Virus record (IMG/VR): IMGVR_UViG_3300037264_000624
Location: 1-36,972 of that record
Length of the DNA: 36,972 nt
Source of the DNA: a virus
Strand: one strand, 5' to 3'
Position 1 is the stretch's first letter, and the number at the start of each line of letters is the position of its first letter. Both the position numbers and the translations under genes were made by a program. Shown here in pieces: positions 1 through 36,972 of this stretch. The notes beneath the pieces were generated by a model. It was not told where the DNA came from. It made no database searches and worked only from the letters and a program-made list of their open reading frames with translations.

Positions 1-123
1 CTGCTGGAAGGAGGTCTTACCAACCGTGTAGCCATACACCTTGTTCTTTTGAGAGATCGCAGCACGGGTATTGGGCGCCGTGCCCATGCGGTAGATGTAG
101 TTTTTGGATGCGTCGGCTGCCAT
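1..123 (-). CDS. Partial unknown phage protein (N-terminal 41 residues)
   Basis: An open frame starts with ATG at 123 and runs off the left edge of the window without a stop. The visible 41 residues begin MAADASKNYIYR and contain KVYGYTVGKTSFQQ. A good ribosome site (AGGAG, six bases before the ATG) supports the start. I do not recognise the family. It follows the 267-residue gene after a short gap on the same strand, so it probably belongs to the same transcription unit. The product length cannot be judged here. Confidence 0.72.
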   Translation of the reverse strand, partial: MAADASKNYIYRMGTAPNTRAAISQKNKVYGYTVGKTSFQQ

Positions 124-158
124 GGTGGACTCCTATTTGATCTGATTCGATCTGGTTC

Positions 159-962
159 TCAGGACTTCGGAAAGAAAACCCCATGAAGCTTGTCCGCATA
201 AGCGGCCAGCTTATCGAGATCCGCTCGTACCCACGACTGCGTCAGGTCCACATCTCGGAGGATGCCTGCAACCTTGTTTGAGACACTGTGAAGATCCGCC
301 TTGGCCTTGGCCGCATTGAACTTCTTGCCGGCCTGAACAAGGCTGTCGATCTTCTCGTTGGTCTCTTCCAGGTTCGCCAGGATCTCTCCAGCAATGGTCG
401 AGTTTTCCTGGAGGACATCGTAGGAGAGCTTACTACCAGCCGACTTGGCCGTAGGAGCTGTCTCGACGGGAGGAGGCGCATCCCCGACTTCAAAGACGGG
501 AGGATCGCCGTAACCGTAGTACGTCTCGTTCTTGCTTTGGTTCGGCGACTTGATCTTGTTGGCCGCAACCACGAAAGCTTGTCGGGCAGAGGCAATCCCC
601 TGCTTCGACTGGGTCAGCAGGGTCAGCGCCTTTTCGGCCTGGGAAAGGGACGCTTCGAATGCCTTGAAATCGTGCATGGGATTCCTCTCTTCTGTCGTGG
701 GTGAATCCATAAAAGGACTCTCGGTGCCAAACCGTGCGCGAATTGGCTTGAGCAGGTCCCACATTTGGTTCAGGTCCACGTTGACCATCGTCTCCCCAGA
801 GTTGAGGAACTGATCCAACGCTGTCCGCAGCCAACTGCGGTCACACAGGGCGCCCAGGAACTTGGCGACAGAAATCCGGCCAAGGGTAAATTTCTGCCCG
901 TCTGGAGTCTGAATCCAGTCTGTGTTCCAGTCCGACCCCACCGTCACCAAAACCCTAGCCAT
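159..962 (-). CDS. Unknown phage protein, possibly two modules with an internal start
   Basis: This 267-residue protein starts at ATG 962, which has no clear Shine-Dalgarno site. Residues 1-95 form one compact module (TPDGQKFTLGRISV near residues 19-32, RARFGTESPF near 75-84). From residue 96 the character changes to an alanine- and lysine-rich, probably helical and coiled-coil region, split by a proline-rich linker near residues 155-170. Met96 (MHDFKAF) at 677 has an excellent ribosome site, GAGAGG with six-base spacing, so a 172-residue product from 677 is plausible beside or instead of the full protein. I do not recognise either part. It lies in the same direction as the genes on both sides. 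Confidence 0.75.
   Translation of the reverse strand: MARVLVTVGSDWNTDWIQTPDGQKFTLGRISVAKFLGALCDRSWLRTALDQFLNSGETMVNVDLNQMWDLLKPIRARFGTESPFMDSPTTEERNPMHDFKAFEASLSQAEKALTLLTQSKQGIASARQAFVVAANKIKSPNQSKNETYYGYGDPPVFEVGDAPPPVETAPTAKSAGSKLSYDVLQENSTIAGEILANLEETNEKIDSLVQAGKKFNAAKAKADLHSVSNKVAGILRDVDLTQSWVRADLDKLAAYADKLHGVFFPKS
675..689 (-). promoter_or_regulatory. Strong internal ribosome binding site and ATG (MHDF start)
   Basis: On the minus strand GAGAGG (689-684) is followed by six bases and ATG (677-675), inside the 267-residue gene and in its frame. The 16 bases across this ATG (plus strand 667-682) are identical to those across the start of the Dps-like gene (18730-18745), which also begins MHDF. 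This argues that the site is a real translation start rather than chance. Confidence 0.5.
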
Positions 963-987
963 TCAACCAGGGTGGCTAACGAATAGT

Positions 988-1818
988 CTATGCCCGGACC
1001 AGAACCCCTACAATGTGGGTTGGCAGCAAGAGGGTGCCTTCCTCCGGCCCCCAGAGCCACAAATCCTCGGCCACCCACCCAGGAAGCTCTCCCATAGCCT
1101 GCTCTGCCTCGTTCAAAATGGCAGCGACCCTGGGGAGGTCCAAGGCTACAAACGGGCTCTTACGGGCTATCAGAGCGTGCCGTCGCCCCTCTGACGAGGC
1201 TAGCCCGAACAGAACACCCCGGAGATGTCCTTCCCGATACAACTCCACCCAACCATTCACCAGATCTCCAGCCGCCTCGGCCAGAACGAACCCATTCGTC
1301 CCCACATCAATGACCCGAGGGGGCTTCTCCTCCGGGGGCAGTGCCGGGAACACCCCCTCAAGAACGTACTGTCGAAGCCACTCGACGACGGTCTTGACCC
1401 GCTCACCGCGTCCGGATTTGTCACCAAGGTAGCTTCGAGCGAAAGAAATGAACCTGGCCAAATCCCGATCCATGTGAGCAAGCCCGGCAGGTCCAAATCG
1501 CCCCAAGTCACAATGAAATACAAGGTTCGCCATCGACGGGTGAATCGCGAGCTTCCGATCCAAAAACAGAGCCAGAAGAAGCACTTCGTCCAGGTCAATG
1601 ATCTCCCGAGCAACCAACTTGATGGGAAGAGGACGACCAAAGATCAGATCCCGGTAGAACTGCTGGAGAGCTGACTCCCCAAACTTGTCTGGATCCGAAC
1701 GATAGACGAAGGTCGTCTCCGACGGCACGAAGTCTCCCAGAGCGATGACCGGCTCGGTCTGCTCCTGGGAAAGAGACTCATCGAGAACTACCTGAAGTCG
1801 GATTTCTTCCAATTTCAA
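988..1818 (-). CDS. Unknown phage protein with TTG start
   Basis: The frame encodes 276 residues and looks like real coding sequence, with acidic/hydrophobic alternation and many charged residues. An in-frame TGA lies two codons before the TTG at 1818, so the protein can only start at TTG 1818 or TTG 1812; no ATG is available for about 90 residues and no convincing ribosome site precedes either TTG. Recognisable stretches are IIDLDEVLLLALFLDRKL near residues 72-89 and HMDRDLARFISFARSYL near 115-131. I cannot assign a family. It is downstream of the 229-residue gene with a 53-base gap. Confidence 0.7.
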   Translation of the reverse strand: MKLEEIRLQVVLDESLSQEQTEPVIALGDFVPSETTFVYRSDPDKFGESALQQFYRDLIFGRPLPIKLVAREIIDLDEVLLLALFLDRKLAIHPSMANLVFHCDLGRFGPAGLAHMDRDLARFISFARSYLGDKSGRGERVKTVVEWLRQYVLEGVFPALPPEEKPPRVIDVGTNGFVLAEAAGDLVNGWVELYREGHLRGVLFGLASSEGRRHALIARKSPFVALDLPRVAAILNEAEQAMGELPGWVAEDLWLWGPEEGTLLLPTHIVGVLVRA

Positions 1819-1871
1819 ATTTCAACAACCGAGAGTTGGATCAACCCTCGAAGAGAGGCTACACCTACCGG

Positions 1872-2561
1872 CTACCGGGCGTAACTGTAATCCTCAGGAT
1901 CACCATTTTCGGATGCCGCACGAGTCTGTGGGATCTTGGCAAGGGTGATCCCGTTGCCAGTCCAGACCACGCTCTCGATGGTAACCGGTACCTTACGGCC
2001 ATCTTTGCGGGTGACTAGAACCGTATCTCCAGCTTCGACTTGTCCCTGAACACGAACTCCCCAAGAACCATCCCGCATCTTGGCAAAGGTTGCCTCTGGT
2101 GCTCGTCCGGGTGCTGGACGTACCGAAGATGGAGGGGGAGGCGGCGGCCGAGGTTCCTCGACAGGCTTCTCGGCAGGAGTCTCCCGCCGTCGAGTCTCGG
2201 CCCAGCTCTCCCACCACTCGTCGTTGGTCTCGTACTTCTCGATGTTGTCTTCGACACGATCCTGGAGAGAAGTTCGCCAGCCCTGAGTTCGCTTGACGAT
2301 GGGGGCTTTCCCCTTCTCCAAAGGACGACCGTCTTTCAAGCTGAGAAGCTGGACACGAATAGCGTCTGAACCTACGCCTGCACCTGAACCGGAATGAACC
2401 TGCACCGAAGTCCAAACCCGAATGCCTACGAACGGCCCAAGCTTCAAGTCGTAGTAGTATTCGTTGTACTGCTGTCCCTGCTTTGGGCGAAGACTACGAA
2501 AAGCCCTTCGCAGGAACTTGTCCATGTCTTCGAGCGAGACTTCTGTGTATTGAGCAGCCAT
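1872..2561 (-). CDS. Unknown protein with proline-rich linker and C-terminal beta domain
   Basis: The ATG at 2561 overlaps the helicase stop as TGATG, with GGGAG upstream; an in-frame GTG four codons earlier (2573) is less likely. The 229-residue product has an N-terminal globular part with an aromatic YNEYYYDLKLGPFVG segment, a proline run of about six residues near residue 140, and a C-terminal domain of about 50 residues. The pattern GSWGVRVQGQVEAGDTVLV followed by KDGRKVPVTIESVVW resembles a small beta domain seen at the ends of other phage nucleic-acid proteins. That, and the translational coupling to the helicase, suggests a replication or repair accessory role, which is inference. The protein ends YSYAR. 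Confidence 0.78.
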   Translation of the reverse strand: MAAQYTEVSLEDMDKFLRRAFRSLRPKQGQQYNEYYYDLKLGPFVGIRVWTSVQVHSGSGAGVGSDAIRVQLLSLKDGRPLEKGKAPIVKRTQGWRTSLQDRVEDNIEKYETNDEWWESWAETRRRETPAEKPVEEPRPPPPPPSSVRPAPGRAPEATFAKMRDGSWGVRVQGQVEAGDTVLVTRKDGRKVPVTIESVVWTGNGITLAKIPQTRAASENGDPEDYSYAR

Positions 2562-5500
2562 CAGTGCTCCCACTCGTCCGGGATGATTCCTTCGTAACCA
2601 GCCAACTTGGCCAAGTCACCCTGGACTTCTGGGGATTCCTCGATTGCTGGTGTGGCTCCAGGTTTCGGTACATTCTCTCCAAGTTTCAATCCAGCCTCGT
2701 CTACGAACGGGCTGATACCTGCTGCTTTCCCACCCACCTGCTTGGGGCAGATGACCGTGAGATTCATGGCTGCTCGGGTGAGAGCCACATAACCCAAACG
2801 ACGCTCCGACTCCATCTCCTCGGCAGCGACTTCTGGATCAGGAGGCGGTTGACCAGGCTTCACAGGCGGCGTGAAAGGGAACTTGCCTCTGGGCATGGAA
2901 ACGTAGCAATTCTTCCACTGTGCGCCTTTTACGCTATGGACCGTTCCAAGGTAGGTTCCAGGAGGCGGCTTCCTCTGCTCAGGGGGTAGGGTTGCTTGCT
3001 CCTTATCCCACTTGGTGATGTCGATCCGAAGCTCACGGGCTCGCTGACCGTATCGCTCCATCTTGGCTTTGAAGCCTGTTGGAGTGTTGGGATCCGTGAG
3101 AAGATCCCCAGGATCCGTCGGATCTTTCTTGACCAACTCGTAGAGGAAGCTGATGTTCCCGAGCCCCTCGGTATCGTCCTCGTCCTCGGTGTCGTCATCC
3201 TCCGAAACACTATCTCGGAGGTCTGCCTTGAGGCTGTCCCGGAAAGTCTGCTCAACAAACTGCGCTCGACCTGTTCGAGGATCCATGACGGCCACAGTGC
3301 CCGTCATCCCAAGGATCTCATCGAACAGATCCTTGGTCGTGTACTCAGGATTCTCCGAGTTCGCCTGCATTGTCCCCAGACCATGCTGGATATCCTCCAA
3401 CTTCTCGATGGCCTTCTGGAACTTGAATCCAGCTCGAACTCTGGTGAGCTTCTCGGCGAGCACCGATTGAAAGAAGGGATCTCCCAGGGCGACCAAGGGA
3501 TTCACCGTCTTGATGTCTTGACCGTTCCGCTTGGCGTAGGCCGAAAGGGCATCACTCACAGCCGTAGCTCCAGCCTCCGGAGCTACGAAGAAGCGGTTGG
3601 GCTTGTTGATGACCTCCCCAAGAGCTGCTTGCATCTTGGCGAAATCATCTCCAGTCGCAAGCTGAACGTAGCTGAGGAATGCCTTGGTCTCGGGTGAACC
3701 CAGAAACGAAGAGGCTCCCTTTCGAGCGTAGGGAACCCCACGAATGATGCACGCCGTTTCGAAAGCGTGCTGCTCCTTGTTTGTCCGAGTGAGGATGGCA
3801 TTGTCAGCCACATCTCCGCCAGCCTCGATGTTAGACTTGATCTCCTCGACAACACTCAAGGCAGCTTCGGCCTCGTCCCCAGGACTCCGAACTCGAACAG
3901 AACCGACTCCACGAACCTTGGCCGGCGAAGGAACGGCTTCCATCGGGAGTCGTCCCTCATTGTGAGAGATGAGCTTGTTGGCGGCATCGACGATCTCCGG
4001 CTGACACCGATAGTTCGTCCGAATCGTCCTGACTTTCCAATCCTCTTTTTGAGCCCTGCCCAAGAAGATATCCGGACGTGCTCCTCGGAATGTGTAGATA
4101 CTCTGATTCGGATCTCCCACCATCCAAACGGACTTACCGTCGGAGCCATCTTTAATGTGCTCTGACATCATCTCTACGATGTCGTTCTGACATTGATTCA
4201 GGTCTTGGCAGTTATGGCTCAGGACGCCATTCCCAAAGAAATTGCCAGAATCCTCTACGGTGATGTCATAAAACACTCCCCCAGCTTCCGGGACGATTGC
4301 GACAATCTCTCCAAGGACGATCTTTGAATCATCCAAGGGTTTTAGATCAATGTGAGTAGCCTGCAAATGTGCTTGACGGATAGCCTCATACACGGAGCCA
4401 TGGACACAGCCTTTGGCTGGCACAGGTATCCTATACTTATCAGCTAGTTCACGAATCTCTCGGCCTCGCATGAAAGCTATTACTGATTCAGTGTTATCCT
4501 GCCCGGATACCCAGATCGGGACGGACATACCAACTCTGAGGGAACCAGCATTGGTGAGTAAACACGATTGGTCTTGGACTAAGATATCCTCGACAACATA
4601 GGCTTCTATAGACTTGGCTAAAGCCAAAGCAGCTTTACGGACGCCAACATAAGTCGTATCTGAAATGTGGACAGTTTTCCTGAGTCCACCCTGAGTGTCA
4701 TAAACCTTGTAGTTAGCCGGAATCATCGGCTCGTTATCCCCAGGAGACCAAGACATCCCAGCCGTAGTCCGGCGTCCGTTAGACCTATGCCCACTCATTC
4801 CCCCAGATCGATGGGCTGATATAGAAACTACTTTACGATCAGGGCTGCTCGTGCTGACCCAATGGGGATACTCCTTGCTGAGTCCGTATAGCTCTAGAAG
4901 TTTCGCCCCGTTCTGACCGTATTTTGCAAAAATCCTATCGGATCTATTCTGATCACATAGTCGGACTTCTGCTTCAAATAGCCGAGCAGGAATCTGGTAG
5001 TCTAGTGAATAGTCCAGCTCTCTGAAAAGAATCTCAGATGCCTCTCCGGTTTCCAGAACCCACATACAGTCAGCTTTTTCAGCCCCCGCACGATGCGAGC
5101 GATACTTCACATCGTGTGTAGACCGTTGAATGAGGTAAGGAATGGATGAGACTCCAATGCGGAATCCCATGTCGTGACGATACATGAGGTAGAGTGCTAA
5201 CTCCCCTTCCGGTATCTCCGGGTCGAATTGGGTGGCGTAAAGACGATGATCCAGAGTCATCGTCAGGCTATGTCCTGATTTGGTATGGATAGTGACTCCA
5301 GATGTTTTCCCGCTCAGTTTCTTAGCTAGAACGCTCTTAAATACAGCAGATCCGTTCTGGTAACTTAGGATTTTATCCCCTGTCTCAAGCTCAGAAACTT
5401 TTTTACTCTCCCCTGTCTCCAACAGTACCTCTGTATCCTCATGCACACACTCATCGACCAAAATGTGATCGAACATCCCTTGCAAGGTCTTTCGGACCAT

Positions 5501-7075
5501 CGGCTCTCTCTTCAGAATACTTCTGAAGATGATCAGCATGTCATCAAAATCTGCAAGCCTCTGATCATTGGGGCGCCATTTCCCCATGAACGACTCGTAG
5601 CCCTTCGAGGAACCACAAGGGGGTTCCCAACCTGGAAGTGACCCCTTCATCCCCTCGTACATCTCGTACCAATCGGCTGAGTCTAACTCCTCTTGCGTAC
5701 GAGCTAGAGCCTTGGCCTCGACCGGGGTGATGTTGTTCCCAGACCACTTACTCTTGGCCATGAGTACGGTCTTGAGCTTTGGAACTTTTCGTTCTTGAGG
5801 CGTATCCGCTGGGTAACACTCCGACCAAATCCGCTGCACGGCCCGAGCAACGGCTCCTCCACCTTGCACGAACCCACCAGGATCTTTCCCGAGACCCATG
5901 GCCGAACGTTCTTGGGGCGTACCATACTCGCCAATGAACTTGCGGAAGAGCGAGTGCATCGTGCCAACAGACATCTGTTGAAGCGTCTCCCCACTCGTAG
6001 CTGAGCCAATCTTCTGCTTCAGCTCATTGGCAGCCTTCGTGTTGAAGGAGGTAACCAAGACTCGACTCGGGAAGACCCGACGCTCCTTGACCAGATACTC
6101 CACCCGAGCAACCAAAGTTGTAGATTTTCCGCTCCCGGCTCCTGCTGCAACCAAAACCCTGCCATCCGTCAAAGCTGCGGCTCGCTGTTCATCGTCGAGC
6201 TTACGAAGAGGATCCGGGATGTTCTGAGGTTTGCTAGGATCTCCCAAAGCAGCCGTAGCAGCCGCCACAGCGATACCCACAGTCTCAGATCGAGTTGGAG
6301 GTGTATCGGCCTCTCCAGAGGTGTCCAGTGCCTTCTTGGCCGCACTGGTGGCCTCCTGCTGAACCTGATGCAAGACTTCGGAGTGCGTCGTCTTGGCAAT
6401 CTCGATGTCCTCAGCACCCTGGGAACCTGCTGACTGGACCTGCTGGTTCAGAAGAACACTGGCTTGGTCCGTCGCCTCATTTGACGCTGACTCAACCGCA
6501 TTCTTCGGGATTTCCCGCTGAACGGCTGTCTTAGCAGCCAGAGCGATCCAGTTCTTGAGGCGGGTATTCCGCATTGAGATCGCAGCAAAACGATCAAGAG
6601 CCGAATCAGCGTCGTCGATCATCGAAGCCGAGATAGCCTCGCGAATCTCCTTCAAGGCTCGGTTCGTCTGGAACACCACCCGCTGTGTTGCGGGACCACC
6701 CCTAGAGAGAACCGTCCGTAGCAAGAGAGCCCGCCGACCAGCATTGATCGGGTTGATAGCCCGTACAGCCATAGCCCGAGCCAAAAGCTTCTTGTGGGCT
6801 TCGGTCGGAAGGGTCTCGTTCAGAGCCTTCGAGAGACCCTCGGCAATCATCGCGTCCGAGATACGCAAGAGACGGACGCCAGAGGCCGTAACTTCGTCAG
6901 CAGGCTCCTCGTTGGTTGCCTCCTCGACGTAGCGCATGTACGTATCGAGAGCGAGCAAGAAGACCACGTACTCGGCGATTTGGAGATCCCCGATGGCCTC
7001 ATCTTCATCGGTGACAGCCCGGAGATTCCGGTTCATAGCCTGCCGAATGACCTGGCGAGTGGCGGTTTCTTCCAC
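2561..7075 (-). CDS. UvrD/Rep-family superfamily 1 DNA helicase containing an intein
   Basis: The 1504-residue precursor starts at GTG 7075 with a good ribosome site (GAAGG, six-base spacing). Residues 1-290 are a helical N-terminal region I do not recognise. Walker A (GAGSGKST) lies near residues 309-317. The Walker B motif is split: ILVDE ends at residue 542 and CQDLNQ resumes at 956, with a 413-residue intein between. After the intein come the Q/FRGARPDIF region, TNYRCQPEIVDAANKL (motif IV), GTVHSVKGAQWKNCYV (motif V) and RLGYVALTRAAMNLTVI (motif VI). Removing the intein gives a 1091-residue helicase with motif II as DECQD, close to the family DEFQD. It would unwind DNA 3' to 5' in replication, recombination or repair. 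The plus-strand island lies head-to-head with it. Confidence 0.93.
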   Translation of the reverse strand: MEETATRQVIRQAMNRNLRAVTDEDEAIGDLQIAEYVVFLLALDTYMRYVEEATNEEPADEVTASGVRLLRISDAMIAEGLSKALNETLPTEAHKKLLARAMAVRAINPINAGRRALLLRTVLSRGGPATQRVVFQTNRALKEIREAISASMIDDADSALDRFAAISMRNTRLKNWIALAAKTAVQREIPKNAVESASNEATDQASVLLNQQVQSAGSQGAEDIEIAKTTHSEVLHQVQQEATSAAKKALDTSGEADTPPTRSETVGIAVAAATAALGDPSKPQNIPDPLRKLDDEQRAAALTDGRVLVAAGAGSGKSTTLVARVEYLVKERRVFPSRVLVTSFNTKAANELKQKIGSATSGETLQQMSVGTMHSLFRKFIGEYGTPQERSAMGLGKDPGGFVQGGGAVARAVQRIWSECYPADTPQERKVPKLKTVLMAKSKWSGNNITPVEAKALARTQEELDSADWYEMYEGMKGSLPGWEPPCGSSKGYESFMGKWRPNDQRLADFDDMLIIFRSILKREPMVRKTLQGMFDHILVDECVHEDTEVLLETGESKKVSELETGDKILSYQNGSAVFKSVLAKKLSGKTSGVTIHTKSGHSLTMTLDHRLYATQFDPEIPEGELALYLMYRHDMGFRIGVSSIPYLIQRSTHDVKYRSHRAGAEKADCMWVLETGEASEILFRELDYSLDYQIPARLFEAEVRLCDQNRSDRIFAKYGQNGAKLLELYGLSKEYPHWVSTSSPDRKVVSISAHRSGGMSGHRSNGRRTTAGMSWSPGDNEPMIPANYKVYDTQGGLRKTVHISDTTYVGVRKAALALAKSIEAYVVEDILVQDQSCLLTNAGSLRVGMSVPIWVSGQDNTESVIAFMRGREIRELADKYRIPVPAKGCVHGSVYEAIRQAHLQATHIDLKPLDDSKIVLGEIVAIVPEAGGVFYDITVEDSGNFFGNGVLSHNCQDLNQCQNDIVEMMSEHIKDGSDGKSVWMVGDPNQSIYTFRGARPDIFLGRAQKEDWKVRTIRTNYRCQPEIVDAANKLISHNEGRLPMEAVPSPAKVRGVGSVRVRSPGDEAEAALSVVEEIKSNIEAGGDVADNAILTRTNKEQHAFETACIIRGVPYARKGASSFLGSPETKAFLSYVQLATGDDFAKMQAALGEVINKPNRFFVAPEAGATAVSDALSAYAKRNGQDIKTVNPLVALGDPFFQSVLAEKLTRVRAGFKFQKAIEKLEDIQHGLGTMQANSENPEYTTKDLFDEILGMTGTVAVMDPRTGRAQFVEQTFRDSLKADLRDSVSEDDDTEDEDDTEGLGNISFLYELVKKDPTDPGDLLTDPNTPTGFKAKMERYGQRARELRIDITKWDKEQATLPPEQRKPPPGTYLGTVHSVKGAQWKNCYVSMPRGKFPFTPPVKPGQPPPDPEVAAEEMESERRLGYVALTRAAMNLTVICPKQVGGKAAGISPFVDEAGLKLGENVPKPGATPAIEESPEVQGDLAKLAGYEGIIPDEWEH
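4211..5449 (-). mobile_element. Intein inserted in the helicase Walker B motif (413 residues)
   Basis: The insert starts with Cys (CVHEDTEVLLETG, block A) and ends FFGNGVLSHN before Cys+1, the standard Cys1 / His-Asn / Cys+1 set for protein splicing. A block B TxxH is present as TLDH (intein residues 65-68), and FYDITVEDSGNFF matches block F. At 413 residues it is far longer than a mini-intein, leaving about 250 central residues for an endonuclease or DNA-binding part. I see no clear LAGLIDADG motif, and any AP2-like resemblance (YKVYDTQGGLRKT) is loose. Two 60-base lines sampled inside have 25 G+C each against 36 in one sampled helicase line, which fits recent transfer. Confidence 0.92.
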
Positions 7076-7077
7076 GG

Positions 7078-7106
7078 TTGACCTTCCCCTACACCGAACC
7101 GATAAG
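7078..7106 (+). promoter_or_regulatory. Candidate sigma70-type promoter for the plus-strand island
   Basis: TTGACC (7078-7083, five of six consensus bases) and GATAAG (7101-7106, four of six) are separated by exactly 17 bases. They face the plus-strand J-domain gene and overlap the ribosome site of the divergent helicase gene. Transcription would begin near 7113, which fits a J-domain start at 7153 or later. Confidence 0.42.
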
Positions 7107-7152
7107 AGAACTCACTAAACCAGCCGGATCTTGGTGTATCCTGCTCCCTGGA

Positions 7153-7737
7153 ATGCACGTTCTTTGGAAAAAGAGGACCCACGCCACGAACCGACAAATG
7201 GGCGAGCCTACGTGTCCACATTTCAGAATCCGGCACCCCATGCTCCTCACTCCGGTCATGAATTTCTATGACGTCGAGACACGGAGATATAGGTACGCTT
7301 GGCGAATAGGTCCAGGAATACGAAAATGCTGCCTGAATAACGGCCTCGCCCAAGCTGCCTGGTGGTGGGAAGTGAACCAACGGTTCCAAGACTTGGCCCG
7401 AGACGGCTTGGAAGACAAGGCCCTCGAAGAGTCCATTCTGGAGTCTCGGGCAATCATTGAGGATCTCCTCAAGTTGGTCGTCCCAAAACCATGTGCTGCG
7501 GACCGTCGGGAGTACCAAAAGCTTCGAGGAGTATACCAGAACCGCCGCCGGGTCCGACCCAGGATTCCATCCTTCGCCAAGGTTCTTGGAGTGAGTTGGC
7601 CTTGTTCAAAGACGAACCTCAAGATGGTTTGGAAGCGGCTGGCTCTCCTGCATCATCCCGATCGAGGTGGAAATCAGGATGAGTTTATCCGAGTCAAGAT
7701 CGCCTATGAAGCAGCGATCCAGCGGATCACGGAATGA
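7153..7737 (+). CDS. J-domain (DnaJ-like) protein
   Basis: The product is about 194 residues if it starts at ATG 7153. Other in-frame starts (TTG 7078, ATG 7198, ATG 7258) cannot be excluded because none has a good ribosome site. The C-terminal 50 residues form a J domain: AKVLGVSWPCSK, a helix II ending LALLHHPDRGGNQ with the essential HPD (about residues 168-170), then a helix III FIRVKIAYEAAIQ. J domains recruit and stimulate Hsp70 ATPases. The N-terminal part, with RRYRYAWRIGPGIRKCC and two adjacent Trp-rich turns, is unknown. It is one of only two plus-strand genes and overlaps the next by ATGA. A client of the host DnaK or of the phage actin/Hsp70-fold protein is possible but unproven. 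Confidence 0.82.
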   Translation: MHVLWKKRTHATNRQMGEPTCPHFRIRHPMLLTPVMNFYDVETRRYRYAWRIGPGIRKCCLNNGLAQAAWWWEVNQRFQDLARDGLEDKALEESILESRAIIEDLLKLVVPKPCAADRREYQKLRGVYQNRRRVRPRIPSFAKVLGVSWPCSKTNLKMVWKRLALLHHPDRGGNQDEFIRVKIAYEAAIQRITE

Positions 7738-8105
7738 TCGAGCCGACCTACCATCCCATCTGGACCAAAAGGGCCAAGTCCCTTCAAGCCTGGTTGCGTA
7801 AGAACGGCCCTCAACCCACTGATCAAATGACGGAATGGGCCAGGACCGTAAAGTTGACACCGACCGTCGTCACCAACGTCCTGGCGTACGCAGACGGTGT
7901 CTACATTCAGCACTACAGGAAAATGTGGTGGGCCGCTCCCATCGAGCCAAGCGAGGTCAACAGGAAGGTGTGGACGGCTGAAGCCCACTCACCTGAGGGA
8001 TGTCTGGCTGAATCCGAATCAACCTCGGACGAAGATCCTGTATCAGAGCCAGGTTTACCAGTCCTGGTCGAGCATCCATCCGACAAATCTCATCTACCAA
8101 CGTAA
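7734..8105 (+). CDS. Small unknown protein, coupled to the J-domain gene
   Basis: This 123-residue frame starts at ATG 7734, overlapping the J-domain stop as ATGA, so it is probably translationally coupled. The first 75 residues look folded, with a helix-turn-helix-like stretch QMTEWARTVKLTPTVVTNVLAYADG. The remainder is acidic, Ser/Glu-rich and probably disordered. Its last 149 bases overlap the minus-strand HTH gene (7957-8463) tail to tail, so its C-terminus or that of its neighbour may be only loosely constrained. I do not recognise a family. Confidence 0.62.
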   Translation: MIEPTYHPIWTKRAKSLQAWLRKNGPQPTDQMTEWARTVKLTPTVVTNVLAYADGVYIQHYRKMWWAAPIEPSEVNRKVWTAEAHSPEGCLAESESTSDEDPVSEPGLPVLVEHPSDKSHLPT

Positions 8106-8463
8106 CCCACATGTCTCTCGGTATAGGTGTCGTTCCGACTTCCCACGCCTGAATGTCCGGTACCGTGACCCCAAGAAATGTCGCGGCATCAGCCTCAGTC
8201 ATCTGCAAGGCTAGCCGGATGAACTGGAAGAATTGGCTGTGGACCATCCCGAAACGGCCCAACGTCGAAGCCGCCCGGACGTAGCAAGCATCCTGGTCAG
8301 CCTGAGCAAAGACTGTGGGGCCGGCCGCCGAGGAGATCCCTTGAAGGGAGGCCACAAACTTGATGCCAGTTGTTCCGACAGGCATCAAGAAATCCCCCAC
8401 GATTGGGATCCCAGCCCGAACCGGATAGATGACTGTCCCAGGGGGCTTAGGCAGAACTGACAT
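7957..8463 (-). CDS. HTH-containing phage protein
   Basis: This 168-residue protein starts at ATG 8463, 17 bases inside the end of the capsid-like gene. Residues 1-75 (PGTVIYPVRAGIPIVGDF) look beta-rich. Residues about 79-130 match an XRE-like helix-turn-helix: FIRLALQMTEADAATFLGV followed by DIQAWEVGTTPIP, where the WE-G pattern is typical of that fold. It may be a regulator or a small virion-associated protein carrying an HTH; position in a virion gene block leaves both open. The tail overlaps the plus-strand 123-residue gene. Confidence 0.75.
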   Translation of the reverse strand: MSVLPKPPGTVIYPVRAGIPIVGDFLMPVGTTGIKFVASLQGISSAAGPTVFAQADQDACYVRAASTLGRFGMVHSQFFQFIRLALQMTEADAATFLGVTVPDIQAWEVGTTPIPRDMWVTLVDEICRMDARPGLVNLALIQDLRPRLIRIQPDIPQVSGLQPSTPSC

Positions 8464-9166
8464 CTACCAGATCGAGATCCACAAGAGCTTCCCAAATTGA
8501 ACGGTTGTTTCTGCTAGAAGACTGCGGAATCGGACGGGGAATCGGGGGCAACTTAGCTCGAATCACAGCGTCCAGAATGCGCTGGACGGCAGGTTCTAGC
8601 CCACCTCGGTCAATGAGGTTAAAACGTCTCGATCGAATCTCGTTGATGTTGATCATGGGACTTGATTGGATCTCAAACTCTGGGAATTGGACTCGTCCAG
8701 GGCTGGGAACATCGAGTCTCCCGACACCTCTCGGATTGACCAGGAAGCAGCCGGGATGGGTGTGGACCGTGAAGGCACCAGGTAGCCCCTCTACCTGGAG
8801 TTGGTCTCCAGGTAAGATCCCACTCTCTACAAAGTCTCTGGGCACTGTGACTGGGAGGATCTGAATTTGTTCAGAAGGGTCGTACAGAGCTAAGATGTCT
8901 TCGTATTCCTGACGAGAAAGCATCGGAGCCAAAGATCGAAGTCCCTGTCGGTCGATCTGGTTGAAGACTTCTCGGAGACTCTCTAGAGTCAACCCGGATC
9001 CATCTTCAACTCCACCTGTAGAGTAGGTGGGAGCTGCCTCATCAAGTAACTCCAGGATGCGGCGGTCTTCTTCCTCCTGGATCTCTTGAACCGCTCGGGC
9101 GAGCCGATAGGTGTACGGAGGATCCTCTAAGACCAGACCGGGCGTTCTGGTGGGTGGAGGAGGCAT
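8447..9166 (-). CDS. HK97-type capsid-related protein, apparently circularly permuted
   Basis: This 239-residue protein shows similarity to the major capsid protein encoded at 36090-36971, but in swapped order. Its residues 20-92 (LARAVQEIQEEEDRRILELL, then LREVFNQIDRQGLRS and QEYEDIL) match capsid residues 119-196. Its residues 127-187 (LPGAFTVHTHPGCF, then FPEFEIQSSP and RSRRFNLIDR) match capsid residues 54-117. In the best segment (161-187 against 91-117) I count 15 identities in 27. The last 35 residues look like a disordered Pro/Ser tail plus a short helix. It could be a minor capsid, vertex or decoration protein. The start at 9166 is supported by the proline-rich MPPPPTR leader, but the ribosome site is not strong. 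Confidence 0.72.
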   Translation of the reverse strand: MPPPPTRTPGLVLEDPPYTYRLARAVQEIQEEEDRRILELLDEAAPTYSTGGVEDGSGLTLESLREVFNQIDRQGLRSLAPMLSRQEYEDILALYDPSEQIQILPVTVPRDFVESGILPGDQLQVEGLPGAFTVHTHPGCFLVNPRGVGRLDVPSPGRVQFPEFEIQSSPMININEIRSRRFNLIDRGGLEPAVQRILDAVIRAKLPPIPRPIPQSSSRNNRSIWEALVDLDLVDVSSA

Positions 9167-9177
9167 AGGACTCTAGG

Positions 9178-10428
9178 CTACACCAAAACGCCGAGAGTTT
9201 GAAGCCTGGTACGAAGGTGAGCTGGATCAGCGTAAGATTCGTCCTCGCGAACTGACAGAAGCCGTAGCACTGGATCAGCCTCGATGAGTGCTCGCTTGAG
9301 CTGATCTCGCTCTTGAAGGGCTTGGAACTGTGTGAAGTCCTCGATGTACGTGCTCGGAAAGGTCCAGTGTTGATAGCCGTGGAACTCCACCAGCAAATTC
9401 TGGGATGGGAAGAAACCGTCAAACCGAAAACGACGCCCAGTGCTAGGGTTAGTGAACCGAGCATCGTTCCACTCGGTATCGTATACGGCACACCCAAGGA
9501 CTTGGGAGATGGTTTCAAGACAAATGGCCTGAAGTACCGCCGTGTTCGAGATGATGAGCCCATGCTTCTCACACTCCCGACGAATCGTCACGAAGGCATG
9601 ACCCAACGCCACAATCGCCCGGCCTACAGAAATTTTGCCGTTCTTGAGGGCAAAGGGAAGAAGCTGTTCCTTGGTGAGGGTGATCTCGGTGCCATTGGTC
9701 CAATGCTTGATAGCCCTGACCTCCTTCATATTTTCGGCTCGAAAATTCACCATCGAGTGACTTTCTTTCGTGTGCCCTTTCGACCACTCGGTCCTTCCCA
9801 TCAATTTTTCCGAGATTTGGGCCACACGCTCGTCCGTTGCCTTCGTCAATCCGGCATTCCAGCGGCCAGCATTGGCGGACATCTTGACCTTGGTCTCCTC
9901 CGAAAGAGGCTTCCCCTTGAGAGCTGTTTTGTCTCGCACGGCCGAGTTGTCCGCAACCACTTGGTCAGGATAGCCACCAACCCACTCGGGATGGGCGTTC
10001 TGGATATGACTTGTCAAGTTCTCGGCCCGATAACCACAACCCTCACAGATCACATAGTCGAGTCTCTCAGTCTTAGATGCCCACATGGCATCTTCATCCT
10101 TCGTTCGGCACTCAGCACACCGAGCATCATGGACCGAGTAGGCGAACGTGAACCCAACTTCTCGGGGCTCTCCACAAGAAGGGCATGTGATCAGCTTCTT
10201 GAGCCCCTTCCGAGGACTCTCCGTATGCTTCTTCTTAGCAGCCCCCTGACGCTTCTCAGTCAGGGACTCGCATCGGATGAGCGTCCCCGGGTACTTTTCT
10301 CTGTAAGCGTCTGCCGTGAGACCGTGCTTACGGAGATGGGTGGCAAGAGTGGTTGTTCGAAATGCACAGACCCGACAGGTCACGAAGTCCTGCGGCTCAC
10401 TTTTTCCGGCCCAAATGTCTGACACCAT
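9178..10428 (-). CDS. Free-standing homing endonuclease, zinc fingers plus EDxHD/Vsr-like nuclease
   Basis: This 416-residue protein has a C2H2 finger (C18, C21, H31, H35) in a MucR-like context (HLRKHGLTADAYREKYPG), a Cys4 ribbon (C82, C85, C104, C107) and a second C2H2-type finger (C128, C131, H141, H145). Residues 172-220 carry a NUMOD3-like DNA-binding repeat (GKPLSEETKVKMSANAGRW). Residues 333-354 hold the nuclease signature RFRFDGFF...LVEFHGYQHW, with D337, E348 and Q353-H354 as likely catalytic residues of the PD-(D/E)XK EDxHD group related to Vsr. Such proteins nick or cut specific sites and spread their own genes. It lies between the sheath and capsid-like genes. Its start codon is inside a perfect hairpin, suggesting tight translational control. 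Confidence 0.85.
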   Translation of the reverse strand: MVSDIWAGKSEPQDFVTCRVCAFRTTTLATHLRKHGLTADAYREKYPGTLIRCESLTEKRQGAAKKKHTESPRKGLKKLITCPSCGEPREVGFTFAYSVHDARCAECRTKDEDAMWASKTERLDYVICEGCGYRAENLTSHIQNAHPEWVGGYPDQVVADNSAVRDKTALKGKPLSEETKVKMSANAGRWNAGLTKATDERVAQISEKLMGRTEWSKGHTKESHSMVNFRAENMKEVRAIKHWTNGTEITLTKEQLLPFALKNGKISVGRAIVALGHAFVTIRRECEKHGLIISNTAVLQAICLETISQVLGCAVYDTEWNDARFTNPSTGRRFRFDGFFPSQNLLVEFHGYQHWTFPSTYIEDFTQFQALQERDQLKRALIEADPVLRLLSVREDESYADPAHLRTRLQTLGVLV

Positions 10429-10461
10429 CGGTGCAGCCTAAACCGCCTCTCCGATGGTGTC
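10421..10461 (-). promoter_or_regulatory. Hairpin over the homing-endonuclease start codon
   Basis: On the minus strand the 11-base arm GACACCATCGG (10461-10451) is perfectly complementary to CCGATGGTGTC (10431-10421), with a 19-base loop. The ATG start (10428-10426) is inside the 3' arm, and the only nearby GGAGAGG lies at the edge of the 5' arm and loop, about 17 bases away. Pairing would hide the start codon. This resembles the known sequestration of the ribosome site in T4 I-TevI transcripts, although here the start codon itself is paired. Confidence 0.68.
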
Positions 10462-10469
10462 AAGGTCTA

Positions 10470-10498
10470 TTAGCTGATTCCCTACTTCAATCAGCTAA
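10470..10498 (-). promoter_or_regulatory. Stem-loop downstream of the tail sheath gene
   Basis: A nine-base perfect inverted repeat (TTAGCTGAT / ATCAGCTAA) with an 11-base loop lies 17 bases after the sheath stop. No T-run follows on the minus strand, so it is not a classical intrinsic terminator. It may be an mRNA-stabilising or processing element, and it forms a tandem with the endonuclease start hairpin. Confidence 0.45.
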
Positions 10499-10514
10499 GT
10501 GCTTGGAATTATTA

Positions 10515-13500
10515 TTAAATCCGAGCCCTGACGTTGAATGTCAAAATCAAGTACAAGAGCGGGAAGATCGGCTGGTAGAAGGCCGAGAACCGAAGGATGG
10601 TCGGATCATCCGGATCCACCTCGGCAGCGATGCCCGTGTAGGCCGCCACGATCTCGGCCTGGACGAGCTGGTTGAACAGCGAGGTCATCGTGACCTCTAC
10701 CTCATTCGTACGGGATGCCAAGAACTTGGTCCCAACGAACGCATCGAGAACGATGCGGCTCTGCTGCTGCACGAAGTCCGCGATCTGGGTGACCGTCGGG
10801 AGACGGGTCAGAACCGAAGACATGTCCGTGGTGAGGCCCTGGCGAACCCGGATGATGGGGTCCAAGTCTTCCAGGAGCGTGATACCTGCCACTGCCGTCT
10901 GGTTGGCCTCCACCGGGTCCAGAATCCTTGGGATCCGAGTGAAGCCCTGGAGGCGACGACGAGTGTACGGAGTCGCTACGTCCACCGCTGGGCTCACAAC
11001 AGCACCCGCCAAGGCCGCAGCCATGAAAGTACCATCCACGAGCTGCTCGAAGCTCTCACCCAGCTCGTTGTTGAGCGTGATGACCGCCGAATCCGGATAG
11101 ACAGCGATCATGCGATTCGAAAGCAGAGCCTTGGCAATGGTTTGGGCATTCGTCGGGCTGGTGCCAGAAGCAAACCCGATGAAGCCGAGACGCTCCGACT
11201 GATTCCGGATGTTGCTCTGCGTCTCAACGTGCTGGAGCAGGTAGTTGTAGACCTGAGTGCTCGTCGAAAGCGGAACCATGATGTCCGGCTTAACCTGTCC
11301 CGGCAACGGAATCGCAAGCTCCTGGATAGCCGCAATGAAATCGGCATCCGAAGCCTGGTTCGTGTTCGGGACCTTCAAGACCTGCTTGATGCCAACCAGG
11401 ACAGCTCCGTTGAGGATGGCCAAGTAGGCAGCCAAACTGACCCGGTTCTCGGCAGCAAGAGGACCGAAGTTCGCCTCGATGGTCTTGAACTGCTGGTAGA
11501 GACCTGCCGAGAAGTCCTGCTTCTGGAAGAAGTAGGTGATGTAGTAAAAGTCGCCGATTGCCGGTTCCAAACCACCTGGGTTGAACGTCCGAATCGTTGC
11601 CGTATCGTTGACTCCAACATTCACCGTGTCAGTCACGATGGTCTCGGTACCTGGGATTGACAGGTACGGAACCGCAGGATTCACGTTCCAGGTCGTGGAC
11701 ACGAACATCGTGAAGAAGCCACCCGGGGTATAGCTCCCCGTCGAGGCTGACAAGATGGTGAATCGAAGACCCGTAGTAGCATCCGTGTAAGTCTGGCCAG
11801 GAGCACCTGTGCCTCCAGAACCCGACGGGTGAGATGAAGTGACCGTGAAGCTGTCACGGGAATCCTCACCATTGTCTCCGGAAGTACCGGGAGTGACTCC
11901 GGTGCCCGCTGTCTCGTTGAAGGCACTGGCTGTACCCGTGGCGAAAGCCACAGAAGACGTTGCAGCACCCGTCGTTAGAGACTCGATGGTGACATAAGTC
12001 GAACCTTCGATGTCACTAGTGTAGGCCACACCATCCGTGAGGAACAATACCGTGTCGTCCAGAGCATTGACCACCTCTTGGGCCGAGACGTTCGTGGACC
12101 CAGCCGAGTCTCCCTCGGTGAGACCAAGAACGACCAAGGAGTTCGAGGTTAGAATGCCAATCCCCGAGGCCGCATCTGTCGTCGGGCTGGTGAGCCTCAA
12201 CTTGTTCAAGTTTACCAAAGTGCCCGCAGAGGCCACACCAGCAAGACCAGGAACAAGGTTGATGGCCGCTGCCACCGCAGCCGTGGTTACAGCCGGACCC
12301 GTGGGGAGCGAGATCACATAGTCGATCCCATCCACCCGGATGTTCAGCTCATCTGTGACACCAGCATCAATCGCGAACGGACCCACAAGCGAACCTAAGA
12401 TGGTTGCTGGCTTGTTGAGAGCATTCGGGCTACCTGATGCAGCCTGGAACGTGGCGTACCCAAGAACAGTCTCCAGTGTCCCCTGGCGAATGCTGACTGC
12501 CGAGGCATGGTCGAAACCACCAGGAAGAGCCGCCGGAGTCGAGTAACTCCGAATTAGGAAGAGCACATCCGTTGGAGCAGCGCCAATCTGAACGAAACTC
12601 GCCAGATTGTTGGGAGCGGTACCAATGAATGGAGCCGCAGCGTCAATGGCAGTATTGATATCTGCTACGATCTGGGTTGGCGTTCGGAGGCCAACCGTGA
12701 CAGCCACCGTCACATCAGTACCGTCGATGGTCAACTCCAGGACGTTGTTCGGAGATGCCGGAATGGTGATCTGTGTGGCACCGCTGACGGCGACATGATC
12801 ACTCACAAGGTAACCTCGCCGAGCCGTATTGAGGTTCGTCGTGTAGGTCGTACCGTCCAGCACCGTCCTCCACGTAGCCGAGAAAGTAGTGAAGAACGAG
12901 TACGGTTCGGCACCTTCGATCGTGTAGGCCGCGTTCAGAGCAGCATCCGTGGCGAACGTGACCGTGACTACCTCATCTACCGGTGTCCCTGCTCCCGTAT
13001 GGAAGGCATCGGGCACTTGCTCGACACCACGAGGCCACTGAATGATCTCCGCAAGACCCGTCTTCACACCGAACCGAACCTGCCGATGATTCGACTGGGT
13101 AGCTGTCGAGAAGACCTCGAATTGACCGAAGCCCACCGCACCCGCCACCTTGTTGGTCAAGATGTAGGTATCATCGACGATCCGGTTGTACCAGAAAGTA
13201 CAGAATGCGCTGTGATCTGGCGGGACCGGAGTCTTGAGCGTGAGGATTCTCGTCGAGGAATCCACCGCCACAACTTCGACCGCAGAACGGCCAAGAGCAT
13301 CCCGGAGATCTCGACCTGTGTAAACCACCACCAAGTCTGGACGATCGGTACTGAGACCAATACGCTGGTTGGTAATGGCCAAATAGGTGGACTGTCCAAG
13401 AGGCGTATCTCGACCGTTGCCTGTCGTAGGCACGGCTGGGAGAATGAACTTGGTCGTTGAAACAATGGCCGGAACGACAGTTGTGTCTACGTACCGAGTT

Positions 13501-14789
13501 GCCTCAGTGAGGTACAACTTGTCATCCACCAAAGTCGGAAGGATCTGGGTGTCATCGAACACCTCGGCCCCAGGAGACCGCAGAGTAGATGCTACCGAGA
13601 CACTGGTTCCCCAGTGAACGATGGAGACATCCGGGCTAGGGTTTGAAATGACGAAATCCTGGTCCTGGATGAAGTCCGACCGACCCGCAGCAAAACCACT
13701 TCGGAGGACCGAAGTGACCTGGGTATTCGGCAGATAGTCGAACGTGTCCTGCCAGGTGTTGAAGTAGTATTGGATCGTGACCGTGCTACCCGGGGCCGGA
13801 GCCGAAGGCAGTGTCACAACACCATTCGTCCCATCCACAGCCGTCGGGATAACTTGGACCCCGTTGACTTTGGCAACAACCTTGGACGGATCCGTAGTGG
13901 TGATACCACCATCGGTACCATCCACGATAGGACGCTGGAAAACTCGGAAGTCCACATTCCGAGCTGTCGAAGTGTTGGGGGCGAACCCAAGAGCGCCGTT
14001 GGCATTCCCCAAACCAATCACGAGCGAGCTGGCCGAGAAGAGTCGAACATGCTCACGGCCCTGGTTGTCCGTGAAGACCAGCGTCGAAAGACCTGAAATC
14101 AAGGCCGCATCGATGAGGGCCTTCATGGCCGTGGCCGAGTAGCCACCTGACGGGCTAGCAGCAAACACGATGGTAGTCTCAGCACCATCCACCGTGAGGG
14201 TGAAGGTGTCGGTGGTCCCGGCCGTGATGGTGAAAGGACCATAGGCCGGAGTCGTCAGAACAGCTTGGGTTCCAGTCACCTGTTCGGAAACATCATCCGT
14301 GATAATCGTATCCGAACGGTGGAAGTAGTATGTGCAACGGACATCATCCTCGGGCTGTGCTGGTACCTGAAGGATGACGTAACCATTGGCACCTTGAACA
14401 CCGCCCACGGCTACAGGAGAACCATTGATCGTAACCGAAACCGAACGAGCATCGTTAGTGACCCGGCCGAAACCCTGGCCATCCACGATGGGGTAGTTGC
14501 GGACCCGGAACTTCGTCAGGAGGCCGTTTGCGGCTCCCAAGATGGGATTCGCCGGATTCGTGTCATCGACAACGAACCGCTGGCTGTCATCCTCACGAAC
14601 GATCTGCTGGTCCAGGTTCGAACTTGAACCACGCACCATTTCCAGGTCGTACTGCGCAAGTTCTTCCTGGCCAACACCAATGACGAACGGGATCCGAAGA
14701 CCAGCGACCAAATTGGCCACGTTCGCCTGAGTGAGGGTACGAGTGTAAATTCCCGGGGGAACATAGGTGACGAAGGGGCCCAACGCCAT
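10515..14789 (-). CDS. Tail sheath protein, unusually long
   Basis: The N-terminus (PFVTYVPPGIYTRT) and the C-terminal 340 residues are sheath-like: NRVSLAAYLAILNGAVLVGI, RLQGFTRIPRILDPVEANQ and a DAFVGTKF...VEVTMTSLFNQL end region. The product polymerises around the tail tube and contracts on infection. At 1424 residues it is about twice the 659 of T4 gp18. The extra length is in residues about 90-1080, made of beta modules: a PIVDG...NG..V...YYF module at 94-160 and 281-346, and an I.AG.TD.....VDG module at about 184-275, 673-770 and 803-895. It starts at ATG 14789 with only a modest ribosome site. No obvious tail tube gene follows directly, where an endonuclease gene sits instead. Confidence 0.93.
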   Translation of the reverse strand: MALGPFVTYVPPGIYTRTLTQANVANLVAGLRIPFVIGVGQEELAQYDLEMVRGSSSNLDQQIVREDDSQRFVVDDTNPANPILGAANGLLTKFRVRNYPIVDGQGFGRVTNDARSVSVTINGSPVAVGGVQGANGYVILQVPAQPEDDVRCTYYFHRSDTIITDDVSEQVTGTQAVLTTPAYGPFTITAGTTDTFTLTVDGAETTIVFAASPSGGYSATAMKALIDAALISGLSTLVFTDNQGREHVRLFSASSLVIGLGNANGALGFAPNTSTARNVDFRVFQRPIVDGTDGGITTTDPSKVVAKVNGVQVIPTAVDGTNGVVTLPSAPAPGSTVTIQYYFNTWQDTFDYLPNTQVTSVLRSGFAAGRSDFIQDQDFVISNPSPDVSIVHWGTSVSVASTLRSPGAEVFDDTQILPTLVDDKLYLTEATRYVDTTVVPAIVSTTKFILPAVPTTGNGRDTPLGQSTYLAITNQRIGLSTDRPDLVVVYTGRDLRDALGRSAVEVVAVDSSTRILTLKTPVPPDHSAFCTFWYNRIVDDTYILTNKVAGAVGFGQFEVFSTATQSNHRQVRFGVKTGLAEIIQWPRGVEQVPDAFHTGAGTPVDEVVTVTFATDAALNAAYTIEGAEPYSFFTTFSATWRTVLDGTTYTTNLNTARRGYLVSDHVAVSGATQITIPASPNNVLELTIDGTDVTVAVTVGLRTPTQIVADINTAIDAAAPFIGTAPNNLASFVQIGAAPTDVLFLIRSYSTPAALPGGFDHASAVSIRQGTLETVLGYATFQAASGSPNALNKPATILGSLVGPFAIDAGVTDELNIRVDGIDYVISLPTGPAVTTAAVAAAINLVPGLAGVASAGTLVNLNKLRLTSPTTDAASGIGILTSNSLVVLGLTEGDSAGSTNVSAQEVVNALDDTVLFLTDGVAYTSDIEGSTYVTIESLTTGAATSSVAFATGTASAFNETAGTGVTPGTSGDNGEDSRDSFTVTSSHPSGSGGTGAPGQTYTDATTGLRFTILSASTGSYTPGGFFTMFVSTTWNVNPAVPYLSIPGTETIVTDTVNVGVNDTATIRTFNPGGLEPAIGDFYYITYFFQKQDFSAGLYQQFKTIEANFGPLAAENRVSLAAYLAILNGAVLVGIKQVLKVPNTNQASDADFIAAIQELAIPLPGQVKPDIMVPLSTSTQVYNYLLQHVETQSNIRNQSERLGFIGFASGTSPTNAQTIAKALLSNRMIAVYPDSAVITLNNELGESFEQLVDGTFMAAALAGAVVSPAVDVATPYTRRRLQGFTRIPRILDPVEANQTAVAGITLLEDLDPIIRVRQGLTTDMSSVLTRLPTVTQIADFVQQQSRIVLDAFVGTKFLASRTNEVEVTMTSLFNQLVQAEIVAAYTGIAAEVDPDDPTILRFSAFYQPIFPLLYLILTFNVRARI

Positions 14790-14927
14790 GATATTGCTCG
14801 CTTTTTTCTAGCTGTGGATTTTCATCTTCATCTAGGGGCGTTCATCTTCATTTGGATTTGGTTCTGCCCTAAAGAGGGTTACAAGAGGAAACGCGGTGGT
14901 AGCCATACTGTGGCATGGCCTCGCTCA
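14790..14927 (-). promoter_or_regulatory. 138-base gap upstream of the sheath gene with an 11-base direct repeat
   Basis: The longest gene-free minus-strand stretch in this half. It contains TTCATCTTCAT twice on the plus strand (14821-14831 and 14841-14851), exactly 20 bases apart, just before the sheath start. Two near-helical-turn-spaced copies suggest an operator or late-transcription element, but I see no convincing -35/-10 pair. A five-base stem (GCCAT/ATGGC) near the upstream end has no T-run. Confidence 0.35.
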
Positions 14928-15368
14928 TCACTCGTCTTCACCGACAGCCGTCCGGACTCGTTTCACATCCTCAATCAAGCGTTTTCTGGCCTCGTTTCGC
15001 TCTGGCGTCACCGCCTCGTACTCGATGTATGTGTTGGAAGGTCCGTGCTTGCGAACTAGACCAGTGGTCTGCCCACCCTGACGAACCTTGCGTTTGACTC
15101 CCTCCCGAGCCTGGATTTCCTGCCAGCGTGTTTCTGCACTCATCCCCACAGCTATATCGGCCGTTGGGTAATCGTGCTTGGTAACCCCAGAGTTGGACTT
15201 CTGGGTCCCTTCCGTCACGGCAAAGTCAAAACCGAACCCTTGCCCATCCCAAAGCCGTGGAGCCGCTTCTTTACACGAAGGGCAGACATGCGTGGCATGC
15301 TCCCCCATCTTGAGATTACGATCAAACCGGACGTCACAGCGCTGACACTGAAACGAATACTTAGGCAC
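14928..15368 (-). CDS. FmdB-like zinc-ribbon protein
   Basis: The 146-residue product starts at GTG 15368 with AGG five bases upstream. It opens MPKYSFQCQRC and has a four-cysteine zinc ribbon (C8, C11, C29, C32), the arrangement of FmdB-type regulatory ribbons. The middle contains GFGFDF, and the C-terminal half is charged and helical (RNEARKRLIEDVKRVR). A second protein of the same type is encoded at 29021-29440. The function in phages is not established; it may bind nucleic acid or assist assembly. It is placed directly before the sheath gene. Confidence 0.82.
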   Translation of the reverse strand: MPKYSFQCQRCDVRFDRNLKMGEHATHVCPSCKEAAPRLWDGQGFGFDFAVTEGTQKSNSGVTKHDYPTADIAVGMSAETRWQEIQAREGVKRKVRQGGQTTGLVRKHGPSNTYIEYEAVTPERNEARKRLIEDVKRVRTAVGEDE

Positions 15369-15369
15369 T

Positions 15370-16566
15370 TCAACCTATCCGTTCGAAGAGATTATTGCGA
15401 CCCACAATGGCCGGTCTCGTGGAGAAGAACAGGCTGCTATACGTCGCCTTAATCGTAGAAGGAGGAGCTGTTCTCTTGGAAGGATCCGTCGCTTCTTCAC
15501 CTTCTTGGGTCGTCGGCGTGACCTTGCTCAGTACGAGTGGCAACGGAACGTGCATCTCCCAGTCCGCTCGGAGTTGAATAGCCATCGAGGCCGTGTAGAA
15601 GTACAAATCACCCGTCTCGTCGGCAGGCTCCTCTGACTCACCACCCATCGAGACATCCACAATCTCGATCCCCTCGTACTCCAGCAATGGCTTCTTCTCA
15701 CCCCAGAGGTACATGATGCAAAGATCTGCAATCTCCTCCATCTGGATAGGATCTCGGGCAATCACATCGAAATCAAATGAAGCCTCGAACTTACCACCAA
15801 AAGCATTAGCAGCATCGACCCGGTCTTGATAGACGACAACAGCTACCTTGTCCCCGGTTTTGGCTCGTTTACCGAACGCCAGCACTACCCCTGGTAACGC
15901 CTTGAAATCGGCCTCGTTCCACCGGAAGTAGAGAGGGCCTACGGATGGCACGGCATACCGGTAGTCCGCCGTAAGCTTGGTTCCGGACGGGAATCTAGCA
16001 ACGAAGTTGATCTCTCCTGTCTGATAGCCCACTGTGAAGTCACGGTTCTCTGTCAGGAGGAAGCTCCGGTTCTCCCAGAGTCGCACCGTTCCTATGATAG
16101 GAATTTGCTGGAGCTGAGCCGTTGTTTCCAGACCCGTTTGCACTTGCAAGAGCGGTTCATCAATCTGAGTCAGAAGAGGATCGATGACAAACACACCTTG
16201 GTCGTTCGGATACTCGGGGGCCTTTAGAATCTCGATGTAATAAATCCCGGGCAAAGTTGGAAAGGTGTCGTTGTTCGCTCGCACCGCCGAGAGATCTTCT
16301 CGCACCCACTCCAGAGGATATTGGGGCTGGCCCACATGGGCTAGCATCACATGGCTCTGAACAACACCCATGAAGTTATCGGCGGAGAGCTGAACCTTGT
16401 TCGCACTCGAACCCTTGACCACAATCCCAAACTGAGGACGTGCGTCGAAAGCGAACTTGTTCTGGATCTGGTGGATGATTTTATTGTAGACAGGATGCCG
16501 ACTGAAACTGTCTTGCAACTCCAGGATCAACCGACGCTTGAGGGCACCTATTAGGTAGTAGTACAT
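15370..16566 (-). CDS. Probable virion structural protein (neck or tail)
   Basis: A 398-residue protein starting at ATG 16566, which overlaps the stop of the 143-residue gene as TGATG. The N-terminus (MYYYLIGALKRRLILELQDS) is helical; most of the rest is beta-rich. Residues about 165-215 (VRLWENRSFLLTENRDFTVG, then GTKLTADYRYAV) resemble the beta module seen in the sheath and the 457-residue neck-type protein. The C-terminus has a Thr/Ser/Pro-rich segment. I infer a structural role from composition and from its position next to the sheath gene; I cannot name a family. Confidence 0.75.
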   Translation of the reverse strand: MYYYLIGALKRRLILELQDSFSRHPVYNKIIHQIQNKFAFDARPQFGIVVKGSSANKVQLSADNFMGVVQSHVMLAHVGQPQYPLEWVREDLSAVRANNDTFPTLPGIYYIEILKAPEYPNDQGVFVIDPLLTQIDEPLLQVQTGLETTAQLQQIPIIGTVRLWENRSFLLTENRDFTVGYQTGEINFVARFPSGTKLTADYRYAVPSVGPLYFRWNEADFKALPGVVLAFGKRAKTGDKVAVVVYQDRVDAANAFGGKFEASFDFDVIARDPIQMEEIADLCIMYLWGEKKPLLEYEGIEIVDVSMGGESEEPADETGDLYFYTASMAIQLRADWEMHVPLPLVLSKVTPTTQEGEEATDPSKRTAPPSTIKATYSSLFFSTRPAIVGRNNLFERIG

Positions 16567-16997
16567 CAGACCAACCCTTCCCGATTCAAGGCATCATAGA
16601 CAGCCTTGAGAATCCTACTTCGGTTGGGTCTGGTCAGATGTGGATCGATAGCTTTCCATGTGGTTGAGAGCTTCAGCGTCAGGTCGAGGAGATGTCTAGA
16701 ATCCCTGGCGTTGTCCCGGATCATAGGAGTCGCGGCGTACCGAAGAACCTCGTCGGACTCTACGTACACATACGCCCGCAAAGTCTCCTTGCCATCGACG
16801 GATTCGACGTCAAGGACACTTGAAGCGATACCCCGAGCTGCCCCGATCGAATCATCTTCGGGTTGTCGTTGAAGCCACCGTAAGATGTCTGGGACGAGTT
16901 CTTTAGCTACGAACCTTGTTACTTCCTGCTTGTCAATAGGGGTTGGCCGGGTCGCTACCCGATACCGACTACTGACACGAGGGGCAAGGGGATCCAT
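16566..16997 (-). CDS. Small unknown protein in the neck/tail cluster
   Basis: A 143-residue, Arg-rich protein starting at ATG 16997, just after the ATPase stop. Residues 25-45 look helical (QEVTRFVAKELVPDILRWLQ), followed by a beta stretch (ETLRAYVYVESDEVLRYAA) and a helical end (RILKAVYDALNREGLV). It ends in a TGATG overlap with the 398-residue structural gene. The size and position would fit a tail-terminator or head-completion protein, but no diagnostic motif is visible. Confidence 0.7.
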   Translation of the reverse strand: MDPLAPRVSSRYRVATRPTPIDKQEVTRFVAKELVPDILRWLQRQPEDDSIGAARGIASSVLDVESVDGKETLRAYVYVESDEVLRYAATPMIRDNARDSRHLLDLTLKLSTTWKAIDPHLTRPNRSRILKAVYDALNREGLV

Positions 16998-17002
16998 CCA
17001 AC

Positions 17003-18031
17003 TCAGTATTCCTGCTCAGCTAGGACAAGCATACCCTCGGCAACTGCTGTCATCGGATCACGAGCCGCACGGACTTCACTGATCTCAATAGGAAATCCCC
17101 GCTTCTTGACCCTATCAAATTCGTCCATGAAGACTTCCAAGAAACCATTCGCCAGAGAAGTTCCGCCGGAGATCACGAAGGGGATCGGTCCAGGGAGCGT
17201 AACTGAGTTCTGAACCTTCCTGAACTGTGCGGCGATGTTTTCCAAACAATACCGAATCAGAGCCCGTATGTAGAGACTAATTGCCTCTTGCTCTCGGTTC
17301 CCCTTCTGGGGGTTGGCAAGATCAAAGCCACCTTTCTCTTTGATGGAGCACATCTGGGAAGCTGTCTTTCCCGTTGCCTTAGCAGCATGAGTATCTACCC
17401 AATCGCCGCAACGGGCTACAGAAAACTCCAGGCCCTTGATGCCTTGAACCGCCAAGGCGATGTTACACATACCCGCGCCGAGACTCACAGCCAGGCCCGA
17501 GAAGTTCTCGTCTACGCATTGGCTGTAGATGATCGCCATCGACTCATTCATCGGATGGGGGGTGTACCCTAGCTCTGTGAGAATCTTCCGGAAAATCTCC
17601 GTATGGTAAACGACATCTTGGTCAGGGTCATCGATCGGAACGGCCGGAACGGAGTAATAGCAGTGTTCCCCTTCCCCATCCGTGATCTCGCCACCATCAC
17701 TCAGAGCTTCGAAGAGCAACCGCTTTAGTACGGCCTGAGCATCCAGCTCACCCGCTGCAATGACACCTCGACTCAAGGGCCGACGAGCCTCCCGCTTGAA
17801 CAAATTGGCAAACGTGAGGGCAGAGTCACCCACGATCAGGAAATTTTCCCCAAATTCGATGTAGTCAGTCTTGGAGAGCTTCAACCTCTTCTCGTCATCC
17901 TTCTCGATGTCGAGAAAGGCATCCCGTATTCTCTTGGTGATGACCTTGCCTCCGTCCCCATGACGAGCCGAGACAAGATTCATCGTCCCGATGTCTAGGC
18001 CGACACCAGGCTTGCTTTGGGCTTTTGCCAT
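17003..18031 (-). CDS. Actin/Hsp70-fold ATPase (ParM/StbA-like)
   Basis: The 342-residue product is taken from ATG 18031 because GAGGA lies four bases upstream; an in-frame ATG at 18070 would add 13 basic residues and overlap the previous gene. The three nucleotide-binding motifs are present: phosphate-1 GVGLDIGTMNL (about residues 9-19), phosphate-2 LAVSLGAGMCNIAL (about 180-193) and the adenosine motif PFVISGGTSLANGF (about 284-297). It lacks an Hsp70 substrate-binding domain and has the size of bacterial and archaeal actins. It may form filaments or act as a stand-alone ATPase. It directly follows the Dps-like gene, inside a virion gene block, which is an unusual setting. Confidence 0.86.
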   Translation of the reverse strand: MAKAQSKPGVGLDIGTMNLVSARHGDGGKVITKRIRDAFLDIEKDDEKRLKLSKTDYIEFGENFLIVGDSALTFANLFKREARRPLSRGVIAAGELDAQAVLKRLLFEALSDGGEITDGEGEHCYYSVPAVPIDDPDQDVVYHTEIFRKILTELGYTPHPMNESMAIIYSQCVDENFSGLAVSLGAGMCNIALAVQGIKGLEFSVARCGDWVDTHAAKATGKTASQMCSIKEKGGFDLANPQKGNREQEAISLYIRALIRYCLENIAAQFRKVQNSVTLPGPIPFVISGGTSLANGFLEVFMDEFDRVKKRGFPIEISEVRAARDPMTAVAEGMLVLAEQEY

Positions 18032-18059
18032 TTGATCCTCATTTGATTTGGATTTAGGT

Positions 18060-18740
18060 TTACCGGGCATAGCTATATGAAGTCCCGTCCGCCCTCTGTT
18101 TCAGGAGGTAGACGAACTCCTCATGCTTGTCCGCAATGCCTTGGAGAAGATTCTCTGTGCCGTCCGACAGAATACCAGCTTCCCCAAGTTCGTGAAGGAC
18201 AACCCTCACGGCTTCCAGGACACAGTATTCCTTCCGAAGACTGATCTGAATCATCCCGTTCGGACCCTCCTCAGCACCCTCGTAGCATTTGGCTACACAG
18301 TAGGCCAGATGCTTGGCCTGAATTACAGGGTCCACCAAAGAGGGATTGCCGAGACCAACGGTTTTTTCTGCCACTGAGTCGATGAAGGCTTGTGAGTCCT
18401 CGTAGAGCCTCATGAAAAGCTGATGGTCACCGTAAAAGGCCATCCCACGAGTCTGCCAGTGGTGAGTTTGATGAATCAAGGCCGCCGATCGAAGACACGT
18501 CAGAAGAGCGGACATCCAACCCAAAGGGCTACCGTAGCTTTCCGCCATGGCCCGGAGGTAAGGCTCAACATCCGACCCGCTCTGGGCTTGTTTGATCCAA
18601 CCCTGGACCTGGGCCTTCTGGTCAGCCGCAAGCTTCATTGGAGGGCTTCCTCGCGGTAGGAAAGGGGGTCCATGACGATAGGGGTCGAATTGGGTAGGGT
18701 CTACCCAAATGGCGTGAATCTGGTCAGTAAAATCGTGCAT
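18060..18740 (-). CDS. Dps/ferritin-like protein
   Basis: A 226-residue, largely helical protein. Residues 80-130 fit the Dps signature: HHWQTRGMAFYGDHQLFMRL, then YEDSQAFIDSVAEK. Aligned to E. coli Dps, H94, H106, D121 and E125 fall at the spacings of the ferroxidase ligands H51, H63, D78 and E82; the position of Dps D67 is M110. A last helix with EYCVLEAVRVVLHELGEAG matches the fold. Dps proteins bind iron and DNA and protect against oxidation. The first 34 residues are Pro-rich, and a later start at Met35 is possible (GAGGAAG upstream). The gene begins with the same 16 bases as the internal MHDF start at 677 and ends YSYAR like the 229-residue protein. Confidence 0.78.
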   Translation of the reverse strand: MHDFTDQIHAIWVDPTQFDPYRHGPPFLPRGSPPMKLAADQKAQVQGWIKQAQSGSDVEPYLRAMAESYGSPLGWMSALLTCLRSAALIHQTHHWQTRGMAFYGDHQLFMRLYEDSQAFIDSVAEKTVGLGNPSLVDPVIQAKHLAYCVAKCYEGAEEGPNGMIQISLRKEYCVLEAVRVVLHELGEAGILSDGTENLLQGIADKHEEFVYLLKQRADGTSYSYAR

Positions 18741-18749
18741 GGGATCAAA

Positions 18750-19082
18750 TCACCGCTTTTGACCGCAAAACACGCATTTTCCTTGCTTGTAGATATGAGG
18801 AGCCCCGGGCTCTGCATCTCGGCTTGGGCAGGCGTCGTTAGCACGAGACCCCGTCTTGCTCTCCTCACGAAGAGCCTTACCCACGTCGCCAAGCGTTTCC
18901 CTCTCGGGTTTAGTGGTGAAAGTCTTGCCAGTCCATGGAGACCGGATCGTCATGACCTTCTCGGTGAGGTAGAAGACCTTGCCGGTATCCGGACAATTGT
19001 ACTTCCAAAGGGTTGTCGAGGCCGCCAGCTTGTTGTTCAGAGCCGTCGCCTGGTTGAGTAAGGTCTGTTGAGTCGGGTGCAT
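18750..19082 (-). CDS. Small protein with C-terminal zinc-finger-like motif
   Basis: The ATG at 19082 has GGAGG four bases upstream, giving 110 residues. An N-terminal helix (TLLNQATALNNKLAAS) is followed by a beta hairpin containing NCPDTGKVFYLTEKVMTIR. The C-terminus PHIYKQGKCVFCGQKR is a CxxC knuckle that may pair with an upstream Cys (CPSRD) to bind metal. I do not recognise a named family. It lies between the coiled-coil gene and the Dps-like gene with short gaps. Confidence 0.76.
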   Translation of the reverse strand: MHPTQQTLLNQATALNNKLAASTTLWKYNCPDTGKVFYLTEKVMTIRSPWTGKTFTTKPERETLGDVGKALREESKTGSRANDACPSRDAEPGAPHIYKQGKCVFCGQKR

Positions 19083-19114
19083 CTGGCCTCCGTGCAAGGG
19101 GGAGAATCAAAAAA

Positions 19115-19675
19115 TCATCCCCCACCCTGTCGCTTTCTCAATTCCCGCAGCTTTTGGGCGGCTTCCCCAAGGTCTGCTTCCCCCTCGCTCTCGTGCATAT
19201 TGATCCTGGCCCTGTTTCCCAAGGGGATGTTCTCCGGGATGAACATAGGGACATCCCCTCCAACAACCTCCGATACAGGAGCTTTAGAAGCCCCATTGCC
19301 GGCCACTACCACAGTACGCTCGGGGATCTTTTCGATGGCCGCCAAGATGGCCGTAAGCTGGTCTCCCTGGTTGTCGATCTTTTGCTCCAGAATCTCCCGG
19401 GCGTTCTCTGATTCCCTCAGAGCATTCTGAAGTTCCCCAATCCGACGCTCCAAGACAGGGTTGTTCCCAGACGTGACAGGAGTGGGAATGCTAGCCTGGG
19501 CTACAACTTTGACGTACTTCTGCTGTACAGCTCGGTTCAAGTCCTTAGAGTTTAGGAAATCCACTTCGGTAATAGGTCGTGGAGTCCGGTAGGGCACCCG
19601 AAGTTTAAGGTCTTCAATAAAGTGCTCTCCAGTGATCATCCCGATGACCACATAGCTATAGACCTTCTCTGTCAT
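19115..19675 (-). CDS. Coiled-coil phage protein
   Basis: A 186-residue protein whose ATG at 19675 overlaps the stop of the tail-completion-type gene as ATGA. Residues 1-65 look folded (YSYVVIGMITGEHFIEDLK). Residues about 73-120 form a clear heptad coiled coil (LERRIGELQNALRESENARE, then ILEQKIDNQ). A short linker and a charged C-terminus (AAQKLRELRKRQGGG) follow. It may be a tail or scaffold-type protein; no family is recognisable. Confidence 0.74.
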   Translation of the reverse strand: MTEKVYSYVVIGMITGEHFIEDLKLRVPYRTPRPITEVDFLNSKDLNRAVQQKYVKVVAQASIPTPVTSGNNPVLERRIGELQNALRESENAREILEQKIDNQGDQLTAILAAIEKIPERTVVVAGNGASKAPVSEVVGGDVPMFIPENIPLGNRARINMHESEGEADLGEAAQKLRELRKRQGGG

Positions 19676-20175
19676 CGACTGGCCTCACGCAGAGTCCTAC
19701 GTAGTTGCTTCCTCAGCTCGTCGGCGATACGCTGCTTGATCACCTCGCGAGCTTCCTTCTTGGCCTTCTCGATGACCGTCGTAGGATCCCTGCCCGGATG
19801 CAACCATTTACCGTCCTTCATGGACTTAGCCGTGGCCGATCGGAAAATGAGCTTGCCGGAGTCCGTCACAATTGGAATCGGGGCTCGGGCCTTGGTCAGC
19901 CACGTCATCTGACCTTTCCGCTGACCTTGAAGCAACGGGATGAAAGCCGGATGGGTAGCAATGACCTTGATGCTGTTCTTCCCGATCTGGATCTTCATAC
20001 CACGAGACAACGCTCTCTTCGCTCGATCCGAGAAGGTCTCCTGAAGAATCTTTCCCCGGAGGCGCTTTAGAACTTCCCGTTGAAGGGATCGCAAGACCTT
20101 TTCCGAATTGAGCACCAAGCTCCCTTGTGGAAAGAGCGGCTTGAGCTTAGCTGTGGTGATAGTGATCGGGACCAT
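19672..20175 (-). CDS. Probable tail-completion / HK97 gp10-like protein
   Basis: ATG at 20175 overlaps the previous stop as TAATG, giving 167 residues; an in-frame ATG at 20196 would add seven. It is very basic and mostly helical. The segment IPIVTDSGKLIFRSATAKS followed by GKWLHPGRDP and a long terminal helix (EKAKKEAREVIKQRIADELR) has the look of HK97 gp10-type tail-completion proteins, which join the tail to the head. The position directly after the neck-type gene supports this, but the assignment rests on pattern only. Confidence 0.66.
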   Translation of the reverse strand: MVPITITTAKLKPLFPQGSLVLNSEKVLRSLQREVLKRLRGKILQETFSDRAKRALSRGMKIQIGKNSIKVIATHPAFIPLLQGQRKGQMTWLTKARAPIPIVTDSGKLIFRSATAKSMKDGKWLHPGRDPTTVIEKAKKEAREVIKQRIADELRKQLRRTLREASR

Positions 20176-21548
20176 TAGTACACGATATTCTCCCATACCA
20201 CAGTCCGGCCGCGAATTTCCCGCTCATCCGGGATATTCGGCTTGCTGGTGATGCCTGCGGCTGGTGAGGAAGTACCCATCACTGGATCGTCCGGAAGGAG
20301 ATTTCCGAGCTGGTTGGCGGCATACCTGTCGGGATTGTCAATCGGCACCTTGTACCGAATGTCCTGCTCGTCGATGTAGCCAATATTGAAATGCTGTTGG
20401 AGTATCATCCCGCGATTGCTGGGGTTGCGAACAGCACCAATGGAGTAACGGTCCCCGTTGATCTTGATCAGAAAATCTCGTTGACTCAAGAGCGGCGTGG
20501 GTCCGGTCCAGACTTCATAGGTGTGCTCGACGAATCGACCTTGAGCTTGCTGGGTGATCTTTTTTTCAGCGTCATCTGGAGCGATGAGAGCATCGTAAGG
20601 ACCATCATAACCCCCGATATACCCGACTCCGAAGCAAATCGAACAGTCGTTGAGCGGTTGCTTGTACTGGGGATTCTGGATACAAGGGCAAGGGAAACCC
20701 ACAGCCCGACGAATGAAAAGTTTCACCCGCTCGCCGCCTTGGGTGAGGATCCAGCGATTCCTCCGAACCGCCTCACGCCAAATCCAATCGAGTTTCTCAA
20801 GCTCGTAAGAACTCGTAGCCGCCGCTCGTTCCAGAGGCGTCTCTACGAGTTCTTCTTGGCTAGCGGCATTCCAACCGATAGAGAACGGTATGCCCACGGC
20901 AGTCACCCGGTAGAAGACCCGTTGCACAAGATCCGTGCGAAGAAGACTTCGGTTGTATCTGTAGTAGCAGGTCACCACACTGTTAGATCCAGGCAAAACA
21001 GGAGTCTCTAATTTCTGAGTCTCGACAATGGGGTAGTTGGCAGCATCCAATTCGACTTCGCCGGAAGCGCCCGTGACGGATTGAACTCGGGCTCGCTGTC
21101 CATCCACAAATACCATCACGTCATCAGGGACATTCGCGTGGATGGCTTGTGATCCAGACTTGACGATTGGGTAACGAGTCCGAAAGACATACCGTGGAGC
21201 GTACAGCTCTCCTGCGTCCTGACCGAGGCCCCGTAAGATGAAACTCCCCGAGACATTCTCCTCGGTCAAAACGTTGTCTGTTTGATCTCGCCAGAACATA
21301 CTCCCAACAGGCAACGAGGTGATTCTCTCAAAGGGGCCATACTCTGAATCAAACGACCGGTAGATGTTTACACCCGCCAGCTCAAACCCTGCGTTCAAAC
21401 TGAGAGCAGAGGGATCATCCCATCGAAGGTCGAAGACCCCCGGGTTCATTCCGCCGATCAAGAACAGGTTGATCGGCGGAACTGGCCAAGGAGTCTTCTC
21501 CAACTCCAAGTTCGTTGGGAAACGATCTCGTTGGCTTGCGTACGGCAT
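20175..21548 (-). CDS. Virion neck-type protein with Fn3-like start and Cys4 cluster
   Basis: A 457-residue protein from ATG 21548. Residues about 36-90 resemble a fibronectin-III-like domain (FDLRWDDPSALSL, GVNIYRSFDSEYGPFERI). Residues 143-200 (DDVMVFVDGQRARVQSVTG ... VVTCYYRYN) match the NG/DG...YYF module repeated in the sheath. A metal-binding cluster CPC (287, 289) and CSIC (302, 305) followed by FGVG resembles Cys4 clusters known in phage neck or structural proteins. The C-terminus is Pro- and Asp-rich. It precedes the tail-completion-type gene, so a neck or tail-connector role is likely. Confidence 0.76.
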   Translation of the reverse strand: MPYASQRDRFPTNLELEKTPWPVPPINLFLIGGMNPGVFDLRWDDPSALSLNAGFELAGVNIYRSFDSEYGPFERITSLPVGSMFWRDQTDNVLTEENVSGSFILRGLGQDAGELYAPRYVFRTRYPIVKSGSQAIHANVPDDVMVFVDGQRARVQSVTGASGEVELDAANYPIVETQKLETPVLPGSNSVVTCYYRYNRSLLRTDLVQRVFYRVTAVGIPFSIGWNAASQEELVETPLERAAATSSYELEKLDWIWREAVRRNRWILTQGGERVKLFIRRAVGFPCPCIQNPQYKQPLNDCSICFGVGYIGGYDGPYDALIAPDDAEKKITQQAQGRFVEHTYEVWTGPTPLLSQRDFLIKINGDRYSIGAVRNPSNRGMILQQHFNIGYIDEQDIRYKVPIDNPDRYAANQLGNLLPDDPVMGTSSPAAGITSKPNIPDEREIRGRTVVWENIVY

Positions 21549-21570
21549 GGGGTTTCACCCACCTGCCCAC

Positions 21571-21936
21571 TCAAGAGAGCGGCGTCTGAGGAACTTCCGG
21601 GGTCGAGGGAGCCGGAGGATCAGCAGTTTCGGATTCGGGCTCCGAAATGAGCTTGAGCTTGCCCGAGGAAGCTTCGATCTCCACCATAACGTGAGGATCT
21701 AGACCTCGCTCCAGCAAGATACCCTGGAAGACCCTCTGTTTCTCCTCGTCAATCCGACGAGCAGCGGCAAGGAGCTTCACCTTCTCCTGCTCTAAGGTCA
21801 TGAACCTATCAGAGACATCGAGACGAGACTCCTGTAACAACCGGAGCCGGTTGAGCTGCTCCATCGAAACAGGGTCGTCCGGGGTCAACCTACGCTGCGG
21901 CTGTTGCTCTTGGCCATTGTCATTAGGGTCACTCAT
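21571..21936 (-). CDS. Small charged coiled-coil protein
   Basis: The ATG at 21936 has GAGAG six bases upstream; an ATG two codons earlier lies directly on that ribosome site and is less likely. The 121 residues include a Gln-rich start, a helical coiled coil (LNRLRLLQESRLDVSDRF, EKVKLLAAARRIDEEKQRV) and a Pro/Ser-rich disordered tail. The residues GLDPHVMVEIEASSGKLKL form a short beta part. Composition suggests an assembly chaperone or scaffold, but no family is recognised. Confidence 0.72.
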   Translation of the reverse strand: MSDPNDNGQEQQPQRRLTPDDPVSMEQLNRLRLLQESRLDVSDRFMTLEQEKVKLLAAARRIDEEKQRVFQGILLERGLDPHVMVEIEASSGKLKLISEPESETADPPAPSTPEVPQTPLS

Positions 21937-21996
21937 TTTCATCTCTCTTTCATGTTCTACCACAAGTGAGACCGCTGCACTTGGACTCTTACACCG

Positions 21997-22128
21997 TCAG
22001 GGTCCGATTTGAAAACAGATTCCCAACGATGAGACAGTCAGCCCGGCGTTCTTGTACGCTTCGACAAGCTCGGACTCGTGATCAAAATTGGCCTTGCCTG
22101 TGAACATCCGGGAGTGCCAGGAAGTCAC
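21997..22128 (-). CDS. Possible small protein (43 residues)
   Basis: In the 204-base gap between the 311- and 121-residue genes a minus-strand frame runs from GTG 22128 to TGA 21997. GGAAG lies six bases before the GTG. The product is 43 residues, with a charged helix FDHESELVEAYKNAGLTV and a hydrophobic end. A shorter start at ATG 22107 is possible. The rest of the gap (21937-21996) shows nothing further. No family is recognised and the frame could be fortuitous. Confidence 0.42.
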   Translation of the reverse strand: MTSWHSRMFTGKANFDHESELVEAYKNAGLTVSSLGICFQIGP

Positions 22129-22140
22129 CGAAGACTTCCA

Positions 22141-23076
22141 CTACCACCTCGTGGATTCTGTCAAGAAAAACAACAAGAAAGGAAAAACGAACCCTACGAA
22201 TTTTTTTGGTGTGAGCACGCCCGCACCCGTGTAAGGCCCAAATGCACTTCTTATACCAATCCCGAACTTAGGTTGCTGGAGACCCTTCACAATTTTCACC
22301 GTCTGCTTGGCTCGCTCCAACTGCTCTGTCCAGTTATCCTTGATGGCCTGGTAGGCCGATTCGTACTTGCTTGACTTCTCAATGGTAAGGCTCACCCCAC
22401 CGATGCTGTAGTCAAACTCATCGGCAATCCAATTGAGCATCACAGCGAACAGAGCGTGCATCATCGCTCCGTTCAGGAGGAGCGTCCTCCACTCAGGGCG
22501 ACTCTGAACATACTGATCCAGATTCACGAACGGAGTCCTCGGCGGGGCTGCAATGACCTGATCCATCGCACGCTGAAGGTACTCATTCAGCTCATCGTCT
22601 TCCCAAATGAACCCAAAAACCCGGTTATACTGCTGAACTGTCTCCTCATGAGCGGGAGGACGGAAATGGTAGTTCCGATCGGGCTTATTGTCTCGAAGGA
22701 GGATACGAAAGCGACGAATCAGGTCTGACTCCACATCCGTGTAAGACATCGTCTGGAGCGTCGCCTTATCGATGAGATCGAACTCCTGAACTACCTGCTG
22801 AATCGGTCCAGAAACCGTCTCCCGGAAAGTCCAACGAACCCTATAGCTGCCCAAGTTAGCATCCAAAGGAACCACCACACTAGCGTAGTATTCTCCTACC
22901 GAGGGGTTCGATGGCACACGAACAGGTGAACCAAGAAGCACCTCCATCCCTGTCGTGAAGTCATACAAGGCATAAGTGATCTCAGCCGCATTAGTCGGCG
23001 TGTTGTTGGAGTTCTCCAGGAAGATGTTCAGGTCTTCCCGACCCAACTGTTGCCCTCGATAGAAACTAACAGGCAT
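22141..23076 (-). CDS. Virion protein with Ig-like N-terminal domain
   Basis: A 311-residue protein from ATG 23076. Residues about 5-102 form a beta domain (YRGQQLGREDLNIFLENS, ITYALYDFTTGMEV, VGEYYASVVVPL, GSYRVRWTFRETV) shared with the C-terminal half of the 227-residue protein at 23451-24134. The C-terminal two thirds are helical, with DELNEYLQRAMDQVIAAPP and SRPEWRTLLLNGAMMHALFA. The last 16 residues (FVFPFLLFFLTESTRW) are strikingly hydrophobic after a natural-looking end at KKFVG, so a small frame change or read-through into former non-coding sequence is possible. Confidence 0.78.
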   Translation of the reverse strand: MPVSFYRGQQLGREDLNIFLENSNNTPTNAAEITYALYDFTTGMEVLLGSPVRVPSNPSVGEYYASVVVPLDANLGSYRVRWTFRETVSGPIQQVVQEFDLIDKATLQTMSYTDVESDLIRRFRILLRDNKPDRNYHFRPPAHEETVQQYNRVFGFIWEDDELNEYLQRAMDQVIAAPPRTPFVNLDQYVQSRPEWRTLLLNGAMMHALFAVMLNWIADEFDYSIGGVSLTIEKSSKYESAYQAIKDNWTEQLERAKQTVKIVKGLQQPKFGIGIRSAFGPYTGAGVLTPKKFVGFVFPFLLFFLTESTRW

Positions 23077-23083
23077 CGTTTGA

Positions 23084-23440
23084 TTATCTCTCCCCCAAAC
23101 GGGAAGCGAGACCCCCGCAGAAAGCTCCAGTGTCAGTAACCTTACCCTCCATCTTCTTCATACACGCAGTAATGCGATGTTTTTTGTCGCCCGTCATGGA
23201 GTTCCAAAACTTCTTGAGAGATTCCTCGGTCCAGCCCTTCGGAAGCTTCTCCCACTTGTCAGCAGATTTCTCCCCAGCGAGCTTCAAGGCATCCTGACCG
23301 AACAAAGCCGAAGCTCGAATGCCTCGGATGTTCAAAGCTACCATCTTCTCCGCACAAGGCGGGCAAACGGCTGCGACATCACTCTGAGTGAGCCAGGGAT
23401 CTTCCAGAGTTTCGGTACGATCATAGCTATACTTGCTCAC
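23084..23440 (-). CDS. Small phage protein with CPPC and FCGGLASRLG end motif
   Basis: I place the start at GTG 23440 because GAGGAG overlaps the stop of the previous gene and lies six bases upstream; earlier in-frame starts lack a site. The 118 residues include CPPC near residue 26 and a C-terminal domain GWTEESLKKFWNSMTG ... ITACMKKMEGKVTD ... GAFCGGLASRLGER. That C-terminal pattern recurs in many phage proteins, but I know no established function. It lies between two virion-type genes. Confidence 0.74.
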   Translation of the reverse strand: MSKYSYDRTETLEDPWLTQSDVAAVCPPCAEKMVALNIRGIRASALFGQDALKLAGEKSADKWEKLPKGWTEESLKKFWNSMTGDKKHRITACMKKMEGKVTDTGAFCGGLASRLGER

Positions 23441-23450
23441 GATGATCTCC

Positions 23451-24134
23451 TCAATCCCAGCCATACTTCTGAACACGAACAGTCACGTCTCTTGGATCCG
23501 CCGCTGCTAAAGCATCCTGAATCACGAAACGAAACTCCACTTCTTGCAGGGGTGAAAAGAAGTTCCGTTGGTAATGCCATCGTATCAACCAATCACCTGG
23601 CTGTCCGAATTCCCCCACCTTTCCAGTCGCGTAAAATTCGCCGAGGACACCTCTAACCGGTGTCCTATCGGCAGGACCGGCCTGAAACGGGACACCGTTC
23701 CTGAGCCAATAGAGTGTGTAGCTCACAGAATTGGGCATCACTGGCCCTGAGGAGTCTCTGAGGTACAAGGTCAGGTCTTCAGGCTGAAAGAATTCTCCCC
23801 AGCGGAACGTCTTGAGTTCGGTTGGCTGGGAAAGAGGTGGTGGTATTACCTCCGAAACAAGCTCACCCGTCAGGGAAGATGTGCCATAGACTGTGTCTGG
23901 GACCCCGCTCAGAAACAGCGTTCCTTGGCCCTGGATGACCCCAGAAACGCCGATTGTACGAAGGGCGTCCCCAATGACAGTGGATGACCCAAAGACCGTC
24001 CCCGAGGCTTCTAGCCCCGGTATGGACAGTACCCCAGAACCAGTCAGATTGCCGGAGAGAAGCTGAGCCAAACTTGCACTGCCAGTCAGTACCCCCGATC
24101 CAGTGACGGTTCCTCCGGCGTCGAGGAAAGCCAT
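23451..24134 (-). CDS. Virion/tail protein with Gly repeats and Ig-like C-terminal domain
   Basis: A 227-residue protein from ATG 24134 (GAGGA seven bases upstream). Residues 1-95 are a low-complexity series of GSG.L.GS..L units, typical of beta-structured fibre or surface proteins. Residues about 105-215 (FRWGEFFQPEDLTLYLRDS, VSYTLYWLRNGVPFQAGP, GEFYATGKVGEF, GDWLIRWHYQRN) match the N-terminal domain of the 311-residue protein downstream. This suggests domain sharing between tail-surface proteins. Confidence 0.76.
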   Translation of the reverse strand: MAFLDAGGTVTGSGVLTGSASLAQLLSGNLTGSGVLSIPGLEASGTVFGSSTVIGDALRTIGVSGVIQGQGTLFLSGVPDTVYGTSSLTGELVSEVIPPPLSQPTELKTFRWGEFFQPEDLTLYLRDSSGPVMPNSVSYTLYWLRNGVPFQAGPADRTPVRGVLGEFYATGKVGEFGQPGDWLIRWHYQRNFFSPLQEVEFRFVIQDALAAADPRDVTVRVQKYGWD

Positions 24135-24137
24135 GGA

Positions 24138-24521
24138 TCAGTCCTCGACAAGCTGGAGTTGGCCAATTGGGAAAGAGAGCTGATCCCCTACTAAGACAAT
24201 TCTAGGGGCATTCAAGTTGGCGTAGTACAGGATGTTCCCGCCGGCCAAAGCATCCATCAGAGCGAAAGATGTCACCGTTCCCCAACCAATCGTTGCCGTC
24301 GGATACACAAGGCTGGTGGCATTGGAGGTGGTGCCGCTAACTGGAGCAACAAATGTTGCCAATTGTCTGGCGTAACTCCCCCCTGAAACTTCTACGCCTC
24401 CCCCTGCCTCTCCTGGGGCCGTCGTAAAAAGAGCTACGTAAATAGCTGCGGGGACAGGAAAAGCTATACCACGGAGAACATGGTTGATGAGGTTGTCTTC
24501 TAGGTAGTCCGTTTTTGACAT
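24138..24521 (-). CDS. Short tail-fibre-type protein, copy 1
   Basis: A 127-residue protein with an ideal ribosome site (GGGAGGG, six bases) at ATG 24521. It has the pattern of small phage tail-fibre-type proteins: TDYLEDNLINHVLRGIAF, AIYVALFTTAPGEAG, GGSYARQLATF, WGTVTSFALMDA and GGNILYYANL. A clear paralogue is encoded at 25358-25750. It probably forms part of the tail tip or fibre. Two genes of the same cluster separate the copies. Confidence 0.82.
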   Translation of the reverse strand: MSKTDYLEDNLINHVLRGIAFPVPAAIYVALFTTAPGEAGGGVEVSGGSYARQLATFVAPVSGTTSNATSLVYPTATIGWGTVTSFALMDALAGGNILYYANLNAPRIVLVGDQLSFPIGQLQLVED

Positions 24522-24524
24522 GGT

Positions 24525-24920
24525 CTACCCTCCCACGGGCACAAATGAAGCCTTCAAACCCGAAGCCACAACAGGGGGCTCCGAAAGCACATCGAAGCCA
24601 AGCACCACAACCCTGGGACCAGCGGGATAGTCCAGAATCAACCGCCAGAAGCCCACAGCGTTTGGCCTGAACCGAACGCTGTAGAATCCAGCTTGACCCG
24701 TGATCTCATTGAAGTAGATGTTGCCCACTGCCACCTGAGCATCAGTGACAGTGATTCCCGTCAAGAACGTCCAAGGCTGGGCAGCATTGTTGTAGAAAAG
24801 TGTGGCCGTGAGGTCGGCTACAGTCAGACCCGTAATTCGAGTGTAGTCATCCGTGTCAAAGATGTCCGCCTGGTCGATGACCACTCGATTGATCGGGACA
24901 AGACGACCATAGACGACCAC
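24525..24920 (-). CDS. Beta-rich virion-type protein
   Basis: A 131-residue protein starting at GTG 24920 with AAGGAG five bases upstream. It is rich in beta strands (LTATLFYNNAAQPWTFLTG, AGFYSVRFRPNAVGFWRLIL) and looks like a single Ig-like domain, distantly resembling the Ig-like domain of the 227- and 311-residue proteins. It is translated just before tail-fibre-type copy 1. No specific family is recognised. Confidence 0.74.
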   Translation of the reverse strand: MVVYGRLVPINRVVIDQADIFDTDDYTRITGLTVADLTATLFYNNAAQPWTFLTGITVTDAQVAVGNIYFNEITGQAGFYSVRFRPNAVGFWRLILDYPAGPRVVVLGFDVLSEPPVVASGLKASFVPVGG

Positions 24921-24932
24921 TCGTGCTCCTTC

Positions 24933-25334
24933 TCAGCGCTCTGGAGCCTCTGGCGGCTTTCGTCGAGAGGGGTTCGTGTTGAGAGTCGGACTTAGGATCT
25001 TTCGAGAAGGGATCCTTCCCACCTGAAGTCCCGGGAACTGACTGGCCGGAGCTATTCCAGGGATAGGTCCAGGGACAAAAGCCCTACGAAGAAGGGCTAC
25101 CATTGTGAACTCCGAACGGCCTCCAAGACTCATCATGGAGATATCAAAATCTTGAGGGGCCGCAAAAAACGCGGAGTTTCCGGATGTGACCAAACCCAAA
25201 GGTAAGGAGCCCTTCAAGGACGCTGTCTGGCCAGAGTTCCCCTGAACAGCCAGAGCTAGAGGGACAGCGCCACTCAGACTTCCAGAGAATCCAGAATCTC
25301 CAGAAACATACAGTTCTGCATCTTCAGCGGCCAT
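24933..25334 (-). CDS. Small protein with Gly/Ser beta repeats
   Basis: A 133-residue protein from ATG 25334 (AGGAG nine bases upstream). Residues 8-55 contain two rough repeats, GSLSGAVPLALAVQGNSG and GSLPLGLVTSGNSAFF. The middle has RSEFTMVALLRRAFVPG, and the C-terminus is Arg/Pro-rich and basic. It lies between the two short tail-fibre-type copies, and its Gly-rich repeats recall the start of the 227-residue protein. Function unknown. Confidence 0.68.
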   Translation of the reverse strand: MAAEDAELYVSGDSGFSGSLSGAVPLALAVQGNSGQTASLKGSLPLGLVTSGNSAFFAAPQDFDISMMSLGGRSEFTMVALLRRAFVPGPIPGIAPASQFPGLQVGRIPSRKILSPTLNTNPSRRKPPEAPER

Positions 25335-25357
25335 GGCTCACCACTCCTGGCGACGAA

Positions 25358-25750
25358 TCACGATTCGGAAACAGTGAGGGCTCCGATGGCGAACGAAACC
25401 GTGTCGCCCGGATCTACTGTCTTGGGAGCTGCGAGCGTCCCTGAATAGAGCACGTTACCTCCGGGCAGGGCAGAATCCAAAATGGCTCCGTACGTGATGA
25501 TGCCCCACGAACCAACGGCCGTCGGGAACGTGATGATACCCGTGTTCGCACACGTACCACCCGAAGGAGCACCAAAGGCCACCGCCATACGAGTGTATTC
25601 GCCTGCGGATACCTCAGCGGCTAGAGATCCACCTTCACCAGGATCACCCGTGAACAGACCAACATAGACGGTGGCGGGGGATGAGAACGCGATGTTCCGT
25701 AGAACAGCGTTCAGTAGGGCGTCTTCCAGATAGTTGGTTTTGTTGTCCAT
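25358..25750 (-). CDS. Short tail-fibre-type protein, copy 2
   Basis: A 130-residue paralogue of the protein at 24138-24521. Matching segments include TNYLEDALLNAVLRNIAF, TVYVGLFTGDPGEGG, AGEYTRMAVAFGAP, SWGIITYGAILD and GGNVLYSGTL. The ribosome site GGAGAG lies four bases before ATG 25750. The two copies probably form related subunits of a tail fibre or tip. Confidence 0.82.
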   Translation of the reverse strand: MDNKTNYLEDALLNAVLRNIAFSSPATVYVGLFTGDPGEGGSLAAEVSAGEYTRMAVAFGAPSGGTCANTGIITFPTAVGSWGIITYGAILDSALPGGNVLYSGTLAAPKTVDPGDTVSFAIGALTVSES

Positions 25751-25779
25751 GGTTCTCTCCGAGATTCAAGGCATGAGCT

Positions 25780-25810
25780 TGTGACAGATGTTTGACTACA
25801 TGTGACAGAT
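25780..25810. repeat. 10-base direct repeat around the DUF5659-type gene stop
   Basis: TGTGACAGAT occurs at 25780-25789 and 25801-25810, 21 bases apart. The right copy covers the last codons of the 80-residue gene, and the left copy is just past its stop. It may record slippage or a small duplication; no function is evident. Confidence 0.4.
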
Positions 25811-26038
25811 ACTTTTGAGACTCTTCACGGCATTAGCGTATGGAAGGGCCGGGACTTTCCCGGACTGATTGAACCAAGCCGACTTCAACTCCTCGATGTT
25901 CGCGATGCTCATGTCGAAGATGAAGCTGATCTTGCCGTTACTATTTCTGTCTGTCCGAAGCATCTGCACTCCTGCAACCTGCAAATAGGCAGCAAAATAG
26001 AGATCAGATGTCCGAAACTCATTCTCATTTTTGTTCAT
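25796..26038 (-). CDS. DUF5659-like small protein
   Basis: ATG at 26038 is chosen because GGAGA lies five bases upstream. The 80-residue product has the DUF5659 pattern: FRTSDLYFAAYLQVAGV, then an RTDRNSNGKISFIFD strand, an EELKSAWFNQ helix and a final LKSLKSICHM. Proteins of this domain are small, occur in phages and bacteria, and have no established function. It sits between the 377-residue protein and tail-fibre-type copy 2. Confidence 0.74.
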   Translation of the reverse strand: MNKNENEFRTSDLYFAAYLQVAGVQMLRTDRNSNGKISFIFDMSIANIEELKSAWFNQSGKVPALPYANAVKSLKSICHM

Positions 26039-26106
26039 CTGTATCTCCATCTCGACCCTAGCTTCCGTCAAAGCCAGGTGCCGTAAAGCTCTCGGAGGAG
26101 CCAGAA

Positions 26107-27240
26107 TCAGGTCAGGACTGTTGTCCCAGACACCCTCTGCCGCACTTTGACCTGAGCACGGGTCGTAGCGAGCGTGGCTCCAGGGATCAAGGCAGCCGGG
26201 ATGAAGATCGAGGTCGCAGAAACCGAACCTCCACCAGCTTCGATGAACTTCTGAAGTAGAGTTCTGCTGTACCCAGTGGTTGCGTTGGCCAGGTGAATTG
26301 TCGTTTCCTGCCTCTCCAAAGTGCCCAGACCAGTGCCCGTGATAGTGAGGTCTCCAGCTCCAGGAGTGTTCAGATCCGCCGTGGTAATGACCGGCAACGT
26401 GGCAGCAAACGGGGTAGAGCCGTCATCTTGCACCACCTCAATCGCCGGACCATCCACCAGAGGAGGAAGCCGACTAGGATCCGGGTTGAAGTTGGCGTTG
26501 AGCAGCTCAGAGATGTTCCCAACCAAGAAGCTTTCCATTGCGGTGGTGCTTTCCCAGAACTGGGGAGCGATTGCTTCAGCTACTGCCGCTGTCGTCCCAC
26601 GAGACGTGGGGATGAAGGCTAGAGCAGTGGTAGCCGTACCTGCACCCGAACCGTTGATGATAGCTGTAGAGACATCCAGAGGACCACCAACCGGGAGGGT
26701 GTTGAGGATCAGCGTGGCTGCCGGAACCATCGTCCGAACAGCACCGAGGATGACCAGGCCAAGTGGAGTGTTGGCTACGGAACCACCCGCTACGGAGTCA
26801 TTCTCGATGTAGGAACCCACACCCTTCGTCAGGGATTCCAGAGCGATGCCGTTCCCTGCCACATTCGTCCTGGCCAGAACACCAATCGTCGTGGTCGCTG
26901 AGTTCACTGCCGCCACTAGAGAAGCCAACGTGCCGTAGACAGCCTGAGGAATCAGGATCGTTGTGAACGCAGTTGGAGCCGCACTCAGCCGGAGCTTGAG
27001 GTCGTCATTCGCTGCGTTGATGGTCAGCGGAAATGCACCGGAGATGTTGCCACCGTTGAGAACGGCTCCGGCACCCACCGCTGCATTAGCAAGAACGCCT
27101 TCCAACTCAGCCACCGTAGGACGGCTGATGTAGATTTCCTGGCCGCGAGGCTCGGTCGGGGGGTTGTACCGAGAAACGGGTTCGAGGTCAGAGAGAAGAA
27201 CCGGACCTGGTAGGTCTCCACGAATGACGCCAACTCGCAT
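26107..27240 (-). CDS. Large beta-rich virion/tail protein
   Basis: A 377-residue protein rich in Ala, Thr and Gly with little charge, like tail-surface proteins. Residues about 68-160 (FPLTINAANDDLKLRLS ... YGTLASLVAAVNSATTT) resemble the I.AG.TD.....DG module of the sheath. The C-terminal 90 residues (LNTPGAGDLTITGTGLG, AGGGSVSATSIFIPA, PGATLATTRAQVKV) are shared with the 200-residue protein at 27644-28246. The N-terminus starts MRVGVIRGDLPGPVLLS. A tail or capsid-surface role is inferred from composition and from neighbours. Confidence 0.77.
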   Translation of the reverse strand: MRVGVIRGDLPGPVLLSDLEPVSRYNPPTEPRGQEIYISRPTVAELEGVLANAAVGAGAVLNGGNISGAFPLTINAANDDLKLRLSAAPTAFTTILIPQAVYGTLASLVAAVNSATTTIGVLARTNVAGNGIALESLTKGVGSYIENDSVAGGSVANTPLGLVILGAVRTMVPAATLILNTLPVGGPLDVSTAIINGSGAGTATTALAFIPTSRGTTAAVAEAIAPQFWESTTAMESFLVGNISELLNANFNPDPSRLPPLVDGPAIEVVQDDGSTPFAATLPVITTADLNTPGAGDLTITGTGLGTLERQETTIHLANATTGYSRTLLQKFIEAGGGSVSATSIFIPAALIPGATLATTRAQVKVRQRVSGTTVLT

Positions 27241-27242
27241 AA

Positions 27243-27632
27243 CTAGACTCCCTTTAATTCGACTGGTTGTTTGGGCTTCCCGAACCGACCACGCTGTTGC
27301 TCTAGCTTGAGGTACCGAAGAATGATCCCGTACCCAGCATAGAAATCCCCGAGTTGACTGAGAAGCTCCAGGTCATCCGACTGCCACGCGAAATGTGCCT
27401 TCCTGATCTGAAGGCGCATCTTTCGGATGATCTTGAAGTAGCGATCCGGGTTGATGAGCGTTGCAATCTCTGGCTCAGCCACCGTGAGCTTCTCGAACCT
27501 CGACTGAGCATCCTTGAGCAAATTCCGGCGGTAGGGGTCCGGAATAAGACCCTTGGGCTTCCAGCGATAGGTGATCCTATAGAAGGAGTCACCTTCTTGA
27601 TCGATGAGCTTGGGAAGAACAAGGTATTGCAC
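27243..27632 (-). CDS. Small unknown basic protein
   Basis: A 129-residue protein starting at GTG 27632, twelve bases after the previous stop, without an evident ribosome site and so perhaps coupled. It has a beta start (MQYLVLPKLIDQEGD, FYRITYRWKP) and then a basic helical body (RYFKIIRKMRLQIRKAHFAW, LELLSQLGDFYAGYGIIL). The last 15 residues are Lys/Gly-rich. I recognise no family. Its stop is two bases before the 377-residue gene start. Confidence 0.72.
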   Translation of the reverse strand: MQYLVLPKLIDQEGDSFYRITYRWKPKGLIPDPYRRNLLKDAQSRFEKLTVAEPEIATLINPDRYFKIIRKMRLQIRKAHFAWQSDDLELLSQLGDFYAGYGIILRYLKLEQQRGRFGKPKQPVELKGV

Positions 27633-27643
27633 GTCACGATGGA

Positions 27644-28246
27644 TCAGGTCAGCACAACTGCCGGGGTTGAGGTGTTACCGTCTGCCCGAACCGCAGCGAA
27701 TGAGGTTACCAGCGCCACTCCGGGGATGCTGGCCGCCAAGATGACGATGATCGTGTTCGCGACAGAACCACCACCAGCGATGATCTGTGCCGAGGTAAGG
27801 GTGATGGCCCCCGTGCCGGTGATGATCACCGAGGTGACATCTGGAGTCAGGGACAGAAAGCCCGTCCCAGTGATGGTCAAGTCGCCGGGACCTGGGGTGC
27901 CCAGGTCAGCCACAGCCACCGTCGGAGTTGCTAAGTCGCTCGGAACGAACGAAACAACTGAGACGAGATTCGCCCGGACGAGGCCGGCAATCTTGCCACC
28001 CCCAGCCGAACGGGTCACCCGGTCTGTCTCGTAGAGGTCAATGTACCCTGGGATGGTTGGCTCGGACGCCTTCACCCTCGGGATGTAGCTCGGCTGCTTG
28101 GGCTCGTTGGCATACCCGTCCCGCTTGTAGGCTTTAGGGTCTGCCGTGGAACCCATCCTGTGAACTGCCTTGTTGGGAAGACCATCATCGATGTCATCGA
28201 CGGAAATGGCTCCCAAACCAACTTGACTGTGGATGAGTCGTAGCAT
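27644..28246 (-). CDS. Virion-type protein sharing a C-terminal domain with the 377-residue protein
   Basis: A 200-residue protein from ATG 28246 with GGAGAG upstream. Residues 1-100 are charged and include GSTADPKAYKRDGYANEPKQ and YIDLYETDRVTRSAGGGKI. The C-terminal 95 residues (LGTPGPGDLTITGTGFLSL, IIAGGGSVANTIIVI, IPGVALVTSF) are clearly homologous to the end of the 377-residue protein; the TITGTG pattern resembles IPT/TIG-type beta sandwiches. The two proteins may bind the same partner. Confidence 0.77.
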   Translation of the reverse strand: MLRLIHSQVGLGAISVDDIDDGLPNKAVHRMGSTADPKAYKRDGYANEPKQPSYIPRVKASEPTIPGYIDLYETDRVTRSAGGGKIAGLVRANLVSVVSFVPSDLATPTVAVADLGTPGPGDLTITGTGFLSLTPDVTSVIITGTGAITLTSAQIIAGGGSVANTIIVILAASIPGVALVTSFAAVRADGNTSTPAVVLT

Positions 28247-28326
28247 CCTGGTTCTCTCCTACCTGGGGTAGTGATCTCTGCTAGATTCGAGGGTAAACTT
28301 AGTCCCTACGGTCTTACCGGAGCCAT

Positions 28327-28348
28327 AAAAGGAACCTCCACCCGGAGG
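28327..28348 (-). terminator. Weak candidate terminator
   Basis: On the minus strand CCTCC (28348-28344) pairs with GGAGG (28339-28335) across a four-base loop, followed by TTCCTTTT. The stem is only five base pairs, so termination would be partial. It lies in the 124-base gap between the 217- and 200-residue genes. Confidence 0.32.
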
Positions 28349-28370
28349 ACTACTTCAAGAGAGACCCTCA

Positions 28371-29024
28371 TCAAATTGGGTAGGCCATCACGAAATGGGC
28401 CGAGAACGCTGCGGTTGCCCCGCCTCCTCGAACGAGAATCTGCTCAACCACCCCATCGTAGGTCGTGAACTCTGGAAGAGCGTTAGGAGCAAGCTCTGTC
28501 TCTGGGCCAAGGACGTTCGTAGCCACGTACATTTTGGTTACGGTTTCCTGGTTCTGAACCACCAAGTTGGTGACCCCTCCAGGCAGATATAACCGAAGCG
28601 CCGTTGCCACAGTTGCGGCACTGGGAGCTGTTCCAGCAATGATGATCCTCTGCCTCGTGTGCCTCTCGCTCTCAGGAAGTACCAAAACAGGAGGGCTCGT
28701 GACCAAAGTTGCTCCGGACGCATCAAGCTGCTTCAGTCGAAGCCAAAAAGGTCCGGCATCGGTGATGGAAAATGTCGTCGGGTTGAACACGAACCTGTGG
28801 TTTTGCCCAGGTGCTGGGTCAAGAACTGCCTGGTTGATCCCTGTTGTCGGGTTGGTATCCAAGAAGCCTTGGCGATTCGTGATGAACGCCGTGAAAGCCG
28901 CATCGAAGTTCGTCGCCCACTCCCAGGTATAGGCTGCGATACCCGAACCCACCCGATTCGGAGTAAGAAGATCCACTAGACCCGCCCGACGACGACGAAT
29001 GGAGAATTCTCGTGATACGCTCAT
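28371..29024 (-). CDS. Probable virion protein
   Basis: A 217-residue protein whose ATG at 29024 overlaps the FmdB-like stop as ATGA. The basic N-terminus (MSVSREFSIRRRRAGLVDLL) is followed by a beta-rich body: GIAAYTWEWATNFDAAFTAF, GPFWLRLKQLDASG, ATALRLYLPGGVTNLVVQN and GGGATAAFSAHF. Composition matches the neighbouring tail-surface proteins. No family is recognised. Confidence 0.74.
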   Translation of the reverse strand: MSVSREFSIRRRRAGLVDLLTPNRVGSGIAAYTWEWATNFDAAFTAFITNRQGFLDTNPTTGINQAVLDPAPGQNHRFVFNPTTFSITDAGPFWLRLKQLDASGATLVTSPPVLVLPESERHTRQRIIIAGTAPSAATVATALRLYLPGGVTNLVVQNQETVTKMYVATNVLGPETELAPNALPEFTTYDGVVEQILVRGGGATAAFSAHFVMAYPI

Positions 29025-29440
29025 GACGCTGTAGACTCCTTCGACACAAGTGGATCATACGTGGCCGCCGCTGCCTCACCTTTCTTGCTTCGAACCTCAT
29101 CCTGGACGTCTTTCCAAGAATGAGCCTCGTCACCACCAAGATTCGGGATGAGCTTGTTCTTGAAGACGTGGTCTTTCTCGCGACGGGCCATGTCTATCTT
29201 GCGCTTGCCACGGTACTTGTTCTCCCGATTGGCCTTCGAGATCCACCCTCCGGAGATACCATCCCGGAGTACGAAGCCAACGTTCCCTGGGGCGAACACG
29301 AATTCCAGCATTCCACCCTGATCACAGTTCGTGCAAGGGATGATCTCCTCCCCGGCCTTCACAGAGTCATACTGCGAGAAAGTGAGCTTCTTGGTACAGT
29401 GGTTGTCACAAACCGGGCACCTGAGTTGATACATGGGCAT
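29021..29440 (-). CDS. FmdB-like zinc-ribbon protein, second copy type
   Basis: I choose ATG 29440 because AGGAG lies six bases upstream; ATG 29446 lies directly on it. The 139-residue product opens MPMYQLRCPVCDNHC and has a Cys4 ribbon (C8, C11, C36, C39), like FmdB-type proteins and the protein at 14928-15368. A GFVLRDGISGGWISK segment and a charged helical C-terminus follow (ENKYRGKRKIDMARREKDHV). Its role is unknown; presence of two such ribbons in one virion gene block is notable. Confidence 0.8.
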   Translation of the reverse strand: MPMYQLRCPVCDNHCTKKLTFSQYDSVKAGEEIIPCTNCDQGGMLEFVFAPGNVGFVLRDGISGGWISKANRENKYRGKRKIDMARREKDHVFKNKLIPNLGGDEAHSWKDVQDEVRSKKGEAAAATYDPLVSKESTAS

Positions 29441-29453
29441 CTTCATCTCCTAT

Positions 29454-30524
29454 TCATTTTGCCCGAATCGGAATCGTCCAGCTCCGGGTCATTGCTAAGA
29501 CGGCTGCTACATGCTTGCACACCTTGTTAACTCGCCGAGGGTCACGGATGTTCGGAGCACTAGCAGTCCCCTGAAGGGGTGTCTTGGGATCTTGGTAGTC
29601 TTGTTGCTTGGCGTGAAATTCTGGTCCTTGCCATCTCCAAGCTGGACAGGAGCAAGCTAACTGAAGATTCAACTTCGTGAACTTAACGACATTCCCTGTT
29701 CGATTCGCCTTGAGGCGAACCACCTTGGGGCCATTGCCACAATCCACGGAGAATATCCACCGGAGATTCTTCACATCAGCTCTACGGAGAGTTGACCTGC
29801 ACTGCCTGCTCCTCTGATTGATCTTCGGACTGAGTTCTTGCTCAATCTCATCAATCACGGCCGCAACCTTGGCCTCACCTGGGAGAAATAGAACAGGTGC
29901 TCGGTCCAGAAGAAACATCCCGGCGACCAACAAAGCCGAAGCATTGTGCGTGTTGGGCTTATCATCTCGATAGGGATACCTTGTGATCGAATCATCCTCG
30001 CTAGGATGACCTCCAGGATCAGTTAACCTGGGCTTGAAATTCTCATGAGGTCGTTGATCATCCTCCGGGTCTTCTTGGGGCTTGGCCCGGTCATCAGGAC
30101 CATCCTTCTTGTAGATCGATCCAGGAGGAGACTTGTCGAACTCCCGGTGGTCATCCACAGGCTTGTTGAAGGTAGATTGGCCCGTATCTTTAGGATCTAT
30201 AGAGATCCCCCGATCGACAGGCCCACCTGTTGGAAGCTCAGCCGTGCCCATGTTATCCAAGAGAGGGCGAGCGGACTTCTCCCAATGGGAGAACTGACCA
30301 TTGCCGTACCAGACTGGCTTCCCACGCCTCTTCTTGAGCCCATCGATGAGAGACGAGACCTCAACCGAGTCCATCTTGGACCAATCAGGTTCTACCCCAC
30401 CGACCTGCTTCACAAGATGCTTGGCATAGTCCAACTGAGCCTTGGAGGGCTCCTTGGATGTGGCTATGGGGATGGCAGGATTGCCCTCACCATAGCCAGG
30501 TCGAGTGATCAGAGGTTGGGTCAT
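29454..30524 (-). CDS. SWIM zinc-finger protein
   Basis: A 356-residue protein starting in a TGATG overlap. Residues about 27-62 (SKAQLDYAKHLVKQVGG ... VSSLIDGLKKRRG) resemble the DUF3072-type helical pattern. Residues 100-195 are Asp/Pro/Lys-rich and probably disordered. A hydrophobic segment (ALLVAGMFLLDRAPVLFL) follows. The C-terminus carries a SWIM-type site: CSCPAWRW (C291, C293) and CKHVAAVL (C336, H338). SWIM fingers bind DNA or protein. The combination suggests a multi-domain nucleic-acid-binding or virion protein; function unknown. Confidence 0.78.
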   Translation of the reverse strand: MTQPLITRPGYGEGNPAIPIATSKEPSKAQLDYAKHLVKQVGGVEPDWSKMDSVEVSSLIDGLKKRRGKPVWYGNGQFSHWEKSARPLLDNMGTAELPTGGPVDRGISIDPKDTGQSTFNKPVDDHREFDKSPPGSIYKKDGPDDRAKPQEDPEDDQRPHENFKPRLTDPGGHPSEDDSITRYPYRDDKPNTHNASALLVAGMFLLDRAPVLFLPGEAKVAAVIDEIEQELSPKINQRSRQCRSTLRRADVKNLRWIFSVDCGNGPKVVRLKANRTGNVVKFTKLNLQLACSCPAWRWQGPEFHAKQQDYQDPKTPLQGTASAPNIRDPRRVNKVCKHVAAVLAMTRSWTIPIRAK

Positions 30525-32575
30525 CAGTCCATCTTGCCGACGGCGATGTCTCCCACAGTGAAGTCCGGCTTGTCAGCATACCGCTTGTTGACGATGCCGT
30601 ATCTCTTCCCATCGACATTGACCGTGTAGTAGGCCGGAGCAATCGGGGGATCACCCGTCGAGAAGTCGTACTTGATCTTGCGCTTCTTCAGCTCGGAACC
30701 AATCCCCATGAACGAACTGGCCTCCGAGATGGCCTCACGAAGAACTTCAAGCGAGTTCGCAGCCATTTTCCAATCGGCTGCCTTGAACTTGTCCTTGTGC
30801 TTCTCAGTGTTCTCTTTCCACTTCTTCGCGTCTTCAGGAGACATGTCCTTGGTTTCCTTCTTCCACTTGGCGGCATCCTCAGGGCTCATGTTCTCCGTAG
30901 GATCGGCAGGCTTGCCTTCCTCGAACCTAGACATGTACTCCTCGTCGGAAGCCGCAAGATCTATTCTGGGATCAGGTTGCTGACCACCGGCTAGACTCCT
31001 CCTCGCCCTCAGAATCTCACGAGTCAGCGCAGTCGCCTTTGTTATCCCATCTGTCCCGGCACCAAGCTCATTCAACAAGGCCCCGGTATTCTCTACGACC
31101 CCAGCCAACATGGAGAGGGCCATCCGCCAGTTGCCAGCAACACCTTTTCGGTAGGCGACCAAGCTATCCGTCTTGATCATCTCCATCCGAGGCATCGGTC
31201 CCGGGTCCAAGGCCGCTACCCTCTCTGCCGCAAAGACGATATTCTTGGGCATGGCTCGCTGAAGAACACGAAGCTGACCCTGCAAAGAAGCTGCCTCATT
31301 GTAGAGGTTGCCGAGCTGAGGGGCGTACTTGGCCGGATCCCGCTTGTAGGTTTCCAGCGAGTGCCTCATCTGCTTAGCAGCATTTTCGACGCCCCCTACC
31401 ATACGATCAAGGAAGACGGTGAATTGATCTTCACGAGTAAAGTCCGAGGCCACCTTGAACTTGTCTTTGTGCTCCTCGTTCTTCTTCTTCCACTCCTCAG
31501 CATCTTCGGGAGACATGTTCTGAGTTGGATCCGCCGGCTGGCCCTTCTCGAACCGAGATCGACGAGCTGCTTCTTCTTCTGGGCTTTCCTCCAGCTCCAT
31601 CCCTGGTCCAGCGGCCATCCCAGGATCACAAGCCATACCGGGTCCGCAACTATCGTTACCAAACCGAATCGAAGGCCCGTGAGCCAGAGTGTTTTGGACA
31701 GCAGACCAGTAGACCATGCCCCACATGGCATTCTGAAGATCCGACAGAATGCCCCAGGGTCCACCAAGGTTGCTCGGACGGAATTTTTCAAGTTCCTTCG
31801 CTCCCTGAAGGAGATCCCGTTGGGCTAGCCGAAGCGTGGGCGCTGCCTCACGAGCCAAATCCTGCTTGGAACCTGTGGCTGCTTCCTTGGTTCCTTCGAC
31901 CCAAGCATCACGAAGAGAATCATCGGAGGCTGTCAGGTTCTCAGCAAGAATCTTCTTGAGGGTGGCCGCTAGGTGGAGTCTCTTGGGGGATTCCTTCGAG
32001 GGTTGGAGTAGAGCCTTCCCCATGGTCTCGAACATCTCGGCTGTGGCTGTCACATCCTCAGCAGTCCGAGTCCGGTCTTCCAAACCAGCAATGAGTCCCA
32101 AGACCTGAGTCAGAGGAAGTTTGCCCGTAGTCCTGACGTTCGCAGCAATCTTCTGGAGTTCCTCGGCAGCCTGCATCGGATTCATCGTGGGCCTCATTGG
32201 TTCTGAACGACGTGGGATGGTTCGGATCCGGACTTCTTTGAGAACTCTCTCCAGATCCTCGACCTTCTCCGGCCTCAGCTCTTGCTTGATCTCCTCATAG
32301 TCGAGACGATCCGCTGCTAATGCCACAGCTTGAAGGGACTTCTCCAACTTGAAGAGGTGCTCCGGGATGGCTTGGAGAAGATGTCCAGCGACCTCGAAGA
32401 TATGATCTCGATGATCAGACTTCTCGACAATCTGCCGAGCTAGATCGATGTAGTGAGTGAGGTGAACGCAATTCAGACGGGCGTCACCCAACTCCTCTTG
32501 AAGGTAGACAGTTATACCGGACGCTGTCTTCTGGCGCCCAGCACGCTGCATACAGCCGTCATGAGGCTCAACCAT
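30524..32575 (-). CDS. Large helical phage protein with a duplicated SPEDA motif
   Basis: A 683-residue protein from ATG 32575 with AAAGGA five bases upstream. It is mostly helical and charged. A motif of about 35 residues occurs twice: RFEKGQPADPTQNMSPEDAE at residues 341-360 and RFEEGKPADPTENMSPEDAA at about 550-569, each running into a Lys-rich WKK...HKDKFK end; the second copy also contains an extra partial SPEDA repeat. Between them is a helical bundle. The C-terminus (YYTVNVDGKRYGIVNKRYAD) is a small beta part. I do not know the family. The ribosome site lies in a hairpin stem, suggesting controlled expression. Confidence 0.82.
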   Translation of the reverse strand: MVEPHDGCMQRAGRQKTASGITVYLQEELGDARLNCVHLTHYIDLARQIVEKSDHRDHIFEVAGHLLQAIPEHLFKLEKSLQAVALAADRLDYEEIKQELRPEKVEDLERVLKEVRIRTIPRRSEPMRPTMNPMQAAEELQKIAANVRTTGKLPLTQVLGLIAGLEDRTRTAEDVTATAEMFETMGKALLQPSKESPKRLHLAATLKKILAENLTASDDSLRDAWVEGTKEAATGSKQDLAREAAPTLRLAQRDLLQGAKELEKFRPSNLGGPWGILSDLQNAMWGMVYWSAVQNTLAHGPSIRFGNDSCGPGMACDPGMAAGPGMELEESPEEEAARRSRFEKGQPADPTQNMSPEDAEEWKKKNEEHKDKFKVASDFTREDQFTVFLDRMVGGVENAAKQMRHSLETYKRDPAKYAPQLGNLYNEAASLQGQLRVLQRAMPKNIVFAAERVAALDPGPMPRMEMIKTDSLVAYRKGVAGNWRMALSMLAGVVENTGALLNELGAGTDGITKATALTREILRARRSLAGGQQPDPRIDLAASDEEYMSRFEEGKPADPTENMSPEDAAKWKKETKDMSPEDAKKWKENTEKHKDKFKAADWKMAANSLEVLREAISEASSFMGIGSELKKRKIKYDFSTGDPPIAPAYYTVNVDGKRYGIVNKRYADKPDFTVGDIAVGKMD
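30782..31555 (-). repeat. Duplicated PADPTxNMSPEDA segment within the 683-residue protein
   Basis: Coding copies are at about 31454-31555 and 30782-30928. Shared residues include RFE.G.PADPT.NMSPEDA, WKK and HKDKFK. Copy 2 carries an internal partial duplication (two successive MSPEDA.KWK units). The pattern looks like a docking linker between helical domains. Confidence 0.65.
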
Positions 32576-32578
32576 CGA

Positions 32579-32608
32579 AGTCCTTTCCTGCTTTCACAGC
32601 AAAGGACT
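32579..32608 (-). promoter_or_regulatory. Hairpin covering the ribosome site of the 683-residue gene
   Basis: On the minus strand AGTCCTTT (32608-32601) pairs perfectly with AAAGGACT (32586-32579). The Shine-Dalgarno AAAGGA is in the 3' arm, and the hairpin ends three bases before the ATG. The loop of 14 bases can also form a short GCT/AGC inner stem. Folding would hide the ribosome site, so this could act as a translational switch. Confidence 0.55.
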
Positions 32609-32631
32609 CCGAAAAGTGCCTTAGCGGTCCG

Positions 32632-33777
32632 TCAAAAGGATTCCGGGAACTCCTGGAGGAGTCGAGCCTTCATCTCATCATTTTCGGCAGCGAAAATGGC
32701 CTTGATGACATCCGGACGGTCATCGAAATCCGCCTGAATTCTAGCGACCTTCTTCCGGATCGGATCATTGAAGTTGTAGAGGTCCGGGAAATCCGCGCAC
32801 ATCATCTTGGCGATCTTCCGACGAGTATCCTCAGTACCAGAGATATCCACCGGAGAGGCCGGCTGAACCACTTGGACATCCTTCTTCGGACCGTTGGTAG
32901 TCCGGAAGGTCATGCCCTCGGACTCGACCACTGCTTGCTGAGCAAGGCCAGCTCCACCAGTTCCTCCGAGGTCTGCGGTCATCGTTCCACCACCGACCGA
33001 CGGGGTGACCGTGAAGCCCTCGGTCTCTCGCACCTGAGGAGCCTGAACCGAACCTACGACCTGACGAGTTTGAGCGGCATCCACGTCCACGTAGGCTGCC
33101 TTGTGAGCGTTCTTCGTAGCCAGATACTCCGCTCTCTGGACGGCCGACATCCGGGCCATCATCTCCTCTTCTGTCACACCACGACCCGGATCGATCTGGC
33201 CTGATTGTGAAGCCGTTCGAATGTGACTACCTGCGGACTCGGCCGTGAGAATGGCCGACGCTTTGGCTGGTGTCTTGAGGTTCCTGACTGGGACACCATC
33301 CTGAGGCTCGACAACGACTCGGGATGCTTCAGTCGCAGTCAAAGCACGATTCTCAGATCCTACCCGATACGTTCGATCCCGGTTTCGATTCTTGGCAGCA
33401 TCCGCCATTTCCCGGACGTTGCCAACCGTGCGCTCCTGCTCGTCAGTTGTCACCGGAACCACTGGACGAGCCCGATTCGCAGGATCAAGAGGATTCCCGC
33501 CCTGGGTTGCATGTCGAAGCTGGACGCCCGCAGGCTGCGGGATCTGGGCCGAAATATCATCGGGGTCATACTCGGCTGCTGGCACCACCCAGCCCATTCG
33601 CATCGCTCCACGAAGCTGGGGCAAACTGATCGACTGCCCCCCATACTGAACGATAGTCCCATCGAACAGAAGCTCGGAACCCACAGGGACCGAAATCCCC
33701 GTCTGCCCAAGAGTAAATGTCCGAGTCGTGATGAAGGGTAGCGGCTTACCAGCGTGGAATTGGATCTGGGTATTCAT
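32632..33777 (-). CDS. Probable virion structural protein
   Basis: A 381-residue protein from ATG 33777. Residues 1-60 form a beta domain (FTLGQTGISVPVGSELLFDG, IVQYGGQSISLPQLRGAM). The middle is a long Thr/Gln/Arg-rich, probably disordered region, with MSAVQRAEYLATKNAHKAAY as its best helix. The C-terminal helical end contains IRKKVARIQADFDDRPDVIK and LLQEFPESF. It lies among the virion genes and is preceded by a start-proximal hairpin. I cannot assign a named family. Confidence 0.76.
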   Translation of the reverse strand: MNTQIQFHAGKPLPFITTRTFTLGQTGISVPVGSELLFDGTIVQYGGQSISLPQLRGAMRMGWVVPAAEYDPDDISAQIPQPAGVQLRHATQGGNPLDPANRARPVVPVTTDEQERTVGNVREMADAAKNRNRDRTYRVGSENRALTATEASRVVVEPQDGVPVRNLKTPAKASAILTAESAGSHIRTASQSGQIDPGRGVTEEEMMARMSAVQRAEYLATKNAHKAAYVDVDAAQTRQVVGSVQAPQVRETEGFTVTPSVGGGTMTADLGGTGGAGLAQQAVVESEGMTFRTTNGPKKDVQVVQPASPVDISGTEDTRRKIAKMMCADFPDLYNFNDPIRKKVARIQADFDDRPDVIKAIFAAENDEMKARLLQEFPESF

Positions 33778-33789
33778 TTCAATCTGTCT

Positions 33790-33818
33790 CCCTAGAGATG
33801 GAAGGGGCCTCTCTAAGG
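33790..33818 (-). promoter_or_regulatory. Start-proximal hairpin before the 381-residue gene
   Basis: CCTTAGAGA (33818-33810) pairs with TCTCTAGGG (33798-33790) over nine base pairs with one wobble, loop 11 bases. The GGGAG ribosome site begins inside the 3' arm, about ten bases before the ATG. Just upstream TAATCTACT is nearly repeated. This may limit translation or mark an RNA processing site. Confidence 0.38.
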
Positions 33819-33846
33819 ACAGATCAAAAAGTAGATTATGAGTAGA

Positions 33847-34374
33847 TTAGTCGGCAGACTCCAGAGCCACGGCAAGCGAAGGGTTTTCCGCGATGGCTTC
33901 CAACGTGGCCTCAGCCTTTTCTGGCTCTGGCCACAGCTCCTCTGGGTCTACTCCTGAACGAAGAGCATCCAGAGCTTGTTTGGCCGAAAAAGCCTCAGCC
34001 TGCCTGGCTTGGAGAAAAGCATCCAAGGCGGCAGCCACTTCCTTGCGGAGTTCCTCGCCAGCCAGGTAGATCGTCTGCCCTCGGACTTCCCACTGTTCCG
34101 TGAATTCAGGAGCAGGAACAATGTCCTCGATGTTGACCCTCTCAGCCCCTTGAGCCAGAGGGATATCCCCGAAACCTTCGAGCTGGGCCGTGAGCACCCA
34201 TCCCGGGCGTCCCCCGAACTCCTTCGGGTCAGGGGTCAACGTGAACGAGGTGCGAAGAACCGCCTTAGGATGCTTGCACCCTCCGTACTCCTCTAAGGCC
34301 CACAGAACAGCCTGATAGAGAGACTCGGTGTCGTTGTAGGGCTTCCGGTGAAGGTCTTCGGCAGGGTTCGACAT
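33847..34374 (-). CDS. Unknown acidic phage protein
   Basis: The ATG at 34374 has GGAAGG three bases upstream; an in-frame GTG at 34392 is less likely. The 175-residue protein has an N-terminal part with ESLYQAVLWALEEYGG and a beta part (FTLTPDPKEFGGRPGWVLTA, WEVRGQTIYLAG). The C-terminal helical Ala/Glu-rich tail (AALDAFLQARQAEAFSAKQA) ends acidic. No recognisable family. It follows the two small tandem genes. Confidence 0.74.
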   Translation of the reverse strand: MSNPAEDLHRKPYNDTESLYQAVLWALEEYGGCKHPKAVLRTSFTLTPDPKEFGGRPGWVLTAQLEGFGDIPLAQGAERVNIEDIVPAPEFTEQWEVRGQTIYLAGEELRKEVAAALDAFLQARQAEAFSAKQALDALRSGVDPEELWPEPEKAEATLEAIAENPSLAVALESAD

Positions 34375-34400
34375 GGCCCTTCCATACACCACGCCATGAA

Positions 34401-34586
34401 CTAGATCCCGGCTTCCTGGGTCACCTCGGTGACATCCGAGAAGTCCCCGTCCCCGTCAGGATCCGTAACGTCCACCCAGTCCTTCTGCTTGACCCTTGGC
34501 TGAAACTTGGTAGGTGCTCTCGGAGACCTGGAAGGGGATTTAGCTTCCATCCAGCGATCCGCCACAATATGAGCAAGCTTGTCCAT
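34401..34586 (-). CDS. Small protein, tandem with the 89-residue gene
   Basis: Although the frame is open further upstream, the ATG at 34586 (TAGGG just upstream) lies five bases past the previous stop, so the product is 61 residues. It starts MDKLAHIVADRWMEA, much like MDLAHRVAARYLQA of the protein just upstream. The rest is Pro/Lys-rich and ends with an acidic DPDGDGDFSDVTEV stretch. Function unknown. Confidence 0.66.
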   Translation of the reverse strand: MDKLAHIVADRWMEAKSPSRSPRAPTKFQPRVKQKDWVDVTDPDGDGDFSDVTEVTQEAGI

Positions 34587-34591
34587 CCACC

Positions 34592-34861
34592 CTACATCTT
34601 CTTCAGTTCTTGCTTGATCGCCTTGGCTTTTGGACCACGCCATGAACTGGCGTTGTTCAGGAAGTAGGCGATGATGCTCTTGGCCGAGTCCGCCCCATAG
34701 TCGTCCGTGATCTTGTCCAGGTCCATCATTGCTTCCAAGTAGGGCTTGGCTGCATAGTTGACGTTCTTCCAATCTTGGGCGATCTCCTTAGCAATCTCGT
34801 GAATGGGACGAGTCTGGGCAGCCTGGAGATACCTGGCAGCTACACGATGGGCGAGGTCCAT
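34592..34861 (-). CDS. Conserved-type small phage protein (RYL...DWKN...YLEAM)
   Basis: An 89-residue helical protein: VAARYLQAAQ, HEIAKEIAQDWKN, AKPYLEAMMDLDKITDDYG, SAKSIIAYFLNNASSW, RGPKAKAIKQELKKM. I recognise this pattern as a small protein type common in large phages, without an established function. The start is ATG 34861 with a weak ribosome site. It overlaps nothing and lies in the run of small genes after the capsid gene. Confidence 0.8.
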   Translation of the reverse strand: MDLAHRVAARYLQAAQTRPIHEIAKEIAQDWKNVNYAAKPYLEAMMDLDKITDDYGADSAKSIIAYFLNNASSWRGPKAKAIKQELKKM

Positions 34862-34876
34862 GCCTAGTAAGGTCCA

Positions 34877-35059
34877 TCAAAACAATGGTCGCTTGCAAGT
34901 AGGACATTTTGGGATTGGCTTTTTCTGATGGAGCTTACAGTAGCCGTCTAAAACAGCCATGTTCTTACATCTGCCTGGGAACCATCTGTCCTTCCGCTGA
35001 GCTTTGCAGCGGGCTTTCTCATGGCCTGGGTTGAGCCACCATCGGCCCTTACGAGTCAT
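34877..35059 (-). CDS. Small Cys/His zinc-binding protein
   Basis: A 60-residue basic protein whose ATG overlaps the endonuclease stop as ATGA. Cysteines and a histidine are arranged as ARCKAQRKDRWFPGRCKNMA, then DGYCKLH and a final CPTCKRPLF. The C...C...C..H pattern is typical of small phage zinc-finger proteins of the CxA...G.RCKN...GYC..H kind. Trp-rich N-terminus. It may bind nucleic acid; function unknown. Confidence 0.76.
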   Translation of the reverse strand: MTRKGRWWLNPGHEKARCKAQRKDRWFPGRCKNMAVLDGYCKLHQKKPIPKCPTCKRPLF

Positions 35060-35985
35060 GTAACGGGTCTCCCTACCAGTCGGGGGTGATCAATCCCGTA
35101 TCGTTTGAGGAACCGATCCACCGTTGTGGGTGCCTCACCAAGCATCTTAGCCATACGTCGAATGGGGATTCCTTGTGAGGCCATCTCTCTCAGGATCTTC
35201 TCCGAAAGCTTCTGTCGAAGCTGGTATTGAGGTCCCAGAAATCCAAACTCCAGCTTGTGGATCATGCAGGCCGGCATGTGTGGACGAACCAGTGAGATGA
35301 AGCGTTCGGCTTGATCTTCACCATCGAGGATAAACTGGCCAGTCTTCCCTTGGCACAAAGTCCACCTCGGTTCGAACCTGAACTTTTCGAAGATGGCTAA
35401 AGCAATGCCCCTACTGGCCAGGTCCATTCCGAAGGTAAATACAGGCCACCATTGAGCTGAACCATCGTCCATGAACCAGATAGCTAGGGCGAGAGGGTCT
35501 ACGAGGTCCACTACCTTTTCCTGAAGCCTTTTGGGACCGGGCTCAGGATAAAACAGAGCATGCCAATGGATCAAGGTGGCATGAGAAACAGTCTCAAATC
35601 TCCACCCAGGGAATTCCCGCCACTGTGTCGGGCTGATCGGAGTCTTTACCCAAGATCCCCACTCAGAGGCTTTCCACAGAAGGTAGGTCTTCTGCGCATC
35701 CGAATGATTCTCCATGTAACGGGCCACGTGAATGCTCTTGGAGAGTCTACCGTCCCCAAGCATGGATCCCACTAGAACTGACTGTAGTCGGCCCTCTATG
35801 GGGAGTACCTCGTGGCGTTCTGTTCGACAGATGGTCTCTATCCCAAAGCGACGTCTCCAAGACCTCACCCGTTTGACAGTTGCTTCCCCTCTGAGCCTCA
35901 AGACAATCTGCTCATCTGTGAGTAAGTCCTCAGCGTAAAGCCGTCGAAGATCCTCCTGGGAGATAGGACACGGTACAGCCTTCAT
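35056..35985 (-). CDS. LAGLIDADG homing endonuclease, free-standing
   Basis: A 309-residue protein from ATG 35985 with AGGAG seven bases upstream. Two LAGLIDADG motifs are visible: LVGSMLGDG (residues 71-79, D78) and AIWFMDDGS (about 168-176). Surrounding sequence (ENHSDAQKTYLLWK, WHALFYPEPGPKR) fits the single-chain family. Residues 1-50 (SQEDLRRLYAEDLLTDEQIV) and 262-305 (ILREMASQGIPIRRMAKMLG) look like helix-turn-helix DNA-binding parts. The enzyme would cut a specific site and copy its gene into it. It sits between the capsid terminator and a small gene, overlapping the latter by ATGA. No intron is visible around it, since the capsid gene is intact. Confidence 0.9.
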   Translation of the reverse strand: MKAVPCPISQEDLRRLYAEDLLTDEQIVLRLRGEATVKRVRSWRRRFGIETICRTERHEVLPIEGRLQSVLVGSMLGDGRLSKSIHVARYMENHSDAQKTYLLWKASEWGSWVKTPISPTQWREFPGWRFETVSHATLIHWHALFYPEPGPKRLQEKVVDLVDPLALAIWFMDDGSAQWWPVFTFGMDLASRGIALAIFEKFRFEPRWTLCQGKTGQFILDGEDQAERFISLVRPHMPACMIHKLEFGFLGPQYQLRQKLSEKILREMASQGIPIRRMAKMLGEAPTTVDRFLKRYGIDHPRLVGRPVT

Positions 35986-36020
35986 GCTCTGACTCCTACA
36001 CTACTGGAGCATTCAAGGCA

Positions 36021-36053
36021 AGAGAAAAGCCGACCCAGTTTCCTAGGTCGGCT
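36021..36053 (-). terminator. Intrinsic terminator after the major capsid gene
   Basis: On the minus strand AGCCGACC (36053-36046) pairs with GGTCGGCT (36035-36028) over eight perfect base pairs with a ten-base loop, followed by TTTCTCT. It lies 37 bases past the capsid stop and is the clearest rho-independent terminator in the window. It would separate high-level capsid transcription from the endonuclease. Confidence 0.8.
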
Positions 36054-36089
36054 CCTCTTTGGCTTCTCCCAGCCTCTACCGGCTCACAC

Positions 36090-36971
36090 TCAGAAGCGAG
36101 TGATGACGAGGCGAGTCAACCCGCGAGGGTTGAAGGCGCCTATGCCGATGTTTTCGAAACAGGAGAAACCAATCGTACGAGCCTTCGGGTCGTCCGCCGA
36201 GAGAACGGTCAGCTCGGTACGGACTGGGAAGCGGCCGAAGTTCTCCGGCTCTGCACAGACATACACGTAGCCGGCTGGAACCAGACGGCTGGTGATGATC
36301 TGAGCACCCCAGAGGGTGGCCTGGAGACCAGTCTTCAGGAGGGTGGCCTGAGACTCGATATCCAGGATGTCCCGACCGAACTTCCGGATGTCAGCGTAGT
36401 CAACCGCATTCATGTAGATGCGGGCAACACGCAGGTCGTGACGCTCGACCTCAGCAAAAGCATCCGCAAGGACGCTCGGGCTGATTGGAGCAACCACGGC
36501 GATGTCCGGGTTGGTCTGACCAGGGAGGGTGTCGAAGCCCGAGACTGCGATGCTGTCGAGAACAGCAAACACACGCTCGTCTTCTGCGGCCTGAATCTGA
36601 GCCTTCGCAAGATCCTGCGAACGCTCAATCAGGTCGAACCGACGCTCCTTGATCTGGGTGAGCGGGATCTCCGGGTTCGAGGCAATCTCGAACAGCGGGA
36701 AGATCACACGCCTCGGCTTCTGGATGGCGAGGATGTTTTCACCCTCTTCACCAACCACGAATGCCGTGACTTCCGGATCCTTGTCGTAGATCGGAAGGGC
36801 TCCGTCGGGAAGCTGCTCGACCAAGAAGGTCTTGCGACCCACGGCCGTGTAGTCTCGACGGAGACGTAAGGGCTGGATCATCGAGGCTGCGAGCTTGGCT
36901 CGGCCGGCAGCGGTACGGATGTACTCACTGATGATCTGCTGCTTGATCTCGTTTGAAACCTGGTTGTTCAT
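36090..36971 (-). CDS. Major capsid protein, HK97 fold
   Basis: A 293-residue protein; the ATG at 36971 is one base from the window edge, so the ribosome site is not visible. Features typical of HK97-type capsid proteins in phages with this architecture: RRVIFPLFEIASNPEI, TQIKERRFDLIERSQD, the A-domain helix QAAEDERVFAVLDSIAV, the MNAVDYADIRKFGRDILD segment, LWGAQIITSRLVPAGYVYV and a terminal FENIGIGAFNPRGLTRLVI. It assembles the head shell. It lacks a long N-terminal delta domain, so a separate scaffold is likely. A permuted relative is encoded at 8447-9166. Confidence 0.9.
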   Translation of the reverse strand: MNNQVSNEIKQQIISEYIRTAAGRAKLAASMIQPLRLRRDYTAVGRKTFLVEQLPDGALPIYDKDPEVTAFVVGEEGENILAIQKPRRVIFPLFEIASNPEIPLTQIKERRFDLIERSQDLAKAQIQAAEDERVFAVLDSIAVSGFDTLPGQTNPDIAVVAPISPSVLADAFAEVERHDLRVARIYMNAVDYADIRKFGRDILDIESQATLLKTGLQATLWGAQIITSRLVPAGYVYVCAEPENFGRFPVRTELTVLSADDPKARTIGFSCFENIGIGAFNPRGLTRLVITRF

Positions 36972-36972
36972 G

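Follow-up and report, generated by a model that had tools for sequence, protein, structure and literature searches.

A 239-residue protein of a huge phage is nearly certainly derived from the major capsid protein (MCP), of which it carries two pieces joined in swapped order. It comes from a 36,972-base IMG/VR virus record, called the window herein. The protein is encoded at positions 8447–9166 on the minus strand, represents a conserved family rather than an accident, and belongs to a group of accessory proteins of these huge phages, each of which contains at least one short MCP piece. As far as function can be inferred from sequence, this mosaic protein may act as a soluble capsid mimic against capsid-sensing immunity, a tentative reading to which we give somewhat less than an even chance.

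Gene order and neighbors of the mosaic gene

The MCP gene is followed by tail/neck-type genes, the tail sheath gene, an HNH-type endonuclease gene, and the mosaic open reading frame (ORF), all on the minus strand. The MCP (293 amino acids, 36090–36971, minus strand) shows 84% identity to its counterpart in the 485-kb phage LR745208, 48% to that of Tunturi_5, and 38.5% to gp27 of Bacillus phage G (PDB 6wkk). The tail sheath (1424 amino acids, 10515–14789, minus strand) matches the protein annotated as tail sheath in Tunturi_5, and the mosaic gene occupies a variable slot after it. Between the two lies the HNH-type endonuclease gene (9178–10428, minus strand), which is missing from the corresponding place in the closest relative, L087. 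On its other side, the mosaic gene overlaps by 17 bases with the gene of a 168-residue protein (7957–8463, minus strand), which has an equivalent neighbor in L087 and contains an HTH resembling Aca2/YdiL at 16.4 bits, below the cut-off of 23.8 bits. Pfam gave no match above cut-off for ten neighbor genes from the post-sheath slot.

Two further features of the window may be mentioned. A LAGLIDADG endonuclease (35056–35985) is encoded directly downstream of the MCP gene, with a relative at the equivalent place in L048. The helicase (1504 amino acids) contains an in-frame insertion of ~412 residues (residues 544–955, window positions 4211–5446), which is not found in the relatives G004 and G043 and is probably an intein.

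Architecture of the mosaic protein

The mosaic protein starts with an N module (residues 24–92; 8891–9097, minus strand) that resembles MCP residues 120–195, meaning the spine helix and the first α/β part of the A-domain. The alignment then defines a linker (residues 93–137; 8756–8890, minus strand) that differs greatly between family members and is of Gly/Thr-rich low complexity in some homologs, namely the L119-type proteins. The C module (residues 103–187; 8606–8860, minus strand) resembles MCP residues 32–117, leading from the N-arm through the E-loop to the start of the spine helix, and its match is strongest in residues 138–188. The C-terminal tail (residues 188–239; 8450–8605, minus strand) comprises a remnant second spine helix (188–205) and finishes with a conserved W-E-x-L-V motif. 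A sorting tag in the form of a W-x-x-L tail shared at the C terminus was considered and rejected, because such tails are not enriched (8 versus 5.5, 7 versus 3.2, and 13 versus 11 expected).

In Smith–Waterman comparisons with 1000 shuffles, mosaic residues 103–187 align with MCP residues 32–117 with 33 identities in 89 columns (score 110, p ~5e-10), and residues 25–91 align with MCP residues 122–195 with a score of 58 (p ~6e-4). Significance is thus high for the C-terminal piece and, taken on its own, moderate for the N-terminal piece. The latter is secured by profiles: a profile of seven homologs finds both halves, significant and swapped, in the phage G MCP (i-E 6e-8 and, for the N-terminal piece, 7e-7), and the NCBIfam HK97-fold MCP model NF042927 matches residues 24–92 with E = 1.6e-7, albeit with 30.5 bits where the cut-off is 80. 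BLASTP between mosaic and MCP recovers both pieces, again non-collinear (E = 1e-10 and 0.001), and the MCP profile places them at residues 24–92 (hmm 120–195) and 138–188 (hmm 67–117). Two stretches are likewise matched by PHROG 2522, "major head protein" (E = 2e-11), and by the solved phage G MCP (6wkk) when compared with the mosaic family profile (E = 7.5e-16). A sequence-only reading had already described swapped halves related to the MCP, which the Smith–Waterman, BLASTP, PHROG 2522, NCBIfam, and phage G profile comparisons bear out; its 27-residue block, FPEFEIQSSPMININEIRSRRFNLIDR against FPLFEIASNPEIPLTQIKERRFDLIER, contains 15 identities on recount, as it had claimed.

An incomplete capsid fold

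The same reading took the protein for a circular permutation of the MCP, a capsid-fold subunit with a possible vertex, portal-adjacent, or decoy role. A vertex or portal-adjacent role found no support, nor did the permutation. Only ~55% of the MCP is represented, and neither the first ~30 MCP residues nor MCP residues 197–293, which form the remaining A-domain and the final P-domain strands, have a counterpart in the mosaic. Of the elements of a full HK97-fold MCP (N-arm, E-loop, spine helix, whole A-domain, and P-domain strands), the set is incomplete. In addition, profile comparison extends the second MCP piece beyond its E-loop part and into the terminal portion of the spine helix, and the spine helix is therefore apparently present twice. 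The mosaic fits a head-to-tail arrangement of two overlapping MCP fragments better than it fits a circular permutation.

A true circularly permuted HK97 subunit, be it at the vertex, next to the portal, or as a minor component of the shell, would account for two MCP halves that are swapped and both significant. It is, however, highly improbable given the missing elements, the variable linker, and the seemingly duplicated spine helix, on which grounds an intact subunit was rejected; moreover, Zhang et al. (PMC3863775) argue for two feasible topologies only, and the mosaic order corresponds to neither.

Structure prediction for the mosaic yielded a pLDDT of 48 and a pTM of 0.18, with the MCP itself at equal depth (seven rows) reaching a pLDDT of 33 and a pTM of 0.28. 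A Foldseek search with the low-confidence mosaic model gave no PDB match, at a depth at which the MCP itself was modeled even worse. Helices are predicted at residues 18–42, 61–73, and 85–94 and then at 174–183 and 192–205 of the mosaic, and at residues 104–142, 165–177, and 192–203 of the likewise low-confidence MCP model; this predicted secondary structure follows the swapped order and lends it weak support.

Spread and selection of the mosaic family

Seven other huge-phage contigs, from different metagenomes, encode homologs of the mosaic protein after the tail sheath, giving eight contigs with the window. These are L087 (67% identical), L089, L088, L119, L121, L125, and L111, all with the gene at most ~3 kb downstream of the sheath. 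They were found where the sheath is at least ~80% identical, that is, in a narrow subclade; in more distant relatives, the post-sheath slot contains other small genes and no mosaic homolog. Between the window and L087, dN/dS is 0.25, with values of 0.21–0.26 for every module, and the mosaic protein is under purifying selection. For L119/L125, dN/dS is 0.82, and the homolog L125 looks partly degraded. The mosaic gene and the MCP gene show no significant similarity at the DNA level, which led us to reject a recent duplication of the MCP gene at that level. With no DNA similarity remaining and the frames open, the mosaic gene is therefore old yet intact.

These data bear on the view that such genes are by-products of recombination, wherein homing endonucleases in accessory slots and adjacent to the MCP gene would drive illegitimate copying of MCP pieces, and some of the resulting open frames would drift without function. 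The LAGLIDADG gene directly after the MCP gene and the varied endonuclease-like genes of the post-sheath slot are in line with this view, as are the degraded appearance of L125 and the very short or stop-containing MCP fragments found in some cases. It is nevertheless unlikely, since the window protein shows a dN/dS of 0.25, the frames are open in all eight contigs, the gene is old yet intact, and the Acb2–MCP fusions described below persist at ≤36% identity.

Dispersed fragments of the major capsid protein

An MCP search of 50 related records revealed, apart from the MCP itself and the window mosaic family, at least 16 further stop-free ORFs with MCP pieces in 11 records (E < 1e-4). The pieces vary among these ORFs (MCP residues 3–76, 41–73 at 76% identity, 52–100, 86–118, and 160–254) and are embedded in otherwise unrelated proteins of ~60 to 373 amino acids. 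Sampling is uneven across the records, and a second batch, mostly of shorter contigs, contributed few new cases. One 360-residue protein (G012:219548–220630; L180:1049–2131) is permuted as well, with a spine helix piece at residues 172–200 followed by an E-loop piece at residues 252–285 (i-E 1.8e-4 and 5.5e-11 with the MCP profile). G047 encodes a protein whose paralog lacks the MCP fragment appended to it; in the same genome, a DNA methylase gene and an ADP-ribosylglycohydrolase gene flank an MCP-fragment gene. In the cultured phage Tunturi_5, the MCP-fragment gene gp172 lies among replication genes and not head genes.

Portal, helicase, sheath, and TerL (4218 amino acids in all) served as control queries against the same records with the same settings. 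The portal query (612 amino acids) revealed no dispersed fragment in those records and the helicase query (1504 amino acids) none at E < 1e-4. TerL gave a few domain-size copies, and the sheath matches were limited to a few segments common to other long tail proteins. That all conserved genes leave fragments was rejected, because none of these four shows a comparable scatter. When all called genes were ranked by their dispersed fragment partners within each genome, the MCP came joint first in G012 and G047, two of the three genomes compared. As no other protein is conserved as well as the MCP, some detection bias remains, yet such bias does not easily account for zero versus sixteen.

Several other features were noted in these records. 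G047 encodes a copy of only the ATPase domain of TerL (318783–319814; L234:6783–7814; 343 amino acids), which lies between two MCP-fragment genes (312934–313602 and 322987–323631). In two small proteins (L048:18419–18847, minus strand, and L174:917–1525), an MCP N-arm-like piece and a piece like MCP residues 41–75 are separated by inserted Cys motifs that resemble a zinc ribbon. By eye, MCP E-loop pieces stand behind a Tat-like signal (RRxF/RRQFF) in L176:1435–2103 (G047) and L184:1431–1724 (Tunturi_5 gp172). A motif of ~24–30 residues, like LRKHLVPLLRKHA and mostly near the N terminus, is common to otherwise different proteins of G047 (511180–511851, 213608–214117, 158035–158490, 114744–115304, and 385163–385582). 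Finally, a 236-residue protein (G012:206187–206897) looks by eye like a very diverged collinear MCP that the MCP profile does not detect.

Fusions with the Acb2/Tad1 hairpin

Some members of the class combine MCP pieces with the Acb2/Tad1 hairpin (PF24729), a module of counter-defence against CBASS and Thoeris. In L170 (G011:173875–174783; L170:1376–2284), the hairpin (E = 7e-13) is followed by two copies of the MCP A-domain, an arrangement shared by its ortholog L171 of G015 (hairpin E = 3e-11); herein, the copies correspond to about MCP residues 160–254. L255 (G020; L255:1195–1713), a divergent relative of these two, consists of the hairpin and a single copy of MCP residues 181–255 (score 77, reached by 0 of 2000 shuffles). 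L172 (G033) is related to L170 across hairpin and fragment, although Pfam does not call its hairpin. Within the 50 records, the hairpin scores above cut-off at four places only: the L170, L171, and L255 fusions and a stand-alone ORF ~1.5 kb from an MCP gene. In other phages, hairpin matches are mostly confined to ~70 residues. The fusions probably form one family and therefore constitute one strong association and not several independent ones. In the window mosaic protein, a Pfam scan revealed no hairpin, and its link to Acb2 is only by class membership.

A putative role in counter-defence

The MCP directly triggers Thoeris (ThsB1/ThsB2), from which mutations in the E-loop and P-loop escape (PMC11312562), and it is a documented trigger of CapRel (PMC9712102); escape from CBASS by capsid mutations is cited in PMC11312562. 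The MCP-fragment proteins may accordingly be regarded as putative counter-defence factors that would present capsid surfaces (E-loop, spine helix, and A-domain) without building a capsid. They could occupy MCP-recognizing host sensors of the Thoeris, CBASS, or CapRel type without triggering them, or they could bind newly made MCP and mask its sensed form until assembly. Where one protein joins a sponge for the signal to part of the trigger, counter-defence is the simplest reading. It is possible, although we would not rely on it, that the clade keeps a repertoire of shuffled pieces of its own capsid, some of them bearing a nucleotide sponge, which would serve as decoys or masks to counter capsid sensing. 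The window protein, whose role is extended from that of its class, would be the late-operon form of such a strategy.

Several points count against the mimic reading. Sau-Thoeris appears to sense the MCP hexamer and not fragments (PMC11312562), and capsid fragments could activate a sensor instead of blocking it. The window gene lies in a structural operon and is presumably expressed late, and the high dN/dS of L119/L125 and the appearance of L125 also speak against it. The lack of an Acb2 domain in the window protein, the likely single-family origin of the Acb2 fusions, and the uneven sampling of MCP fragments weaken it as well.

Its main rivals are a capsid-associated role and functionless recombination products, the latter opposed by dN/dS and conservation. 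In the former, the MCP pieces would dock onto the MCP via the E-loop or strand exchange and serve a minor capsid, assembly, or cargo-anchoring role, and any accessory domain fused to them, Acb2 for instance, would travel in the head. The mosaic gene is indeed next to the sheath in a structural cluster, the G011 Acb2 fusion likewise lies between MCP and sheath, and the E-loop and N-arm are the parts of the HK97 fold that touch neighbors. We consider such a role doubtful, though worth keeping in mind, because the MCP parts differ from protein to protein instead of forming one docking tag, many fragment genes are far from structural genes (including the one among the Tunturi_5 replication genes), and the mosaic gene is confined to its narrow subclade, unlike core virion genes. 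Similarly to animal Gag-derived restriction factors, a fragment might also co-assemble with and block the capsid of co-infecting relatives or satellites, given that fragments could bind MCP in trans and that the MCP is ~90% or more identical over much of the clade. This is improbable, as the phage's own capsid would be poisoned too, there is no sign of a distinction between self and non-self, and the Acb2 fusions would be left unexplained.

Several bacterial immune systems recognize the capsid protein, which is hard for phages to change. If the mimic reading is true, soluble pieces of the own capsid, some with an immune-signal sponge, would be a direct way around capsid sensing and would represent a counter-defence class in which the virus mimics that protein of its own which is sensed; their sequence signature could be used to find new sensors and counter-defence genes. 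Even without that function, one essential gene repeatedly copied piecewise across giant-phage genomes needs explaining.

Comparison with known systems

Vertex paralogs of the T4 gp24 type are also derived from the MCP and thus provide a second MCP-derived gene per phage genome; unlike the mosaic, gp24 is collinear and full-length and its gene adjoins that of the MCP. Family 4 "A-domain" encapsulins are cellular proteins in which the HK97 fold is likewise cut to a part, but this part is one contiguous domain with no swapped order. The family as such is listed in PMC8346489. While MCP paralogs, truncated HK97 proteins, and a permuted HK97 topology (BPP-1, PMC3863775) are already known, the dispersed MCP-fragment phenomenon is apparently undescribed so far, and the open-access literature that was searched yielded no report of capsid-fragment decoys, dispersed MCP-fragment proteins, or an Acb2/Tad1–MCP fusion.

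The Acb2/Tad1 nucleotide sponges (PF24729) are linked to the class by the three relatives that carry the hairpin fused to MCP A-domain pieces; the known proteins bind signaling nucleotides, whereas the window protein is devoid of the hairpin. The MCPs of BPP-1 and Epsilon15, with their non-circularly permuted HK97 topology (PMC3863775), share with the mosaic a rearranged order of elements. However, in BPP-1 none of the three elements is lost, the N-element leads, and the protein forms the shell, whereas the mosaic lacks elements, has its N-element piece at the end, and coexists with a normal MCP. A further counterpart is the MCP of Bacillus phage G, gp27 (PDB 6wkk; PHROG 2522), which represents the sequence source of both modules: it is a complete and collinear capsid protein, and the window protein is a swapped and truncated mosaic.
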